Below are positions 1 through 64,000 of a DNA stretch of 64,000 nucleotides, piece by piece. Every line of letters starts with the position of its first letter. Position 1 is the first letter of the stretch. This DNA comes from SAR86 cluster bacterium AG-447-A08. Its GTDB lineage: Bacteria; Pseudomonadota; Gammaproteobacteria; Magnimaribacterales; Magnimaribacteraceae. Below the pieces are notes generated by a model. It did no database searches. It had not been told where the DNA came from and worked only from the letters and a program-made list of their open reading frames with translations. The stretch lies in NCBI GenBank assembly GCA_003212335.1, contig QCQA01000001.1, forward strand, positions 1-64,000, read 5' to 3'. The translations under genes were made by a program, and so were the position numbers.

Positions 1-596
1 TTCATTTCTACCATTATCATAACGTAACCTGGAGACTGAACTATTTGGTAGTGATTATTGTAAAGCACATTCAGCATTGGAGGTCCGCCGCTAGAACCAA
101 AGCCAACAACACATCTTTCTCCTAAACTTCGTTCTTCAGGATGATCAGCTCTGGTAAACATTCTATAAATAGATGGTCCTTCAATAGCCCATCGAGTCAG
201 CCTTCTCGGCAACTTTCCACTCTCTGGATAAGTGATTATTGAGCTTCTATATTTGCCATTTAATTTAAAAAAGTCACTCCCTGGATCCATCCAAGCAACA
301 TTGTATCCGCCAACATCTCCACCAGATTCTGGTGTTTCTCCTTGTGCGTAAGGATTATCTAGGGTTTGGTTAAATTCTTCAGAAGATTGCCTTGCAGCCA
401 TAGCTTCATCGTCAGAAATCTCTAGGCTTTCAAAATAGTCGGGGCGTTCAAGAGTAGTCAAACTGGCATTAGTCCAAACCCCTTGAAGATTAGGATCTCC
501 AAACCAGGTTTCTTTCGTATATTCCTCTGAGCATATGCTCAAACTAATAGTAAAAATAAAAAAATGTATTATTTTATTTAGCACGCCATTCTCCAT
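1..596 (-). CDS. Conserved secreted protein of unknown function, partial (3' end outside window)
   Basis: An open frame runs from an ATG at 596 to the left edge without a stop, so the C-terminus is missing. The N-terminus has a hydrophobic stretch (IIHFFIFTISLSICS) that looks like a signal peptide or, with Cys at its end, a lipoprotein signal. The mature part starts with NLQGVWTN, the same 'GVW' opening as the next gene (PDLNGVWQ), so the two are probably distant paralogs in tandem. The ATG overlaps the upstream gene by 23 bp; a GTG at 584 would leave a cleaner signal peptide and is an alternative start. I do not know the function. Co-directional tandem placement suggests one transcript. Confidence 0.75.
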   Translation of the reverse strand, partial: MENGVLNKIIHFFIFTISLSICSEEYTKETWFGDPNLQGVWTNASLTTLERPDYFESLEISDDEAMAARQSSEEFNQTLDNPYAQGETPESGGDVGGYNVAWMDPGSDFFKLNGKYRSSIITYPESGKLPRRLTRWAIEGPSIYRMFTRADHPEERSLGERCVVGFGSSGGPPMLNVLYNNHYQIVQSPGYVMIMVEM

Positions 597-1392
597 ACAG
601 AAGCTCTTCTACGAACTCAACGCATTTAAACTGCTGTAGTTGAGCATCTTGACCTGCTTTTTTATAAAGATTCATCTTGATAGTCCATGGTCGGGTATAA
701 GTTTCTTCATCTTCTAAAGTTGCTTCATATTCCATGACATGATCATTAACTAGGGTATATTTTTCAGTAACATTTAATTTGTCTGAATGAAAATTTCCTG
801 ACCTATCTAACCATGTTTGCCCATTAAAGCCATTGGTTTTAATAATAAAAGAATTATCTTCCCAATAGCCCCATGACTGACCCATCCAAGAATCTACTGG
901 AGCTTCTCCTGGATCTTGCAATAAGATATTTCTTGTTGCACCAGCATATTCATAAGCAAAAAAAACAGCCTCAGCACTTTGAAAGATTTGGAAAGCATAT
1001 GGCATATAAGTCGCTCTTGGCACACCAGGCAGATAGCACTTTATCTCTGGATCTCTATTTAGCCAGTCCTCCTTATTTTTATTTCTTATCTTAAGCGCGC
1101 TTTTCTTATAAGGAATCTTGCCTCCCTCAACTACACTTAGCCCTGCAGGGACCGAGCCAACTGCTCCTAAAGCAAGAATATCAGGATGTGGTAACGGGAC
1201 TACAGGCCCTTCGACAAGTTGCATTGCGGCAGATGCTGAATGTGCCTCCAAATTATAATTAGCCCTATTCATGACTTGCCACACTCCATTGAGATCGGGC
1301 TTACCATTGGGTCCAACTGATATGTCTGAAAACACAGAGTTAGGGACAATTGCCAAGAAAAATATAATTATAAGTAATCTAAGATTGAACAA
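574..1392 (-). CDS. Conserved secreted protein of unknown function
   Basis: This 272-residue protein has a clear signal peptide (LLIIIFFLAIVPNSVFS, cleavage near residue 22) and a mature start with DLNGVWQVMNRANYNLEAHSA. That kind of opening is common in uncharacterised exported proteins of marine and environmental proteobacteria. No catalytic motif is recognisable. A strong Shine-Dalgarno sequence, GGGGAGG, lies about 8 bases before the ATG, which supports the start. It is the first gene of a probable operon with the partial gene at 1-596, whose start overlaps its stop. The 154 bp separating it from the divergent gene at 1547 must hold both promoters. Confidence 0.85.
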   Translation of the reverse strand: MFNLRLLIIIFFLAIVPNSVFSDISVGPNGKPDLNGVWQVMNRANYNLEAHSASAAMQLVEGPVVPLPHPDILALGAVGSVPAGLSVVEGGKIPYKKSALKIRNKNKEDWLNRDPEIKCYLPGVPRATYMPYAFQIFQSAEAVFFAYEYAGATRNILLQDPGEAPVDSWMGQSWGYWEDNSFIIKTNGFNGQTWLDRSGNFHSDKLNVTEKYTLVNDHVMEYEATLEDEETYTRPWTIKMNLYKKAGQDAQLQQFKCVEFVEELLYGEWRAK

Positions 1393-1546
1393 AATTAACC
1401 TCCCCTTTTAATAATAATAACCAATAAAATATTTTCATCAAAAAAAATGACTAGTTTATCCAGCTAAATAAATACGTATAAAAAGCCATAAGATTAGTCA
1501 GATGATGTAATGTAGAATAACGAGCTTTATAACCTAAGGAGAAAAA

Positions 1547-2716
1547 ATGTCTGAAAGAGAGTTTGACGTAATTGTTTTTGGAGCAAGTGGGTACACAGGA
1601 AAGCTCGTTGCAGAGTATATGGGCAAAGAATATGGTAATGATAAATCAATAAGGTGGGCAATTGCGGGAAGGAATAAAGATAAACTATCTTCTGTAAAAA
1701 AAGATCTTAATCTCAATGAAAGGGTTTCTATTATTGAAGTAGATAGCACAAATAAAGACTCTCTAGATTCAATGACAAGTTCAGCTAAATGTATATTAAC
1801 TACTGTAGGTCCATATCAACTCTATGGATCAAGTTTAGTACAGTCTTGCTCTGAAAATGGAACAGACTATGTTGATCTAACTGGTGAACCTGGCTGGATG
1901 TATGAAATGATTAATGCTCATCAAGATACTGCAAAAAAATCCGGAGCAAGAATAGTATTTTCATGTGGGTTTGATAGCATTCCATTCGACTTAGGAGTCT
2001 ATTTTGTTCAGCAAGCGGCGCAAGAAAAATACGGAAAACCTGCGAAACATGTACGCGGTAGGGTAAAAGCCATGAATGGGGAGTTTTCAGGAGGTACCAT
2101 TGCTTCTCTTGGAGCTACCATGGCAACCCTCAAAGAGAAACCTGAATTAATACAAGTATTATCTAATCCTTTTTCTTTAACGGAAGGTTTTGAGGGACCA
2201 GCACAATTAGATGATTCAAAAGTACTATTAGATGAGAAACTCAATATGTGGGTAACTCCTTTTGTTATGGCTCCAATCAATACAAAGAATATTCATAGAT
2301 CAAATGCCCTTCTGGGACACGCATATGGTGAAGATTTCTGTTACGACGAAATGATGATTGCCGGCGAGGGTGAAGAAGGAAAACAAATCGCTGATGCTAT
2401 GAATTCTTCAAACCCAATGGGTGGAGACAATTTACCACAACCAGGAGAAGGTCCTAGCAAAGAATCTAGAGAACAAGGAAGTTATGACGTACTTTTCTTT
2501 GCTGATTTTGATGAAGGTTCAATTGAAGCAAGGGTTACTGGAGACATGGATCCAGGATATGGTTCAACTTCGAAAATGATTGCTGAAAGTGCTTTATGCC
2601 TTGTTCAAGACTGTGAAGATCTTTCCGGAGGTATGTATACACCAGCTCCTGCAATGGGTGATAAGTTGATAAAAAGACTAACTAAAAATGCTGGCCTTAC
2701 TTTCGATATATTATAA
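1547..2716 (+). CDS. Saccharopine dehydrogenase-like / trans-acting enoyl reductase family oxidoreductase
   Basis: This 389-residue protein begins with a Rossmann NAD(P)-binding motif (VIVFGASGYTGKLVAEY, residues ~8-24) followed by AGRNKDKL, as in the saccharopine dehydrogenase NADP-binding family. Further conserved stretches are TTVGPYQLYG, YVDLTGEPGW and SCGFDSIPFDLG. The family includes the mycobacterial trans-acting enoyl reductase that acts on polyketide lipids. True saccharopine dehydrogenases are a different branch, so a lipid or ketone substrate is more likely than lysine. AAGGAG lies 6 bases before the ATG. It stands alone, divergent from the secreted-protein pair. The family is clear, the substrate unknown. 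Confidence 0.85.
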   Translation: MSEREFDVIVFGASGYTGKLVAEYMGKEYGNDKSIRWAIAGRNKDKLSSVKKDLNLNERVSIIEVDSTNKDSLDSMTSSAKCILTTVGPYQLYGSSLVQSCSENGTDYVDLTGEPGWMYEMINAHQDTAKKSGARIVFSCGFDSIPFDLGVYFVQQAAQEKYGKPAKHVRGRVKAMNGEFSGGTIASLGATMATLKEKPELIQVLSNPFSLTEGFEGPAQLDDSKVLLDEKLNMWVTPFVMAPINTKNIHRSNALLGHAYGEDFCYDEMMIAGEGEEGKQIADAMNSSNPMGGDNLPQPGEGPSKESREQGSYDVLFFADFDEGSIEARVTGDMDPGYGSTSKMIAESALCLVQDCEDLSGGMYTPAPAMGDKLIKRLTKNAGLTFDIL

Positions 2717-2747
2717 ATATAACTTATAGTATAAAATAAATTTAGTG

Positions 2748-2753
2748 TATAAT
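2748..2753 (+). promoter_or_regulatory. -10 box (TATAAT) placed for a leaderless cupredoxin mRNA
   Basis: A perfect TATAAT ends 6 bases before the ATG at 2760, so transcription would begin at or within a base or two of the start codon. No convincing -35 hexamer is seen 17 bp upstream. Confidence 0.55.
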
Positions 2754-2759
2754 GCAGGT

Positions 2760-3197
2760 ATGACAAAACTTGCATATACACTTATTCTGATTCTCTTTTC
2801 TTTTCACACCTTCTCTGAAGCGTATGTTGTCAAAATGTTGAATGCTGGAAAAGAAGGAATGATGGTTTTTGAGCCTGCTGTCCTCACTGTCAAAAAGGGA
2901 GATACAGTTAAATTTGTTGCGACCGATGTTTCCCATAATTCCTCATCAGTTGACGGCATGATCCCTGCAGGAGCAACCCCTTGGGCCGGAGCTCTTAGTC
3001 AAGATATTGAAGTGACTCTTACTGAAGAAGGTGTTTATGTTTATCAGTGTACACCTCATAACATGATGGCCATGGTAGGTGTCATAAAAGTTGAATCAAG
3101 CGCCAATCTTGAACAAGTTAAACAACAAGCCCAGTCATACAAAAAAACATTTTTAATGAATCAAGAAAGACTAGACAACTATCTATCCGAAATATAA
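2760..3197 (+). CDS. Pseudoazurin/plastocyanin-type blue copper protein
   Basis: This is a small periplasmic electron carrier of the cupredoxin family. A signal peptide (LAYTLILILFSFHTFSEA) is followed by a beta-sandwich domain with KKGDTVKFVATDVSHNSSS. The type-1 copper ligands are the His of DVSHN and the Cys, His and Met of YQCTPHNMMAM, the pseudoazurin spacing. After the domain comes a helical, Gln/Lys-rich tail of about 40 residues (EQVKQQAQSYKKTFLMNQE) that ordinary pseudoazurin lacks. I chose ATG 2760; an in-frame GTG at 2745 overlaps the -10 box and is unlikely. A small membrane protein follows 6 bp after the stop and could be its partner. Confidence 0.88.
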   Translation: MTKLAYTLILILFSFHTFSEAYVVKMLNAGKEGMMVFEPAVLTVKKGDTVKFVATDVSHNSSSVDGMIPAGATPWAGALSQDIEVTLTEEGVYVYQCTPHNMMAMVGVIKVESSANLEQVKQQAQSYKKTFLMNQERLDNYLSEI

Positions 3198-3203
3198 AAA
3201 ATT

Positions 3204-3392
3204 ATGAAATTACAAATCGTAAAAGATCAAGCTGATGAGAATACTTTCCAAGAATGGAGAGAAGAAGATTACATGAATAAGATGGATTTTAATCCTTTGG
3301 TCATGTTCGTCGTTATACCTACAATAGTGCAAGCAGGCTGCTTGATCTTTATGGGCGGCGCAATGCTTCTAAATACAGCAATATTTGCTTAA
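3204..3392 (+). CDS. Small membrane protein, unknown
   Basis: A 62-residue protein with a charged N-terminal half (DQADENTFQEWREEDYMNKM) and one hydrophobic segment (FNPLVMFVVIPTIVQAGCLIF, split by a Pro). It begins 6 bp after the cupredoxin stop without an obvious ribosome binding site, so translation would be coupled to that gene. It may anchor or receive electrons from the cupredoxin; that is inference from position only. No family is recognised. Confidence 0.5.
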   Translation: MKLQIVKDQADENTFQEWREEDYMNKMDFNPLVMFVVIPTIVQAGCLIFMGGAMLLNTAIFA

Positions 3393-3395
3393 AAT

Positions 3396-5000
3396 TTAAT
3401 TTACTTTATCAAATATAAAGCCTTTGTAATCTTCAGAGACTACCTCTTCTAAGAGCTCTGTATAAACCGGCACTCCGATAAATGGTAAAAAAGCCTTCGC
3501 TTTGTTATCAATATTCGAGCCGTTGTACCAAGACTTGGTATCAGTAAAGATAGTCGTATCGGCTATTTCATTAACAAGTAACATCCACTCATCTTCAGCT
3601 GTTTGTGAAGATTCAATAACGCTTTTATCATTATTTACCATCCATTGAATGCAGTCAGTTATCCAATTCACGTGTTGTTCTATGGAAGGCATCATATTTG
3701 ATAAAACTGAAGGGCTTCCCGGCCCTGTTACAGTGAAAAGGTTAGGAAAGTTTGATATTCCTATTCCTAAATATGACTTCGCCCCACTCTGCCATTGATC
3801 CTTTAGCTTCACTCCTCCCCTTCCAGATATATCTATACTTGTGAGAGCTCCTGTCATCGCGTCGAATCCAGTAGCCAGAATAAGAGTATCAATTTCGTAT
3901 CTTTTATCAGCCTCTAAAGCGTCAGCAGCAATTTCTTTAATTGGACTTTGCTTCAAATCAATTAAATGGACATTGGGTTTGTTAAAAGTCTCAAAATATC
4001 CTGTGTCTACACAGAGTCTCTTACCTCCAATATGATAGTCAGGAGTAAGGAGAGAGGCAGTTACTGGATCTTTTACAATTTCTTTAATTTTGTCTCTTAC
4101 AAAATTAGCTGCCACTGCATTAGCATCCTTATCCATTGCAATATCGGCGTATCCACCAAAAAATCCCAATCCAGCACTTTGCCAGTTTTCTTCTAGTTGT
4201 CGATTAACTTCATCTATGTCTGTTTCGGAGACGAGTGCTTCATCAGAAATCGCAGCTATGCCAAAACCATTTAAAGAATTTTCTTTTCTAAAATCAGAAT
4301 ATCTAGATTTAACTTCTTGCTCAACAATCTTATCCATGGGCCCATTGTTCGATGGAATTGAGTAATTTGGTGTTCTTTGAAAAACATAAAGTTCATCTGC
4401 TTGATCAGCTATCAATGGGATTGATTGGATTGCAGAAGAACCTGTTCCTATAATCGCAACTTTCTTTCCCGAAAAATTTTGTTCCTCTTGAGGCCATGTG
4501 GACGTTTGAAGTATTTGACCTTCAAAATTCTCTAAACCTTGAAAATCAGGTTTGTTGGGAACAGAGAGACATCCCGTTGCAAATATGCAAAATTTCGCAC
4601 TATATTGTCCTTTTGATGTATTTATGTTCCATTTTGAAGCAGACTCATCAAACACTGCACTTACAACCTCTTCTTCAAAGTTGATGCCGTCTCTAAGCTC
4701 ATATTTATCGGCCACGTGATTTATGTACTCCAGTATTTCAGGTTGAGCTGAGTATTTCTCAGACCAATTCCATTCTTGTTGGAGATCTTCATCGAACTGA
4801 TATGAATACTCTAATGAAGGAATGTCGCATCTAGCACCTGGATATCTATTCCAATGCCATGTTCCTCCTACTTGATCAGCTTTTTCAATAATTACAGCAG
4901 TCAGTCCAAGCTGCCTTAATTTAAGAAGTTGGTACAAGCCAGCAAGACCGGCTCCAACAATTACCACATCAAATTCCTGTGTCTGTTTTTCGTGACTCAT
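3396..5000 (-). CDS. Flavin-containing (Baeyer-Villiger-type) monooxygenase
   Basis: A class B flavoprotein monooxygenase of 534 residues that would use FAD and NADPH to oxygenate ketones or related compounds. The FAD Rossmann motif is GAGLAGL (residues ~16-22), then GGTWHWNRYPGARCD, typical of cyclohexanone/phenylacetone monooxygenases, and a second nucleotide-binding motif GTGSSA (~185-190). The Baeyer-Villiger fingerprint FxGxxxHxxxWP is present at 159-170 as FEGQILQTSTWP, with Gln replacing the His. ATLILATGFDAMTG-like sequence occurs near the C-terminus (LILATGFDAMTG). I chose ATG 5000 because GGAGAAGG lies just upstream; the frame can extend to a GTG at 5015. It is a single gene, convergent with the cupredoxin unit. 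The substrate is unknown. Confidence 0.88.
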   Translation of the reverse strand: MSHEKQTQEFDVVIVGAGLAGLYQLLKLRQLGLTAVIIEKADQVGGTWHWNRYPGARCDIPSLEYSYQFDEDLQQEWNWSEKYSAQPEILEYINHVADKYELRDGINFEEEVVSAVFDESASKWNINTSKGQYSAKFCIFATGCLSVPNKPDFQGLENFEGQILQTSTWPQEEQNFSGKKVAIIGTGSSAIQSIPLIADQADELYVFQRTPNYSIPSNNGPMDKIVEQEVKSRYSDFRKENSLNGFGIAAISDEALVSETDIDEVNRQLEENWQSAGLGFFGGYADIAMDKDANAVAANFVRDKIKEIVKDPVTASLLTPDYHIGGKRLCVDTGYFETFNKPNVHLIDLKQSPIKEIAADALEADKRYEIDTLILATGFDAMTGALTSIDISGRGGVKLKDQWQSGAKSYLGIGISNFPNLFTVTGPGSPSVLSNMMPSIEQHVNWITDCIQWMVNNDKSVIESSQTAEDEWMLLVNEIADTTIFTDTKSWYNGSNIDNKAKAFLPFIGVPVYTELLEEVVSEDYKGFIFDKVN

Positions 5001-5086
5001 ATTTACCTTCTCCACTCGTTCAATAAAGTATATATAAACTTTTAAAGATTTTTAATATGAACTGAAATTTTTATTTTGGTGATCTT

Positions 5087-5275
5087 TTACAATTTTCTGT
5101 AGGGAAAATTTTCGTTAGATGATATTGCTTCAGACCTCAATACTAAGTAATAGGCAAAAACAATTTGATCCAAGCCCTTTGATTTTATTTTGGCTTCTTC
5201 CATTAAAGTACTATCAATTATATTTTGCTCTAGCTCATCTATAACTTTGCCTAAATGAAATCTATTAGCTTGCAT
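5087..5275 (-). CDS. Possible small hypothetical protein
   Basis: A 62-residue frame (starts MQANRFHLGKVIDELEQN) of helical, mixed-charge composition fills most of the gap between the monooxygenase and the carboxylase operon. No ribosome binding site or family is seen. Its amino-acid composition looks protein-like rather than random, but it may be spurious. Confidence 0.3.
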   Translation of the reverse strand: MQANRFHLGKVIDELEQNIIDSTLMEEAKIKSKGLDQIVFAYYLVLRSEAISSNENFPYRKL

Positions 5276-5361
5276 AAGTAATTAAAAAAATATCCTTTTT
5301 TTACTCACTCTCAGTTGGTAATATCTTGAAACTGATTTTGAATTAATCAACAAAAGAGCAT

Positions 5362-5367
5362 TATACA
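5362..5367 (+). promoter_or_regulatory. -10 box (TATACA) of the acyl-CoA carboxylase operon
   Basis: TATACA ends 8 bases before the ATG at 5376, so the expected transcript start falls at the start codon and the operon mRNA would be leaderless. There is no Shine-Dalgarno sequence before this ATG, which agrees. Confidence 0.45.
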
Positions 5368-5375
5368 ATTTACTT

Positions 5376-7031
5376 ATGAAAAATACCCTATTAGCCCCGC
5401 CCTTAGAAACTAATATAGACACTAAGTCAGAAGAATTTAATCAGTATAAAGAAGCAATGTTAGAGAAATTGGATGGCATTGAAGACTTGCTTGATTTTGT
5501 TGAACTTGGGGGTGGCATGCACCATCACGAAAGACTTGCCGCTAGAGGTAAAATGTCAGTTCGTGACAGGATAGCAAACTTTCTGGACCCTGATACACCT
5601 TTCCTAGAAATAAGCTCCCTAGCTGCTTATGCTTCTGATTATCCTGTAGGCGGTGGTGCAGTTGCAGGAATTGGTATAGTTGCAGGGACAGAAGTTGTAA
5701 TTTTTGCTAACGATCCTACTGTTCTTGCAGGAGCAATGCATGCTTATTCTGGAAAAAAATGGACGAGAGCAATGGAAATATCTCGAGTGAATAAAATTCC
5801 CTACGTTCAATTTGTAGAATCAGCTGGAGGGGATCTGAGAATGGGTGGTGGAAAAGGCAAAGGTAGTTCTCGAGGTCAAATTCTAGGTGCTGGTCATTTT
5901 GCGGAATCTGGAAGAACTTTTTATGACGTTACCGAGTTATCTAAATTAAGAATACCAACTATCTCGATAGTTTTTGGATCTTCCACAGCTGGGGGTGCTT
6001 ACCAACCAGGTATGTCTGACTACAATATATTCATAAAAAAACAGTCCAAGGTTTTTCTTGGTGGTCCTCCGTTGGTGAAAATGGCTACCGGCGAAGAATC
6101 AGATGATGAAACTCTTGGCGGTGGTCAAATGCATGCTGAAGTTTCTGGACTTGCTGATTATCTTGCAGAAGATGAAATGGATGCATTAAGAATAGGACGA
6201 GAAGTTGTTTCACATCTGAATTGGAGAAAAGAAGGAAAAGAACCAAAACTTAAACCAGATGAACCAGTTCTAAATCCTGATGACTTATTAGGTCTAGTTG
6301 ATCCTGATTTAAAAAGACCTTTTGATGTTAGAGAAGTTATTGGAAGAATATCTGATGGATCAAGGTTTGAAGAGTTTAAACCGCTTTTTGGTCCAACAAT
6401 AGTTTGCGGTTTTGCATCTATCCATGGTTATACAGTAGGTATTTTAGGAAACAATGGACCAATATTCCCAGATACTGCATCTAAAGGAGCCCATTTTGTT
6501 CAACTATGTAACCAAATAGATATACCAATTATATTTCTTCAAAACATTACTGGTTTCGTAGTAGGTAAAGATTATGAGAGAGCGGGACAAATCAAAAGAG
6601 GTGCTCAATTTTTAAACTCAGTTTCTAACTCTACAGTTCCTCATTTAACGGTGATATTAGGTGCAAGCTACGGTGCAGGAACCTATGCAATGTCTGGTAG
6701 AGCTTTTGATAATAAATTTACTTTCTTATGGCCAACTGCAAAAGTTGCTGTGATGGGACCACAACAAATTGCCGGCGTAATGTCTATAGTTCGGAGGGCT
6801 AGAGCAGCGCGTACCGGAGAAAAATTTGATGAAAAGGAAGATGCCAAAATGGTTGCTTTTGCCGAAAAGGCTCAAGAAGAAGGTTCTTTAGCATTAAGGG
6901 CTACGGGGGCAATAAGTGATGATGGCATCATAGACCCAAGAGATACACGTACAGTGTTAGGAATGTGTCTCTCTTTGGTTAATGGAAGAAATATCGAAGG
7001 TGCACCTGGATATGGAGTATACAGACTATGA
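5376..7031 (+). CDS. Acyl-CoA carboxylase, carboxyltransferase (beta) subunit
   Basis: The subunit moves CO2 from carboxybiotin to an acyl-CoA. The 551 residues have the two-crotonase-fold layout of methylcrotonyl/geranyl-CoA carboxylase beta chains: GGGMHHHERLAARGKMSVRDR in the N-terminal half, FGSSTAGGAYQPGMSDY, and the C-terminal GASYGAGTYAMSGRAFDN with WPTAKVAVMGPQQIAGV. It opens a tight operon with the biotin subunit (4-bp ATGA overlap), an AtuA-like protein and an enoyl-CoA hydratase, the gene set seen in acyclic-terpene (Atu) catabolism and loosely in leucine (Liu) catabolism. The presence of AtuA favours a geranyl-CoA-like or other branched unsaturated acyl-CoA, but methylcrotonyl-CoA cannot be excluded. 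Confidence 0.9.
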   Translation: MKNTLLAPPLETNIDTKSEEFNQYKEAMLEKLDGIEDLLDFVELGGGMHHHERLAARGKMSVRDRIANFLDPDTPFLEISSLAAYASDYPVGGGAVAGIGIVAGTEVVIFANDPTVLAGAMHAYSGKKWTRAMEISRVNKIPYVQFVESAGGDLRMGGGKGKGSSRGQILGAGHFAESGRTFYDVTELSKLRIPTISIVFGSSTAGGAYQPGMSDYNIFIKKQSKVFLGGPPLVKMATGEESDDETLGGGQMHAEVSGLADYLAEDEMDALRIGREVVSHLNWRKEGKEPKLKPDEPVLNPDDLLGLVDPDLKRPFDVREVIGRISDGSRFEEFKPLFGPTIVCGFASIHGYTVGILGNNGPIFPDTASKGAHFVQLCNQIDIPIIFLQNITGFVVGKDYERAGQIKRGAQFLNSVSNSTVPHLTVILGASYGAGTYAMSGRAFDNKFTFLWPTAKVAVMGPQQIAGVMSIVRRARAARTGEKFDEKEDAKMVAFAEKAQEEGSLALRATGAISDDGIIDPRDTRTVLGMCLSLVNGRNIEGAPGYGVYRL

Positions 7032-8950
7032 CTTTTCATAAATTATTGATCGCCAATAGAGGTGAAATAGCTTGCAGAATTATCAAAACTGCTCATGAAA
7101 TGGGAATTTCTTGCGTGGCAGTATATACAGAAGCAGACTCTAATTCTCCATTTGTAAGAATGGCTGATCAAGCTGTAAAGCTCAGTGATACCTACTTGAA
7201 TGGTAAAGAAATAATTGAAGCGGCAAAACATACCGGAGCACAGGCTATTCATCCTGGTTATGGGTTTTTGTCGGAAAATGCAAAGTTCTCTAGAGATGTT
7301 CAAAAAGAAGGTTTAATTTGGGTTGGGCCTAGTTCAAGAGTAATAACTTCGATGGGCGATAAATTGAAAGCGAAGGATATTGCTGAAAAAGCTGGTGTCC
7401 CCACCCTGCCAATGACTACTGATCCAAAGAAAGCTAATACAATCGGGTATCCAATACTTATAAAGGCAGCAGCAGGTGGTGGTGGCAAAGGCATGAGAAT
7501 AGTCGAAGATAAAAAAGACCTCAAAGAAGCTATTGCTGGTGCTCAAAGAGAAGCCCTAACTGGATTCGGTGATGACAGAGTATTCATTGAAAGATATGTT
7601 GCCTCATCAAGACATATTGAAATACAAATCTTAGGAGATTCTCACGGCAATGTTGTCCACTTAGGTGAAAGAGAATGCTCTATTCAAAGAAGACACCAAA
7701 AGATTATCGAAGAATCTCCTTCACCAAGAGTTGACTCAGAAATGAGAGCAACGATGGGCGAAGCTGCAATAAAACTTGCTAAGAAACTCAAATATGAATC
7801 TGCCGGTACAGTGGAATTCTTGGTAGATGATAAAACCGGGGAGTTTTGGTTTCTAGAAGTTAACACAAGGCTACAAGTTGAACATCCTGTAACTGAAGAA
7901 GTCACTGGTAAAGACTTGGTTTACGAACAGCTACGAATAGCTAGAGGTGAAGAACTTGGCTATTCGCAAGAAGATATCAGTTGGGAAGGTTCTTCAATTG
8001 AAGCAAGACTATATGCTGAAGACCCGTCAAAAGATTTTTTACCAGCTACAGGTACATTAATAGCTTACGAAAATGATACTAATATCGATGCCAGATGGGA
8101 TACAGGAATAGAACAAGGATCTGTTGTTGGAACTGACTTTGATCCAATGCTTGCTAAAGTAATTACTAAAGGCAAAACAAGAATAGATGCAGCAAATAAA
8201 CTTGCACTTGCTCTAGAAACTATGCATATTGGGGGTGTTACCACTAATAGAGATTTCCTAGTGGCTTCTCTAAGAACAAAAGATTTTTTAGATGGAAAGA
8301 CAACTTCAGATTTTATTGAAAAAACGAACCCTCAAAGAGCAGTAATTCTGGAAGGGTCAAGGTTAGAGAATGCATTGTCCGCAGCAGCATTATGGATCCA
8401 GGGACAAAATAGAGAAAGTGCAAATATTTTGAAAGATATACCCACTGGCTGGAGAAACTCTCGTCTTCCAAGACAAAAAATAAATTTTAGATACTTAGAA
8501 AAAGATCTAGAGGTTACCTATAAAGCTAATCGAGATGGTTCTTTTGATGTAAATGATGGAACGGTTGCTCGAGTTATTAAGTGGACTTCCTCAGGAATTG
8601 ATATTGAAGTTAATAACTCAAGATTCTTTTCTAAAGTTACAAGAGACAGTGACAATGTTGTTGTGCATGGTCCTTGGGGAGATGCTCTTTTCAAGATATT
8701 ACCTAGATTCACATTACCAGGCTCTGAAGCACAAGCAGGTGGATTAATTGCACCCATGCCAGGTAAGGTTGTTGATTTAAAAGTCAAAACAGGCTCTAAA
8801 GTGAAAAAAGGAGATACTTTGGTAATTCTTGAGGCAATGAAGATGGAACACCAAGTAAAAGCTCCAGAAGACGGAAAAATTACGAAAGTATTAATTAAAA
8901 AAGATGATCAATTAGAGAATGGTGCTCTACTGATGGTTCTAGATAATTAG
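7028..8950 (+). CDS. Acyl-CoA carboxylase, biotin carboxylase/biotin carrier (alpha) subunit
   Basis: This subunit carboxylates its own biotin with ATP and bicarbonate and feeds the beta subunit encoded just upstream. Domains in order: biotin carboxylase N-terminal domain (KLLIANRGEIACRI), ATP-grasp domain with the glycine-rich loop AAAGGGGKGMRIV and ERECSIQRRHQKIIEE, biotin carboxylase C-terminal domain (SIEARLYAEDP), then a linker and a C-terminal biotinyl domain with the biotin-accepting Lys in EAMKMEH (near residue 602). At 640 residues it has the usual length for MccA/AtuF-type subunits. Its ATG overlaps the stop of the beta-subunit gene, implying coupled translation. Confidence 0.95.
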   Translation: MTFHKLLIANRGEIACRIIKTAHEMGISCVAVYTEADSNSPFVRMADQAVKLSDTYLNGKEIIEAAKHTGAQAIHPGYGFLSENAKFSRDVQKEGLIWVGPSSRVITSMGDKLKAKDIAEKAGVPTLPMTTDPKKANTIGYPILIKAAAGGGGKGMRIVEDKKDLKEAIAGAQREALTGFGDDRVFIERYVASSRHIEIQILGDSHGNVVHLGERECSIQRRHQKIIEESPSPRVDSEMRATMGEAAIKLAKKLKYESAGTVEFLVDDKTGEFWFLEVNTRLQVEHPVTEEVTGKDLVYEQLRIARGEELGYSQEDISWEGSSIEARLYAEDPSKDFLPATGTLIAYENDTNIDARWDTGIEQGSVVGTDFDPMLAKVITKGKTRIDAANKLALALETMHIGGVTTNRDFLVASLRTKDFLDGKTTSDFIEKTNPQRAVILEGSRLENALSAAALWIQGQNRESANILKDIPTGWRNSRLPRQKINFRYLEKDLEVTYKANRDGSFDVNDGTVARVIKWTSSGIDIEVNNSRFFSKVTRDSDNVVVHGPWGDALFKILPRFTLPGSEAQAGGLIAPMPGKVVDLKVKTGSKVKKGDTLVILEAMKMEHQVKAPEDGKITKVLIKKDDQLENGALLMVLDN

Positions 8951-8954
8951 AAAT

Positions 8955-10724
8955 ATGGCTGATAACAGAAAAAAAATCATCATAGGTAATTGCAGTGGAT
9001 TCTATGGAGATCGACTATCAGCTGCCAGAGATATGGTCGACGGTGGGCCTATTGATGTACTCACTGGAGATTATTTAGCTGAGTTAACAATGACTATCCT
9101 ATACAACCAAAAAATGAAAAGAGGAGATGATCAAGGTTATGTAGGTACTTTCTTAAAACAGTTCAAAGATGTAGCAGTTTCTTGCCAAGAGAAAAATATA
9201 AAAATAGTCACGAATGCAGGGGGACTAAATCCCTCTTCTATGGCAGAGAAAATAGAAGAAATTATTCAAGAATTAAATCTTAACTTAAAAGTTGCATATA
9301 TAGATGGAGATGATCTCATTCCAAGAATTGAGGAATTAAAGGAAGCTGACGAACCCCTAGCAAATATAGAAAAAGGTAACTCTTTACATGATTATTCTAA
9401 GAAACCTTTAACTGCTAATGCTTACTTTGGTGCTTGGGGCATAAAGGAAGCTTTAGATGCCGGTGCTGATGTAGTCGTTTGTCCTCGAGTTACTGATGCT
9501 GCTGTAGTTATAGGTCCAGCGGCATGGAAATATAATTGGTCTAGAGACAACTATGATGCTCTAGCAGGAGCCCTTGCAGCTGGCCATATTATTGAATGTG
9601 GAGCCCAGGCAACAGGAGGAAATTACTCCTTTTTTCATGAAGTACCCTCTTTCTTTAATATTGGCTATCCAATAGCAGAAATTTATGAAGATGGTAGTTT
9701 TACAATAACTAAACATCCTGGAACAGGAGGACTTGTTTCAGTAGGCACAGTAACAGCTCAACTACTTTATGAAATAGGCTCTCCAGCTTATATAAACCCC
9801 GATGTAATCGGACATTTTGATACTCTAAAAATGGAACAAGAGGCTGATGATAGAGTGTTCGTTAGCGGCTGCAGAGGATCTAGTGCTCCCAAAACACATA
9901 AAGTTTGTGTAAACCTGGCTGGTGGTTTTAGAAATGGTACGGAAATATTGCTAACAGGGATTGATATTGAAGACAAAGCTAAACTTGTTACTGATTTAAT
10001 ATTCGATAACGTGGGGGGCAAAGATCAGTTTGACCAAGTAGACATTCAATTAATAAGAACTGATCATAACAATCCTGTATCTAATGAAGAAGCTCAAGCA
10101 TCTTTAAGAATCTCCGTGATGTCCCAGAATCCAGATCTTGTTGGACGTCTTTTCAGTGCAAAAATTGTAGAGCTTGGTCTTGCAAGCATACCAGGTTATA
10201 CGGGAAGATCAGGTATGCCTTCAGGTCCATATATTCAATATTGGCCTGCTTTAATCGACAGTAAATACATTAAAGAAAGTGTCCACATAGATGGAAAAAC
10301 AATAGAAGTAACACCCACTAGTCAAATGGATTTTGAAGATATCTATTATCAAAAGGAACCTTACGAAAATAAACTGCCAAATTATGAAAGTTTAATTACA
10401 ACCAAATTTGGAAAGCTTTACGGTACCCGATCTGGAGATAAAGGTGGTTGCGCTAATTTAGGTGTGTGGGCTAAAAATCAGGATGCTTATTCTTACCTGT
10501 ATGATTTTCTCTCAGTGGAAAAGCTAAAAAAACTTTTGCCAGACCTAATGGAATACCAAATAGATAGGTACGAGCTACCTAATATACTTTCATTAAATTT
10601 TTATATTCATGATATTTTGCAAGACGGTGTTTCATCTTCTACTCGTTTAGATGGTCAAGCTAAGTCTCTAGGAGAATATCTAAGAGCTAAAGATGTAGAA
10701 ATTCCTGATTTTTTAACCAATTAA
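8955..10724 (+). CDS. AtuA-like protein (acyclic terpene utilisation family, DUF1446)
   Basis: This 589-residue protein matches the AtuA family: an N-terminal domain of ~450 residues with IIIGNCSGFYGDRLSAARDM, NAGGLNPSSMAEKI and DAGADVVVCPRVTDAAVVIGP, and a C-terminal domain opening with YGTRSGDKGGCANLGVWA. AtuA is required for growth of Pseudomonas on citronellol and geraniol, though its reaction is not settled. It lies 4 bp after the biotin subunit gene and 7 bp before the hydratase, so the four proteins almost certainly act in one pathway. No acyl-CoA dehydrogenase, ligase or lyase of that pathway is present in this window. Confidence 0.88.
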   Translation: MADNRKKIIIGNCSGFYGDRLSAARDMVDGGPIDVLTGDYLAELTMTILYNQKMKRGDDQGYVGTFLKQFKDVAVSCQEKNIKIVTNAGGLNPSSMAEKIEEIIQELNLNLKVAYIDGDDLIPRIEELKEADEPLANIEKGNSLHDYSKKPLTANAYFGAWGIKEALDAGADVVVCPRVTDAAVVIGPAAWKYNWSRDNYDALAGALAAGHIIECGAQATGGNYSFFHEVPSFFNIGYPIAEIYEDGSFTITKHPGTGGLVSVGTVTAQLLYEIGSPAYINPDVIGHFDTLKMEQEADDRVFVSGCRGSSAPKTHKVCVNLAGGFRNGTEILLTGIDIEDKAKLVTDLIFDNVGGKDQFDQVDIQLIRTDHNNPVSNEEAQASLRISVMSQNPDLVGRLFSAKIVELGLASIPGYTGRSGMPSGPYIQYWPALIDSKYIKESVHIDGKTIEVTPTSQMDFEDIYYQKEPYENKLPNYESLITTKFGKLYGTRSGDKGGCANLGVWAKNQDAYSYLYDFLSVEKLKKLLPDLMEYQIDRYELPNILSLNFYIHDILQDGVSSSTRLDGQAKSLGEYLRAKDVEIPDFLTN

Positions 10725-10731
10725 TAGAAAG

Positions 10732-11520
10732 ATGAGTAAAGATTTGTCCCTTGAAGGTTTAGTTTTCCAAGCTACTAAAATTGATATTGATGAAAATGTC
10801 CTAACGATCACTTTAAACAGGCCTGAGAAAAAGAACGCCCTCAATAACGTTATGATGAATGAAATTTGTTATGCATTAAGTTATGCAAAACAAGAAAGAA
10901 TGATCAGAGTGGTAGTAATCGCTGCAGAAGGAGATGTCTTTTGTGCGGGTGCTGACCTTAGAAGAGAGAAAGCTGAATCAAATGTGCCTAAGATAGAGGG
11001 TTCAGATGATATAAGCATGCTTATCAGGCATCTCTACAAACCCGTAATCTGCAAAATACAAGGGTCTGTTCATGCAGGTGCCCTTCTCATGGTAACGAAC
11101 TGCACTCATGCCATTGCTGTAGATGATGCAAAGTTTTCTGCTCCTGAAATCTTAAGAGGAGTTTGGCCTCACATGGTCATGGCGGGGCTATTCAGGGTAA
11201 TGCCTAAAAGAGCTGGCTTAGACTTTTGCATGAGAGGTCAGGCGATAGATGCAAAGAAAGCAGAGGAATGGGGACTTATAAATGAATCAGTTCCTCGGGA
11301 TAAACTGGATGAAGCAGTTGACCAGCTTGCTAAAGACCTTGCAAATCTGGCTCCTGGAACAATGCAGTTTGGATTAGAAGCTTATGTCAAACAAGACGCA
11401 ATGAATTTTGATGATGCTTTGCCCTATCTCGGAAAAAAAAGTGCCGAAACATTTGCAGGTCCTGATGCTCAAGAAGGAATTGCTGCATTCCTTGAAAAAA
11501 GAGAACCTAAGTGGGATTAG
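10732..11520 (+). CDS. Enoyl-CoA hydratase/isomerase family protein
   Basis: A crotonase-fold protein of 262 residues with the acyl-CoA-binding start LTITLNRPEKKNALN, the oxyanion-hole region AAEGDVFCAGADL (~residues 63-75) and a second oxyanion segment IQGSVHAGALLM. One classical catalytic Glu position lies around SAPEILRGVWPHM. As the last gene of the carboxylase operon it would hydrate the 3-methylglutaconyl-CoA-like product of the carboxylase (the AtuE or LiuC role); the exact substrate is inference. Its last 14 bp overlap the end of the convergent transporter gene. Confidence 0.88.
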   Translation: MSKDLSLEGLVFQATKIDIDENVLTITLNRPEKKNALNNVMMNEICYALSYAKQERMIRVVVIAAEGDVFCAGADLRREKAESNVPKIEGSDDISMLIRHLYKPVICKIQGSVHAGALLMVTNCTHAIAVDDAKFSAPEILRGVWPHMVMAGLFRVMPKRAGLDFCMRGQAIDAKKAEEWGLINESVPRDKLDEAVDQLAKDLANLAPGTMQFGLEAYVKQDAMNFDDALPYLGKKSAETFAGPDAQEGIAAFLEKREPKWD

Positions 11521-12394
11521 TCTTTTTTGTAGCCATATATATAGCCATCAAAACAATCAAACCACCTAAGAGCTGAAGTGGGCTTAGTATTTCTTTAAGA
11601 AGAAACCAACCATAAAATGCTGCTGCTACAGGCTGCATCAACAAAACCAGAGAAGATAAATGTGCGCTCACCTTAGAAATTCCAGATGTAATCATTCCTT
11701 GAGCAATAGTTTGTGAAAAGATTGCATAAGAAATAAGAATTAAAAATTCGCTCCAGCCTATTCTTAAATCTTTCGTCTCAATTACACTTATTGGTAGTAA
11801 GCATATGGTAGTTACGACTGTAACCAAAAATAAGGTTCTGGCAGGTTTTAAAGCATGAGTAAGATCTTTTATGGACATTATGTAGCCGGCATAGAAAACT
11901 GCAGCCGCTAGTCCTAAAGTATCTCCAAAAACCATCATCTCTTCTCCAGGTAGAACGACCATTAAGACGCCAATTAAAGCTAGCATAAGGGTTAAAATAA
12001 AAGATATCTGAATTTGATAGCCAAGGAAGAGGATACCAAAAATTACAACAAAAACAGGTGCTGTATTAGCCATTAGAGTAGCATTTGCCACTGAAGTAAA
12101 TGATAGGGACCAGTTCCAAATTGACATGTCCAGGGCAAAGCATAAACCTCCTAAAATTAGAAAAAATTTATTCCTTCTATTCCAAACAATATTAGATGAC
12201 TCATCCTTCTCTTGATACTTCATCCAAAGATATAAAAACGGTAATGCGAATAATGATCTATAAAAAGCTATCAAGGATGGAGAAGATTCGCTTATTTTGA
12301 CAAAAATACCAGAACCCCCAAGCATTGAGGCTCCAATTAACAAGAGCAGCACTCCTTTAAATAGATCTTTGGATATATTTTTATCTTCGCTCAA
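11507..12394 (-). CDS. EamA/DMT-family transporter
   Basis: A 295-residue membrane protein with about ten transmembrane segments in two EamA repeats, typical of drug/metabolite exporters (first helix KGVLLLLIGASMLGGSGIFV, then FYRSLFALPFLYLW). The start is TTG 12394: an in-frame stop lies just upstream and the next Met (residue ~19) would remove part of the first helix. A TATAAC hexamer ends 8 bases before the TTG, so the mRNA may be leaderless. The start codon is only 24 bp from the divergent xseA start. The substrate is unknown. Confidence 0.85.
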   Translation of the reverse strand: MSEDKNISKDLFKGVLLLLIGASMLGGSGIFVKISESSPSLIAFYRSLFALPFLYLWMKYQEKDESSNIVWNRRNKFFLILGGLCFALDMSIWNWSLSFTSVANATLMANTAPVFVVIFGILFLGYQIQISFILTLMLALIGVLMVVLPGEEMMVFGDTLGLAAAVFYAGYIMSIKDLTHALKPARTLFLVTVVTTICLLPISVIETKDLRIGWSEFLILISYAIFSQTIAQGMITSGISKVSAHLSSLVLLMQPVAAAFYGWFLLKEILSPLQLLGGLIVLMAIYMATKKTNPT

Positions 12395-12402
12395 ATTCTT
12401 AA

Positions 12403-12410
12403 GTTATACT
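12403..12410. promoter_or_regulatory. Overlapping divergent -10 boxes between eamA-type gene and xseA
   Basis: The 8 bases GTTATACT contain TATACT (12405-12410) for the + strand and TATAAC (12408-12403) for the - strand. Each ends exactly 8 bases before the start codon it would serve (ATG 12419 and TTG 12394). Confidence 0.5.
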
Positions 12411-12418
12411 TTTGTTCA

Positions 12419-13768
12419 ATGTTTCAAGATCCCTCGAATAATCAAGAAATAATTTCTGTATCGGATATAAATAACCTTGCTAAAGGTTTGCTAGAAAAGG
12501 ATCTATCTAACGTCTGGATACAGGGTGAAATCTCTAGCTTCACTGCCCATGGATCAGGTCATTGGTACTTTACCATAAAAGACAATAAGTCTTCTTTAAG
12601 CTGTGTAATGTTTAAATTTGAAAATCAGAATGTCCTTTTTGACCCAAAAGTTGGAGATGAACTTATCTTAAATGGGAACATAAGTATCTATGCTCCGTCG
12701 GGTAGATATCAATTTAATGTAAAGCACATAGAGGTATTTGGTGAAGGGGCATTACTTAAGGCATATGAAGATCTTAAAAAGAAATTAGAAAACGAGGGTT
12801 TGTTTAATCAAGAGAGTAAAAAAGATATCCCTTCATTTCCTCTCTCTGTCGCCGTGATTACATCTGAAACGGGCGCGGTATTTAAAGATATTATCAATGT
12901 TCTGAAAAGAAGATCTCCTCTGATTAAACTCACCTTAATTAAATCTAAAGTTCAAGGCAAAACTGCTGACAAAGAAATTACTCAAGCAATAAGGCAAGCC
13001 AATTCTTCTGATTCATTTGACCTTATCATACTGGCTAGAGGCGGCGGCTCAATAGAAGATCTTTGGTGTTTTAATATGGAGTCTGTTGCTCGAGAAATCC
13101 ATAAATCCAATCTTCCAATTATCAGTGCAGTAGGACATGAAACAGATTTTACAATAGCCGATTTTGTTTCGGACCTAAGAGCGCCAACTCCTTCAGCCGC
13201 TGCTGAAATAATTAGCCAGTCTCACTCTAATTTATTGGAAGAAGTAAAAAGACATGAAGAAAATTTACAAAGAGAAATTTCAAAAAAATTAAGTCTTCAT
13301 AAAGATGATTTAGATCATAAAGTTGCTCTATTGAGACATCCAGGTGACAAACTAAGAGAAACAACACAAAAAATTGATAACCTTGAAATTAGACTAAAAG
13401 ACTTATTAATCAACACAGCATTAGAAAAGAAAAACAACTTGGCAGGAAAGATTTCTGCCTTAAAGAATTCATCTTTATTGACAAATATTAAATCTAATCA
13501 AAATCAAATTAAACTGACTTCAATCAATTTACACAACTTAATTAAGGGTAACATAGAACAAAATAAGACATTCTTTCTTAGCAAGATTAGTACTCTGGAG
13601 GCAGTAAGTCCGCTTGCCGTCCTTGCTAGAGGATATTCAATTATCACCAATGAAGAAAATAAAATAATTTCTTCTGCTGAAAGTTTAAAAAAAGATCAAA
13701 AAATAAAGGCTAGATTTAAAGAAGGAAAAATCTTAGCAAAAGTATTACAACAACTAGATGAAGACTAG
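12419..13768 (+). CDS. xseA: Exodeoxyribonuclease VII large subunit
   Basis: XseA is the catalytic subunit of exonuclease VII, a metal-independent single-strand DNase. The 449 residues show an N-terminal OB fold (VSDINNLAKGLLEKDLSNVW, GEISSFTAHGSGHWYFTIKD), then the catalytic domain with SFPLSVAVITSETGAVFKDI, ILARGGGSIEDLWCFN and SAVGHETDFTIADFVSDLRAPTPSAAAE, then a long coiled-coil region and a C-terminal LARGYSII segment. Length and motifs fit an intact enzyme. No xseB is present here. It overlaps the next gene by 11 bp and has no Shine-Dalgarno sequence; a -10 box 8 bases upstream suggests a leaderless message. Confidence 0.95.
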   Translation: MFQDPSNNQEIISVSDINNLAKGLLEKDLSNVWIQGEISSFTAHGSGHWYFTIKDNKSSLSCVMFKFENQNVLFDPKVGDELILNGNISIYAPSGRYQFNVKHIEVFGEGALLKAYEDLKKKLENEGLFNQESKKDIPSFPLSVAVITSETGAVFKDIINVLKRRSPLIKLTLIKSKVQGKTADKEITQAIRQANSSDSFDLIILARGGGSIEDLWCFNMESVAREIHKSNLPIISAVGHETDFTIADFVSDLRAPTPSAAAEIISQSHSNLLEEVKRHEENLQREISKKLSLHKDDLDHKVALLRHPGDKLRETTQKIDNLEIRLKDLLINTALEKKNNLAGKISALKNSSLLTNIKSNQNQIKLTSINLHNLIKGNIEQNKTFFLSKISTLEAVSPLAVLARGYSIITNEENKIISSAESLKKDQKIKARFKEGKILAKVLQQLDED

Positions 13769-14600
13769 GCTTCTAACTTTAATCACATTAGTAACAACTT
13801 CTTGCGCTAACCTACCCTATCAAACAACTTCTTCTAAATGTCTTTTTCCAATAGATAGTGCTTATTTAGGAGGCTTAATTAACTATTCTCTAGATGTTGA
13901 TGAAATTGATTCAGAAGAAAGATTGGAACTTGAAGATTTAACCTTTGCAACTTGCAAATCAGGTTCTAAATTATTAATTCTAGCTCCTGTGCCCTTGGCA
14001 TATCCAGAAAAGAAAGTTCAACTCACTCTATCTAATAAAGTTATCGCGTCTATTAAAATAGCCGATAAATCCTACAGAGAGTCTAGAATAGAAATACAGA
14101 ATAATAATTTTGTAAATCCTTCTGAAGTCACACAAAAAAGAATTAAAAAAGAATATACCTTAGGTCAAAAAGCGAAAAATACTTTTACTCGAGAAGAAGT
14201 TAAACAGGTCATGATGGATAAACCTCTCAAGGGTATAATTAGTAGCGAATTTGGAGTGAAAAGGTTTATAAATGGTCAGCCAAGAAATAGGCATATAGGT
14301 CTAGATATTGCTGCTAGCGAGGGCACTCCAGTTCAAGTTCCGTTAGCAGGTAATATAATCCTTTCAGATAATTTCTTTTATAAAGGTAATGTAGTTTATA
14401 TTGATCATGGGGATGGCTTGGTGAGCAGTTATTCTCATTTAAGCAGCAGGGCTGTTGATGTAGGTCAAGTAGTTTCTTCAGGAGAGGTTCTAGGATTTGT
14501 AGGGAGCACAGGAAGAGTGACTGGTCCTCATCTACATTGGGAAGTCTTTTATCTTGGCATACCAATCAATCCAGAGATATTCCTTAAAATAAAATATTAG
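13758..14600 (+). CDS. M23-family peptidase, probable lipoprotein (LytM/NlpD-like)
   Basis: A 280-residue exported protein with a short signal ending in VTTSC, a plausible lipoprotein site. The C-terminal ~140 residues form a LytM/M23 domain: zinc-binding and catalytic residues lie in HIGLDIAAS, HGDGLVSSYSHL and GPHLHWEV, so it should be an active glycyl/DAP endopeptidase on peptidoglycan. The N-terminal region (KKVQLTLSNKVIASIKI) resembles the beta domain of this subgroup. Its start lies inside the last 11 bp of xseA, and it converges on the TlpA-like gene with a 4-bp overlap. Confidence 0.9.
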   Translation: MKTRLLTLITLVTTSCANLPYQTTSSKCLFPIDSAYLGGLINYSLDVDEIDSEERLELEDLTFATCKSGSKLLILAPVPLAYPEKKVQLTLSNKVIASIKIADKSYRESRIEIQNNNFVNPSEVTQKRIKKEYTLGQKAKNTFTREEVKQVMMDKPLKGIISSEFGVKRFINGQPRNRHIGLDIAASEGTPVQVPLAGNIILSDNFFYKGNVVYIDHGDGLVSSYSHLSSRAVDVGQVVSSGEVLGFVGSTGRVTGPHLHWEVFYLGIPINPEIFLKIKY

Positions 14601-15058
14601 TCAAAGATGAGTGCTTCAAGACTTTCTTGGGTTTGAGGTCCAATTAAAGTATGAATAAGAATTCCTTCAGGGTTGATAATATAAGTCGCGGGTAAGCTGG
14701 GTGGTGCTTCCCATCCAAATAATATTCCTGGGTCAGTTAAGATACTAGGGACATTGACTCCAAACCTGATGATCTGACTCTGGAGCTCTTCGCCTTCTAA
14801 CCTGTCAAAGTTATAAGTAAGTACGAGCGCCCTATCCTCATTATCATTATAAAAATTTTCTAGTTCAGGCATTTCTTTTATACAAGGAGGGCACCAATCA
14901 GCCCAGTAATTTACAATGAGCCATCTCCCCAAAAAATCATCTAATTTTCCTGAACTACCATCTACCAACCTATAATCTGGTTCGGAACATGAACTTAAAA
15001 TCAATATAAGATATGTAAGAAAAAAGTATTTAGTCTTGTAATATAGGTTTTTTAACAT
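14597..15058 (-). CDS. TlpA/ResA-like thioredoxin-fold lipoprotein
   Basis: A 153-residue extracytoplasmic thiol-disulfide protein. The signal FFLTYLILILSSC ends in a good lipobox with Cys ~23. The thioredoxin fold carries the redox motif WADWCPPCIKEMPEL and the cis-Pro region SLPATYIINPEG. Such proteins reduce disulfides in the periplasm, for example for cytochrome c maturation; the partner is not evident. The start codon is only 18 bp from the divergent arsC-like gene, so both promoters overlap the opposite gene's start. Confidence 0.88.
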   Translation of the reverse strand: MLKNLYYKTKYFFLTYLILILSSCSEPDYRLVDGSSGKLDDFLGRWLIVNYWADWCPPCIKEMPELENFYNDNEDRALVLTYNFDRLEGEELQSQIIRFGVNVPSILTDPGILFGWEAPPSLPATYIINPEGILIHTLIGPQTQESLEALIFD

Positions 15059-15076
15059 AATTCAATAAATTTACTG

Positions 15077-15433
15077 ATGAACAATTTTACCATTTACCAC
15101 AATCCAAGGTGCAGCAAATCTAGACAAACTTTAGAATTACTCAAAGAAAATAATATTGAACCTGAAATTATCCTGTATCTCGAGAACCCTCCTTCTGAAG
15201 AGAAACTTACAGAGCTTATTGATCTTTTAGGAATCAATCCTAGGGATTTACTTAGAAAGGGTGAAGAAGAATATAAAACTCACAACCTTAGAGATGAAAG
15301 CTTAAAAGGCAAAGATATAATCAAGATTATGTCTGAGAATCCGAAACTAATTGAAAGACCAATTGTTATCTCAAAAAATAAGGCTATCATTGGCAGGCCT
15401 CCAGAAAATGTGCTGATGTTAATCAATCAATAA
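15077..15433 (+). CDS. arsC: ArsC-family arsenate reductase (glutaredoxin type)
   Basis: A 118-residue thioredoxin-fold protein opening with IYHNPRCSKSRQTLELL, the catalytic Cys-loop of the glutaredoxin-dependent arsenate reductase family, and later LIERPIVI, where the Arg stabilises the thiolate. Proteins of this family may reduce arsenate or have other thiol roles (Spx/YffB branch); the CSKSR loop and the RPIV segment fit ArsC best. No ars transporter or regulator is nearby. The next gene, sppA, begins 4 bp later. Confidence 0.85.
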   Translation: MNNFTIYHNPRCSKSRQTLELLKENNIEPEIILYLENPPSEEKLTELIDLLGINPRDLLRKGEEEYKTHNLRDESLKGKDIIKIMSENPKLIERPIVISKNKAIIGRPPENVLMLINQ

Positions 15434-15437
15434 AATT

Positions 15438-17273
15438 ATGGAACAAAAAACTTTTTTTGAAAAATTCAAAAAAAATCCTCTTTTTTGGATTTTTTCTGGC
15501 GAATTATTTTTCCTATCATTGAACATAATCTTCTTAATTGCGCTGTTAGTAGGTTTGATTTCATTTATCAGTTCTATATTCGTAGATGATTTCGATGATC
15601 CTACCGATAAAGCACTAGTAATTAGGCCTATGGGCCCTATCGTTGAGCAAGTAGCTGGTTCGAATGATCCTATCGACAACCTGAGTGGTAATTTACCAAG
15701 AGAACTTTATGTGGGTGATCTATTAGAAGTGTTAGACGCAGCAGCTTCAGATCAAAGAGTTCAGAATATTATTCTAAGCTTGGATAACATAGATGGGACA
15801 GGCCAGGCTGTACTTTATGATGTAGGCAATGCTCTTCAAAAACTTCAAGAAGCAGATAAAAATATTATTGCTGTGGGTGATTACTATACGAGAAGTGGTT
15901 ATTACCTGGCGTCTTTTGCTGACGAAATCATTATGAATACAGATGGAATTGTAGAAATGTATGGCTTTGGAAGAAGCAGGCTATTTTACAAGTCCTTCTT
16001 AGATAAAATAAAAGTGGATTTCAATATATTTAGAGTCGGAACTTTTAAATCTGCGGTTGAACCTTACTTAGGTAATGAAATGTCTGAAGCCGCAAAAGAA
16101 GCTAATCTTGCTTATCTGGACATTCTTTGGAGTTCTTACAAAGATGTTATTTCAAAAAATAGAAATATGTCTTCTGAACAAATACAGTTTTTAGTGGATA
16201 ATGCCGATACGATCCTAACTGAAGAAGGCATATCAAGTGCTGAAGCAATCTTAAATTATGGGCTTGTAGACAAACTAATGCCCAGGACTAAAACAAGAAA
16301 TTACTTTAAAGACCTTTTTGGTGAATCAGACGATAAATCGAGTTTCGCTCAAATTTCAGGATTTGAATACTTCAGACTGATTCAATCAGAAAAAAATGTT
16401 GAATCTGCTGAAGATAAAATTGCAGTTGTAGTAGCTAGAGGAACTATCGTCGATGGTGTGCAACCTCCTGGCATGATAGGTGGAGACTCTACTTCTAGGT
16501 TGATACGTGAAGCTCATGAAGATGAAGATGTTAAAGCCATAGTCTTGAGAGTTGACTCTGGTGGTGGTGGAGTTTTTGCTTCTGAACAAATAAGAGTAGA
16601 ACTCTTAGAAGCAAAAGAAAAAGGACTGACAATTATTGCGTCTATGGGCAATGTTGCTGCATCAGGAGGTTATTGGATTTCTGCTAACGCTCATGAAATT
16701 TGGGCATCTCACAATACTATTACTGGATCTATTGGAATCTTCGGAATATTGCCTACTTTTGACAGAGCACTGAATGAGATTGGAATAAATAGTGACGGTG
16801 TTAATACCTCTAGATTAGATCTTTCAGGGGATCCAACAAGTCCACTTGATGAAGGATTATCTAAGATTATTCAAAGCGAAATAGAATACGGCTATAAGCG
16901 ATTTATAGGATTAGTTAGCGAAGCTAGAGAAATTCCTATAGAGGAAGTAGATAAAATTGCTCAAGGTAGAGTTTGGGCAGGCTCTAAAGCTTTAGAGCTT
17001 GGCTTGATTGATAATATTGGTAACCTTCAAATGGCAATTGAAAGAGCTGCCGAGCTTGCAGGGATTGATGAATATAGTTCCTATTATCCAGAACAAGAAG
17101 TTAATTGGAGGGAGCAAATTTTTAATAGACTTTCAGGATATATTGGTTGGGCTTTTCCTTCCTTTATCAAAGACAATATCCTGATAAAGGAAACTGTGAA
17201 AATTTTACAGGATGTAGATAAACTCAATGATCCTAAGGGCATGTATATTATCTGTGAAGACTGTCAGATTTAG
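15438..17273 (+). CDS. sppA: Signal peptide peptidase SppA, 67-kDa type
   Basis: An inner-membrane serine protease that degrades cleaved signal peptides. The 611 residues begin with a cytoplasmic stretch and one transmembrane helix (LNIIFLIALLVGLISFISSIF), followed by two tandem S49 domains as in E. coli SppA. The N-terminal domain supplies the catalytic Lys (RVGTFKSAVEP) and the C-terminal domain the Ser (MGNVAASGGYWISANA, GSIGIFG). Both are intact. The 3' end overlaps the convergent hda gene by 26 bp. Confidence 0.93.
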   Translation: MEQKTFFEKFKKNPLFWIFSGELFFLSLNIIFLIALLVGLISFISSIFVDDFDDPTDKALVIRPMGPIVEQVAGSNDPIDNLSGNLPRELYVGDLLEVLDAAASDQRVQNIILSLDNIDGTGQAVLYDVGNALQKLQEADKNIIAVGDYYTRSGYYLASFADEIIMNTDGIVEMYGFGRSRLFYKSFLDKIKVDFNIFRVGTFKSAVEPYLGNEMSEAAKEANLAYLDILWSSYKDVISKNRNMSSEQIQFLVDNADTILTEEGISSAEAILNYGLVDKLMPRTKTRNYFKDLFGESDDKSSFAQISGFEYFRLIQSEKNVESAEDKIAVVVARGTIVDGVQPPGMIGGDSTSRLIREAHEDEDVKAIVLRVDSGGGGVFASEQIRVELLEAKEKGLTIIASMGNVAASGGYWISANAHEIWASHNTITGSIGIFGILPTFDRALNEIGINSDGVNTSRLDLSGDPTSPLDEGLSKIIQSEIEYGYKRFIGLVSEAREIPIEEVDKIAQGRVWAGSKALELGLIDNIGNLQMAIERAAELAGIDEYSSYYPEQEVNWREQIFNRLSGYIGWAFPSFIKDNILIKETVKILQDVDKLNDPKGMYIICEDCQI

Positions 17274-17976
17274 TTTGTAATAACTCTCTTACTAAGGATG
17301 GGGTTACTTTTCTCTTTTTCTTAAGAGAATAAATATCTAATTCATTAATAAGCTTTAATAAATCAGATAGGCTTCTTGAAGTGTGACTGACAATGTAGTC
17401 TATTGTTTTTTCATCTAAATGGATTCCTTTTCTTTTGGATGATTGAGAAAGGGCCTCTTTTTTTTCTTCATCTGTGATTTCAGGTATTTCGATCGCAGTG
17501 AAATAAGATAATCTTGATTTTAAGTCCATCAACTCGATTTTTAGATCTTTTGAAACTAAATTTGATGATAAGTAAATCTTTGTCTTGCTAGAAAGAGCTT
17601 CGTTGATGAGAGAAAATAATGCTATCTCCCAATCAGTTTCTTGAGGTAGGTGATCTATCTTTTCGATAAGTATGACTTCTAAGGTACCTAGATTCTTAAA
17701 AATATCTGGAGAGGTTATCCTATTATCATCAAAAGAGAGGTGGAGAGTCTTCATATCCCGATTGATAAACTCTCTATGAAGGGCTTGCATTAAATATGAC
17801 TTACCTACTCCTTCAAGGCCCCATAAATAAAAGAGATTAGAAACAGAATCTTCTATCAAAGTACTTTTTAAGAACTCTAAGGAATTGCGATTGCTATCAC
17901 ATTTTATAAATTTATCTAAGCTTACAGAATCATCTAATTTTATATTTAGGTTAAGCTGATCAGGTGGTTGATTCAT
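17248..17976 (-). CDS. hda: DnaA regulatory inactivator Hda
   Basis: Hda promotes hydrolysis of DnaA-bound ATP together with the sliding clamp and so limits replication initiation. The 242 residues contain an AAA+ domain like DnaA domain III, with Walker A GLEGVGKSYLMQAL and Walker-B/sensor stretches (VILIEKIDHLP). The N-terminus has PDQLNLNIKL; the QLNL segment fits the clamp-binding motif of Hda. The DnaA DNA-binding domain is absent. It lies directly downstream (4-bp overlap) of a phosphatidyltransferase gene and a DUF2066 gene, a typical gammaproteobacterial setting. Confidence 0.88.
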   Translation of the reverse strand: MNQPPDQLNLNIKLDDSVSLDKFIKCDSNRNSLEFLKSTLIEDSVSNLFYLWGLEGVGKSYLMQALHREFINRDMKTLHLSFDDNRITSPDIFKNLGTLEVILIEKIDHLPQETDWEIALFSLINEALSSKTKIYLSSNLVSKDLKIELMDLKSRLSYFTAIEIPEITDEEKKEALSQSSKRKGIHLDEKTIDYIVSHTSRSLSDLLKLINELDIYSLKKKRKVTPSLVRELLQTKSDSLHR

Positions 17977-18518
17977 AAAATCTGCTTGAATATTGCCTTG
18001 CCTTCATTCCAAAGATAAGTGAAAAGACTTAAAAAAATAAAAAATGTTACACCAGCCATTGCTATCCATTCAAAGTAATAAGGTAATATTTGAAAGGCTG
18101 ATTGAATCAAGACAATTATAAATAGGGCAATAATCCACCCTGTGTAGTGCTTTCCCCACCTATTTGGCAAAGCTTGTCTATTTTCAAAAAGAAGCAAATG
18201 CAGCATGGCTCCGATGAGAATAATTCCATCCCTAGAGAGAATCAAATAAACAAACCATAGAGGAAGTTTCTCTGAAAAGGCAAAAGCTAGTAATGTAGCT
18301 ATTATTAAACATTTATCAGCTAGAGGATCTGCAAATTGTCCGAAATCGCTGAACCAATTGAATTTTCTTGCAAGATATCCATCCAGGCCATCGGATAAAC
18401 CTGCTACAACAAATAGAATGAGAGCCAAAAAATCTTCACCCTCATATATACAAATACTAATTGGAATGACAAGGACAAACCGAAGTCCCGTTATCAAATT
18501 AGGAATAGCTGCTAACAT
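17973..18518 (-). CDS. CDP-alcohol phosphatidyltransferase (PgsA-like)
   Basis: An integral membrane enzyme of phospholipid synthesis, 181 residues with several hydrophobic helices. The family signature DGxxAR-(8)-GxxxD-(3)-D is visible as DGLDGYLARKFNWFSDFGQFADPLADK. It opens with AIPNLITGLRFVLV, the usual PgsA-type start. The alcohol acceptor is probably glycerol-3-phosphate, but family members of this genomic position are not all biochemically assigned. It follows the DUF2066 gene by 2 bp and overlaps hda by 4 bp. Confidence 0.88.
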   Translation of the reverse strand: MLAAIPNLITGLRFVLVIPISICIYEGEDFLALILFVVAGLSDGLDGYLARKFNWFSDFGQFADPLADKCLIIATLLAFAFSEKLPLWFVYLILSRDGIILIGAMLHLLLFENRQALPNRWGKHYTGWIIALFIIVLIQSAFQILPYYFEWIAMAGVTFFIFLSLFTYLWNEGKAIFKQIL

Positions 18519-18520
18519 TT

Positions 18521-19534
18521 TTAACCTTTAAAGTATTCAAATGCAATTATATCCTGAGACAAGTTACTTATTTTTTTATAATTTTCATGTATGTCCAAAA
18601 GACTCAGTAAATCTTCTCTTGAACCGTAATGCGAAAGGTTAATCTCTACATTCTCTCCTGAAATTTCCAAAATAGAAACATTATAGATAAGAACTTGAGT
18701 ACTCAAATCTTCTAAAGTGTTTTCTAAAGCGTAATAACTATTTATACCCTCTAGTCTGATTTTAGTTTTATTTTGAATATTTTTGTTAACAACTAAAGAT
18801 CTTTTTGAATTTATATCATCTAACAGATCATTGAACATTTCCTGCGGAGATAGGCTAACATTCCCAAAAGAGGATTGGCACTTAGGCATTTCTAATAAAA
18901 GACCAAACTCGTCCTTAGTAAAACAGAAAATCCAAGAATCTATTTCATATCGCCTAGAAATAATTTCCATGAAACGTTGAGGATATATTGAACCTAAAGT
19001 GTCATAATAATTTATATCAGTTAGATCCATAAGCGGCCTGGTCATCTTTGCATTTCTTTCTAGTGAAAGACTTTCCAAATTATTTTTTAGCTCATTACAC
19101 TTTTCTAATTCATTTGCATTTTGAGTACTCTTGTCAATCTCTACACAAGGGAGAAAAGTAAGAATCAATGGTACATCCGACAGCCAAATAGGAAGTTCAT
19201 TCTGCGATAAGTAGCTTCTTATCAAGTCTCCTTCATAAATAAAAGTCGCTACAATCTTCCCATCTTTTGACCCTAGTTTATATTGAGTTACATATGTTTC
19301 AGGCGAATCAATCATTTTAGTAATAGAGGATTGATTGGAGATCTTAGAGTTGCCCGTTAGATTAACAAGTAATGCAGATAATCCACTTTGCATACCCTTT
19401 TTAATGGAGATCTGGTCTGTACCTTCAATAGTTACAACCTTTTCATAATTCTTTTTTAAGCTATAAATTTCTGCAGTATTCAAGTAATTAATACCGCAAA
19501 ATAATACAACGCATAGAAAAAAGTTTTTAAACAT
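18521..19534 (-). CDS. DUF2066 family exported protein
   Basis: A 337-residue protein with a signal peptide (FFLCVVLFCGINYLNTAEI) and the order of conserved segments I associate with DUF2066: an early helical SGLSALLVNLTGN and a central LPIWLSDVPLILTFLPC. The function is unknown. In gammaproteobacteria this family commonly lies near purMN and hda, as here; a PerM/AI-2E transporter gene often found in the cluster is missing. It is divergent from purM and first in an operon with the phosphatidyltransferase and hda. Confidence 0.8.
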   Translation of the reverse strand: MFKNFFLCVVLFCGINYLNTAEIYSLKKNYEKVVTIEGTDQISIKKGMQSGLSALLVNLTGNSKISNQSSITKMIDSPETYVTQYKLGSKDGKIVATFIYEGDLIRSYLSQNELPIWLSDVPLILTFLPCVEIDKSTQNANELEKCNELKNNLESLSLERNAKMTRPLMDLTDINYYDTLGSIYPQRFMEIISRRYEIDSWIFCFTKDEFGLLLEMPKCQSSFGNVSLSPQEMFNDLLDDINSKRSLVVNKNIQNKTKIRLEGINSYYALENTLEDLSTQVLIYNVSILEISGENVEINLSHYGSREDLLSLLDIHENYKKISNLSQDIIAFEYFKG

Positions 19535-19598
19535 CCTTAATTAGTTTAGAAGTATTTAACTAAGATAGGTAAAATAGATTAAAACAACCTCTAAGTCG

Positions 19599-20663
19599 AT
19601 GCCAACTGACGATAAAGAAAAAGAAAAAAATCTAGAAGAGCTTAGCTACAAGCAATCGGGTGTTGATGTTGATGCGGGTTATGAGCTAGTTAAGAAAATT
19701 AAACCGTTTGTAGAGAAGACCCGCAGACCAGAGATTCTGTCTGGATTAGGATCATTTTCTGCCTTAACTAGAATTCCAAAACACATAGAGAAACCAATTC
19801 TTGTAACTTGTACCGATGGTGTAGGGACCAAAATAGAAATTGCTAAAGAAATGAATAATTATTCAACTATAGGTATTGATTTGGTTGCTATGTGTGTCAA
19901 TGATCTTGTGGTTTGTGGGGCTGAACCTCTTGTCTTTCTCGATTATTACGTTACAGATAAACTAGACATAGAAACGGCTTCAAAAGTCATTGAAGGCATC
20001 GCTAAAGGGTGTGAACAAGCAAATTGTTCTTTAGTCGGTGGAGAAACAGCTGAACACCCAGGAAGCTTTCCAGATGATAGTTTCGATTTGGCAGGTTTTT
20101 CTATGGGCGTGGTAGATGAAAACTCGATGATAGGCCAGGAAGGGCCTAAGAATGATGATGTGCTAATTGGTATTGAATCGTCAGGTTTTCATTCAAATGG
20201 TTATTCGTTGTTGAGAAAAATAATTACTGATTATCAACTCGATCTTGGATCTAAAATACAAAAAGAGGAGATCGGTAAAATTTTTTTAGAGCCTACTAAT
20301 ATTTATGTCTCTGCAATATTGGCTCTTAAAAAAATTCTCCAAATTAACGCAATAGCACACATTACTGGAGGAGGTTTTTTTGAGAATATTCCTAGAATGT
20401 TGAATGAAAATCAGAAAGCAATCATAAACCATAACTTCAGTGACTGGCCTGTAGGGCACTACTTTGAATGGTTAATGGAACTAACAAATATGCCTAAAAA
20501 GAACTTATTAAATACCTTTAACTGTGGTGTTGGTATGGTTATTGCTGTTAGTCAATCAGATGAGGAAGATGCTTTAGGGATATTAAATCAATCCTATTTT
20601 GCTAAGACAATTGGAACAGTTGAAGAAAAAAAGGTGAACGAAGAAGAGATTTCTTTTGTCTAA
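19599..20663 (+). CDS. purM: Phosphoribosylformylglycinamidine cyclo-ligase
   Basis: PurM (AIR synthetase) closes the imidazole ring in de novo purine synthesis, using ATP. The 354 residues include YKQSGVDVDAGYELV, TDGVGTKIEIA, GIDLVAMCVNDLVVCGAEP, LVGGETAEHPG and ITGGGFFENIPR, all hallmarks of the family. About 16 highly charged residues (DDKEKEKNLEE) precede the usual start and look disordered. purN follows 5 bp downstream, so the two form an operon. Confidence 0.96.
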   Translation: MPTDDKEKEKNLEELSYKQSGVDVDAGYELVKKIKPFVEKTRRPEILSGLGSFSALTRIPKHIEKPILVTCTDGVGTKIEIAKEMNNYSTIGIDLVAMCVNDLVVCGAEPLVFLDYYVTDKLDIETASKVIEGIAKGCEQANCSLVGGETAEHPGSFPDDSFDLAGFSMGVVDENSMIGQEGPKNDDVLIGIESSGFHSNGYSLLRKIITDYQLDLGSKIQKEEIGKIFLEPTNIYVSAILALKKILQINAIAHITGGGFFENIPRMLNENQKAIINHNFSDWPVGHYFEWLMELTNMPKKNLLNTFNCGVGMVIAVSQSDEEDALGILNQSYFAKTIGTVEEKKVNEEEISFV

Positions 20664-20668
20664 TTACA

Positions 20669-21271
20669 ATGAGCGCATTTAAGGTTGCAGTACTTATATC
20701 TGGCAATGGTTCAAATTTACAAGCAATCATCGATGAGTTTGAGACCGATAAATCTATTGAAATATGTTGTGTTTTGAGCAACAAACAAGATGCGTTTGGG
20801 TTAAAAAGAGCCACAAAAGCGGGAATAAGTAACTATTTCATTGATCACAATCAGTTTTCTTCAAGAGAAGAATTTGAAAAAGAACTGATTCAGGTGCTGG
20901 ATAAATATAATGCAGACCTTATTGTTCTTGCCGGATTTATGAGAATTCTAAGCAATGTATTTGTAGAAAAATATATAGGAAAACTGATAAATATCCATCC
21001 TTCCCTTCTTCCAAAACACAAAGGCCTAGATACGCATAGAAAAGTTTTGGAAAATAATGATGTATATCATGGAGTTACAGTTCATTTTGTAGATAATACC
21101 CTGGATGGGGGTCCCATATGCGCTCAATCTAAGTTTGAAGTAAAAACAAAAAGTATTGAAGGTTTAGAAAAAAAAGTTCACGAACTTGAGCATATAATCT
21201 ATCCAAAAGTTATAAAGGAAATCTCTCTAGGTAAAATTACACTCCTAGAGGGAAAAGTAATAAAAATTTAG
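20669..21271 (+). CDS. purN: Phosphoribosylglycinamide formyltransferase
   Basis: PurN transfers a formyl group from 10-formyltetrahydrofolate to GAR. The 200 residues contain VLISGNGSNLQAIID at the N-terminus, LAGFMRILSNVFV, NIHPSLLPKHKGLDTH and HGVTVHFVDNTLDGGPI, covering the catalytic Asn, His and Asp region. It is cotranscribed with purM and followed 6 bp later by a DUF3108 gene. Confidence 0.96.
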   Translation: MSAFKVAVLISGNGSNLQAIIDEFETDKSIEICCVLSNKQDAFGLKRATKAGISNYFIDHNQFSSREEFEKELIQVLDKYNADLIVLAGFMRILSNVFVEKYIGKLINIHPSLLPKHKGLDTHRKVLENNDVYHGVTVHFVDNTLDGGPICAQSKFEVKTKSIEGLEKKVHELEHIIYPKVIKEISLGKITLLEGKVIKI

Positions 21272-21277
21272 AGAATT

Positions 21278-21970
21278 ATGAACAAAATAATCTTGATTTC
21301 GTTAGTCTTATCTATCTTCAGCTACGTGAAAGCTGCAGATGAAATACAGCCTTCAAGAGCTACACTAGAAAGTAATGTTGGTGAGATGCAAGTTGAGATG
21401 ATAAAACTAGATAATGGGCATTGGATGTTAAATTCTCTATTGGACGGAGGTTCAATCGTTAAAAGAGAAGAGTCTGAAATTTTTGAACTTATAGAAAATC
21501 AGATTAAACCAATTAACTACGATTTTAATCAAAGAATTTTGTTTAGGCGCTATAAGGCTTCAGCAGATTTTAATTGGGATAAAAAGGAAGTTGAATTTAT
21601 CGAAAATAAAGATAAAGGCATTTTGACCCTTTCAGAAAATGTCTTAGGTCCTAGCTCAGCTTCTTTGCAACTAAGGCTAGATTTTAGACAATTTGATATG
21701 GATAAAATACCTGACTCTATATCTTATGTAGTTTACTGGAAAGGAACTATAAAAAATCGAACCTATGACGTGCAAAAAGAAAAAGAATCTATAGAAACAC
21801 CCTTTGGAACTTATGATGCCTTCAAGGTTTCGAGGCAATTCGAAGAAGGTAGCGAGAGATCTCAAATCTTCTGGTTGGCTCCAGACTTAGATTTTTCAGT
21901 GATAAAAATCTATGACAAAAATGATCGAGAAGTCGAGATAAAAATTAAGAACTTCGAAGAAATTAGTTAA
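21278..21970 (+). CDS. DUF3108-like exported protein
   Basis: A 230-residue protein with a signal peptide ([15 protein letters not shown], cleavage ~19) and a beta-rich body. Segments such as [42 protein letters not shown] and [21 protein letters not shown] match the DUF3108 pattern, which is often encoded beside purN in gammaproteobacteria. The function is unknown; an envelope role is likely. It ends 4 bp inside the convergent dcd gene. Confidence 0.75.
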
Positions 21971-22536
21971 GCCTTGGGCAGCGTTACGCCTATCTGTCCC
22001 TGATATTTTCCGCCCCTATCTTTGTAACTTATCTCACATTCCTCATCAGATTCCAAAAAGAGCATTTGAGCAACACCTTCGTTGGCATAAATCTTTGCTG
22101 GTAAGCTCGTAGTATTTGAAAACTCCAAAGTAACATGCCCTTCCCACTCTGGTTCTAGAGGTGTCACGTTTACTATTATCCCACATCTAGCATAAGTGGA
22201 CTTACCTAAACAAATAGTAAGGACATTTCTGGGAATTCTAAAATATTCGATAGTACTAGCAAGAGCAAAGGAGTTTGGAGGTATTACGCAAACATCACTT
22301 TTTACATCTACAAAGCTATTTTCATCAAAGCTTTTCGGATCAACAGTAGCAGAATTAATATTAGTAAATACTTTAAATTCGTTAGAGCATCTAACATCAT
22401 ATCCATAAGAAGAGGTTCCATAAGAAATCAATTTCTCTTCTTTTGCACCTAACCTTACCTGCCCAGCCTCGAAAGGGTCTATCATCCTATGATTATTGGC
22501 CATTTCTTTAATCCACTTATCGGATTTAATACTCAT
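21967..22536 (-). CDS. dcd: dCTP deaminase
   Basis: Dcd converts dCTP to dUTP, the main bacterial route to thymidylate. The 189 residues contain [67 protein letters not shown] and [13 protein letters not shown], all family hallmarks including the catalytic Glu of EPEWEG. It is a single gene convergent with the purMN operon. Confidence 0.95.
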
Positions 22537-22609
22537 GATTGTTTATATTTAATCTTTATTGATGTTGTATGATACTGTGCCACATAAAAAATACATAAAC
22601 TTTTATCTA

Positions 22610-23899
22610 ATGAAAAAATTATTATTTGTAACTTTGATTTTGTGCTTCAACTTTCTTCATGCCGAAAAAAATAAAATAAATTTATTTGAATTATATAAAG
22701 AATTACACGCCAATCCTGAGTTGTCTTACCAAGAATTTGAAACTTCAGAAAAACTAGCCTTAATTTTGGAAAACATTGGTTATGAGGTCACTCGTAATAT
22801 TGGAGGTAACGGTGTTGTGGCTCTTCTTCAAAATGGTGAGGGTAAAACTGTAATGTTAAGGGCGGATATGGATGGTTTGCCTGTAGAAGAAAAAACAGGC
22901 GCTAGTTATGCCAGCACAAAGAAATCAGTCAATGCGGAAGGAAAAGAAGTATTCACGATGCACGCATGCGGACACGATGTGCATATGTCAGTATTAATCG
23001 GGGCAGCAGAATACCTATTCAATAATCAATCACAATGGCAAGGAAACCTATTGTTAATCTTGGAACCCGCAGAAGAAGTGAGTGGTGGAGCTAGGAATAT
23101 GATCAAGGATGGTCTATTCACTAAATTTCCGAGACCTGATTTTAATTTAGCTCTCCATGTAAGTTCTAATCTGCAGGCTGGAAAAGTAGGTTATCTTCCT
23201 GGATGGGCTATGGCAAATGTAGATTCAGTAGATATAACTGTAAAAGGACTTGGTGGTCATGGAGCGTATCCTCATACTACTAAGGATCCCATAGTCTTGG
23301 CTGCAAATATAATCACCCAACTGCAAACTATAGTGAGCAGACAAATTGCTCCAACTGATCCGGCTGTTGTGACTGTTGGATCAATTCATGGGGGAACAAA
23401 ACATAATGTCATACCTAATGAAGTTAAACTGCAGCTAACGTTACGCTCATATACCGATGAAGTAAGAAATGAAACCATATCCTCAATTGAAAAAATTGTA
23501 AGAGGTTCAGCAATTGCTGCAGGTTTAGATGAAGAATATTACCCCATAGTTGAAATTAAAGATGAATATACACCCGCAGTTTTCAATAATCCTGATCTTG
23601 TAGATAAACTTCAACAGAGTTTTGTTAAAAGTCTAGGATCTGAGAACGTTATCAAGGTATCGCCAGTTATGGGAGGTGAGGATTTTGGAATGTTTGGAAG
23701 AGTAGAACCTATTATTCCTACTGCCTTGTTTTGGCTAGGCGCAGTCAATAAAAGAGTTTACGAGAAAGCCGTAAGAGAGGATTTGATCCTACCTTCATTA
23801 CATTCAGATTTATTTTTACCTGATGCTGAACCTGCTATAGAAACAGGAGTAAAAGCAATGACAAATGCAGCAATAGATTTATTTAAAGCTAAAGATTAA
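22610..23899 (+). CDS. M20-family amidohydrolase, exported
   Basis: A metallo-amidohydrolase of the M20D group (hippuricase, aminoacylase, AbgA-like), 429 residues. The signal peptide LLFVTLILCFNFLHA indicates a periplasmic enzyme. Metal-binding stretches are MLRADMDGLPVEE, FTMHACGHDVHMS, EPAEEVSGGARNM and the late VMGGEDFGMFGR. The dimerisation domain starts near VDITVKGLGGHGAYPH. I start at ATG 22610, which opens directly into the signal peptide; an upstream frame to 22559 adds 17 residues that would spoil it. The substrate is probably an N-acyl amino acid or peptide. Confidence 0.88.
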   Translation: MKKLLFVTLILCFNFLHAEKNKINLFELYKELHANPELSYQEFETSEKLALILENIGYEVTRNIGGNGVVALLQNGEGKTVMLRADMDGLPVEEKTGASYASTKKSVNAEGKEVFTMHACGHDVHMSVLIGAAEYLFNNQSQWQGNLLLILEPAEEVSGGARNMIKDGLFTKFPRPDFNLALHVSSNLQAGKVGYLPGWAMANVDSVDITVKGLGGHGAYPHTTKDPIVLAANIITQLQTIVSRQIAPTDPAVVTVGSIHGGTKHNVIPNEVKLQLTLRSYTDEVRNETISSIEKIVRGSAIAAGLDEEYYPIVEIKDEYTPAVFNNPDLVDKLQQSFVKSLGSENVIKVSPVMGGEDFGMFGRVEPIIPTALFWLGAVNKRVYEKAVREDLILPSLHSDLFLPDAEPAIETGVKAMTNAAIDLFKAKD

Positions 23900-24309
23900 A
23901 GCGCTCCGAGATGCTTGGGTCTAACAAATTTAGACAAAATATATCCTGTTAGAAGCCAATTCAGGGATTCTCCAACTAACTTGATGAGACTCCAGGATAG
24001 ATTATTATCAACCCAAAAAATATCTACTTGGTTATAAATAGAAAATGCGCTGCCAAGAATAAAAATAAATAAAATTCTTTTTTTTGGGGAATCTAACATG
24101 GTCATGACTCTGTGCATTATCCAAGTGAGGATGAGCAGAACCAAAAACTTAAAAAAGAAACTATAAAAGTAACTTAAAAAGGTTAAGTTAATTTGATAAT
24201 CAGTCGGTGCTTGAGAATAAATAAAGGAGTTTTTGGTAATATAAAACCCCAATATCCCCGCAAAAAAGTTTGCAGAGGAGGCAAGAAAAATACCAAAAAA
24301 AATTCTCAT
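23896..24309 (-). CDS. Membrane protein of unknown function
   Basis: A 137-residue protein with about four hydrophobic segments (FFGIFLASSANFFAGILGFY, FFFKFLVLLILTWIMH, ILFIFILGSAFSIY, LVGESLNWLLTGYIL). No family is recognised. The ATG follows the recR stop directly (TAAATG), so it is the last gene of the dnaX-recR operon, probably by position only. Its end overlaps the convergent M20 gene by 4 bp. Confidence 0.7.
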   Translation of the reverse strand: MRIFFGIFLASSANFFAGILGFYITKNSFIYSQAPTDYQINLTFLSYFYSFFFKFLVLLILTWIMHRVMTMLDSPKKRILFIFILGSAFSIYNQVDIFWVDNNLSWSLIKLVGESLNWLLTGYILSKFVRPKHLGAL

Positions 24310-24924
24310 TTATTCTTTTCCTCTTAAATCTTGTCTTCCAGTAAAAGCATGCATTATTGTTCCTCGATCAACATACTCCAATTCTCCTCCTAAAGGAACA
24401 CCTCTTGCTAATTTAGTGACTTTAAGTTCCGGAATATCTTTAATATTATCAAATATGAAGTGAGAAGTTGTTTCTCCTTCGAGAGAAGAGTTAGTTGCAA
24501 GAATAATTTCCTCAATCTCCTCATTTTTTACTCTGGAAAATAACTTATCTAATGCTAATTCATCGGGTCCAATATCATCAATAGGTGATAAATGACCATG
24601 CAAAATAAAATAATGTCCATTAAATTGATTACTTTGTTCAATAGCGAAAACATCTGAAACTGATTCAACTACACATATTTGTTTATTATTTCTTTTTTCA
24701 TTAAGACAAATCTGACAAGTTGAGGATTCTGTGAATATTCTACAATTTGAACATTTATCGACAGACTCTAGGGCTTGCCCAAGAATTAGAGCTAGGGACT
24801 GTCCTCCAGTTCTATTCCTTTCCAAGAGGTGCAGAACCATTCTTTGAGCAGATTTAGGACCTACACCAGGAAGACATTGGAATGCTTCAATTAGACTATC
24901 AACAAGAGGACTTACATTACTCAC
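24310..24924 (-). CDS. recR: Recombination protein RecR
   Basis: RecR works with RecF/RecO to load RecA at gaps. The 204 residues show the helix-hairpin-helix start (LIEAFQCLPGVGPKSAQRMVLHLL), a C4 zinc finger (CSNCRIFTESSTCQIC), and a Toprim domain (ICVVESVSDVFAIEQ, YFILHGHLSPIDDIGP) with a C-terminal TKLARGVPLGGELEYVD segment. It starts within the last 4 bp of dnaX. The small ybaB gene usually found between dnaX and recR is absent. Confidence 0.95.
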   Translation of the reverse strand: MSNVSPLVDSLIEAFQCLPGVGPKSAQRMVLHLLERNRTGGQSLALILGQALESVDKCSNCRIFTESSTCQICLNEKRNNKQICVVESVSDVFAIEQSNQFNGHYFILHGHLSPIDDIGPDELALDKLFSRVKNEEIEEIILATNSSLEGETTSHFIFDNIKDIPELKVTKLARGVPLGGELEYVDRGTIMHAFTGRQDLRGKE

Positions 24925-26552
24925 TTTTCTGTTCTAGGCTCTATGGAAGATTCAATTACTTTCGCGCCAAAAGCCTCTACAAGACTTTGAACATTTGGGT
25001 CATCTTCAATTTCTTTCTGAGCATTTCTAAGCTCTGTCTTTTTTTCTTCTTCCTTTATCTTATTGGGAGACTCTTCAGAATAATCCCCTACTTCCAGGAA
25101 TAGATTGCAAGGTGTACAAAAGAAAGAACTTAAGGCGTCTTGGAGTTGTTTTCTATGCTTTCCACTAAATAAATTAAGTTTTTCTTCAGGCATAGACAGG
25201 TAAATGACAGTTTCATCAACTTTTATAAAGTAACAATGTGAAGCAAGTTGTTTAGTTCCTGGATCTAAAGAAAGCTGGTCAAATATTTCTTTCCAATTAG
25301 CAGAAGATATTTCAAGAATTATTTCTTCTGCATCCTTATCTTCTTTATTGTTTTGATCTTCTAAAGAAGATTGTTTTATATTTTCATCCTTAACTACTTC
25401 TTTTAAGGGCTCAATGTCCTTTTTGTCTTCAATTGAAGATTTAACTTTTTTTTTAGATTGCTCAGGTTGATTTGGGATAAAAGAAACCATTCTTAAAAGA
25501 GCCATATCAAAACCTCCAGACAAACTAGGGGCTAATTCCATATCTCTTTTTGCGATTAGTCCTATTTGATACAAAAGCTGGAGGTCCTCTTCTGAAAGAA
25601 TATTCATTAATTCAAGAGCCTCTTCTTTATTTAAATTAATTTCCTCAAGGATTTCATCAGAAACTTTTGCAAAAGCTAAGAGCTGGATTGTTTCTAGTAA
25701 AAGGTCTATTAGTCTTAAATAATCGACGCTAAGTTGACTTATCTCGTTTAAATTATTCAGTAAAGATTTAGAGTCTCTTTCAGCAATATCTTTCAAAAGT
25801 TTTAACACATTATCTGAGGGCAGAGTTCCTAACATTGATGCAACTTCTGAATCAGAAAGCCTTCCTTCACAAAAGGCAATTGCTTGATCAGTAATAGTTA
25901 AGGAATCTCTAAGACTGCCTCTTCCAGCTCTAGCAATTTGCTCTATGGCAGTTTGGTCAAATTCGATGCCCTCCTCTTTTAAAATATAGGACAATCTATC
26001 TACCAATTGCCTATTGGTAAGGTTTTTTAAGTTGAACTGTAGACATCTAGAGAGAACAGTAGCAGGAATCTTTTCGGGTAATGTAGTAGCTAAAATAAAA
26101 ATAACATGTTCGGGTGGTTCTTCTAGAGTTTTTAGAAGCATATTAAAACTTTGTGTAGAAAGCATATGCACTTCATCCAAAAGATAAACTTTATACCGTG
26201 AAGAGCTTGGCATATGCATGACTGTCTCTAAAAGTTGTTTCGTGTCATCAACTCCTCTACTTGAAGCGGCATCAATTTCTTGAAAATCCATAAAGCTACC
26301 TTCAGAAACAGATAAGCAAGTGGAGCATTTGTGACAAGGTTTGGAGTCTAAACCGTTCTCACAGTTTAAGCTTTTGGCCAAAATTCTTGCTATGGTAGTT
26401 TTCCCAACTCCTCTAGTTCCACTCAACACAAAAGCTTGATGAATCTTATTTTGATCCAAGCTATTGCAAAGGGCTTGGACTACATGTTCCTGACCAACAA
26501 CTTCTGAAAAGTCATTTGGTCTCCATTTTCTTGCTAAAACTTGGTAACTCAT
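24921..26552 (-). CDS. dnaX: DNA polymerase III subunits tau/gamma
   Basis: The clamp-loader ATPase, 543 residues. Domain I starts SYQVLARKWRPNDFSEVVGQ and has Walker A GTRGVGKTT, a C4 zinc module (CENGLDSKPCHKCSTC), DEVHMLSTQSFNMLLKTLEEPP and the sensor LATTLPEKIPATVLSRC. Domain III ends near residue 365, followed by a charged linker and a tau-specific C-terminal region. At codons 367-369 a run of nine A followed by G, with a stop in the -1 frame, suggests that a short gamma form is also made. A TATACT lies 12 bases before the ATG. recR overlaps the end by 4 bp. Confidence 0.95.
   Translation of the reverse strand: MSYQVLARKWRPNDFSEVVGQEHVVQALCNSLDQNKIHQAFVLSGTRGVGKTTIARILAKSLNCENGLDSKPCHKCSTCLSVSEGSFMDFQEIDAASSRGVDDTKQLLETVMHMPSSSRYKVYLLDEVHMLSTQSFNMLLKTLEEPPEHVIFILATTLPEKIPATVLSRCLQFNLKNLTNRQLVDRLSYILKEEGIEFDQTAIEQIARAGRGSLRDSLTITDQAIAFCEGRLSDSEVASMLGTLPSDNVLKLLKDIAERDSKSLLNNLNEISQLSVDYLRLIDLLLETIQLLAFAKVSDEILEEINLNKEEALELMNILSEEDLQLLYQIGLIAKRDMELAPSLSGGFDMALLRMVSFIPNQPEQSKKKVKSSIEDKKDIEPLKEVVKDENIKQSSLEDQNNKEDKDAEEIILEISSANWKEIFDQLSLDPGTKQLASHCYFIKVDETVIYLSMPEEKLNLFSGKHRKQLQDALSSFFCTPCNLFLEVGDYSEESPNKIKEEEKKTELRNAQKEIEDDPNVQSLVEAFGAKVIESSIEPRTEK
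25426..25454 (-). promoter_or_regulatory. dnaX: Putative programmed -1 frameshift signal in dnaX
   Basis: On the coding strand TCT is followed by nine A and GTT (A run at 25454-25446). Slipping back one base gives AGT then TAA (stop at 25443-25441), ending the protein at residue 370, right after domain III. Five bases downstream is the perfect palindrome TCTTCAATTGAAGA (25439-25426), able to form a 5-bp stem with an AATT loop. No Shine-Dalgarno-like stimulator is obvious upstream. Confidence 0.6.
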
Positions 26553-26592
26553 TTCGATAACGTTAGTATAAATTAACTAAGATGAACTTATA

Positions 26593-27051
26593 TCAATTTT
26601 CCTTATTTAATAGATCAAATGCTTTATCTATGTCTTGAAATTCAAACCCACGATAATTTAAAAAGCTTTTTAACTTTAGAATATCTTTAGTTTCTTCAGG
26701 GCTTTTTCCATTCATCTTCTTTTTTAAGGCCTCCAGTGCGTAATAAGACCAATCAGTTGTTGCATCTAAAGAATAAAAAAGATTTTCCTGAACACCTCTT
26801 TGGATTAATTCATTCTTAATTCTTAAGGGCCCAAATCCTCTTCTTTTTCGGCTTTGGAAATAACTCTCAGCAAATCTCTCATCACTTATCAATCCATCTT
26901 TTTCAAGCTCTTGAATTGATTGAATAAGCATCTCTTTAGATTCAACCTTTCGAGACATCTTGCGATATATTTCTTTCGAAGAATGCTCTCTCCTTGATAA
27001 GAAATCCATAATTTTCAGTCTAATGTCTTTAGGTTCTTCAAGAATTTTCAC
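26593..27051 (-). CDS. recX: RecX-family regulatory protein
   Basis: RecX binds RecA filaments and inhibits them. The 152-residue helical protein has the three-helix repeats of the family: IMDFLSRREHSSKEIYRKM, LEKDGLISDERFAESYFQSRKRRGFGPLRIKNELIQRG and LKLKSFLNYRGFEFQDIDKAF. recA is not adjacent, unlike in most genomes. The start is GTG 27051, preceded by TATACT (27063-27058) ending 6 bases upstream, so this gene is a candidate leaderless message. Confidence 0.85.
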   Translation of the reverse strand: MKILEEPKDIRLKIMDFLSRREHSSKEIYRKMSRKVESKEMLIQSIQELEKDGLISDERFAESYFQSRKRRGFGPLRIKNELIQRGVQENLFYSLDATTDWSYYALEALKKKMNGKSPEETKDILKLKSFLNYRGFEFQDIDKAFDLLNKEN

Positions 27052-27117
27052 TATTAAAGTATATTATTCTTTAGAATATTTTACACAAGATGCAATCATT
27101 ATTATCGGGAGGAAATA

Positions 27118-28248
27118 ATGCAACTCAACTATCTAAATAAACCCCATTTTGAAAACGGAGCTATCAAAAGCATATCTCAAGTTCTGGAGGAACATGGAAT
27201 AAAGAATCCATTAATTTGTACTGACCCTGGTCTAGCAAATATAGGCATGTCAGATATGATTAGAAACTTACTATCAAATGAGCTTTCGCCATCTTTTTAC
27301 GAAGATACACCTGCAAATCCTACAGAACAAGCTGTTAATGACGCCTTAGAAATATATAAACAAAATGGTTGTGATGGTGTTGTTGGATTTGGCGGTGGCT
27401 CTAGTATGGATTTAGCGAAAACTGTTGCGCTAATGGCCAATCATGAAGGAAATGTTGTTGACTACTCAGTAAATGAAGGAGGAGTTGAGAAGATCAAGCA
27501 GACAATGCCAATGATTGCGATTCCAACGACTTCAGGTACAGGTAGTGAAGTTTCTTTAGGAGCTGTAATCATAATGAACGACGGAAGAAAGCTTATCCTG
27601 GCTAGCGACCATCTAAGACCAACAGCTGCTATATGTGATCCAGAACTAACTTTGGGCCTGCCTCCTGTTTTAACGGCTGGCGCTGGAATGGATGCTTTAA
27701 CACATTGTATAGAAGCAGTAATGTCACCAGTCATCGACCCTCCTGCTGAAGCGGTAGGATTAGACGGAATTGAAAAAGTAGTCAGAGAAGAAAGCTTAAT
27801 AAGAGCTGTGAAAGATGGTCAAGACAAAGACGCAAGATGGAACATGATGATGGCTTCCACAGAGGGTGCAATGGCATTTTCTAAAGGTCTTGGTGCTGTT
27901 CATTCAATGAGCCATGCTATAGGAGCTGATCAAGAATTAAGACTCCATCACGGTACTCTGAATGGTGTCATTCTTCCTACAATTCTCAGATTTAATAAAG
28001 ATCATGTAGGTGACAAATATGCAAGAATTGCTCGCGCTATGGGAAAAGATGAAAATGTAGATTTAGCAGATGAAATTGAGAAATTAAATGCAGCTATAGG
28101 CTTACCTAAAGGTCTTGCCGAAATGGGTGTGACTGAAGAAATGATTCCTCATCTGGTAGCTCATTCAATGACAGATCCTAGCAATGCAACAACCCCAAGA
28201 CTTCCTAATCAAGAAGAATGGGAGAAACTGTTTTTAGAGGCTATGTAA
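27118..28248 (+). CDS. Iron-containing alcohol dehydrogenase
   Basis: A group III Fe-dependent alcohol dehydrogenase of 376 residues. The NAD(P)-binding segment is VVGFGGGSSMDLAKTVA with TTSGTGSEVS, and the metal site lies in AGAGMDALTHCIEAVMSP and HSMSHAIGADQELRLHHG. The ribosome binding site GGGAGG is 5 bases before the ATG. It is a single gene between divergent recX and a convergent membrane-protein operon. The physiological alcohol or aldehyde is not predictable from sequence. Confidence 0.92.
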   Translation: MQLNYLNKPHFENGAIKSISQVLEEHGIKNPLICTDPGLANIGMSDMIRNLLSNELSPSFYEDTPANPTEQAVNDALEIYKQNGCDGVVGFGGGSSMDLAKTVALMANHEGNVVDYSVNEGGVEKIKQTMPMIAIPTTSGTGSEVSLGAVIIMNDGRKLILASDHLRPTAAICDPELTLGLPPVLTAGAGMDALTHCIEAVMSPVIDPPAEAVGLDGIEKVVREESLIRAVKDGQDKDARWNMMMASTEGAMAFSKGLGAVHSMSHAIGADQELRLHHGTLNGVILPTILRFNKDHVGDKYARIARAMGKDENVDLADEIEKLNAAIGLPKGLAEMGVTEEMIPHLVAHSMTDPSNATTPRLPNQEEWEKLFLEAM

Positions 28249-28249
28249 T

Positions 28250-28462
28250 TTAAACGAAAAAAAGATAGTTAAGGCAATATATAACTATAAAAAGACCTAG
28301 AGCTAAAGTTATACAACTTCGGAAGGAGAACTTTCTAGTTGACCAGTCAATGCGATCATCCCTTTCTCTTTGAGCCTTTGATGCCCTCATCTTCCCTAGA
28401 TAGAAGAATGTAGCCAAAGATAAAATAGCTAATCCACCAAAAATGATGGTATTTAGATCCAT
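28250..28462 (-). CDS. Small membrane protein, unknown
   Basis: A 70-residue protein with two hydrophobic segments (IIFGGLAILSLATFFYL and CITLALGLFIVIYCLNYLFFV) separated by a strongly basic/acidic loop (KMRASKAQRERDDRIDWSTRK). It starts directly at the stop of the Bax-inhibitor-like gene and is probably cotranscribed. No family is recognised. Confidence 0.6.
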   Translation of the reverse strand: MDLNTIIFGGLAILSLATFFYLGKMRASKAQRERDDRIDWSTRKFSFRSCITLALGLFIVIYCLNYLFFV

Positions 28463-29221
28463 TTAATTATTGCTTCTAAGTTTGGCAAGTAATCTTAAAA
28501 TTTCTAAATACAGCCACACCAAAGTGACCATTAAAGAAAAGGCTCCAAACCACTCCATATGTTTTGGCAAACCATTCTCTGACCCTTGTTCAATAAAATC
28601 AAAGTCCAGCACTAGATTTAATGCGGCAATACCAACTACGAACAAACTAAAACCAATACCCATTATTCCATTTGAGTGAATGAATCCAATGCCAGATCCT
28701 CCAAACCACATCATGCCAATATTGACAAAATACAAGATCATTATTCCTGAGGTAGCGCTAACAATCATTAATCTAAAGTTCTCAGTAGGCTTTATGATTC
28801 CTGTCTTGTAACAAACGAGCAGAGATGCCAAAGTCCCAAAAGTTAAGCCTATAGCTTGAATTGCTATTCCCGGAAATTGAGCTTCAAAAAGAACCGTTAT
28901 CCCGCCCAGGAAAAGACCTTGGCTGGCAGCATATATTGGTGCTGTAGTAGCAGCTATTGTGGGTCTGAAAATAGTTGTTATTGCTAAAATGAATCCAATT
29001 CCCATACCGGCACCCCATAAGATTGGATTAGGAATATTCCAACTTATTGCAGCAGTTGAGAAACAAAGAGCCAACAATATTCCAGTCTTGTTAACCGTAC
29101 CGTCTAATGTCATTTTTTCTGACACCGGCAAGTCTCTAAATTGAGCATCGCCTTCAAATTTATTTCCAAAAACAGGGTTACCTGATCTTCCAAATGTATC
29201 TAATGCTTGATGTTTCGACAT
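28463..29221 (-). CDS. Bax inhibitor-1/YccA-like membrane protein
   Basis: A 252-residue protein with about seven transmembrane helices after a soluble N-terminus (KHQALDTFGRSGNPVFGN, FRDLPVSEKMTLDGTVNKTG) that is typical of the bacterial Bax1-I branch. Later conserved parts are TAPIYAASQGLFLGG and NLVLDFDFIEQGSENGLPKHMEW, whose acidic residues correspond to the pH-sensing aspartates of this calcium-leak family. The role in bacteria is unclear. It overlaps nothing upstream and is followed at once by the 70-residue gene. Confidence 0.85.
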   Translation of the reverse strand: MSKHQALDTFGRSGNPVFGNKFEGDAQFRDLPVSEKMTLDGTVNKTGILLALCFSTAAISWNIPNPILWGAGMGIGFILAITTIFRPTIAATTAPIYAASQGLFLGGITVLFEAQFPGIAIQAIGLTFGTLASLLVCYKTGIIKPTENFRLMIVSATSGIMILYFVNIGMMWFGGSGIGFIHSNGIMGIGFSLFVVGIAALNLVLDFDFIEQGSENGLPKHMEWFGAFSLMVTLVWLYLEILRLLAKLRSNN

Positions 29222-29237
29222 AAAATTAAATCTATAT

Positions 29238-29747
29238 TTAAAAAAAACTTATTATATTATCTATTCCCAAAATCAAAATAGCCAGCGCTATTGTCCATAT
29301 GAAACAAGCAATAATTGAGCTAATGAGAAATATAGGTTGTCTCATTGCTGAAATGCCTGCAATAAATGGTATGAAAGGACGAATAGCAGGAATTAGCCTA
29401 CCAATTAAAATGCCGCTCCAACCATATTTATTGAAAAAATTCTCTCCCCTAATAAATATAGCTTCTCTTTTTTGTAGGAAGTCTAATTTTTTGAGCTTAG
29501 GACCAAAAAATAGACCTGAGTAATAGCTAGCTGTATCTCCAATCCATGCACCTATTCCAGCACCTAAGCAAATATATATGAGCTCAATATCCGCTTCACT
29601 TAATCCCACTGCAAACAGCAATAGGATAACACTAGGCCAGATAGCACCAGAAATAAAGAAAGCTTCCAAAAACGCTATCAAAAACATAGCAAATCCTGCA
29701 TATTCAGGATTACTGATAATCCAATTTAAAAACTGTTCTGAATTCAT
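29238..29747 (-). CDS. DedA-family membrane protein
   Basis: A 169-residue member of the DedA/SNARE-associated family, which includes undecaprenyl-phosphate and phospholipid flippases. Visible motifs are FLEAFFISGAIWPSVILL, GAGIGAWIGDTASYYSGLFFG and the conserved GRLIPAIRPFIPFIAGISAM with its Arg and Pro. It is somewhat short for the family, which is usually about 200 residues. TATCCT (29760-29755) ends 7 bases before the ATG, another leaderless-type arrangement. It may share transcription with the Bax-like gene 16 bp downstream. Confidence 0.88.
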   Translation of the reverse strand: MNSEQFLNWIISNPEYAGFAMFLIAFLEAFFISGAIWPSVILLLFAVGLSEADIELIYICLGAGIGAWIGDTASYYSGLFFGPKLKKLDFLQKREAIFIRGENFFNKYGWSGILIGRLIPAIRPFIPFIAGISAMRQPIFLISSIIACFIWTIALAILILGIDNIISFF

Positions 29748-29793
29748 TTAAGTTAGGATAATTATTTAGGAAGTTTAATTTTAAAGTAAAGTC

Positions 29794-30345
29794 ATGATAA
29801 AGAAATGGAAAAAGAAATCTTCTAAGTATTTGCTCAATAATAAGATTTTTAAAATGAGAGAGGATTTAGTTACGTCACCTAAATTAGGATCGGATCATAG
29901 TGTATGGGTGATGGAAGTACCGACATGGGTAAATATCATCCCAATCACGACAGATGGGGAAGTAGTTTTAGTCAATCAATATAGGTTTGGTATGGATAAA
30001 TCATCAATGGAAATTCCTGGAGGTATGGCTGATTTAAATGAAGATCCTATGGAAGCGGCAATTAGAGAATTAAAAGAGGAAACTGGCTACGAGGCCAAAG
30101 AGGTCATAGAAATAGGAAGAGTTGAATCAAACCCTGCAATAATGTCTAACCATACCTACACTTACCTTGCATTAGATTCAGAGAAATCTAGTGAGCAAAA
30201 CTTAGATGGAACAGAAGATATTGAAATTGTACTTAAACATATTAATGAAATTCCTGATTTAATAAGAAATGGAGTCATTGAGCATGCGCTTGTTGTAAGT
30301 GCATTTTATTTTTATAACCTTTATCTATCTAATGACAAAGATTGA
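29794..30345 (+). CDS. NUDIX hydrolase (ADP-ribose pyrophosphatase-like)
   Basis: A 183-residue NUDIX protein. The box GX5EX7REUXEEXGU is present as GGMADLNEDPMEAAIRELKEETGYE, with the N-terminal WVNIIPITTDGEVVLVNQYRFG seen in the ADP-sugar pyrophosphatase group. It probably hydrolyses ADP-ribose or a related nucleotide sugar. The stop lies 14 bp inside the following yqgE-like gene, so the two are translationally linked. No Shine-Dalgarno sequence is seen. Confidence 0.88.
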   Translation: MIKKWKKKSSKYLLNNKIFKMREDLVTSPKLGSDHSVWVMEVPTWVNIIPITTDGEVVLVNQYRFGMDKSSMEIPGGMADLNEDPMEAAIRELKEETGYEAKEVIEIGRVESNPAIMSNHTYTYLALDSEKSSEQNLDGTEDIEIVLKHINEIPDLIRNGVIEHALVVSAFYFYNLYLSNDKD

Positions 30346-30898
30346 AGATCAAGACCTAAAAGGGAAAATACTTTTTTTCTCTCCCAATGAGGCGGGAACG
30401 TCTTACTTTACCGATTCCTTAATTTTTATATGTGATCATAATGAACATGGATCACTTGGATTGATATTCAATAGACCCCTCGATCTAAAGCTAGTAGAGC
30501 TGTTTGAAGGAATGAAAATAAAAGGATTGGATGTTGAAGATGGAAATGTTTTTCTAGGAGGCCCAGTTAATCCTGGAGCTATATTCATCCTTCATAGTGC
30601 AGATAAATCTTGGAAAAATACTCTACAAGTCAGTAAGAATATCAACATGACCACAGACTATGAAGCAATAGAAGATATAGCCCATGGAGAAAGTCCTGAA
30701 AACTTTATCCTGACTCTTGGTTATACGGGCTGGGGACCTGAGCAATTAAATGCAGAGATTTCTGAAAATGCTTGGATCAGCTTCAATGAAGACGTTAATT
30801 TGATTTTTAAAACAGATCCTTTAAACCAAATAAATGAAATGTCTAAAATTGTTGGCTATGATATAAGAATGATAAGCCCAGATTATGGAAATGCATGA
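30332..30898 (+). CDS. YqgE/AlgH family protein
   Basis: A 188-residue protein of the YqgE/AlgH (DUF179) family. It shows LKGKILFFSPNEAGTSYFTDSLIFICDHNEHGSLGLIFNRPL, VFLGGPVNPGAIFILHS and LTLGYTGWGPEQLNAEI, all family hallmarks. AlgH affects alginate expression in Pseudomonas, but the biochemical role is unknown. I start at ATG 30332 because the family begins with a few polar residues before LKGKIL; the frame extends to a GTG at 30299 that adds hydrophobic residues encoded by the NUDIX gene end. The usual neighbour yqgF is absent. Confidence 0.9.
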   Translation: MTKIEDQDLKGKILFFSPNEAGTSYFTDSLIFICDHNEHGSLGLIFNRPLDLKLVELFEGMKIKGLDVEDGNVFLGGPVNPGAIFILHSADKSWKNTLQVSKNINMTTDYEAIEDIAHGESPENFILTLGYTGWGPEQLNAEISENAWISFNEDVNLIFKTDPLNQINEMSKIVGYDIRMISPDYGNA

Positions 30899-31668
30899 AT
30901 ATGAAAAAAATTATATTGGGAACCCTTCTCTTAACAGTTTTAGGCTGCTCAGAGGATATTAAAATTCTAGAAAAGAGAATAAAGGCACAAGCTGAAAAAA
31001 ATAATACAGAAATATCTGTAGCAGATATTAAGAAGACGGCACTATTTTTAGATGCTTGGGGTAAAAAAGATTACTATCAAGAAGATATCAATAAATTCAA
31101 AGATCAAGATTTAATCGACTTTCCAGAAGAGGTAGAAGTATTGTTTACAGGAAGTTCAAGTATAAGATTTTGGAATTCTCTTGAAGAAGATATGAGACCT
31201 CTTAAAGTTCTAAATAGAGGTTTTGGTGGAGCACACATAGTGCATGTTAATTATCATTTTGAAGACGTAGTGAGTCGTTATAACCCTCAAGCAATTGTTT
31301 TCTTTTGTGGAACAAATGACATTACTGCCTTAAAAACTGCAAAAGAAACAGTTGAGGACTTCAAAATATTTCAAAATAAGGTCCGGACTAATCTACCCAA
31401 TGTTCCCATTTTTGTCATAGGCATCAAACCCACTCCCGCAAGAGAGTACATAGAGGAAGAGGAGCTTGAATATAACAAACTTATAGCTGACCTTGCAGCA
31501 GAGGATGAGTTACTTTCTTATATAGATATTTGGGAAGCTATGCTCTCTGATGAAGGAGAACGTATCCCCGAACTTTTTGTAGAGGATGGACTGCATATTA
31601 ATGCTAAGGGCTATGAAATATGGACGAAATTGGTAAGAGAAAATCTAAAGCAACGTTTCAATCTCTAG
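30895..31668 (+). CDS. SGNH/GDSL-type hydrolase lipoprotein
   Basis: A 257-residue lipoprotein (signal IILGTLLLTVLGC with a good lipobox). The SGNH blocks are recognisable: block I is VLFTGSSSIRFWNSL, block II GFGGAHIVHV, block III FFCGTNDI and block V EDGLHINAKGY with the catalytic Asp and His. In block I the usual GDS is GSS, as in the acetylhydrolase/PAF-like group, so the Ser should still be active. It likely removes acyl or acetyl groups in the envelope. It starts within the last 4 bp of the yqgE-like gene and overlaps the convergent dioxygenase gene by 11 bp. Confidence 0.85.
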   Translation: MNMKKIILGTLLLTVLGCSEDIKILEKRIKAQAEKNNTEISVADIKKTALFLDAWGKKDYYQEDINKFKDQDLIDFPEEVEVLFTGSSSIRFWNSLEEDMRPLKVLNRGFGGAHIVHVNYHFEDVVSRYNPQAIVFFCGTNDITALKTAKETVEDFKIFQNKVRTNLPNVPIFVIGIKPTPAREYIEEEELEYNKLIADLAAEDELLSYIDIWEAMLSDEGERIPELFVEDGLHINAKGYEIWTKLVRENLKQRFNL

Positions 31669-32509
31669 GCAAGAGACCTAGCATTTTATAACCTATAAAT
31701 TCGTCTGAAATTCCGTTTTTAGGCTTCTCTGGCAACTCCTTTATTGGATAAGCTATAGGGGTAACATCACTTGCTATCTTTTCTCCTACTTTAATTGTAG
31801 GCCTATCCACACTGAAATGAAATTTTTCATCTCCACGTGTAGACCCGTCTTCAAAGTAGATGGCGGTATGCACTACTCTATCCTTATCCGTTAAGTTTGG
31901 TCTTGCTCTGTGGAAAGTTAAACCATGATGGAAAGAAACATCCCCTTCTTTAAGAGCCTGATATCTAATCTGATTTTTTTCTAGACTAGTTGCTTCTTGA
32001 AAATCTTTATCATCTACCTTACCAGAAAAGATATTAATAAATTTTTGGTCTTTTAGTTTATGGGAACCCGGATAAAATCCTAGCTGACCGTTTGATTCAT
32101 CTACATTACATAATGGTATCCAAGCAGTAATGGTATTTGTTTCTTTAATTGGCCAATATGGTTGATCGTGATGAGGGTCAGTTTCTCTTCCTCCAGATTC
32201 TTTTACTAGCGCCTGATCATGCCATAAGCGAATAGACTTTGCTCCAATGAGTTCTGAGGCCATCTTGCATATCCTCTGATCAAAAGTAAGCTTACGAATC
32301 TGGAGATTGTCTTCCCATAAGTTTTGACATTGAACAAAGGATTGCTCATATTCTGATTTGTCTTCAAGATTTCTTTCATCGAGCTGTTTTCTCTCTTTGA
32401 TAGCTTCTTTAACAACTTCTCTGTAAAATTCTATTTCAGAAGGTTCTAACAAGTCTCTAACAACGACAAATCCTTCTTCGTTAAACCTTTTTTTTAAATC
32501 TTCGTACAT
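31658..32509 (-). CDS. Phytanoyl-CoA dioxygenase family protein
   Basis: A 283-residue Fe(II)/2-oxoglutarate oxygenase. The HxD of the facial triad is in TDPHHDQPYWPI, the distal His in VSFHHGLTFHRARPN with the 2-oxoglutarate-binding Arg following. GQLGFYPGSHKLKD is a typical strand between. The substrate is unknown; the family hydroxylates lipids and small metabolites. The start codon overlaps that of the divergent dsbD-like gene within one CATG, which leaves no intergenic promoter. Confidence 0.88.
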   Translation of the reverse strand: MYEDLKKRFNEEGFVVVRDLLEPSEIEFYREVVKEAIKERKQLDERNLEDKSEYEQSFVQCQNLWEDNLQIRKLTFDQRICKMASELIGAKSIRLWHDQALVKESGGRETDPHHDQPYWPIKETNTITAWIPLCNVDESNGQLGFYPGSHKLKDQKFINIFSGKVDDKDFQEATSLEKNQIRYQALKEGDVSFHHGLTFHRARPNLTDKDRVVHTAIYFEDGSTRGDEKFHFSVDRPTIKVGEKIASDVTPIAYPIKELPEKPKNGISDEFIGYKMLGLLPRD

Positions 32510-34559
32510 GTTTAAAGAACTTCATTTAAGACTCAGTAAGAATATCATAAAGTTGTTATTTTTCTGTCTAGTTCTAAGTATTAACCAATCACTGCACTCT
32601 GATTCAAAATATTTTGCAAGTGACTCTTCTATCGAACTGCTATCAAACTCTAATTCAATACAACCAGGCGATGAACTCTTGGTGGGTGTTAAGTTTAGAC
32701 TTGAAAAGGACTGGCATACTTACTGGAAAAACCCTGGTGATGCTGGTGAAGGGGCTACGATAAAGTGGAATTTGTCAAAAGGGCTTAGTGCCTCAAATAT
32801 TCTTTGGCCCGGCCCAGAGAGAATACCTGTGGATCCATTAATGACTTTTGGTTACAACGATGAAGTGGTTTTATTAACCAAGATTGCTTCTGATGGAAAG
32901 GTCAATTTCCCTTTAAAAATAGAAGCTAAAGTCTCATGGTTTACATGTAAAGATATATGTATCCCACAAGAAGGTACGGTAGATATTGAAATTAACGAAG
33001 GAAATTTACTAGCTACTTCCCATGATCTTGAATTGAAGAAATACCTGAGTAGGGTGCCTACTGTATTTTCTAGAGACTTCAGAGTCGAAGAATTAGATAA
33101 TAAATTTTTCTTTCAATCTGATGTTCTCGGCGATGAACAATATACTGATGTCTATTTTTTTCCTAGTGAGTATGGGTTAACGAGTTATACGAAAGACCAG
33201 ATTTTTGAAAAGAATCAAAACAGTTTTACTTTAGAAATAGAAGCTTCAGAGTACAGCCTTGATCTAGAAATATTTGAAGGAATTATCGAGACTTCAACTG
33301 CTGATGGAAAAAAGTTCTTCTCAATATCCTATCCACTTGAATCAGATGAACCTAAAGGTGACAGCAGTGTTTTTCTGTTAATTTTATTTGCTTTTATTGG
33401 GGGGTTAATACTCAACATAATGCCATGTGTTTTCCCTATTCTAAGTATCAAGATTCTAAGATTTGTTGAGCATAGTGAAAATTCTTCAACTAATACTTTG
33501 AAATATGGTTTGTTCTACACTTTTGGAGCAGTTTTAAGTTTTTTACTAATAGCTCTTCTTTTGGTTATTCTTAAATCGAGTGGTGAAAGTATAGGCTGGG
33601 GGTTCCAACTTCAATACCCTCTAGTAATTTCAATTCTTTTCTATTTATTCGTAGCATTAGGCTTTATGTTCATGAGCAGCTTAGTCTTTGGATCAAGCTT
33701 GGGTAACCTGGGCTCCTTCGCACAAGTAAAGAATGAATCCTTGGAATCATTTTTAACAGGTGTCTTGGCAGTGGTAGTGGCTTCTCCGTGTACTGCACCG
33801 TTCATGGGTTCAGCAATTGGATTTGCCTTGTTACAACCAAGTTTGAATTCTTTTGTAATATTTCTAAGTCTTGGTATTGGTTTTGCCCTCCCTTATCTTA
33901 TTCTCAGCATCAAACCTTCATTACTATCTTTCTTGCCTAAGCCAGGAGCTTGGATGGAAACCTTCAAACAGTTCATGGCATTTCCCATGTGGGCATCAGC
34001 GCTTTGGCTGTTGTGGGTATTAAGTGGGCAAGTAGATCAAGACACTGTCTTAATGGTTTTGATTGGAGGATTGGTAATAAGCCTATCTTTATGGTTATTA
34101 GAAAAAAATACCTCTGAAAAAGTATTGATAAGATGGTCTATAAGAGTTTTAGCAATAATTTTGGTTATCGGTTCTATATCTATATTGCCCACTCAATATA
34201 GCTCAAAAGAAAATCAGGCTGAGATGCCTATATATAGTGAAGCCTTGCTCAATGAATACCTATCCAAAAACAAACTTGTTTTCCTAAATTTCACTGCTGA
34301 TTGGTGCATTACTTGTAAAGTAAACGAAAGAGTAGCACTAAACTCAGAAGAAGTTCTTAGTATTTTGGAACAAAAGAATATTAAGTATCTAGAGGCTGAC
34401 TGGACAAGAAAAGATGCAGATATAGCAAGGAAATTAGAAGAATATGGCAGAACTGGTGTTCCTCTTTATTTACTTTTTCCTAGTGATGGAGATCCTATTG
34501 TTTTGCCTGAAATCCTTACAAAGGATATTCTTTTAGATTATTTAAATGAGTTAACCTAA
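32508..34559 (+). CDS. DsbD/ScsB-like thiol:disulfide interchange protein
   Basis: A 683-residue membrane electron conduit. After a signal peptide comes a periplasmic domain with WKNPGDAGEGATIKW and a Cys pair in VSWFTCKDICIPQEG; then about eight helices with the paired redox cysteines NIMPCVFPILSIK and VASPCTAPFMGSA; then a C-terminal thioredoxin domain with FTADWCITCKVNE and GVPLYLLF. It would carry reducing power from cytoplasmic thioredoxin to the periplasm. The size and N-terminal domain are closer to ScsB than to classical DsbD. The redoxin-like gene that follows overlaps by 1 bp and is a plausible recipient. Confidence 0.9.
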   Translation: MFKELHLRLSKNIIKLLFFCLVLSINQSLHSDSKYFASDSSIELLSNSNSIQPGDELLVGVKFRLEKDWHTYWKNPGDAGEGATIKWNLSKGLSASNILWPGPERIPVDPLMTFGYNDEVVLLTKIASDGKVNFPLKIEAKVSWFTCKDICIPQEGTVDIEINEGNLLATSHDLELKKYLSRVPTVFSRDFRVEELDNKFFFQSDVLGDEQYTDVYFFPSEYGLTSYTKDQIFEKNQNSFTLEIEASEYSLDLEIFEGIIETSTADGKKFFSISYPLESDEPKGDSSVFLLILFAFIGGLILNIMPCVFPILSIKILRFVEHSENSSTNTLKYGLFYTFGAVLSFLLIALLLVILKSSGESIGWGFQLQYPLVISILFYLFVALGFMFMSSLVFGSSLGNLGSFAQVKNESLESFLTGVLAVVVASPCTAPFMGSAIGFALLQPSLNSFVIFLSLGIGFALPYLILSIKPSLLSFLPKPGAWMETFKQFMAFPMWASALWLLWVLSGQVDQDTVLMVLIGGLVISLSLWLLEKNTSEKVLIRWSIRVLAIILVIGSISILPTQYSSKENQAEMPIYSEALLNEYLSKNKLVFLNFTADWCITCKVNERVALNSEEVLSILEQKNIKYLEADWTRKDADIARKLEEYGRTGVPLYLLFPSDGDPIVLPEILTKDILLDYLNELT

Positions 34560-35167
34560 TGCAAAAAACTTTTTTTATCTTAATTTTCTCTTTTCTTTCT
34601 CAGTTTATTTTCAGTTTCGTACAAAATGATGAAACTGCACCCGATTTCCAATTACTGGATAGTAATGGAGATGAAATTGCACTTAGTTCCTTCAGAGGTA
34701 AAAAAGTTGTTCTTGAATGGACAAACCACGGATGTCCTTTTGTTGCAAAGCACTACGAATCAGGGAATATGCAATCGACTCAAGACTTTGTAAAAGATAA
34801 AAATACAGTTTGGTTAAGTATTATTTCTTCTGCTCCAGGAACTCAGGGATATATTTCACCTGAGAAAGCTAATGAATTAACAGTCTCAAGAAATGCCTTT
34901 CCTTCTCACGTGCTTTTTGATCCTAGCGGAGTTGTAGGACGCAAATATAGTGCCAAAACTACACCTCATATGTACATAATCGATGAACAGGGCTTGTTGA
35001 AGTATCAAGGTGCAATTGATGACGCAGGTGGAAGAGGATTTATGTCGAAAGACCTTTTTAAGGCAAACAATTACGTTAAAAAAGGTTTGAAAGAATTGGC
35101 TTCTGGAGAAGAAATCTCCTCTCCAGTTACTAAGCCCTATGGATGTTCTGTTAAGTATTCTTCTTAG
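34559..35167 (+). CDS. Exported redoxin/AhpC-TSA-like protein
   Basis: A 202-residue protein with a signal peptide (FFILIFSFLSQFIFSF) and a thioredoxin fold of the peroxiredoxin-like class (APDFQLLDSNGDEIALSSFRG, LEWTNHGCPFVAKHYESGNM). There is one Cys in NHGCPFV and a second far away in KPYGCSVKY, not a CXXC motif, so it may work as a peroxidase or thiol oxidoreductase through a distant Cys pair. It starts on the last base of the DsbD-like gene, which could keep it reduced. Confidence 0.85.
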   Translation: MQKTFFILIFSFLSQFIFSFVQNDETAPDFQLLDSNGDEIALSSFRGKKVVLEWTNHGCPFVAKHYESGNMQSTQDFVKDKNTVWLSIISSAPGTQGYISPEKANELTVSRNAFPSHVLFDPSGVVGRKYSAKTTPHMYIIDEQGLLKYQGAIDDAGGRGFMSKDLFKANNYVKKGLKELASGEEISSPVTKPYGCSVKYSS

Positions 35168-35168
35168 T

Positions 35169-35495
35169 TTACGCTGGCGGTTTAAAAACAGATCCGAGTT
35201 TTTGCCCTAAGCCCATATCTCCAGAAAATTTAACTTTTCCCTGCATGAAGGCTCCCATTGCAGCTTGTTGATCTCCAGAAAAAACTTTTTCCATTGTTTC
35301 TTGACTATCAAAGGTTAAAGTTAAACCTGGATCATCGTGATCAGCTTCAACAACAGATAGAGATCCATCAGCTATATCTACATAGAAATTCGTTAAATCT
35401 TCAATATTGATTTGAATAGTTGCTTCAACTCCTTTTGCACCCTCTGGGTCAAAGGCTGTTTCTAGGCCTGTTTTTAATTCTTCAAAAGTTGCCAT
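35169..35495 (-). CDS. SCP2 sterol-binding domain protein
   Basis: A 108-residue single-domain SCP2 protein with the family run of PGLTLTFDSQETMEKVFSGD, QAAMGAFMQGKVKFSGDMGLG and a C-terminal LGSVFKPPA. Such proteins bind fatty acyl-CoA or sterol-like lipids in a tunnel. It fits the lipid-related genes of the neighbourhood (dioxygenases, carboxylase), though it stands alone on the minus strand. Confidence 0.88.
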   Translation of the reverse strand: MATFEELKTGLETAFDPEGAKGVEATIQINIEDLTNFYVDIADGSLSVVEADHDDPGLTLTFDSQETMEKVFSGDQQAAMGAFMQGKVKFSGDMGLGQKLGSVFKPPA

Positions 35496-35573
35496 ATTTA
35501 CTCCATTTAATTTAATTTTTGTAATCTTCTCAAATAAAAGGCACTTAAACCACCTTAAGTGAAATTAAATTGT

Positions 35574-35579
35574 TAAAAT
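35574..35579 (+). promoter_or_regulatory. -10 box (TAAAAT) of the dioxygenase/DUF3604 operon
   Basis: TAAAAT ends 7 bases before ATG 35587. With no Shine-Dalgarno sequence in between, transcription would start at the ATG. Confidence 0.4.
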
Positions 35580-35586
35580 TTTTGTC

Positions 35587-36471
35587 ATGGACAGAAAAGA
35601 TATTGATCAAGAATCTAAAAAGGAATTTTCTTCGAAGGTTAATGAACAGGCAGGCAGGACTTCTAAGAGAGAAGTTTTACAAACCAAACACATGACTATA
35701 GATGAAAAAAATAGCTGGAATGACTTTGGTTACATTCTCATACCCAACTTTGTAGATGAGAAATTTTGCGATGCAATGAACAAGGAAGTAACTAATATTA
35801 TTAAATCGATAATTCCTGAAGAGAGTGCTTTCAGTCACGCCTATGCCGGAGATGGTCATATTGCCATAAGAGAAATGAAACCTACTGAAGATCCAAAATC
35901 TATAGAAGATGAAATTTCCAAACTTTTTAGAATCCATTCCAGAGGAATTTTTAATGAATTTATAAATAACCAAGTACTGTGCGATATTCTTGAAGATATC
36001 CTTGGTCCAAATGTAGATTGTTTTTTAAGTCAATTTATCTTTAAAAATCCTGGAGCCTGGGGTCAGCCTTGGCATCAAGATTCTTCTTACTTTCCTTTTG
36101 ACAGAGAACCACAAGTTGGTGCTTGGCTTGCCACTAGCGAAGCGACACTAGAGAATGGATGTTTAGTTATTTTACCTGGCTCTCACAAGGAACATCTTCA
36201 TGAGCACCTTCCTGATGATAGAGAGGGATCCAATTATGGTTATACAGAAATAAAAGATCATGATTTCAGCAAAGAAGTTCCTATGACTCTTAATACAGGA
36301 GATCTATTACTCTTTCATAGCTTCTTGATGCATAAGTCCTATGACAATAATTCACAAGCAAGAAGGACAGCTATGGTCTATCATTTTGCTGAAACAGGAA
36401 CTGATTTTGGTCCTGTAGATAGTCCTACTAACGAATGGATTTCAGTTCGAGGAAAAGGTTTAAATGCTTAA
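35587..36471 (+). CDS. Phytanoyl-CoA dioxygenase family protein
   Basis: A second Fe(II)/2-oxoglutarate oxygenase, 294 residues, only distantly similar to the one at 31658. The HxD pair is in AWGQPWHQDSSYFPFDR, then GCLVILPGSHKEHLH and the distal His in LLLFHSFLMHKSYDNN with Arg in QARRTAMVYH. The first ~35 residues are charged and precede the domain. Its last 8 bp overlap the DUF3604 gene, so the two are cotranscribed and may act on the same compound. The substrate is unknown. Confidence 0.88.
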   Translation: MDRKDIDQESKKEFSSKVNEQAGRTSKREVLQTKHMTIDEKNSWNDFGYILIPNFVDEKFCDAMNKEVTNIIKSIIPEESAFSHAYAGDGHIAIREMKPTEDPKSIEDEISKLFRIHSRGIFNEFINNQVLCDILEDILGPNVDCFLSQFIFKNPGAWGQPWHQDSSYFPFDREPQVGAWLATSEATLENGCLVILPGSHKEHLHEHLPDDREGSNYGYTEIKDHDFSKEVPMTLNTGDLLLFHSFLMHKSYDNNSQARRTAMVYHFAETGTDFGPVDSPTNEWISVRGKGLNA

Positions 36472-38557
36472 AATTCTGAAATTTCTAGGTTTTATATTAA
36501 GTCCCTTTGTAATTGTTTTCTTATATGTATTTATATCCTCTTCAGGATTAATAGGTGAATTACCTGAAGATGGTGAAATAGTATATTCTCCAAGACCAAC
36601 AACGGAAAATGTACTTACTGAAAAGCAGATTTTTTTTGGAGATTTGCATGTCCATACAACTTTTTCGCAAGATGCCTTTCTATTTAGTCTTCCTATGCTT
36701 CAAGGTGAAGGTGCACACCCCCCATCGGATGCATGTAACTTTGCTCGCTTTTGCTCTTCATTAGATTTCTTTTCCATAACAGATCACGCTGAAGGTATGA
36801 CCAAACAAATGTGGGAAGACTCTATTGAGTCGATTAGAAATTGTGATTCGATATCTGATAATGACAATAAAGATCTAATTGTTTTTGCAGGTTGGGAATG
36901 GACCCAAATGGGTCTTTCTCCTGAAACACACTATGGACACAAGAATGTGATACTTAGAGATTTAGATAACGTTCCCGATGTACCGATAGGTGCTGGTTTA
37001 ACTGGACTTGATCTACTAATTGAAAATGATCTTACTCCTTTTTTACCATTAGTAGCTGATTTTCCACCTGAAGGAATTGATTTTGATTTTCTTAAATTTA
37101 GAGATGAGAGCTACTCAATACCTTTTTGTGATCAGCAAGATTATATAGAAGGAGAATGCAAACAGAGGGCTGAAACACCAAAGCAACTATTTAGTAAGAT
37201 CGATGAGTTAGGTTTGGACGCCATAGTGATCCCTCATGGGACTACGTGGGGTATACACTCCCCTCCTAATTCTAAGATGAGCTCACAACTTTCTAATGAA
37301 AATCATGACCCAACTAAACAAAGACTAATGGAGGTTTATTCAGGGCACGGGAACTCAGAAATTTACAGAAAATTTCAACATACAGAGGAACTTAGTCCAG
37401 GACAATTTAAGTGTCCTCTTCCAACTGATGGGTTTGAACCTTGTTGCTGGCGAGCAGGAGAAATAGTCAATCAACAATGTATAAAAGAAACTGGAGAAGC
37501 GTGTATAGATAAAGCCAATGAAATAAGAGAAGAATTTGCTAATAATGCTTCTGGCTTATTGAGATTTGGATTGGTAGAAAATGCAACTCAAGAAGACTGG
37601 AAACAGTGCGGACAACTCAAAGACTCTTTTCTCCCGGCTTATACGTATAGACCATCAATGAGTGCGCAGGCAGCTTTAGCATCTCAAGTAAGTTCTGATG
37701 ATGTTTTAAATTCCTTTAAATTGGGTCTCATAGGTTCCACAGACAATCATAAAGCTAGAGCCGGAGCGGGATATAAAGAATTTGCAAGAAAATCTATGGG
37801 AGATTCATGGGGTGCTAAAGACCATCTAACTTGGATTCTTCCTCCTGAAAGAGGAGCTTCCTTCTATTCAACTGGAGGATTGGTGGCTGTGCATGCTAAC
37901 AGACTCGAAAGAAATGAAATTTACGATTCGTTATATGATAGAGAGGTTTATGCTACTTCAGGGGAAAGAATACTTCTCTGGTTCAATTTAATTAAAGACA
38001 ATAAAGAGATTCCTATGGGAAGAGAACTTTCTTCTTCGGAGAATCCTAAGTTTGAGGTTAGAGCACTAGGTTCCTTTAAGCAGCTACCTGGTTGTCCTAA
38101 TTATGTTAATAACACAATGAAAAAAGAAGAAATTGAACGTCTTTGTTTAAATGAATGTTACAACCCCAGTAATGAGAGAAATCTCATAGATAGAATAGAA
38201 GTTATAAAGATCAAACCAACACTTAGCTTAAATGAATTACAAGAAGTGATTCAAGATCCTTGGTTAGTTTTAGATTGCGAGGACAAAGGACAAGGTTGCT
38301 CTGTATCTTTTGAAGATCCAGAGTTCTCTAAAGATAAATCAAACTCAGTTTACTACGTAAGAGCTATTCAAGAAGAGACTTTAGCAGTTGGTGGAGATCC
38401 TTTACGTTGTGAATACAACGATAAAGGAGAATGTATAAAGATAAATCCTTGCTACGCTAGCGGACCAGATTTTGAACCTAGTGATGATTGCCTAGCCCCG
38501 ATAGGAGAAAGGGCTTGGTCTTCTCCTATTTTCTTAAATTATCTAAACCAGAGTTAA
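36464..38557 (+). CDS. DUF3604 family protein, membrane-anchored
   Basis: A 697-residue protein with one N-terminal hydrophobic anchor (FLGFILSPFVIVFLYVFI) and an extracytoplasmic DUF3604 domain. It begins with a PHP-like metal motif FFGDLHVHTTFSQDAF, followed by SITDHAEGM and GSTDNHKARAGAGYK, all of which could bind metals. It contains many Cys residues in the C-terminal half (CPNYV, CLNEC, CEDKGQGC), likely disulfides. The family is abundant in marine bacteria and has no settled function; a phosphoesterase-like hydrolysis is a guess from the fold. It is coupled to the dioxygenase gene. Confidence 0.85.
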   Translation: MLKILKFLGFILSPFVIVFLYVFISSSGLIGELPEDGEIVYSPRPTTENVLTEKQIFFGDLHVHTTFSQDAFLFSLPMLQGEGAHPPSDACNFARFCSSLDFFSITDHAEGMTKQMWEDSIESIRNCDSISDNDNKDLIVFAGWEWTQMGLSPETHYGHKNVILRDLDNVPDVPIGAGLTGLDLLIENDLTPFLPLVADFPPEGIDFDFLKFRDESYSIPFCDQQDYIEGECKQRAETPKQLFSKIDELGLDAIVIPHGTTWGIHSPPNSKMSSQLSNENHDPTKQRLMEVYSGHGNSEIYRKFQHTEELSPGQFKCPLPTDGFEPCCWRAGEIVNQQCIKETGEACIDKANEIREEFANNASGLLRFGLVENATQEDWKQCGQLKDSFLPAYTYRPSMSAQAALASQVSSDDVLNSFKLGLIGSTDNHKARAGAGYKEFARKSMGDSWGAKDHLTWILPPERGASFYSTGGLVAVHANRLERNEIYDSLYDREVYATSGERILLWFNLIKDNKEIPMGRELSSSENPKFEVRALGSFKQLPGCPNYVNNTMKKEEIERLCLNECYNPSNERNLIDRIEVIKIKPTLSLNELQEVIQDPWLVLDCEDKGQGCSVSFEDPEFSKDKSNSVYYVRAIQEETLAVGGDPLRCEYNDKGECIKINPCYASGPDFEPSDDCLAPIGERAWSSPIFLNYLNQS

Positions 38558-38592
38558 AGGTGATAAGATAGGCTTTCAAAAGGTATTAATAG

Positions 38593-39606
38593 ATGGATTT
38601 TAGCGGAAATCATATCCTTTCTATAGATCAATTTGATCGTTCAGATATAGAAAAATTATTCGCCGTTGCAGACAAACTTGAACCATTTGCCTCTAAAGAA
38701 AAAATAACCAGAGTTCTTGAAGGTGCGATACTGGGCAATATGTTTTTTGAACCCAGTACCAGAACACGAATAAGTTTTGGTGCGTCATTTAACTTGCTGG
38801 GAGGTAATGTAAGAGAAATTACTGAGGTAGGTAGCTCCTCTCTCGCAAAAGGTGAATCTTTAGCAGATACAGCGCAAGTTTTGAGTGGGTATAGTGACAT
38901 AATAGTCCTGAGACACCCTGAAAATGGTTCTGTTCAAAAATTTGCAGATGCAAGTAGGGTTCCAGTAATTAATGCTGGAGATGGATCAAATGAACATCCA
39001 TCTCAAGCTCTTTTAGATCTTTATACAATCGAAAAAGAATTATCTCTAAATAACAAAAACCTAGATAACTTAAGAATAGCCTTAGTTGGTGATCTAAAAT
39101 ACGGAAGAGCAGTTCATTCATTGTGTAAAATTCTTTCAAAATTTTCTAACGTAAATATGAATCTAGTTTCTCCAGGAGAGCTTAGACTCCCAGAAGATTT
39201 ACTAAATCAATTAAATGAAGCAGGAGTTAGTGTTATTCAAACTGAAAATTTGGAAGAAGGTATTTCGGAAGTTGATATTATTTATGTAACCCGAGTCCAA
39301 GAAGAAAGATTTAAGAATAAAGAAGATGCCAATAAATATCGTGGTTTGCTGAGTCTTAATCAATCAATTTACACTGCCAATTGCGAACCAAATACTGTGA
39401 TAATGCACCCTCTTCCTCGAGATTCAAGAAGCGATGCCAATGAATTAGATAGAGATTTATACGAAAATCCAAATCTAGCAATATTTAGACAAGCAGATAA
39501 TGGTGTAGTTATAAGAATGGCAATTTTTGCCCTGGTTCTTGGGGTAGAGAATAAAATTGCTGAAACGGCTAAATCTGTTAATTGGAAAGTTGGAATTTCA
39601 AATTAA
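38593..39606 (+). CDS. pyrB: Aspartate carbamoyltransferase catalytic subunit
   Basis: PyrB makes carbamoyl aspartate in pyrimidine synthesis. The 337 residues contain the carbamoyl-phosphate site FEPSTRTRISFGASF, the Lys loop SSSLAKGESLADT, DGSNEHPSQALLDLYTI and HPLPRDSRS. No pyrI or pyrC lies beside it. The gene ends 4 bp inside the convergent PLP enzyme gene. No attenuator-like hairpin was noticed in the short 35-bp leader region. Confidence 0.95.
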   Translation: MDFSGNHILSIDQFDRSDIEKLFAVADKLEPFASKEKITRVLEGAILGNMFFEPSTRTRISFGASFNLLGGNVREITEVGSSSLAKGESLADTAQVLSGYSDIIVLRHPENGSVQKFADASRVPVINAGDGSNEHPSQALLDLYTIEKELSLNNKNLDNLRIALVGDLKYGRAVHSLCKILSKFSNVNMNLVSPGELRLPEDLLNQLNEAGVSVIQTENLEEGISEVDIIYVTRVQEERFKNKEDANKYRGLLSLNQSIYTANCEPNTVIMHPLPRDSRSDANELDRDLYENPNLAIFRQADNGVVIRMAIFALVLGVENKIAETAKSVNWKVGISN

Positions 39607-40769
39607 CTTAAAGAGTTTTCAATATCTTCTACTAAATCATCAAGAGACTCAATTCCTACAGACAATCTTACCAATCCGTCGCTGATTCCTATTTCTTCTC
39701 TGACCTCTCTAGGTATTGAAGCGTGTGTCATGATCGCAGGATGTTCAATAAGACTTTCAACCCCACCCAGGCTTTCCGCCAAAGAAAAGATTTTTGTTTT
39801 TTCTAAGAAACTTGTAGCGCTATCTAAACCCCCCTTCAAAACAACCGAGATCATACCTCCAAAACCTTTCATTTGTTTTTTAGCTATATCGTGCTGCGGA
39901 TGGCTTTCTAAACCAGGATAGATAACTTTTTCAATAGCCTGGTGAGATTCTAACAAGTTAGCAATCTCTTGGGCATTAGTGCAATGCCTTTCCATTCTTA
40001 CTGATAGCGTTTTTAAACTTCTTAGCAGTAAAAAAGAATCAAATGGATTCATAATAGAACCCACTGCATTTTGTAGATAAAGTATTTCATTTGCTAAATC
40101 TTCTTTTTCATTTGAGCAAACCACTACTCCTCCAATAAGATCAGAATGTCCGTTGAGATATTTTGTGGCTGAGTGAACAACAATATCAAAACCAAAATCT
40201 AGAGGATTCTGTATATATGGTGAACAAAAAGTATTATCGCAAACAGCTATAAGATTATGTTTCTTAGCAAATTGAGAAATGGCACTTAGATCAGCAATTT
40301 TGAGTAGTGGGTTGGTAGGAGTTTCAATCCATATCATTTTCGTGTTCTTATTGATTGATGTTTCCAGCGTATTCAGATCACTTAAATCACAAAAAGTAAA
40401 TCCAAGACCTGCAGATCGTTTTCTTACATTTTCAAAAAGTCTGTAAGTACCACCATATAAGTCATCCATGGCAATTACATGATCGCCAGAGTCTAATAAC
40501 TCCAATACTGTTGCGCTGGCAGACATACCTGAGGCAAAAGCAAAACCGTAATTACTGCCCTCTAAATCTGCTATGCAAGACTCAAGAGCTTTTCTAGTAG
40601 GATTTACACTTCGTGAATAGTCATACCCCTTATGTACTCCAGGACTTTCTTGAACATATGTTGAGCTTGTATATATAGGAGTCATAATTGCTCCAGTCGT
40701 TGGGTCAGGCTCCTGACCTGCATGTATGGCTCTAGTTTCAAAACCTTGCTTATTTCTTTTTCTAGACAT
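39603..40769 (-). CDS. Cystathionine gamma-lyase/gamma-synthase (PLP-dependent)
   Basis: A Cys/Met-metabolism PLP enzyme of 388 residues: GFETRAIHAGQEPDPTTGA, SRSVNPTRKALESCIADLEG, AFASGMSASATVLELL, the PLP-Lys in VVHSATKYLNGHSDLIGG, and GGVESLIEHPAIMTHASIP. It is encoded 4 bp after a cystathionine beta-synthase with CBS domains, so the pair most likely runs reverse transsulfuration (homocysteine to cysteine), making gamma-lyase the better call. Gamma-synthase activity cannot be excluded from the sequence. Confidence 0.9.
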   Translation of the reverse strand: MSRKRNKQGFETRAIHAGQEPDPTTGAIMTPIYTSSTYVQESPGVHKGYDYSRSVNPTRKALESCIADLEGSNYGFAFASGMSASATVLELLDSGDHVIAMDDLYGGTYRLFENVRKRSAGLGFTFCDLSDLNTLETSINKNTKMIWIETPTNPLLKIADLSAISQFAKKHNLIAVCDNTFCSPYIQNPLDFGFDIVVHSATKYLNGHSDLIGGVVVCSNEKEDLANEILYLQNAVGSIMNPFDSFLLLRSLKTLSVRMERHCTNAQEIANLLESHQAIEKVIYPGLESHPQHDIAKKQMKGFGGMISVVLKGGLDSATSFLEKTKIFSLAESLGGVESLIEHPAIMTHASIPREVREEIGISDGLVRLSVGIESLDDLVEDIENSLS

Positions 40770-40773
40770 GGGA

Positions 40774-42156
40774 TTAGTTTAATTTATTTCTATAGTAGTT
40801 AATTAAATCAACCTTAGTTACAAAGCCAATGAAAGTATCACCGTCATAGATTATTGCTACTTTTCCTTCAGATAATATTGAAAGTAATTCATCTTCCGAT
40901 GCATCAAACTGCAGAGTATCTAATTCAGATATCATATGCTCAGAAACATTACTCGAAAAGGCTGCGGGATCTTTGCTTACGGTAAATAGCAAGTCCTCTT
41001 CATCTAATACACCTTTTAATTGTCCTTCATCCAAAACGGGTATTTGAGAAATATCTGAGGATCTCATACGGTTATAAGCAACTAATAAAGAATCATTAGG
41101 TGAGACAATTATCATTTCTCCTTTATCGGCTCTTCTATTAATTAAATCTCTTATATCTCCATACTTTTCTAGATCAAGAAGATTATTATCATGGAGCCAA
41201 GATCTGTTATATGCTTTAGATAAGTATTTATTTCCGGTATCACAAATAAAAGTAACAACATTTTTGTGTTCCTTTTGTTTCCTACACCACTTTGCAGCGG
41301 CTGCCACTAAAGTCCCTGTTGAAGAACCTCCTAAAATTCCTTCTTCTTTAAGCAAAGTTTGTAAGACTTCAAAAGCTTCTTTATCAGAAACTGTTTCTGC
41401 ATCATCCATTAAAGATAGATCAAAATTATTTGGAATAAAATCTTCCCCAACTCCCTCTACAAGCCAACTGCCCCCATCATATGTGTAATCACCTTTGAGT
41501 ATAGCGTCAGCAATAATTGAACCTTCAGGATCTGCTGCAACCATGCTGATAGATGAATCTTGAGCTTTAAAGAATTCTGCCAACCCAGTTAATGTTCCTC
41601 CGGAACCTACTCCAGCAACAACCGCATCTACATTACCATTCATTTGTTTCCATATTTCTGGCGCAGTAGTTGTTCTATGAGCTAAAGGATTTGCAGGATT
41701 GGAGAATTGATTAGCTAAAAAAGCTCCGGGAGTTTCTCTTAGAATCTTCCTTGCTAAATCTTGATAATATTCTGGATGTCCTTCAGGAACATCCGATCTA
41801 GTTAAAACTATTTCTGCACCCAATCCTTCTAAATGAAGGATTTTTTCTCTACTCATCTTATCGGGTATAACAAGAATAATTTTGTAACCTTTGAGCGCTG
41901 CAACCAAAGCCAAACCTATACCAGTATTACCCGCAGTAGCCTCGATAATCGTTCCTCCTGGTTTTAGTTTCCCTGACTTTTCTGCTTCTTCAATAATAGA
42001 GAGTCCAATTCTATCTTTGATAGAACCGCCAGGGTTATTAGATTCAAGCTTTACATATAAGTCGCACGGCCCTGTATCGAGAGATTTGAGTTTAAGTATC
42101 GGGGTATCCCCTACTAGATCTAGTAGGGATTCAGTAATGTCCATATCTGTACTCAT
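40774..42156 (-). CDS. Cystathionine beta-synthase with CBS-domain pair
   Basis: A 460-residue PLP enzyme of the fold-type II family: the PLP-binding Lys in SNNPGGSIKDRIGLSII, the loop TAGNTGIGLALVA, and GVGSGGTLTGLAEF. The C-terminal ~120 residues are two CBS motifs (IIVSPNDSLLVAYNRMRSS, ISQIPVLDEGQLKGVLDEED), probably regulatory by adenosyl ligands. It joins serine and homocysteine to cystathionine, and the adjacent gene continues the path to cysteine. I start at ATG 42156; a TTG at 42165 adds three residues. Confidence 0.9.
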   Translation of the reverse strand: MSTDMDITESLLDLVGDTPILKLKSLDTGPCDLYVKLESNNPGGSIKDRIGLSIIEEAEKSGKLKPGGTIIEATAGNTGIGLALVAALKGYKIILVIPDKMSREKILHLEGLGAEIVLTRSDVPEGHPEYYQDLARKILRETPGAFLANQFSNPANPLAHRTTTAPEIWKQMNGNVDAVVAGVGSGGTLTGLAEFFKAQDSSISMVAADPEGSIIADAILKGDYTYDGGSWLVEGVGEDFIPNNFDLSLMDDAETVSDKEAFEVLQTLLKEEGILGGSSTGTLVAAAAKWCRKQKEHKNVVTFICDTGNKYLSKAYNRSWLHDNNLLDLEKYGDIRDLINRRADKGEMIIVSPNDSLLVAYNRMRSSDISQIPVLDEGQLKGVLDEEDLLFTVSKDPAAFSSNVSEHMISELDTLQFDASEDELLSILSEGKVAIIYDGDTFIGFVTKVDLINYYRNKLN

Positions 42157-42215
42157 AATGTACAATTTTTACATTAATTCTTACAAAATGATATGGAACA
42201 TTACTGAGGAAAACA

Positions 42216-43061
42216 ATGGAAGATAAGAATGTAAAGCAAAAGGAATTTTGGTCAGGTGCTGGAGGCGATGTATGGGTAAATAAACAAAAGGAAATGGATA
42301 TTATGCTCAATCCCCTGGGACAGAGGGCAATCGATAAATTGGATTTATCTAACGGTAAGAGAATACTAGATATCGGATGTGGTTGTGGTGCTACAACTTT
42401 AGAAATTGCAAAAATGATTCCTGAAGGAAAAATAATTGGTGTGGATATTTCAGAGCCTATGCTAAACCAAGCTCGCAAAGATGCACTGGAGATGTCTCTA
42501 TCGAATACTGAATTCGTTGTTCAGGATGTACAGACGGACGAAATTTCCAAAGATGCCTTCGATATAGCTTTTTCTAGATTTGGGGTTATGTTTTTTGAAG
42601 ATTCTTACGAAGCATTTAAAAATATAAATAATGCTCTAAAAGTTGGTGGCCAACTTAGTTTTGTTTGCTGGCAAGAACCTTTATTGAATCCTTGGCAAAG
42701 TTTATCTATTCAAGTAATTAAGCAGTTTATAGATTTACCTGCACCGCCACCTAAGAGTCCTGGTCCATTCGCATTTGAAGATAAAAGCTATGTTGAAGAT
42801 ATTTTAGATCGTTCAAATTTTAAAGAAATTAACATAGATGATAATCAAGAAGAGATAATAATGTTTTCAGGTAAAAGTCTAAAAGAAGCTTCTGAGGATT
42901 ATTTAACAATCAATCCTGTTGTTACTGAAATGTTAAAAAATTCTCCTAAGGAATTAAAAGAAGAAATCTTAGAAGCTTTGATAATAAAATTTTCTGATTT
43001 TCATGAAGATCATGGTCTTGTCTTTCCAAGTGCGACTTGGATAGTCACAGCAAAGAAGTAA
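42216..43061 (+). CDS. Class I SAM-dependent methyltransferase
   Basis: A 281-residue methyltransferase with motif I RILDIGCGCGATTLEIA, the acidic ribose-binding end of strand 2 in IIGVDISEPM, and the later FDIAFSRFGVMFFEDSYEAF, as in UbiE-like small-molecule methyltransferases. The substrate is not predictable. GAGGAAA lies just before the ATG. It is divergent from the transsulfuration genes and is not obviously linked to neighbours. Confidence 0.88.
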   Translation: MEDKNVKQKEFWSGAGGDVWVNKQKEMDIMLNPLGQRAIDKLDLSNGKRILDIGCGCGATTLEIAKMIPEGKIIGVDISEPMLNQARKDALEMSLSNTEFVVQDVQTDEISKDAFDIAFSRFGVMFFEDSYEAFKNINNALKVGGQLSFVCWQEPLLNPWQSLSIQVIKQFIDLPAPPPKSPGPFAFEDKSYVEDILDRSNFKEINIDDNQEEIIMFSGKSLKEASEDYLTINPVVTEMLKNSPKELKEEILEALIIKFSDFHEDHGLVFPSATWIVTAKK

Positions 43062-43164
43062 GTGTACGTAATTGAAGCGTAGTAGCTAGAAATGCACTTT
43101 CTTAGACCTTTAGCCCATAATTTAGCCCTAAAACCATTGGCATAAGGATTGCATAAATTCTTGC

Positions 43165-43287
43165 ATGAACAATAAAAAAACACTAAAACTAAAGACCTTA
43201 GGGAAGATTGGAAGAGAAATTGGCTACTTTGTACCTGTTTTTGCAGGAGTATACATTGTGGTAAATTTCATGACATGGGCCTCTTGA
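43165..43287 (+). CDS. Possible very small membrane protein
   Basis: A 40-residue frame, basic at the start (NNKKTLKLKTLGKIGREIG) and then one hydrophobic segment (YFVPVFAGVYIVVNFMTW), as in a single-pass membrane peptide. Its TGA overlaps the next tiny frame's ATG by one base (TGATG), which suggests coupling. There is no clear ribosome binding site. The pair occupies a 361-bp gap otherwise without genes. Confidence 0.4.
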   Translation: MNNKKTLKLKTLGKIGREIGYFVPVFAGVYIVVNFMTWAS

Positions 43288-43421
43288 TGTCTGCAGAAAT
43301 TAAAGAAAAAGAAGTTAAGAGAAAATGGGGGATGGAAATGAGTGATTCCCTAAAAACCACTCTTACCATCAGAATCCTTCTCTGCTATGTGGTATTTGAT
43401 ACAGTAGCTGATTTCTTATGA
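43287..43421 (+). CDS. Possible very small membrane protein, coupled to the previous one
   Basis: A 44-residue frame with charged N-terminus (EIKEKEVKRKWGMEM) and one hydrophobic segment near the C-terminus (LTIRILLCYVVFDTVADFL). It begins in the stop codon of the preceding 40-residue frame and ends 1 bp before the convergent glyoxalase-like gene. Function unknown; reality is supported by the tight stop/start overlap and matched topology. Confidence 0.4.
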   Translation: MSAEIKEKEVKRKWGMEMSDSLKTTLTIRILLCYVVFDTVADFL

Positions 43422-43422
43422 G

Positions 43423-43803
43423 TTATCCAAATTTACAGAAGGTAAGTTTATTCCCATCTGGATCTCGTACATAACAGCCATAAAAAGTAGGAACCCTTTG
43501 TCCGGGCTCGCCTTCATCCTTTGCACCAAGTTCGATAGCTTTTTTGTAAAGTGCGTCTACATCTTCAGTCGTTTCTAAAGTAATACCAACCATACTGCCA
43601 TTTCCAACAGTAGCTTCCTCTCCATCATATGGTACAAAAACTGCGAAATTCGTATCATCACCTGGAATTGTCCAAAAGAAACTTCTGTCATTCGGTCCAA
43701 AACTTGTAACTCCTAGGTCTTCAAATAATGCATCGTAGAACTTTTTTGCCCTTGCCAGGTCATTTGTTCCAACTGTTACATATTTGGCTATTTTTCCTTT
43801 CAT
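43423..43803 (-). CDS. VOC-family (glyoxalase/dioxygenase-like) protein
   Basis: A 126-residue single-domain protein of the vicinal oxygen chelate superfamily: YVTVGTNDLARAKKFYDALFEDLG at the start, FAVFVPYDG, and the C-terminal FYGCYVRDPDGNKLTFCK. Metal ligands of the typical glyoxalase pattern are only partly present, as is usual in the uncharacterised group. It overlaps the stop of the upstream MsrAB gene by 4 bp, so it is cotranscribed with it. Confidence 0.85.
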   Translation of the reverse strand: MKGKIAKYVTVGTNDLARAKKFYDALFEDLGVTSFGPNDRSFFWTIPGDDTNFAVFVPYDGEEATVGNGSMVGITLETTEDVDALYKKAIELGAKDEGEPGQRVPTFYGCYVRDPDGNKLTFCKFG

Positions 43804-45077
43804 ACTTTCTCCTTATTACTTTTATTGAATTCTTTTCTAGTCTTAAAATTCAAGACTGTAGCATTAATACAGTATCTTGGTAATCCATTTGGACCGTCGG
43901 GAAAGACATGACCTAAATGAATATCAGATGAAACAGACCTAATTTCTATCCTTTTCATACCGTAGCTATTATCTGCCCTTCTGTAGACTGAGCCCTCGAC
44001 CGGACGAGTGAATGACAACCAGCCTGTTCCAGAATTAAATCTGTCTCTCGTATCAAATAAAGGTGCCCCACTTAATTTATCTACAAACACCCCGTCAGGA
44101 GTATCCTTAAATATTTCATATTCTTTGCAAAACCTGGCATCAGTTCCATCATTAAAAGCTACTCTATAAGCCTCAGAGTTCCCTAATTGAAAAGAACCTA
44201 AAGCTTTATAAAAGTCTTTTTGATTGAGATATCCCTGATATCCAAAAACCTCCTTACCATCTTGAATAAACAAAATTGTTGGGGTTGCCCAAGTAGGAGT
44301 CACTAAATTTATACCTTCTAGTTCAGAGGCTTTTCTATAATGCAGAGGAATGTTACCAGCATATTCGTTAAGTACATCTTCTCTTAACTTATCACAATAA
44401 GGGCAATATCCGCTTGGTTCTATCACGACTATGTTTTTGCCAACTTTAAGTTTAGAGTTGTCATTCTTAGGTTCGGCAATGTTTCTAACAAATCTAACTC
44501 CCGTAGAGTGATCGGGGCAATACCCGTTGGGATTCTTTTTTATATAATCTTGATGATAATTTTCTGCCTTAAAAAATTTTTTTAAAGGCTTTACTGCGGT
44601 TCTAATCTGACCATATCCCTCTTCATTTAATAGAATTTGATATTCTGAAATTAATTCAAGTATTTTTTGTTTTTGAGAGTTATTAGAAAATAGGACAATT
44701 GATCTATATTGCGTTCCTATATCATTTCCTTGCCTATTAAATTGTGTAGGATCATGCGACTCAAGATAATGAATCATTAAGTCCTCTATAGATATTAGAT
44801 TTCTATTGAAGGTCACTTCAACTACTTCGGCATGATTATTGGGGTTAAATTTATTTGTAAACTTAGTTATCTCTCTATAGTTTGGCCTGACACCTTCGCC
44901 ATCAGCGTAGCCTGACACTGCATCTATAACCCCTTCCAAAGCTTCATACCCTTTCTCTGCACCCCAAAAACAACCCGAGCCTAATACAATTTTTTCTATA
45001 TGATTTGTAGATTGATCATTATCGGCATATACAAAAATACCGAGACAAGCGATGAAGGAAAGTAAAATTCTTTTCAT
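43800..45077 (-). CDS. Exported MsrA-thioredoxin-MsrB three-domain methionine sulfoxide reductase
   Basis: A 425-residue periplasmic repair enzyme with a signal peptide (ILLSFIACLGIFVYA). Domain order: MsrA (~25-195) with catalytic Cys36 in GSGCFWGAEKGYEA and NHAEVVEV; a thioredoxin-like domain (~205-300) with redox pair Cys225/Cys228 in GYCPYCDK and cis-Pro TWATPTILF; and MsrB (~305-415) with catalytic Cys403 in LPRYCINA and NSGTGWLSF. The MsrB zinc CXXC pairs are absent, so it is the zinc-free form. Neisserial PilB has the thioredoxin domain first; here it is in the middle. The inner domain probably reduces both Msr domains. Confidence 0.92.
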   Translation of the reverse strand: MKRILLSFIACLGIFVYADNDQSTNHIEKIVLGSGCFWGAEKGYEALEGVIDAVSGYADGEGVRPNYREITKFTNKFNPNNHAEVVEVTFNRNLISIEDLMIHYLESHDPTQFNRQGNDIGTQYRSIVLFSNNSQKQKILELISEYQILLNEEGYGQIRTAVKPLKKFFKAENYHQDYIKKNPNGYCPDHSTGVRFVRNIAEPKNDNSKLKVGKNIVVIEPSGYCPYCDKLREDVLNEYAGNIPLHYRKASELEGINLVTPTWATPTILFIQDGKEVFGYQGYLNQKDFYKALGSFQLGNSEAYRVAFNDGTDARFCKEYEIFKDTPDGVFVDKLSGAPLFDTRDRFNSGTGWLSFTRPVEGSVYRRADNSYGMKRIEIRSVSSDIHLGHVFPDGPNGLPRYCINATVLNFKTRKEFNKSNKEKV

Positions 45078-45083
45078 AGATAT

Positions 45084-45494
45084 TTAAAAACCCCAGTTAT
45101 TGCTGGCTAACCAATTCAACGAAATAATAAGACCCCAGATTGATTGGACACTCAAGATAAGTATGGATACGCCTGTACCGATGCCCCTAAAAATACTTTT
45201 TGCTTCGGGTCTAGTTATGCCATATGCATGAGCAATCCTTGCTATAAGAAACAAGTCACCAAGAATTATTATGGCAGTATTTGAGATTTGACCTACTGTT
45301 TCTAATAAGAATGAAAGGATTAAAAAGAAAAGGGCATTTTCGAGTAGATTTCCATGAGCTCTAGTTATTTGAAGCATACCAAAATCATCACCTAAACCTA
45401 GATTTGTTTCTGTTTTGAATCTTTGTCTGCCTGTTAAAAAAGATAATACCAAGGCTAAAATCGTCAGCGAACAAGCGTAAAAAAGAGTAATCAT
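45084..45494 (-). CDS. MAPEG-family membrane protein
   Basis: A 136-residue protein with four hydrophobic helices typical of MAPEG proteins (eicosanoid and glutathione metabolism relatives): a first helix FYACSLTILALVLSFL, then RFKTETNLGLGDDFGMLQITRAHGNLLENALFF, where the R-(x)-HGN-x-x-EN motif is the glutathione-binding hallmark, and ARIAHAYGITRPEA. The physiological role in bacteria is unknown. It lies 6 bp upstream of the Msr fusion gene, so the two share an operon related to oxidative damage. Confidence 0.85.
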   Translation of the reverse strand: MITLFYACSLTILALVLSFLTGRQRFKTETNLGLGDDFGMLQITRAHGNLLENALFFLILSFLLETVGQISNTAIIILGDLFLIARIAHAYGITRPEAKSIFRGIGTGVSILILSVQSIWGLIISLNWLASNNWGF

Positions 45495-45560
45495 AATAAT
45501 TCCTATAATTGCATCGTATAAACGTGTATTGTAATAAAGATAACTAAATTACGACAGAGA

Positions 45561-45737
45561 ATGAAACTTATAACGACACTTCCTTTACTCATACTTATCT
45601 CTGGTTGTGCAGTTGCAGGATTAGCAAAAACAGCTGTCACAACAACAGTAAAAGTTGCTGAAGTGCCTTTTAAGGTAATTGGTAGTATTGTAGATGGTGA
45701 AGAAGATAAAGAAGATAGTGATAGTGACGACGAGTAA
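45561..45737 (+). CDS. Small lipoprotein (NF038104-like)
   Basis: A 58-residue lipoprotein. The signal LITTLPLLILISGC ends in a good lipobox (Cys16); then AVAGLAKTAVTTTVKVAEVPFKVIG and an acidic tail (GEEDKEDSDSDDE). Small lipoproteins with this AxTxxTTVKV segment form a conserved uncharacterised gammaproteobacterial family, as I recall it. It begins 66 bp from the divergent MAPEG gene and ends 6 bp from the convergent GTPase gene. Confidence 0.75.
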   Translation: MKLITTLPLLILISGCAVAGLAKTAVTTTVKVAEVPFKVIGSIVDGEEDKEDSDSDDE

Positions 45738-45743
45738 GTTTAC

Positions 45744-46574
45744 TTATTTGTATAAGATTTTTTTATTTAAATCTTTTTTATAAATCACCACTAGTCTACT
45801 AGTTGTTTGATATTTAGAAACCGTAAAATCTCTCTCACTTCTTGTGACCTGAACTAGCCAGCTCTGATTCTCAGAATCAGATATCCACCCTTTTAATCTT
45901 TCTATTCCTGGATTAGCATCTAAAAAATTGAGAATATCTTCTTGATTTATTGGGCCATCGAATAATAAAACTTCTGTTTTTAAAGAATTGTGCTCCTCTA
46001 CAAATGGTAGTATCTCCCCTACTGTGTCAGTCTCAATAAAAATATTTTCTAAAAGCGCATCAAGTTCCTCTTCCTTCTTGTAGACCGGATTCATAGAAGA
46101 AAGCAATTCTAAATCGAAATCGTTGTATCTATTTATGTAAATCAAATCAGACTGAATAATTTGAGATTTGACAGTTTTTGAAACAAATTTATCTGAAAGA
46201 AGTTGCTTAAGCGTTCTCCCTTCTACAACTGTTAGTAATTTAGATAATTTGTAACCGGGCCAACTAGTACCATAATTTGACATTTTTACTGGTAAAGCTA
46301 CTCCACTTGATTCCAGAATTACTGCCTTTACCTTTTGAGACAGCATAAAATTTAATGAATCCCCGAGATCATCATTTAAATTACAACACACGCAACCATT
46401 TGTGAGAGAGATTGTTAACTCGTCTTCATTTTCGATAAGATATTTATCAATATTCAATTCACCAAAATCATTCACTAGTATGCCTATAGGAAAGGATGTG
46501 CTTTTTAAGATGTGATTAATTAGAGTAGTTTTACCCGAGCCCAAATAACCACAAATAACTGTTAAAGGCTTCAT
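45744..46574 (-). CDS. CobW/COG0523-family GTPase
   Basis: A 276-residue G3E GTPase. Walker A is GYLGSGKTTLINHIL, the metal-binding CXCC motif is TNGCVCCNL, and the Walker-B-like region is AVILESSG. The usual base-specificity motif NKxD is replaced near YINRYNDFD, so nucleotide specificity may be relaxed or the assignment of that strand is uncertain. Members are metal chaperones for zinc, cobalt or other metals, but no metal partner is adjacent. The C-terminal domain is short for the family. It lies 4 bp after the amidohydrolase gene. Confidence 0.85.
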   Translation of the reverse strand: MKPLTVICGYLGSGKTTLINHILKSTSFPIGILVNDFGELNIDKYLIENEDELTISLTNGCVCCNLNDDLGDSLNFMLSQKVKAVILESSGVALPVKMSNYGTSWPGYKLSKLLTVVEGRTLKQLLSDKFVSKTVKSQIIQSDLIYINRYNDFDLELLSSMNPVYKKEEELDALLENIFIETDTVGEILPFVEEHNSLKTEVLLFDGPINQEDILNFLDANPGIERLKGWISDSENQSWLVQVTRSERDFTVSKYQTTSRLVVIYKKDLNKKILYK

Positions 46575-46578
46575 AGAA

Positions 46579-48216
46579 TCAGATCTTAAATATTCTACCT
46601 TCGAAAACTGTGGCCTCTATGTTTATGTCTTTAATTGCCGTTGGATCAACTTCTAAAGGATCTTCTGACAAAACAGTAAAATCGGCTTTTTTACCAGATC
46701 TTATGCTACCAATTTCATGATCTAAACCTAAAACCCTTGCAGCGTTAATAGTAATGGCTTCTAAGCCTTGTTGAGGGGTTATCCTTTCTTCCGGAGACAT
46801 AAGTTCACCCTTTTCATTTATTCTATTAACAGCCACCCACATGCTTGTCAGTGGATGCGCTGGTGCCATTGTAAAATCTGAATGAAGGGAAGTTATAACT
46901 CTTTCTCTGAAACAGGTACCGATTCTAGACATAGAAGAGGCCCTTTCATAACCTACAGAATGATTAGCATATAAATTCGAGAGTTCGTGTACATAATAAG
47001 CATTAGCTGAAACATTTGCTCCCAACTTAGAAAGTCTATGGACTTGTTCTGGAGTAGATAAACCAAAATGTTCTAAGGTAAATCTGTGATTAAACCTAGG
47101 CTTCTCAAATTGCAATTTTTCTAGTGTATCTATCGCAAGTTCTAAACCTAAGTCGCCTGTTACATGAACGTGAATTGAATATCCCTTGTTCCAGTAGATT
47201 CTTGCAATATTTTCAAATTGCTCAGGAATGGTAAGCCATTCCCCTTCATGTCCATCTATGTAGCCTGGTTCCATCAATTGAGCAACCTGAGCAAAAAAAG
47301 CACCATCAGTGAAAAGTTTTACTCTTTTATCAAACCTCAGATGATCAGAATTATGTGTATTTAAAGAAGAAATAAGTTGTTCACCTTTTACATGATCTCC
47401 TCCGGATAAACCTGCCATCGCTGTGGCGTGAGCTACCAATTCGACCCTAAAAGGATTATTTTCATTTTCATATATAAGTTTTTGTGCATTTAATTCATTC
47501 TCAAAGTCGAAGAGCCCTACTGCCATATCAGCAATTGTTGTATGCCCTCCAAAATGAACAACTTCCTTAAGTTTTCTTAATCCTTCAGTAAATATTTCTT
47601 GATCAAGAATATAGGGATTGAGTTTTTGTAGAGCAAAACTCAATCCTGTTTCAAAAAACCTACCTCTAACAAAGTCTATTTGAGAAGAGTTCTTTACATC
47701 ATCTTCCTTTATTTCAAGGTATTCTAAGGCTGCATCATTCATACAGAGCTCATGAAAAGATCTATTCCATACTATGATTGGAGTGTGAGAGTCCAGAGCA
47801 TTTATCCTATCTCTAGAAATTGGCCCGTGCCAAAGTTCATGATGGCCCCATGTAATAAAAAGGTCCTTATGGGTTGGAGTGGAACAAGCTTCTAGCAATG
47901 CCTTATCATAACTATCTGGAGTTGTAGTGGCTTTAGTAAGACCCCATGGAAACTTCCATTCCATAGCAGTGATAAAGTAAGTTGGTAACAGTACTGCTGC
48001 CATTGAAGGGTGTAAGTGTGGATCAATTAATCCAGGAACAATAATCGATTCTTCAAAGTCATCATGTATGGTGAATTCATTGTTTTTTAACCACGGTTTT
48101 AGAGATTCAAGACTTCCAGTCTCGATGATACGTCCATCTCTCACAGCGATTACCTCTGTTCTTGGTAAAGAAGGATTAACTGTTATTACAGATTTCGCCT
48201 TAAAAATCTCAATCAT
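46579..48216 (-). CDS. YtcJ-like amidohydrolase
   Basis: A 545-residue metal-dependent amidohydrolase of the YtcJ/imidazolonepropionase-like group. It opens with IEIFKAKSVITVNPSLPR, has the metal-site start SIIVPGLIDPHLHPSMAA, the later HVHVTGDLGLELAID, FTLEHFGLSTPEQV and HSDFTMAPAHPLTSMWVA, and ends with ARVLGLDHEIGSIRSGKKADF. Substrates of this group are diverse N-acyl or cyclic amides. The start ATG 48216 is preceded by TATTCT ending 6 bases upstream; the frame extends to a TTG at 48234 but that would overlap the promoter. It is the gene on the left edge of the island. Confidence 0.9.
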   Translation of the reverse strand: MIEIFKAKSVITVNPSLPRTEVIAVRDGRIIETGSLESLKPWLKNNEFTIHDDFEESIIVPGLIDPHLHPSMAAVLLPTYFITAMEWKFPWGLTKATTTPDSYDKALLEACSTPTHKDLFITWGHHELWHGPISRDRINALDSHTPIIVWNRSFHELCMNDAALEYLEIKEDDVKNSSQIDFVRGRFFETGLSFALQKLNPYILDQEIFTEGLRKLKEVVHFGGHTTIADMAVGLFDFENELNAQKLIYENENNPFRVELVAHATAMAGLSGGDHVKGEQLISSLNTHNSDHLRFDKRVKLFTDGAFFAQVAQLMEPGYIDGHEGEWLTIPEQFENIARIYWNKGYSIHVHVTGDLGLELAIDTLEKLQFEKPRFNHRFTLEHFGLSTPEQVHRLSKLGANVSANAYYVHELSNLYANHSVGYERASSMSRIGTCFRERVITSLHSDFTMAPAHPLTSMWVAVNRINEKGELMSPEERITPQQGLEAITINAARVLGLDHEIGSIRSGKKADFTVLSEDPLEVDPTAIKDINIEATVFEGRIFKI

Positions 48217-48222
48217 GAAATC

Positions 48223-48228
48223 AGAATA
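48223..48228 (-). promoter_or_regulatory. Extended -10 box (TGCTATTCT) of the amidohydrolase gene
   Basis: TATTCT with an upstream TG (TGC spacer) ends 6 bases before ATG 48216. The transcript would start at the ATG. The box lies between the old tRNA-Val 3' end and the gene, so it was in place before the island inserted. Confidence 0.5.
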
Positions 48229-48248
48229 GCACAATTGGGTCTAAGAAA

Positions 48249-48296
48249 TGGTAGACACGAGTGGACTCGAACCACCGACCCCCACCATGTCAAGGT
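48249..48296 (-). pseudogene. tRNA-Val 3' fragment, left attachment repeat (attL-like)
   Basis: These 48 bases repeat positions 59598-59645 with one mismatch (C/T in the T-loop). They hold the anticodon arm from ACCTTGACATGGTGG through the T arm, the 3' acceptor strand and the encoded CCA. The 5' half (acceptor strand and D arm) is absent; beyond position 48296 the sequence diverges. This is the 3' piece displaced when an element inserted into tRNA-Val. Confidence 0.92.
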
Positions 48297-48355
48297 TACA
48301 GTCTTAAACTAACAATTCTTGTTATATAAAGGTTTCAGAGCGTTAGGATTTTTAC

Positions 48356-48379
48356 TGTGCCTGTTTTTGTGCCTGTTTA
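48356..48379 (+). repeat. Tandem 12-bp repeat TGTGCCTGTTTt/a, candidate left integrase arm sites
   Basis: Two copies lie end to end (48356-48367 and 48368-48379), identical in 11 of 12 bases, 60 bp inside the left tRNA repeat. The TGTGCC core at 12-bp spacing recurs at the right end (59473-59501). Confidence 0.65.
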
Positions 48380-48421
48380 GTGTAACAACTCTGTTATGAG
48401 TTGAGGTAAGTGCGAAAAAAT

Positions 48422-49033
48422 TTAGCGATATTTAGAACTTTTCTTACACTCCTCTATAAGATGAACCATTAGTGTTCTAAAGCCCAACATTCTGTATTGT
48501 CTTTCAGGAAAAGCAAAATATTTGATAGTAGGATCATCTTCTTGAATTTTTATGGTTAATACTTTCCAACCTAATGGATTCCCATAAGATTTTTCAATAG
48601 CCAAGAAGGATTTATAGACTCTCCCTAAGTTAAGATGAATAGCATGGTTTCCATCATCAAACTCTAGAGCATTAATTATCTTGGCATGATTATTTTCAAT
48701 ATATTTGCCATCAAAATTTAGGACTAAATCAACGTTTTTATCTTCTAAAGAAGTGAAATCAAAATCTTGGAACTTAGTTTTTACTTTATTGGTTGAAAGT
48801 TGGACAAAGATTGAAGGTTCGCCAAGACAGTTCTCTTCATCAACCATCACATACATTCTGTCCTTCCAAACTAAGTTACTTCTTACACTGCCTGTTTGAA
48901 CCCCTTTGAGCGTGAATTCGCTGTTAGGAAACCAATATGTTTCGTCATGCAGGGAGTTATATTCAACTTCGCCAAAAATGATATCTGAAAATAAAAAGAT
49001 AAATAATATATGTATTGATCTATTAATTTTCAT
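48422..49033 (-). CDS. Island: exported protein, unknown (cassette gene 5)
   Basis: A 203-residue protein with a signal peptide (SIHILFIFLFSDIIFGEV). The body is beta-rich with a Cys in DEENCLGEPSIFVQL and another near the C-terminal helix (LIEECKKS). The sequence CxxEPSxFV and the terminal Cys helix resemble the protein encoded at 49549, so the two are likely divergent paralogs. The start overlaps the 49023 gene by 11 bp. It is the last gene of the five-gene run; the island's left end follows. I recognise no family. Confidence 0.7.
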   Translation of the reverse strand: MKINRSIHILFIFLFSDIIFGEVEYNSLHDETYWFPNSEFTLKGVQTGSVRSNLVWKDRMYVMVDEENCLGEPSIFVQLSTNKVKTKFQDFDFTSLEDKNVDLVLNFDGKYIENNHAKIINALEFDDGNHAIHLNLGRVYKSFLAIEKSYGNPLGWKVLTIKIQEDDPTIKYFAFPERQYRMLGFRTLMVHLIEECKKSSKYR

Positions 49034-49301
49034 CAGTTTCCAGATAATTTAATGCCTCTTTTTTGCAAGTTGGACATACATTAACAATCTGCCCTTTTGT
49101 TTGATCTGATGGAGCTGCCAAGCAACCTAAATCAACAAATAAACCGTGAAAAGGATATTGCTTTTGTAACTCAGAGTCATATCCTGATGGAATTCCATAG
49201 CTTGGCTCTGCGATACCTTTTAAAAGATCATCTCCATGCAACCAACATATATTTTGTCGTAGAGCATTGATCTCTCTTTTAAGCTGTTCTTTAGTTTTCA
49301 T
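49023..49301 (-). CDS. Island: small cytoplasmic protein with CXXC, unknown (cassette gene 4)
   Basis: A 92-residue protein without signal peptide. It begins with a helix (TKEQLKREINALRQNICWLHG) and ends with VNVCPTCKKEALNYLE, a CXXC that may bind zinc together with the upstream Cys/His residues (NICWLH, DLGCLAA). I chose ATG 49301; a TTG at 49331 overlapping the upstream stop would add ten residues. The tight overlap with both neighbours argues for one operon. The function is unknown. Confidence 0.6.
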   Translation of the reverse strand: MKTKEQLKREINALRQNICWLHGDDLLKGIAEPSYGIPSGYDSELQKQYPFHGLFVDLGCLAAPSDQTKGQIVNVCPTCKKEALNYLETDEN

Positions 49302-49327
49302 ATGTTGATAAAAAAATTTTATTAAAC

Positions 49328-49549
49328 TCAATAAAGGGAAAATTTACCTATGACATCTAAATCTTCATCCGAATCCTCTTGGCAGTACTTAGCTTTACTC
49401 ACACTCAAGATATAAGCTCCTAAGGTCAAGGATGAAGTGGAAAATAAAAATATAAATAGAAGCTGCAAAGAATAGTCTCTATATGCAAAAGCCAAAAGAA
49501 GAGAAGAAAACAAACCGAGTATATAGACAATAAATCCTATTAATCTCAT
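49328..49549 (-). CDS. Island: small membrane protein, unknown (cassette gene 3)
   Basis: A 73-residue protein with two hydrophobic helices (LIGFIVYILGLFSSLLLAFAY and LQLLFIFLFSTSSLTLGAYIL) and a short polar C-terminus (CQEDSDEDLDVIGK). Its ATG overlaps the stop of the upstream exported-protein gene by one base (TAATG). It may anchor or assist the two exported proteins of the cassette; this is inference from position. Confidence 0.65.
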   Translation of the reverse strand: MRLIGFIVYILGLFSSLLLAFAYRDYSLQLLFIFLFSTSSLTLGAYILSVSKAKYCQEDSDEDLDVIGKFSLY

Positions 49550-50076
49550 TAGACTTTGGTCTCCTTTACAGCCTCTTCTTCCTTCTCATAAGGAGCAAAA
49601 GATTCACAAATTTTTGTAGCTTCCTCAATAGCCTTATCTAAATGATCGAGTACCCACTTATCTTTCCCATAAATAGAATCTAATTCCATTACTCTTACAC
49701 CTCTTAAGCTAGGAAAATTTCCTTCAAGTTCAAGCACTGATCTTTCCTCTAAAGCTAGATAAACTTTAAGATCAATCTCTTTTTTCTTTTTAAGATTAAC
49801 TCTTATACTCGCCTTTAATACCGAGTCCTCTTCTGGCTCATCAAAATCTGCTGAATCAGGAGAATACATAACAAAACTAGGTTGATCTGCAAAACAATGA
49901 GGTCTTTTGACATGAAAGATAAAGCCGTTATCAGACCGGGGATTCTCTGAATACTTCTTTACTAAAAGCATATGCGGTCCAGCATTTACAATCCTGAATG
50001 AGTCAATTGTTGTTATATCAATTTCAGAGAAGACACTAAGGGGAATTAAGGAAAAGATCGAAAGAAAAAATTTCAT
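49549..50076 (-). CDS. Island: exported protein, unknown (cassette gene 2)
   Basis: A 175-residue protein with a signal peptide (FFLSIFSLIPLSVFSEI). The body has a Cys in KRPHCFADQPSFVMYS and a second in a C-terminal helix (KAIEEATKICESF), a layout shared with the 203-residue exported protein of the same cassette. The C-terminus is Glu/Lys-rich (EKEEEAVKETK). No known domain is recognised. It lies 4 bp downstream of cassette gene 1. Confidence 0.7.
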   Translation of the reverse strand: MKFFLSIFSLIPLSVFSEIDITTIDSFRIVNAGPHMLLVKKYSENPRSDNGFIFHVKRPHCFADQPSFVMYSPDSADFDEPEEDSVLKASIRVNLKKKKEIDLKVYLALEERSVLELEGNFPSLRGVRVMELDSIYGKDKWVLDHLDKAIEEATKICESFAPYEKEEEAVKETKV

Positions 50077-50080
50077 AGGA

Positions 50081-50440
50081 TTATTGAACGGTTGGTTTAT
50101 TTGATGGATCTAAAAAAACTGAAAAGAAATCTGCCTGATGAATATCCGATGAATCATCAAGTTTTTTCTTTTCTTCTAAGGAACGCTCTAGACCTATTTC
50201 CAAAAATGCATTTACTCTTTGCCTGGCGAATTCTAAGTCCTTTGATTCCATACAAAACCTTGAAACACAAAAAAACGCCATAGCATCAGATATTTCTTCT
50301 GGATCAAGTCCTAGATCTAGAAAGTATTCCTTTAGACAGTCTAGTCCTAAGAATATCCGATGAGTGTCATCTTCAATTTCTTCTTCATCAGGAAAAGAAA
50401 TTTTAATGATTGTTTCTTGGTTTAAGTCTTTTATTTCCAT
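50081..50440 (-). CDS. Island: acidic cytoplasmic protein, unknown (cassette gene 1)
   Basis: A 119-residue, strongly acidic and helical protein (ISFPDEEEIEDDTHRIFLGLDCLKEY) without a signal. It opens the five-gene cassette. The only untranslated stretch before it is 39 bp, which contains the perfect palindrome at 50462-50478 and a TACTAT ending 6 bases before the ATG, so it probably has its own regulated promoter inside the longer WYL-helicase transcription unit. The function is unknown. Confidence 0.65.
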   Translation of the reverse strand: MEIKDLNQETIIKISFPDEEEIEDDTHRIFLGLDCLKEYFLDLGLDPEEISDAMAFFCVSRFCMESKDLEFARQRVNAFLEIGLERSLEEKKKLDDSSDIHQADFFSVFLDPSNKPTVQ

Positions 50441-50461
50441 CTGGAAATAGTAACTTATTTG

Positions 50462-50478
50462 ACGTCATATCATGACGT
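50462..50478. promoter_or_regulatory. Palindrome ACGTCAT-ATC-ATGACGT, candidate operator of the five-gene cassette
   Basis: A perfect 7-bp inverted repeat with a 3-bp centre, located just after the helicase stop and about where the -35 element of the cassette promoter would be. The same CGTC-N7-GACG frame occurs over the -10 of the WYL gene (54821-54835). Confidence 0.55.
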
Positions 50479-50479
50479 A

Positions 50480-53400
50480 CTAATGTATAGCGTAATCTAC
50501 CAAGTCCATATAGAAATTTACCAAGGACATTTCTTTTGAAGAATTTGCTATTGGTTGATTGAGGTTTGGAGATGCTACAAGAATAGCTAAAGTTTGAGCT
50601 CGTGAAAGAGCTACGTTGAGACGGTTTCTCTCTAATAGAAAATCTGCACCTCTTGGGGCACTCTCTAAATCACTTGCAGCCATAGAGATAAGAACAATAG
50701 GTGCTTCTCTACCTTGAAACTTATCAACTGTTCCAACTTCAAATGATGACCCCATAGCCTCTTGGAGTAATCTTATTTGATGATTGTATGGAGAGACTAT
50801 TAAAATATCTTTTGGAGTTATAGACGACTCATTGCCCTCTTCATCTGTTTTTTTACCTTTTAGAAGATTAACAACTAATTTTTCTATAGCCTCAACTTCT
50901 TCTGTACTAGATTGCTCATTGCCTTCGTGCTGCACGGGCAAGTAACAGATACCTGACTCCTTTTCTAAATTTGCTTTACTTATTTGTATCTTTCTAGAGT
51001 TTGCTACGCTTACAGACTGTAATCTTCCGTCATACACCCTAGATGATATGAAATTACATATATCTGAATTAAGTCTATAGGTATTAGGTAAAAGTAAGCC
51101 TTTATCTGCTGGAACAGTAGAAAATTCTCCTAGCAAGTAATCTAGACAAGACACTCCAGAGTCCTCTGGATGGACTCCTTGAGTCGGTTGAGATAACTGC
51201 ATTTGATCGCCCATAAGAATAATATTTTTACAGCATTTACTCATTCCTACCATGTTTGCCAAAGATACTTGTCCAGCCTCGTCTATAAGCAGATAATCCA
51301 GTTCACTCTCCATTTTGTCATTTGCAAATGTCCAAGCTACGCCAGCAACTATCCTAATTTCATCTGATAATTCAGCTTGACCAACATTTTTAAAAAGTTG
51401 AATCCTAGAGTTATCGTAAAGCTCATCCTGCCCACTATGTATTCTAGCTATATCACCTGAGATGCCATCCTCATCCATAACATTAATTACTTTTTCAAGA
51501 ATATTATTTATCGCTTTATGGCTATTTGAGGCAATCCCAACCTTATATCCTTGATTGATCAAGGAAGATATAACTCTTGAGCCAACATAAGTTTTTCCTG
51601 TACCTGGTGGACCTTGCATACATAGATACCCTCCATCCAAAGAGGAGGAGATCTCAATTGCTGCTTCCAAAGTATTACTGCCCCATTTTGATAAATTAAT
51701 ATCCCCATCCTTTTTTAGGTTAGGTCGATCTTTGGACAAAAAATTATTTAAGCATTTATTTAACTTACCAGTCTTTAGGTAGTTTTCTGCTATTTCTTGA
51801 ATGCTTGTATCAATAGGTCTTGCTAGAACAACATTAAGTGGAATTAGGCTTAAGTGGCTGGGTAGCTCCTTGGTTGATTTAAGTTTTATAGTGCCATCAC
51901 TAGAATTCATTTCATGCACTGTAACGTTAATGTTTGTATCTTGCTTTACACGTACTGAATCTCCTCGCTTGATCTTCGTTTCTTGATTTGGATCAAATGA
52001 AAATGTATACGCGGAAGACTGGGTAGTGAGTTCTTCAATTTCTCCTGTTGCGACTAGATCTCCTAGGCAATCTAAATCAACAACAAGCTCTTCGTCTGTT
52101 GACTCCAGTCGATCAAAAAGTCTCCAGTAGGCGGGTTTACTTTCTCTTTTATGGTAAAGACATAAATTTGCCAAGATACGAGCATGAGGTTTGTCATCTG
52201 TATTTGATAAGCCAGTGACTAATTCATCTAAAAGATTTGATGCATCAATCCTCTCAACCTCTCTTTCTTTGCTTGCTCTAAAAAAATAAGAAATACCTTC
52301 TTTTTTTTGAATGACTCTCAACCAATCGGATAAAGAAATTAATGAAACACAATCGTCTTTATTGTAATCCCAAATCTCTTTCAAATATTCACTATCAGTA
52401 TGATCTTTTGTATCTCCCCTTTCTGAAGACCAGACTTCATAAACCACTGTTGAATCTTGACCACTACTAACTTCATTATCTCTTTCCTCTCTAAATAAAG
52501 GCTCTATAGCTTTTAATCCATAGCCTTCCGCTCCTATACATAAAGACTGTTTTACTACTCTATATAAATCCACGAACACTTCATTTCTCAAAAGACTATC
52601 TACCTTTCTTTCGCGAGTCCCGAAATGACCCATGAGCTCCCTTATGGCTGTTATCTCAAATTGACCGTAGTGATATACATGCATGGCGTTATCTTGTTGC
52701 CATCTTGCATAAGTCCAATCAATAAAGTCTTCAAAAGCGGTTTTCATTTCTTCTTCAGAATGAGCCCACCAACAATCAAAGCCTTCGGGATTATCTTCGT
52801 GCGCTGCACCCCATAAATAATGAAGAGGAATCTTAGTAAGCAACGGATTACTTTCAATATCGAAATAAATATCTAATTCAGATTTGGGAGGCAGTGAAGA
52901 TAATCCAAGCCCTATTTCTACATTTGGAAGTAAAGAATAAGGTATCCCTCCGCTTTCTTTAGCTTGATTTTGCATAACTGCCTGTAACCTTAATCTGTCT
53001 AAAACTCTCTTATCTAAATTGTGAACTTTGACATCGCTAGTAGCTAATTCTTTTAAAGTATTAATACCCGCTTCATTTAATTTAATAATTTGAGAATGTT
53101 TGATATTGGCTACTTGAAACAAATGATCTCTTTCTTCAAGAGTTTTTTTCGCATGTTCACTAAAACGACCCCAATTTCTGTAAATATCAGGATCAGGAAG
53201 TTCACTGTTCATTTTGGCGTTTTGGAAGACTAAGAACTGTTTCCTTATTTCTTTGTAAAAAACAAAATAATCTTTCACTTGAAAGCGTTCCTTTTCTTTA
53301 TTTCCGTATATAAGAACACAAGTGTCTGTCAAAGTGCCCTGGAGCTCCGATAACATCTCTGAATAGCAACACAATTGAATCAAAAATTTTGGTCTGGATT

Positions 53401-53806
53401 TATTAGCTAGTTTTGCATCCCAAATCTCATAAGCATAATCACCAAAATCTGATTTACCTTCAATTTTATGAAGGAAGTCTGCTCTTCCAAAAAAATGTTT
53501 ATCTCCTAAAGCTGCTTGATAAATAAGTTCAACACCCTCTTTCATAGCTGCTTTTGTAGCGTCAATCATATCTTCTTGATCGCCATCTAGAATGATTCGT
53601 GAGGACATTTCAGAGGAAAGATCATGAAATAAATCCATTTCATGCTGATCACCTTTTTTCGAAGCAACTTGCATAAAAGGATCTTCTTGATCTTCCTTCA
53701 CAGCGTCTTTATCAACCTCTCTTAGATACTTATAAATAAGTGACTCAAAGGGTGATTCGAAGAATCTCATTAGACTGGATGGTGAATGTCTCCTGATATC
53801 GCTCAT
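50480..53806 (-). CDS. Island: RecB-like nuclease + DEDD exonuclease + SF1 helicase (TM0106-like)
   Basis: A 1108-residue DNA-processing protein. N-terminal RecB/Cas4-type nuclease: FFGRADF (Asp110), YEIWDAKLA (Asp130, Lys132) and the QLCCYSEML motif (Gln144, Tyr148). Middle RNase H/DEDD-like exonuclease: YFDIESNPL (Asp316, Glu318), YHYGQFEITAI, and IWDYNKDDC near 478-486. C-terminal superfamily 1 helicase: Walker A QGPPGTGKTYVG (~732-739), LLIDEAGQVS (~842), GDQMQLSQPTQG, GTVDKFQGREAP and RLNVALSRA. Its start overlaps the WYL gene by 4 bp. The layout resembles TM0106-type proteins, whose role is unknown; a defence function is inferred from the island context. Confidence 0.85.
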   Translation of the reverse strand: MSDIRRHSPSSLMRFFESPFESLIYKYLREVDKDAVKEDQEDPFMQVASKKGDQHEMDLFHDLSSEMSSRIILDGDQEDMIDATKAAMKEGVELIYQAALGDKHFFGRADFLHKIEGKSDFGDYAYEIWDAKLANKSRPKFLIQLCCYSEMLSELQGTLTDTCVLIYGNKEKERFQVKDYFVFYKEIRKQFLVFQNAKMNSELPDPDIYRNWGRFSEHAKKTLEERDHLFQVANIKHSQIIKLNEAGINTLKELATSDVKVHNLDKRVLDRLRLQAVMQNQAKESGGIPYSLLPNVEIGLGLSSLPPKSELDIYFDIESNPLLTKIPLHYLWGAAHEDNPEGFDCWWAHSEEEMKTAFEDFIDWTYARWQQDNAMHVYHYGQFEITAIRELMGHFGTRERKVDSLLRNEVFVDLYRVVKQSLCIGAEGYGLKAIEPLFREERDNEVSSGQDSTVVYEVWSSERGDTKDHTDSEYLKEIWDYNKDDCVSLISLSDWLRVIQKKEGISYFFRASKEREVERIDASNLLDELVTGLSNTDDKPHARILANLCLYHKRESKPAYWRLFDRLESTDEELVVDLDCLGDLVATGEIEELTTQSSAYTFSFDPNQETKIKRGDSVRVKQDTNINVTVHEMNSSDGTIKLKSTKELPSHLSLIPLNVVLARPIDTSIQEIAENYLKTGKLNKCLNNFLSKDRPNLKKDGDINLSKWGSNTLEAAIEISSSLDGGYLCMQGPPGTGKTYVGSRVISSLINQGYKVGIASNSHKAINNILEKVINVMDEDGISGDIARIHSGQDELYDNSRIQLFKNVGQAELSDEIRIVAGVAWTFANDKMESELDYLLIDEAGQVSLANMVGMSKCCKNIILMGDQMQLSQPTQGVHPEDSGVSCLDYLLGEFSTVPADKGLLLPNTYRLNSDICNFISSRVYDGRLQSVSVANSRKIQISKANLEKESGICYLPVQHEGNEQSSTEEVEAIEKLVVNLLKGKKTDEEGNESSITPKDILIVSPYNHQIRLLQEAMGSSFEVGTVDKFQGREAPIVLISMAASDLESAPRGADFLLERNRLNVALSRAQTLAILVASPNLNQPIANSSKEMSLVNFYMDLVDYAIH

Positions 53807-54798
53807 TTATATCTCTTATTCATAGATTTAATATTTTGAACCATTTCCTCTCTTAAAAAGTTAGGCTTTATGACTTCAACTTGCCCTGCAAAACCCAGTA
53901 GCCACCATCTCAACTGAGCTGTATCACTTACTATGGCCTTCACAAGCAATCTACCATCATCAAGAGGTGTAATTTCTTGATCTTTGGATAAAGAGCTTTC
54001 TGTTAAATGAAAACCTGCAGATCTATCAAATTTAGCCTCTAGGTTTATGGGTTTATTGGAATAAAGGTATCCCAAATTATTATCTTTTATATATTTATCT
54101 ACAGAGAATCCTTTAGGTTCATAGGAGGTATTGCCATTCCACTCGGCTTTAGTAAATCTGTGCAAAGGTAAAAATCTCGGATTATCCTTATCCTCATCCA
54201 TAGAACAGATTAAATAATGTATTTGTCCCCTTAAAACCAAACCTAAGGGATTAATAATTCTCTGTTTAGCCCTTTTCTCTGCTCTATTCGTATAAAGCAC
54301 TGAAAGTTGTCTGCCCTTAAGAAGCGCATCGTAAATCTCACCTTCAACTTGATCATTAATCTTAGGAGCTTCTAATCTTTGCCATTGATGCTCTACCCTG
54401 ACACGCTCTCTCCAACGACTGATTTCATTCCTCTTAATTTTTTTTAAAATCGAATTAGCTCTATCGAAGAAGACTTTAATTCTCTTAAAGCTCTTGCTTG
54501 GCATCAAAGGTTCTAAATATTGCTCAGCCAAGCTAAAAGTCAGTGCTTCAATCGGGTCCATAGAAGGTTGTAAACCAAAAGCACTTTGATGCCACGACCA
54601 GCCAAAAGGTCTTTCTCTATCATCACATACAATTGGCATCACAGACTCTAACGACTCTAAATCTCTTTGTATCATCCTTAGTGAAACTGAGTATCCCAAA
54701 TCTTCTAACTGCCCTTGGATTTGTGAAGTGCTCACCTTGCTAGGGTGTCTAGGAAGTATTTGTAATATTTGTAATTGTCTAAGACTGCTTTCCGGCAT
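53803..54798 (-). CDS. Island: WYL-domain transcriptional regulator
   Basis: A 331-residue regulator. The N-terminus is a winged helix-turn-helix of the YafY/DeoR-like type (LRQLQILQILPRHPSKVSTSQIQ, LGYSVSLRMIQRDLESLE). The WYL domain spans about residues 150-240 (LSVLYTNRAEKRAKQRIINP, LVLRGQIHYLICSM, FLPLHRFTKAEW), followed by a WCX-like C-terminal part (AIVSDTAQLRWWLLGFAGQVEV). WYL proteins sense nucleotides or DNA ends and often repress phage-defence operons. Here it is cotranscribed with the nuclease-helicase, and a palindrome covers its own -10 box, consistent with autorepression. Confidence 0.9.
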   Translation of the reverse strand: MPESSLRQLQILQILPRHPSKVSTSQIQGQLEDLGYSVSLRMIQRDLESLESVMPIVCDDRERPFGWSWHQSAFGLQPSMDPIEALTFSLAEQYLEPLMPSKSFKRIKVFFDRANSILKKIKRNEISRWRERVRVEHQWQRLEAPKINDQVEGEIYDALLKGRQLSVLYTNRAEKRAKQRIINPLGLVLRGQIHYLICSMDEDKDNPRFLPLHRFTKAEWNGNTSYEPKGFSVDKYIKDNNLGYLYSNKPINLEAKFDRSAGFHLTESSLSKDQEITPLDDGRLLVKAIVSDTAQLRWWLLGFAGQVEVIKPNFLREEMVQNIKSMNKRYK

Positions 54799-54820
54799 CG
54801 ATCTATTAAATTGTTTAAAA

Positions 54821-54835
54821 CGTCATTATAAGACG
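54821..54835. promoter_or_regulatory. Palindrome CGTC-N7-GACG over the WYL promoter, candidate operator
   Basis: CGTCATTATAAGACG: 4-bp arms around a 7-bp centre that contains the minus-strand -10 box TATAAT (54831-54826). It matches the cassette palindrome at 50463-50477 in 11 of 15 positions. Confidence 0.5.
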
Positions 54836-54860
54836 CTTAATAAAATATACTTGTAAAAGC

Positions 54861-54889
54861 TTGACAAAACTGAAAAAAAAGTTTAAAAT
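54861..54889 (+). promoter_or_regulatory. Near-consensus sigma-70 promoter (TTGACA-N17-TAAAAT)
   Basis: TTGACA at 54861-54866, exactly 17 bp, then TAAAAT at 54884-54889; transcription would start near 54897, giving an A/T-rich leader of about 98 nt before the ATG at 54995. It is the closest match to the consensus I found in the window and drives away from the WYL gene. Confidence 0.65.
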
Positions 54890-54994
54890 TTTTTCATTTT
54901 AAATTTAAATATTTACAAACAAAAATTTTAAATCCTTGATTTTTACCCTTTTTTTAAATATCATTACGTTTCATTAAACTAAAAAAAGATATTT

Positions 54995-55186
54995 ATGAAG
55001 AGCAACTATTACCAAAAAAGACCTTACGTTAAGTTTCAAAACAGCGAATTAATTGAAGAGACATTCAGTGCTCACGTGCAAGGTGACACTCTTAAACTTG
55101 AAGACATAAGACATGAATTATCATTTAGGAATAGGCAAGTTGCTCAAAGTCTCATGAAGGGCATAGACCTTCTCTCTGATTATTAA
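54995..55186 (+). CDS. Island: small protein, unknown
   Basis: A 63-residue, charged protein (KSNYYQKRPYVKFQNSEL, then LKLEDIRHELSFRNRQVAQ) without membrane segments. It lies downstream of the near-consensus promoter and upstream of the structured region. The helical C-terminal half with several Arg/His could bind nucleic acid, but no family is recognised. Because it is divergent from the WYL gene, it could belong to the same regulatory circuit. Confidence 0.5.
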   Translation: MKSNYYQKRPYVKFQNSELIEETFSAHVQGDTLKLEDIRHELSFRNRQVAQSLMKGIDLLSDY

Positions 55187-55200
55187 TAAATAAAATTACT

Positions 55201-55329
55201 CCTCGTACATGAGGTAGTGCCAGCAGACGGTGCACTACATAGAAAAACATCTGCAGTGTGAGCTTTTCCTCCTTGAAGTGATCGCATTGACAGCCTGGAA
55301 AGACAGGCAATTTTATAAGTCACCTCATG
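55201..55329. ncRNA. Putative structured RNA or DNA hairpin element
   Basis: This gene-free stretch contains nested inverted repeats: CATGAGGT (55208-55215) against ACCTCATG (55322-55329) as an outer closing stem; GTAGTGC (55214-55220) against GCACTAC (55232-55238) with an 11-nt loop; and GCCTG (55293-55297) against CAGGC (55304-55308) with loop GAAAGA, followed by AATTTTAT like a weak terminator on the + strand. A CCTC/GAGG hairpin (55201-55214) competes with the outer stem. I match it to no known RNA family. The strand is uncertain; + is favoured by the upstream promoter. Confidence 0.4.
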
Positions 55330-55354
55330 ACGCCTTATAATTTACAGTAAACTA

Positions 55355-55690
55355 ATGAATCAATTATCAAAAATAGAACCTAGGCAAAGTAAACTTAAAA
55401 CTTTGCTGTTCCATTTACTAGATTTTATTTTCTCTTTTGCTATAGGAATAACAGGTCTAGTTGTATTGGTAGGATATTTATTAACCGGAATGGCTGCTTA
55501 CTTAAAAGTAGCCTCACTTCTCTCCTTACTTGTATTGTTAATTTTTTTAGGTACTGCAACATTTAGCCTATTCAGGTTTGGTCTGGAAACCTTGATCGTA
55601 GAAATGGAAGTGAAGTTTTTAGATTTGTCACTTTACTCAGCCTTTATATTTATAACTTTTCTGTTTCTTTTTTTAGAACAATATAAGTAG
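55355..55690 (+). CDS. Island: membrane protein, unknown
   Basis: A 111-residue protein with three hydrophobic segments (LDFIFSFAIGITGLVVLVGYL, YLKVASLLSLLVLLIFLGTATF, LYSAFIFITFLFLFLEQ) after a polar N-terminus. TATAAT (55336-55341) lies 13 bases before the ATG. It converges on the endonuclease gene. No family is recognised; membrane proteins of this size serve as effectors in several abortive defence systems, which is only suggestive. Confidence 0.65.
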   Translation: MNQLSKIEPRQSKLKTLLFHLLDFIFSFAIGITGLVVLVGYLLTGMAAYLKVASLLSLLVLLIFLGTATFSLFRFGLETLIVEMEVKFLDLSLYSAFIFITFLFLFLEQYK

Positions 55691-55716
55691 TTTAAAAGAG
55701 AATTAGACAGTCGCAG

Positions 55717-57141
55717 TTATGCAGCCCATGCTGCATCAGGATAGTTTGCATAAAAATTACTTGTGTATAAATCTAATAAATCTTCATCAATTGCCCAGCC
55801 CAATCCACGATGGTAATAACTTGTTGAATTTCCAGATTTGATCAATATGCCTGCTCTACCGAGTATTTGTTGTTCCGATTGAAGGAATTTCCTTGTACCG
55901 CTGCTTTTCCTTCCTGGATTAAAACCTATATTCCCATTTTCTTTAAATATTTTTTGTAACTCAATTCTATAGTTAGTTACATTTGAATGTGTGATCAGAT
56001 TTTGAGCCCTTTTAATATCTTGAATTAATTCCATCCATTTTCCTGGTACAAGGGCAAGGGTTACCATCTCATCAAAGGGATCTCCCCCTTGGTCAATCTG
56101 ATTGAGAAATTTATAACCCAAATCACTAACCTCCCATGTAACAGGATCCCACAAACCCACATGATTAAAGAAATTAGTACTATTCTTCTTGAGATCTACA
56201 TAGTTATTATCTGTAGATATATGTGCAGGTTTTTTAACCTTAATATTTTCTATTTTTTGTCCAATTCTTGTTCTAGCTTCTGGAGAGTTTGCAGCGGCCC
56301 ATCGAATTCTATTTATTGCCTCATCCTCAGTGATAGTTCCTTCATTAATTGCTTTTTTAAGAGCTTTTTTAGTTGATTCCTGCCAAATTTGTCCTTCATC
56401 ATCCCAAACTGTCAGCCTGTTGGGAATAAGGTCTACTGTTTCCATGGTGTTCTCAGGATAACAATAGTATTTAAAATAAAAGTCATCCCAAATCTTTTTA
56501 GTTGCTTCAGAGCTATACTGACCTTTATATTCGGAAGCTGTCTTCAACAGACTATAGTTGTATGAGGGGTAATTTTCTCTCCAAGAAGCCCAATATTTGA
56601 TCATATTATTTCCATAACTTTGCTTTAATTCAGAAGCAGGTCTTAAGCTAGGTCCAAAATTTGAAATAAGACTTACATTTGAGGGGTCTTCGGGAGAATA
56701 TGTAACTAATGCAATAGGATTTCTATTGAATACAGTATTTCTAAATTTATTTATATATAAAGACTCAATATCATTCCCCTGTTCATTTTTTTGTGGAATC
56801 ACCAGCAAAGAAGCTTGGTTTAAAAACTGTCCTGTATGATCTGTATCAGTAATATAATCGAAGCACTGATTAAATCCCTTTCCAATCTCATCTAAATCTG
56901 AATAAGGTGGTTTATATTCTATAGCAACATGACATTTTGTATTGCCTGAATAAAACCTTCCATCAGGAGCTGGCTTTGTTCTTTTACATAAAGCCTTTGT
57001 GATGTCACCATCAAGAAATGAACTTCTCCATTCAGAGGAGGATCTAATCTTCTGCAACATTGAATTTATTGCAATTCTTGCACCTTCATCATGGTTATAA
57101 ACTCTATAATTGGAAGGTGGTTTTAAATCAGATCGATCCAT
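55717..57141 (-). CDS. Island: probable type II restriction endonuclease (PD-(D/E)XK)
   Basis: A 474-residue protein whose ATG directly follows the methyltransferase stop (TAAATG). The N-terminal part has a PD-(D/E)XK core: Pro59-Asp60 in KPAPDGRFY, then Glu75-Tyr-Lys77 in HVAIEYKPP, with the expected 14-residue spacing. The rest has no motif I recognise; a C-terminal region (GRKSSGTRKFLQSEQQILG) could contact DNA. Position beside a cytosine methyltransferase makes it the natural restriction partner. Without homology search the assignment rests on this motif and on context. Confidence 0.65.
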   Translation of the reverse strand: MDRSDLKPPSNYRVYNHDEGARIAINSMLQKIRSSSEWRSSFLDGDITKALCKRTKPAPDGRFYSGNTKCHVAIEYKPPYSDLDEIGKGFNQCFDYITDTDHTGQFLNQASLLVIPQKNEQGNDIESLYINKFRNTVFNRNPIALVTYSPEDPSNVSLISNFGPSLRPASELKQSYGNNMIKYWASWRENYPSYNYSLLKTASEYKGQYSSEATKKIWDDFYFKYYCYPENTMETVDLIPNRLTVWDDEGQIWQESTKKALKKAINEGTITEDEAINRIRWAAANSPEARTRIGQKIENIKVKKPAHISTDNNYVDLKKNSTNFFNHVGLWDPVTWEVSDLGYKFLNQIDQGGDPFDEMVTLALVPGKWMELIQDIKRAQNLITHSNVTNYRIELQKIFKENGNIGFNPGRKSSGTRKFLQSEQQILGRAGILIKSGNSTSYYHRGLGWAIDEDLLDLYTSNFYANYPDAAWAA

Positions 57142-59376
57142 TTAATTTTTTTCTTCGTAATACCACTTATCAAGAATACTATATTTAGCTAAGTTACTCT
57201 CATTTCCTGGCTTCCAATCATTCTCTATCGCCTTGATAATCATCTCTCCAAGTTTCTGCGCCATCATAGGAGGGAAAGCGTTTCCTACTTGAATGCATTG
57301 TTCTTTTGAACTGCCCTGAAAAACAATGTCATCAGGAAATGTTTGGATTCTTGCAGCTTCTCTAGTGGTTATCAGCCTATTAAGAAAAGGATGGATAGGA
57401 AAAGCATTATGTCCTGGAACTAAGGTTATTGACGGTTCTTTTCTGCTTAGTCTTCTATAAACATGACTAAAATTCTTGATTTTCTGTCCTGTGAATTTAG
57501 CATATTTTAATTTTTCAGGAAGTTTATCAATATCCATTTTCTTGCCCTCTTCGACATAAGAATATCTTTCTTTAATCTCTTCTGAGTGGTTCATGGGTTC
57601 ATGATTAGCAACAAATTCTTTTGAATCTGGCTCACTTAAGTCTGTGATAACCTCACCAACAGTTCGCATCGGCAATTGCCAATCTTTCGGATCTTCAAAA
57701 TATTTTGGTTTTGGCCACGGAATTAAATGACCCGTTTTATTACCGATAAGCAAAAACCTTTTTCTCTTTTGAGGAATCCCATAATCAGCGGTATTAATAA
57801 CTCTGAAGTCATAATTCTTATAACCAAGTTTACGGACGTATTCTTCGAGCTTTATGACAAAATTTCCCCCATCTAAAGATTTAAATCCAGCTACATTCTC
57901 CATAATGAACCAATCTGGTTTAAGGGCTTCAACATATTCAAAGAAAGTAAAAACCAACTTATTTCGAGGATCTGTCTTTGGATCATAATTTTTTGTATTT
58001 ATAAATCTACGCTTACCGAAAATTGAGAAACCTTGACATGGCGGACCTCCAACAAGGACATTTACTTTTTTTCCTTTTAATTTTGAAAGAACTTCTTTTT
58101 TTACGTTAGTATCACTTAGATCTCCATGGACATAATCATGATTACAATAATTAAATTCATGAGTTTGTTTTACTTCTTCATTGAAATCAGCTGAAAGTAA
58201 GGACTTCATTCCAGCACTAGCTAGCCCGATTGAGAATCCACCTGCACCTGAAAAGAGGTCTATATAAGTAAGGGCATTTTTCTTGTATTTTATTTTGTCT
58301 AAAATGTCTCTAGGTTTACTTAAGTCTAATGAGCTCCTTTTCTTAACTAGAGAGCTATTGTTCGAATTATATTTTTTATTAAATAAATGTTTTTTTACCT
58401 CAACACCTAAATGTGCCGCCAGAAGAGGTGCAACAGCATTACCAACCAAGATACACTGCATTCTCCTTGTTCCTTCAAAGATATGATCATCAGGAAAGCT
58501 CTGAATTCTTGCTGCCTCTCTGGGTGTCAAACTCCTATTCAGTATCGGGTGAACTGGAAAAGCATTGTTCCCTGGGACCATAGTTATCGCAGGAGATTTA
58601 CGGTCTAAACGAACATAGGTACTACCAAAATTCTTTCTCCGAATCTCTTTAGGCAATTCTTCTGGAGGGGGCAATTTTCCACCTTCCTGAATTAGCTCGT
58701 ATCTTTTTACAACAGTATCACTATGATTTAGGGAAATATGATTTGGAAAGCTCTCATCTTTATTAACAAGATCATTAATTGCCTGTCCTACGTTCTTAAG
58801 AGGCTTTAGAGAACCAATCTTTTTGTTTATGGGTGCAGGAAAACTAAAGGGTCTTTTTGATAATGTACCTACAATGATTACTCTCTCTCTGTGCTGAGGT
58901 ACGCCATATTCAAAAGCATCCAAAACCTCACTGTATATGTCGTAACCACTTTCTGAAAATCCTTCAACTATTGTTGTGAAAGCTTGCCCTCCATACATTG
59001 TTTTTAAACCCTTAACATTTTCAAGAACAAAACATTTAGGTTTCAAAGACCTTACAAGATTAATATAGGAAGTAAAAAGATTATTTCTAGGATCACTTCC
59101 TTGCTTATCTCCCATCACAGAAAATCCCTGACAAGGAGGCCCTCCTATGACTACATCAGGCCTTCGCCCTTTTGTCAGTTTGAGGATTTCTGAAGAAGTT
59201 ATTTGTCTAATATCTTTCAGCAAAAACTCTGTCTTGCAGTTTAGATCATTAGTGCGTTTTGCTTCGGGCATGATATCTGTAGCCAATAAGCATTCGAAAC
59301 CAGCATTTTCAAATCCAATTTTAAAACCCCCTGCGCCTGAGAATAGAGAAATAAAGGTTGGTTTCTTATTCGACAT
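57142..59376 (-). CDS. Island: fused double DNA (cytosine-5) methyltransferase
   Basis: A 744-residue protein made of two complete C5-methyltransferase modules. Module 1 (~7-330): FISLFSGAGGFKIGF, GGPPCQGFSVMG (Cys82), ENV at 119-121, GVPQHRERVIIVG, VGNAVAPLLA. Module 2 (~367-735): YIDLFSGAGGFSIGL, GGPPCQGFSIFG (Cys447), ENV at 493-495, GIPQKRKRFLLIG, VGNAFPPMMA. Both keep every catalytic motif. The target-recognition regions differ but share VPG.NAFP.HP.LNR.  Two modules in one chain fit methylation of both strands of an asymmetric site. TATAAT (59414-59409) lies upstream, giving a leader of about 26 nt. Confidence 0.93.
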   Translation of the reverse strand: MSNKKPTFISLFSGAGGFKIGFENAGFECLLATDIMPEAKRTNDLNCKTEFLLKDIRQITSSEILKLTKGRRPDVVIGGPPCQGFSVMGDKQGSDPRNNLFTSYINLVRSLKPKCFVLENVKGLKTMYGGQAFTTIVEGFSESGYDIYSEVLDAFEYGVPQHRERVIIVGTLSKRPFSFPAPINKKIGSLKPLKNVGQAINDLVNKDESFPNHISLNHSDTVVKRYELIQEGGKLPPPEELPKEIRRKNFGSTYVRLDRKSPAITMVPGNNAFPVHPILNRSLTPREAARIQSFPDDHIFEGTRRMQCILVGNAVAPLLAAHLGVEVKKHLFNKKYNSNNSSLVKKRSSLDLSKPRDILDKIKYKKNALTYIDLFSGAGGFSIGLASAGMKSLLSADFNEEVKQTHEFNYCNHDYVHGDLSDTNVKKEVLSKLKGKKVNVLVGGPPCQGFSIFGKRRFINTKNYDPKTDPRNKLVFTFFEYVEALKPDWFIMENVAGFKSLDGGNFVIKLEEYVRKLGYKNYDFRVINTADYGIPQKRKRFLLIGNKTGHLIPWPKPKYFEDPKDWQLPMRTVGEVITDLSEPDSKEFVANHEPMNHSEEIKERYSYVEEGKKMDIDKLPEKLKYAKFTGQKIKNFSHVYRRLSRKEPSITLVPGHNAFPIHPFLNRLITTREAARIQTFPDDIVFQGSSKEQCIQVGNAFPPMMAQKLGEMIIKAIENDWKPGNESNLAKYSILDKWYYEEKN

Positions 59377-59472
59377 TAAATTTTAAAACTAAAGTTGAGA
59401 TTAGTTTCATTATAGGTTCTCTATCAGAATGGTTTAAGTAAAAAAATAAATTTATTTTAATTTGTCCCTTTG

Positions 59473-59501
59473 TGTGCCACTTACTGTGCCACTTTTGTGC
59501 G
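59473..59501 (+). repeat. TGTGCC repeats, candidate right integrase arm sites
   Basis: TGTGCC at 59473-59478 and 59485-59490 (12-bp spacing) and TGTGCG at 59496-59501, about 97 bp inside the right tRNA repeat. The cores have the same orientation and spacing as those at the left end. The 60-bp stretches on either side contain no gene. Confidence 0.6.
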
Positions 59502-59597
59502 TGCTAAAGCGAACTTAATCTGTTTAAACCTACTTAATCGGTGAAACGGGATTTACTTGAAAAGCCTTTAAATCAATGGAAAACTAGCTGGGAGGGG

Positions 59598-59645
59598 TGG
59601 TAGACACGAGTGGACTTGAACCACCGACCCCCACCATGTCAAGGT
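59598..59645 (-). repeat. Right attachment repeat (attR-like) within tRNA-Val
   Basis: The 3' 48 bases of the intact tRNA-Val, from the anticodon arm to the CCA end, matching 48249-48296 except for one base. Identity stops at 59645 on the 5' side, inside the anticodon stem. Confidence 0.9.
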
Positions 59646-59675
59646 GGTGCTCTAACCAGACTGAGCTACGTGTCT
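59598..59675 (-). tRNA. tRNA-Val (anticodon GAC)
   Basis: All arms fold: acceptor AGACACG/CGTGTCT, TAGCTCAG for positions 8-15, anticodon stem CCACC/GGTGG around TTGACAT (anticodon GAC), T arm GGTGG-TTCAAGTC-CACT, then discriminator A and an encoded CCA. The anticodon and T arms closely match enterobacterial tRNA-Val(GAC). A TATAAT (59693-59688) lies 12 bases upstream of the 5' end. The gene stays intact because the inserted element brought its own copy of the 3' part. Confidence 0.96.
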
Positions 59676-59836
59676 ACAGATTTGTGCATTATATAGAAAA
59701 TAAAAATCCTTTATAAAATAATAAAGTAAAGAAAAGTAATTTTATAAAAGAGTTTGAGTTAATCGGATAGAGAGACTTTCTCAATGAATAAACTATGCTT
59801 AATGTTACTATTATTTTTTAAATTAAAGGAGTCCCT

Positions 59837-60241
59837 ATGAAGTACCTTATTTCTATATTTTTATTTATGAGTTCCTTACATGTTTTTTCTGGCCATCACG
59901 AAGCTAATGAGATATTGATGCCCGTAGCTAAACCTGGTCAAGTAATAGTTATCTACAGAGGTGAATGCCCTTCTGGAAAAATTGATGAATCAATTGCATT
60001 GGTCAAGAAAACGATAGCTTACGAAAGAAAGAATAGTCCAGTATCTTATTCTTCATCCCCAGGTGTATGGTCTGATGGAATGATTGGAGCTGTAGACCTC
60101 CATAACTCTGTCAAAGCAATGGAAAAAGCTTTTGAATGGCAATCAGGAGACAAAAAATGGTCCGATCTCTATGATCAAGTAGCGAAGACTTGCGGAACTA
60201 CTGTTGAAGAGTTTCAAGTTGTCAATTTAATAGCCAAATAG
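59837..60241 (+). CDS. Exported protein, unknown
   Basis: A 134-residue protein with a signal peptide (YLISIFLFMSSLHVFSG). The mature part has KPGQVIVIYRGECPSGKIDESIALVKKTIAYE and a second Cys in VAKTCGTTVEEF, a possible disulfide pair. AAAGGAG is 5 bases before the ATG. I recognise no family. It is the first gene right of the island, so it belongs to the ancestral chromosome. Confidence 0.75.
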   Translation: MKYLISIFLFMSSLHVFSGHHEANEILMPVAKPGQVIVIYRGECPSGKIDESIALVKKTIAYERKNSPVSYSSSPGVWSDGMIGAVDLHNSVKAMEKAFEWQSGDKKWSDLYDQVAKTCGTTVEEFQVVNLIAK

Positions 60242-60243
60242 TT

Positions 60244-60999
60244 TTATAAACTTTTAGTATCTCCAAATTCTCGGTAAAGATCTGGTAGAAATTTACTTAG
60301 ATGATTCATCTCCTCATAGCAATGGATTTGCAGATCCATTGCTGAATCATCATTCAACAACAAACCCTTAATTGGTTGTATTTTAGATAAGTTGGTAACT
60401 ATAAAATTCTTTAAAGTATTAGGATGGCTCAAATCAGAACCCATCCAAAAAAAACTTTTCATTAGTGAACCTTTGTCTGTTTTAAGGACATAATGCAAAA
60501 GCTTAGCAACTTTTACGCCATTATTTGTATCAGTTACATATGCACAAATAGCAATAGAATCTTCTTGATTCTCTAGACCGAAAAGAGCAGGTTCCTTAAA
60601 AGATATTTGTAACTTGTGTAGCTTGTTTCCTATATATTCTTCAACGAAAGAATCTAACCCAATATACTGGCCCTTTGCTTGCAAGTTAATATCCTCTTCA
60701 TTTAATGTTGCTGAAATATGGTCTCGAGGATGCCACAACTTATACCTCTCTGAATGAGGAAGATGCCAAGCAAACCACCATCCAATCATCTCAGGTGCGA
60801 CATTCATCATATCTGTAGTGCACTTTACGAAATAAGAATGTTCTCTATTCTTGTAGATTCCATCGTCGATAGCTTCTTGAATTAATACACTGCAATCATT
60901 TGAATCAATAAATTCTGATTCTATTACCTGCTGCTGAATTATTTTTTTTGCTTTTTTCGGTAAAGCTTCTAAAGGAAGCTTATATTTGGAAAGATTCAT
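60244..60999 (-). CDS. DAPG hydrolase (PhlG)-like protein
   Basis: A 251-residue protein resembling 2,4-diacetylphloroglucinol hydrolases. The core APEMIGWWFAWHLPHSERYKLWHPRDH is the family hallmark, and a late HCYEEMNHLSKFLP supplies a His/Glu metal pair; a middle Glu may come from FVEEYIG. PhlG uses zinc to cleave a C-C bond in a phenolic polyketide. The substrate here is unknown; phloroglucinol antibiotics are not implied. It lies 10 bp downstream of lpd on the same strand. Confidence 0.75.
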   Translation of the reverse strand: MNLSKYKLPLEALPKKAKKIIQQQVIESEFIDSNDCSVLIQEAIDDGIYKNREHSYFVKCTTDMMNVAPEMIGWWFAWHLPHSERYKLWHPRDHISATLNEEDINLQAKGQYIGLDSFVEEYIGNKLHKLQISFKEPALFGLENQEDSIAICAYVTDTNNGVKVAKLLHYVLKTDKGSLMKSFFWMGSDLSHPNTLKNFIVTNLSKIQPIKGLLLNDDSAMDLQIHCYEEMNHLSKFLPDLYREFGDTKSL

Positions 61000-61009
61000 A
61001 GGTTTAAAA

Positions 61010-62410
61010 CTACGTCTTCTTTTTTCTATTTTGTATATGAATTGCTTTGTTGTTCATAGCTAAAGTAGCTTCATGTAAAGCTTCTGAAACTGTTGGATGG
61101 CTAAAGATAGTTTTACCGAAATCCTCTGAAGTAACGCCTTGATCCATGGCAATTAGACCTTGTTGTAAGATTTCTGCTGCTGAAGGTCCAAAAACTTGAA
61201 TGCCTAATATCTTATCCGTTTCGTTATCTGCTGTTATGAATACTGAGCCTACTGATTCACCAGAAGCAAGAGCTCTTCCACTTGCTAGAAAAGGAAAAGA
61301 ACCTGATTTAAAGTCTATATTTTGTTCTTTTAACTTACTTTCATTTAAACCTACCCAAGCTACCTCTGGATGAGTATAGATAACATTTGGAACATGGTCG
61401 TAGTTTAATCTTACATCATTGTCTGCAATCCTCTCTGTCACCATTACCCCTTCTTCAGATGCTTTATGGGCCAGCATAGGTCCTCTAACTACATCACCTA
61501 TTGCCCAAATATTATCTATAGAAGTCTGACAAAACTCATTCACATCAATGAATCCTTGATTGTTAAGATTTAATAACGTGTCATCGAACAAATTATCTAG
61601 ATTTGGTTTCCTTCCAACAGCAAGTATGATTTTCTCAGTATGAAGTGAAGTTTCCTTATCTCCATCTGAATAAGTAACTTTTATCCCTTCTTGATCTTCT
61701 TCTGCCTCCAATACATTAGACCCTAATCTTATGTCTAAGCCTTGGTTTTGGAATTCTTTTAGAACCTGTCTGGAGATTCTTTTATCTAGCATAGGCAAGA
61801 AGTCATCCTGAGCCTCTAGAATTACTACTTCGGAACCTAATCTGGCCCACACGCTTCCAAGTTCGAGGCCTATGACTCCTGCCCCAATAATTACAAGCGT
61901 TTTAGGAACTTCTTCAAATTTTAGAGCGCCTTCACTATCGACTACATGTGTACTTAATTTAATATTATTTAATTGAATAGGCGAAGATCCAGTAGCAATA
62001 ATTATATTTTTTGTTTCTAATACTTCTTTAGCATCGTCATTTTGAATTTCAACCTGACTGTTACTCACTAACTTCCCTATCCCTTTAATAAACTCAACTT
62101 TGTTTGATTTGAATAGTGCTTCCACACCAGCAGTTAATTGACTTACCACTTCCTCTTTTCTTTGCATCATAATGCTGAGGTCTAAATTTACTTCTCTAGC
62201 TTGAATGCCATGACTGTCAAACTCATTTAAAAGTTGGTGGTGTTTTAAAGAGGAGTCCAGTAGCGACTTAGATGGAATACAACCTATATTCAGACACGTG
62301 CCTCCAATTGAAGACTTATCTACACAAGCAACTTTTAGACCCAATTGAGCAGCCCTAATTGCCGCTACATATCCTCCGGGACCACTTCCTAAAATAACAA
62401 TATCGTACAT
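61010..62410 (-). CDS. lpd: Dihydrolipoyl dehydrogenase
   Basis: The E3 flavoprotein of 2-oxoacid dehydrogenase and glycine cleavage complexes, 466 residues. FAD-binding YDIVILGSGPGGYVAAIRAAQ, the redox-active disulfide GGTCLNIGCIPSKSLL, NAD-binding LVIIGAGVIGLELGSVWARLG, GDVVRGPMLAHKASEEG, and the C-terminal catalytic IFSHPTVSEALHEA are all present. The E1 and E2 genes are not in the window, so it may serve complexes encoded elsewhere. It heads a two-gene unit with the PhlG-like gene. Confidence 0.94.
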   Translation of the reverse strand: MYDIVILGSGPGGYVAAIRAAQLGLKVACVDKSSIGGTCLNIGCIPSKSLLDSSLKHHQLLNEFDSHGIQAREVNLDLSIMMQRKEEVVSQLTAGVEALFKSNKVEFIKGIGKLVSNSQVEIQNDDAKEVLETKNIIIATGSSPIQLNNIKLSTHVVDSEGALKFEEVPKTLVIIGAGVIGLELGSVWARLGSEVVILEAQDDFLPMLDKRISRQVLKEFQNQGLDIRLGSNVLEAEEDQEGIKVTYSDGDKETSLHTEKIILAVGRKPNLDNLFDDTLLNLNNQGFIDVNEFCQTSIDNIWAIGDVVRGPMLAHKASEEGVMVTERIADNDVRLNYDHVPNVIYTHPEVAWVGLNESKLKEQNIDFKSGSFPFLASGRALASGESVGSVFITADNETDKILGIQVFGPSAAEILQQGLIAMDQGVTSEDFGKTIFSHPTVSEALHEATLAMNNKAIHIQNRKKKT

Positions 62411-62589
62411 ATTTTATAAGGGTTTATGATATCACTTCTAAAAGCAATACTTGCCCGAAAGAAATATTTTTAAAAAAAATTCTCTAAAGATTTAGTAAAA
62501 TATAGAAATAAAGATCTATGTAGGAATATCAAATTTCCTCAAAAAGGCAAAGTGATATCCTCTTGCAAACTTCGAATAGTTTAAAACTT

Positions 62590-62910
62590 ATGTCAAAAAT
62601 AAAATTTATTGAGTTCGATGGAACTGAACATTATGTAGATGGAGTTAAAGGTGAAAGCGTCATGGAAATAGCTATCGCAAATGATGTACCTGGTATAGAG
62701 GCGGACTGCGGTGGTTCCTGCGCCTGCGGTACTTGCCATGTTTACTTAAGTAATGAATGGATAAACAAACTAGAAGAAAAGAGTGATATGGAAAATTCCA
62801 TGCTTGAATTTACCGAAAATGTTCAAGTTAACTCCAGACTCTCCTGTCAAATTGAGTTCGATGAAAGCCTTGATGGTCTGGAGGTTAGTTTGCCTGAATC
62901 TCAATACTAA
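62590..62910 (+). CDS. 2Fe-2S ferredoxin (adrenodoxin type)
   Basis: A 106-residue ferredoxin that carries electrons, often to cytochrome P450s or Fe-S assembly. The cluster ligands lie in ADCGGSCACGTCHVYL (C-x5-C-x2-C) with the fourth Cys in NSRLSCQIEF, the vertebrate-adrenodoxin/putidaredoxin pattern. No P450 or ferredoxin reductase is adjacent. I start at ATG 62590; the frame extends to a TTG at 62563 that adds nine residues without support. Confidence 0.92.
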   Translation: MSKIKFIEFDGTEHYVDGVKGESVMEIAIANDVPGIEADCGGSCACGTCHVYLSNEWINKLEEKSDMENSMLEFTENVQVNSRLSCQIEFDESLDGLEVSLPESQY

Positions 62911-62954
62911 AGTGAATAAAATTGAGTTAAAGTAAAAAAAATCGAGGTGAAGAT

Positions 62955-63959
62955 ATGTTGAATTTAATAATGAAGTTGCCAAATTTTATCTTGTTATGGC
63001 TATCAGGCAAAAAACAGATCACTATTGGTAATAGAAGTCTGCTTCCTGCCTTTCAACTTATATGTGTACAAAATGAAAAATTAGGACTAGATCTAAGCCA
63101 ATTATCTCCTGATGACTTCAGATCAACTTACAATGCTCAAAACATCTTCTCTATTGGTTTAAATCATATAAGCACTAATAACCATCAAGTGCAGGTGTCG
63201 GATGGTTCTATTGAAGTAAGAGAGTATTCCAGTAGAAAGATTGTAGAGAATGATGCAAGCCTCGTATATTTTCATGGAGGTGGATGGGTAATAGGCAATA
63301 CAGACACTCACGATAATGTCTGCCGTTATTTATGCGAGAGGCTGAATATAAAAATATTTTCCGTTGATTACCGACTTTCGCCTGAATTTAAGTTTCCTAC
63401 TCCTCTTGATGATTGTTTGAGTGCTTATGAATGGTTGATAAATAACCACGAAAATCTCAGTATTGATCCCAAGAAAGTTTCTGTAGGCGGAGATAGTGCT
63501 GGAGGAAACTTAGCTGCCTCTCTTTGTTTGATCAGAAAGTCTGAAGAAAAATCTCTGCCTCAAGCTCAATTGCTTATATATCCTGTAACGGACCTTAGGT
63601 TTGTAACTAATTCTATTCAAAAGGAGTGTTCTGAAGGATTTCTATTAACCAAAGATATGATGGAATGGTTTGCTGGTCATTATCTAGACAATCAAGAATT
63701 AAGAGAAGATACCAGAGTGTCTCCTCTACTCTCAGAAAATATTGATGGTCTACCACCAGCTGTAATTGTGACAGCAGGTTTTGATCCTTTGAGAGATGAA
63801 GGTCAGGCTTATTCAGACAAACTTAAGCAAGCAAATAATGAAGTTACATACTTAGAATACCCAGAATATATACATGGATTTTTTAATATGTTGCAGATAC
63901 CTGGAATAAAAGGATCAGTAAACGAAATCTGTGCTGCCTTCCAAACTTATATAAAATAA
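62955..63959 (+). CDS. Alpha/beta-hydrolase (HSL-family esterase/lipase)
   Basis: A 334-residue esterase of the hormone-sensitive lipase family. The oxyanion-hole motif is VYFHGGGWVIGNTDTHDN, the nucleophile elbow SVGGDSAGGNLAASL, and the Asp and His of the triad lie in TAGFDPLRDEGQAY and EYIHGFFNM. A short hydrophobic N-terminal segment (FILLWLSG) may attach it to the membrane. GAGGTGA lies 5 bases before the ATG. A hairpin terminator follows the stop directly. Confidence 0.9.
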   Translation: MLNLIMKLPNFILLWLSGKKQITIGNRSLLPAFQLICVQNEKLGLDLSQLSPDDFRSTYNAQNIFSIGLNHISTNNHQVQVSDGSIEVREYSSRKIVENDASLVYFHGGGWVIGNTDTHDNVCRYLCERLNIKIFSVDYRLSPEFKFPTPLDDCLSAYEWLINNHENLSIDPKKVSVGGDSAGGNLAASLCLIRKSEEKSLPQAQLLIYPVTDLRFVTNSIQKECSEGFLLTKDMMEWFAGHYLDNQELREDTRVSPLLSENIDGLPPAVIVTAGFDPLRDEGQAYSDKLKQANNEVTYLEYPEYIHGFFNMLQIPGIKGSVNEICAAFQTYIK

Positions 63960-63979
63960 AGGGCCTTAAAAGGCCCTTT
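63958..63979 (+). terminator. Hairpin terminator after the esterase gene
   Basis: AAAGGGCC (63958-63965) pairs perfectly with GGCCCTTT (63972-63979) around a TTAAAA loop and begins inside the TAA stop region. The following tract is CAAAATTTAAAAATTTT, so the U-run is weak; A-rich flanks make it potentially bidirectional. Confidence 0.7.
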
Positions 63980-64000
63980 CAAAATTTAAAAATTTTCAGT

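Follow-up and report, generated by a model that had tools for sequence, protein, structure and literature searches.

Several described systems resemble parts of the locus analysed here. In Zorya, the effector module varies between types (PMC11890865). WYL regulators of the BrxR kind are known at defence islands, whose loci they switch, and BrxR has palindromic sites, R-BOX1 and R-BOX2, in front of its own gene and of a second group of genes (PMC9122601). DriD binds single-stranded DNA (ssDNA) and acts as an activator from sites whose distance to the promoter is fixed (PMC12340889), and published Hma is a system of three genes without the chassis described below (PMC8565338). The present locus lies within the first 64,000 nucleotides of contig QCQA01000001.1 of SAR86 cluster bacterium AG-447-A08 (GenBank assembly GCA_003212335.1), and this whole stretch is referred to as the window. 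The locus is laid out as a structured RNA, a WYL regulator, a DNA2-like nuclease-helicase and a cassette of five genes for an acidic cytoplasmic protein, a predicted exported protein (exp1), a two-helix membrane protein (2TM), a CXXC protein and a second predicted exported protein (exp2). On balance, we favour a reading in which this is a WYL-switched defence locus that combines an interchangeable DNA-targeting core with a constant envelope-linked arm, the defence role being drawn from genomic context.

By its genes alone, the locus is like Zorya in joining an inner-membrane component that has a periplasmic part to cytoplasmic DNA-targeting enzymes. It is nevertheless not a member of Zorya because ZorA and ZorB are absent. 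Neither these nor a MotAB-like motor gave a Pfam or PADLOC match in the locus, whose membrane protein is instead a 73-aa hairpin and which has both a WYL switch and a structured RNA. The resemblance to BrxR lies in a WYL-WCX regulator that heads a defence operon and in inverted repeats before both the regulator and a second operon. However, no BREX core genes (brxC, pglZ, pglX) are found among the locus proteins, the sites have 7-bp arms with a 3- or 5-bp spacer rather than the 11-bp arms and 5-bp spacer of the BrxR site, and the second target is an envelope cassette. With DriD and PafBC the locus shares WYL-WCX similarity and a fixed distance from operator to start, although the similarity amounts to only about 33 bits over residues 163-326. 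HmaA, HmaB and HmaC are absent from the window locus, but Hma takes the position of the enzyme in a genome of the same genus (G018). Similarly, a PDC-S37/Hhe helicase lies beside the chassis in G024 but is absent from the window. The window enzyme gene itself fits the features of both the TM0106-family nucleases and the DNA2-like helicases, with nuclease and SF1 motifs. A further likeness is found in SAR86, where ECF sigma/anti-sigma operons encode a domain homologous to exp1 in their third gene product. These operons differ in that their exp1 usually has an N-terminal membrane segment and that they include no acidic, WYL or helicase gene.

A preliminary description had proposed five overlapping or nearly touching minus-strand genes of no known family, and all five are open reading frames on that strand, with spacings of +4, -1, +26 and -11 bp in turn. 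They encode the acidic protein (50081..50440; 119 aa, net charge -16), exp1 (49549..50076; 175 aa), 2TM (49328..49549; 73 aa), the CXXC protein (49023..49301; 92 aa from ATG) and exp2 (48422..49033; 203 aa). The CXXC protein starts at the ATG at 49301, as in its relatives; they do not share a TTG at 49331 that would lengthen the protein. None of the five proteins has an acceptable match in Pfam, NCBIfam, PHROGs or PADLOC. Order and reading frames of all five are the same in four loci, namely the window, G005, G008 and contig DKPS01000179.1 (L044), which is the outcome that the preliminary description had sought from a gene-neighbourhood comparison. The five minus-strand genes are thus confirmed as a real conserved cassette of unmatched families. 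Amino-acid identity among the four loci is 92-98% for most proteins of the block, 86-93% for exp1 and 81-94% for exp2, with lower values for 2TM (74-78%) and the CXXC protein (80-92%). Ratios of dN/dS are 0.08-0.28 for four of the cassette genes (including exp2, at 0.09-0.17) and 0.10-0.55 for the CXXC gene, all below 1. The acidic protein is the most constant member (62-98% identity in family f1, 48% in G018) and was not found outside SAR86 within the genome sample. Its gene (50081-50440) has a dS of 0.07-0.19, compared with about 0.3-0.6 for most neighbours, which suggests extra constraint at the DNA or RNA level or recent exchange. In the viral contigs searched, neither the acidic protein nor exp2 had a relative, and the RNA motif was absent.

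Hydropathy profiles, on which the export of exp1 and exp2 rests, assign one N-terminal hydrophobic segment to each of these proteins, two segments to 2TM and none to the acidic or CXXC proteins. Together with the neighbouring defence genes, these segments agree with the earlier proposal of exported and membrane products in a defence context, and with its suggestion that the envelope plays a part. An alignment of five 2TM sequences reveals a conserved RDxS turn and an acidic VxGxFS tail, and relatives are present in G018, G024 and G017. When the CXXC protein is aligned with G005, G008 and G033, its CWxH, GC and PTC motifs are invariant, and the protein is probably zinc-binding. A likeness of the CXXC protein to the tail of an HNH zinc site was seen by eye only and was set aside, with nothing in Pfam or the PDB to back it. 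PDB matches of exp1 to CpaB (E 0.47) and of the acidic protein to CapW (E 0.33) were rejected as weak. A toxin-antitoxin identity was also discarded, as no toxin or antitoxin family is matched.

In the preliminary description exp1 and exp2 were regarded as paralogues with a common central motif and a C-terminal cysteine. The literal motif is present in both, as C-FADQ-PS-FV in exp1 and C-LGE-PS-IFV in exp2, each with a conserved C-terminal Cys; RPxC and the C-terminal Cys are invariant in a 14-sequence alignment of exp1. Their paralogy itself is weakly supported. A profile comparison with signal peptides included gives an E value of 4.6e-4, but without them 45 C-terminal columns align with a score of 19.7 against 19.4 for the best of 300 column shuffles. 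Structure models built on alignments of 3-4 sequences have pLDDT values of 33 (exp1) and 42 (exp2) and are unusable for fold comparison.

Members of the exp1 family occur in 28 of 203 SAR86 genomes; the approximately 365 other Gammaproteobacteria sampled have none. In family f2, exp1 often has an N-terminal membrane segment and usually lies 3' of an ECF sigma factor and an anti-sigma-like protein, with one or both directly upstream in 18 of the 23 genomes. This arrangement is a recurring SAR86 envelope-signalling operon. Because the f2 relatives belong to ECF operons without visible defence genes, exp1 may have a general envelope role. The rarer exp2 is found in the cassette carriers and in G044, where it stands alone, at 30% identity, in an island with tRNA-Arg and an integrase-looking gene. 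The preliminary description had set the idea of a cassette against homologues scattered singly. Both patterns occur, with exp1 alone beside ECF operons and exp2 alone in G044, and with gene order conserved elsewhere. Within the f2 operons (L019, L023, L031, L035 and similar), exp1 carries an invariant GPFSG and the anti-sigma-like protein ends in HI[FY]C[HR]C. A resemblance between the 2TM tail (VIGKFS) and the f2 tail (HYGPFSG) was dropped as evidence at a profile probability of 3%, and the match of a membrane protein near f2 exp1 (L035) to the 55355-type protein described below was not significant (E 0.44).

The cassette does not stand by itself, as had been supposed. The conserved unit reaches about 55690, beyond 48422-50440, and the WYL regulator, the DNA2-like nuclease-helicase, the structured RNA and a 3-TM-like membrane protein belong to the same conserved, probably co-regulated locus. 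The WYL/WCX regulator (53803..54798, minus strand; 331 aa) overlaps the helicase gene by 4 bp and matches PF13280 and PF25583 above cutoff. The nearest solved structures to its WYL-WCX part are 7u02, 7tzv and 8tp8, of DriD/PafBC type (E about 1e-7). A perfect 17-bp palindrome, ACGTCAT-ATC-ATGACGT (50462..50478), follows the helicase stop, 21 nt before the acidic start, and is a candidate WYL operator. A near copy and second candidate operator (54820..54836) lies 21 nt before the wyl start, and a third, weaker palindrome with 3 mismatches (55317..55333) lies 21 nt before the 3-TM gene. The pattern RCGTCNTNNNANGACGY matches exactly twice in every one of five whole genomes (1.2-1.8 Mb), in which a control pattern has 0 sites, and not at all in G018. 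Nine of these ten sites precede wyl or the acidic gene, and the tenth, in G033, lies between a 3-TM homologue and an AriA/NsnB-like ATPase. The distance from palindrome to start at wyl and the acidic gene is 21 nt everywhere but in one case (24 nt). In G018, whose WYL is 55% identical, a different palindrome is found at both places, as TGCGACA-N5-TGTCGCA before wyl and as a 2-mismatch copy before the acidic gene, again 21 nt from the start codons. Because a palindrome at fixed spacing precedes both wyl and the acidic gene, the cassette appears to have its own switch, common to wyl, and we infer that WYL is the protein that binds both palindromes. The pairing of regulator and operator is testable, given two regulator versions and two versions of the site pair with identical spacing.

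Upstream of wyl, on the plus strand, a promoter-like TTGACA-17-TAAAAT (54861..54889), kept in all four loci, faces a gene for a 63-aa protein (54995..55186) and the structured RNA (55194..55318). The 63-aa protein has no Pfam match and retains 76-81% amino-acid identity with synonymous sites saturated. The RNA interval is more conserved than its flanking genes and ends in a terminator-like hairpin (55293-55308); because it varies by one-base length changes, it is considered non-coding. Its fold has a z score of -3.27 on the plus strand compared with -1.07 on the other strand. A copy in G018 (L129:2122-2254, minus strand) is 71% identical. The consensus has 32 pairs, 9 of which show two-sided compensatory change, with 99.4% of cells paired; 0 of 500 shuffles were as good, and sliding the structure gave at most 2 two-sided pairs. 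The RNA has no match in Rfam 15. Searched with a covariance model, the five g1-type loci with the system all contain it; the remaining g1 genomes searched gave no match, and it was not found in G024 or the incomplete G033. An invariant CCUCCUU in the long stem-loop could pair with ribosome-binding sites, which is offered as a lead only. Rfam HPnc0260 matches were rejected as locus RNAs; they overlap a tRNA-Val gene and the copy of its 3' end. Beyond the RNA lies the gene for the 3-TM-like membrane protein (55355..55690, plus strand; 111 aa), homologues of which adjoin WYL or the operator in G005, G008, L044 and G033.

Between wyl and the cassette, a minus-strand gene (50480..53806; 1108 aa) encodes an enzyme that combines a TM0106-type RecB nuclease, an RNase H-like region (RNase_H_2) and a DNA2-like SF1 helicase. 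It scores 215 bits against TIGR03491 (cutoff 97), matches AAA_11 and AAA_12 above cutoff and has DNA2 as its best PDB match. PADLOC MkoA also matches the enzyme (E 2e-42), mainly over the helicase core (812-1082), with no Mokosh partner present. Homologues of the TM0106 type carried by plasmids of Vibrio, Legionella, Piscirickettsia and a cyanobacterium have BREX, McrBC or mobile genes as neighbours. The adjacency of these helicase homologues to BREX or McrBC genes supports the defence reading, and the cassette is not present beside them. In G018, WYL heads a plus-strand run of RmuC, HmaA, HmaB and HmaC (PADLOC) and a PIF1-like helicase, which ends with the acidic and 2TM genes. As exp1 is absent from this version, the chassis does not depend on the periplasmic part. 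A DUF4011 helicase-REase of the PDC-S37/Hhe type precedes WYL-acidic-exp1-2TM in G024, and the incomplete G033 has WYL-acidic-exp1-(118 aa)-CXXC with no enzyme in between. The genes that travel together therefore vary, from acidic and 2TM (G018) to acidic, exp1 and 2TM (G024) or acidic, exp1 and CXXC (G033), among carriers several of which are incomplete genomes. What is constant is a chassis, in which the structured RNA and WYL form one end and acidic and 2TM, optionally joined by exp1, CXXC and exp2, form the other. The DNA-targeting enzyme differs between relatives. It is possible, if doubtful, that the structured RNA, WYL and the acidic/2TM adaptor, with optional periplasmic proteins, form a portable chassis of undescribed architecture that takes different DNA-targeting enzymes. 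The chassis would then act as a single envelope-linked sensing and control unit for effectors of several unrelated kinds, and the RNA would be an essential part of it.

The locus lies in an island bounded on one side by tRNA-Val (gac) (59598..59675, minus strand) and on the other by a copy of the 3' end of this tRNA (48249..48273, minus strand), which is a candidate att site of 25 bp with 1 mismatch to the tRNA (0 expected). In G005 and in G008, which is SAR86 AG-920-D21 (same contig, L043), the boundary is the same tRNA-Val, and the restriction or Fic-type genes towards the tRNA are not the same in the two genomes. The block is therefore constant, and the defence genes next to it change. The complete locus on DKPS01000179.1, a contig labelled Saprospiraceae UBA7328, has about 93% identity in several proteins. 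As its acidic protein is 93% identical and its G+C content is 34%, this contig is probably mis-binned SAR86.

In the reading favoured here, the locus is WYL-controlled and probably anti-phage, and the five genes make up its distal half, which is switched separately. WYL would hold both promoters in one state, and binding of a nucleic-acid infection signal by the WYL domain would switch both. Nucleic-acid sensing is proposed from the nearest solved relatives, which include the ssDNA-sensing activator DriD. The enzyme would then attack the invading DNA; DNA is what the known DNA2-like and Hma families act on. The acidic protein may bind the acidic cytoplasmic tail of 2TM and so sit at the inner membrane. 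Together with the exported proteins it would couple the response to the envelope, most probably as a sensor or marker of the place where the phage enters, and the RNA may serve as a local regulator or cofactor. That the exact task of the arm is envelope sensing is suggested only tentatively. If the reading is correct, one of the most abundant uncultured marine lineages carries a defence locus in which regulation and envelope contact are constant and the DNA-attacking enzyme is exchanged. A periplasmic arm, which few other defence systems have, and a new family of structured RNA would then be added to what searches can look for.

The same genes could also be viewed as a separate barrier for superinfection exclusion or the blocking of entry, merely under a common WYL regulator with neighbouring DNA-targeting systems. 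Here the exported proteins would alter the envelope directly and the enzyme would be no partner. Such independence is consistent with the cassette's own candidate operator, with the adjacency of WYL, acidic and exp1 in G033 without an enzyme between them and with helicase homologues elsewhere that lack the cassette, and the unrelated enzyme families that accompany the cassette imply that no specific contact is conserved. We consider a separate barrier unlikely, however, as the minimal constant pair of acidic and 2TM in G018 lacks an exported protein and cannot itself act outside, and as this pair stays at the tail of WYL-headed operons. A coupling of enzyme and cassette through abortive infection is less probable still. 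The enzyme would make ssDNA from phage DNA, WYL would sense it as DriD does and turn on the cassette late, and the membrane and exported proteins would damage the envelope so that the infected cell is stopped. While WYL is closest in the PDB to DriD, an ssDNA-binding activator (PMC12340889), and the fixed 21-nt spacing from operator to start fits contact with RNA polymerase, those WYL regulators of the BrxR type that are known act as repressors (PMC9122601). Moreover, 2TM and the exported proteins resemble no pore or lytic family, and no immunity protein is evident. The position of exp1 downstream of ECF sigma and/or anti-sigma genes in most f2 genomes (18/23) raises a non-defence alternative, in which a SAR86 envelope-stress module has been captured in a defence island and exp1 is a periplasmic stress sensor in an RseB-like role, with the ECF sigma/anti-sigma pair as its usual partner. 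This seems very improbable given that f1 genes always occur with WYL and/or defence enzymes, and that acidic and 2TM were not convincingly found alongside ECF operons.

A minus-strand gene at 57142-59376 of the window encodes a 744-aa protein with a C5-cytosine methylase (residues 1-340) and a second methylase-like half (361-728). Next after it on the same strand (55717-57141) is a gene for a 474-aa protein without a family match, which is perhaps the restriction partner of the methylase. In G017, the locus L123 (G017:C6:16001-33000) has the same MAPEG/MsrAB flank with other defence-like genes and a distant 2TM relative of 82 aa, and the MAPEG/MsrAB-flanked site looks like a defence hotspot.
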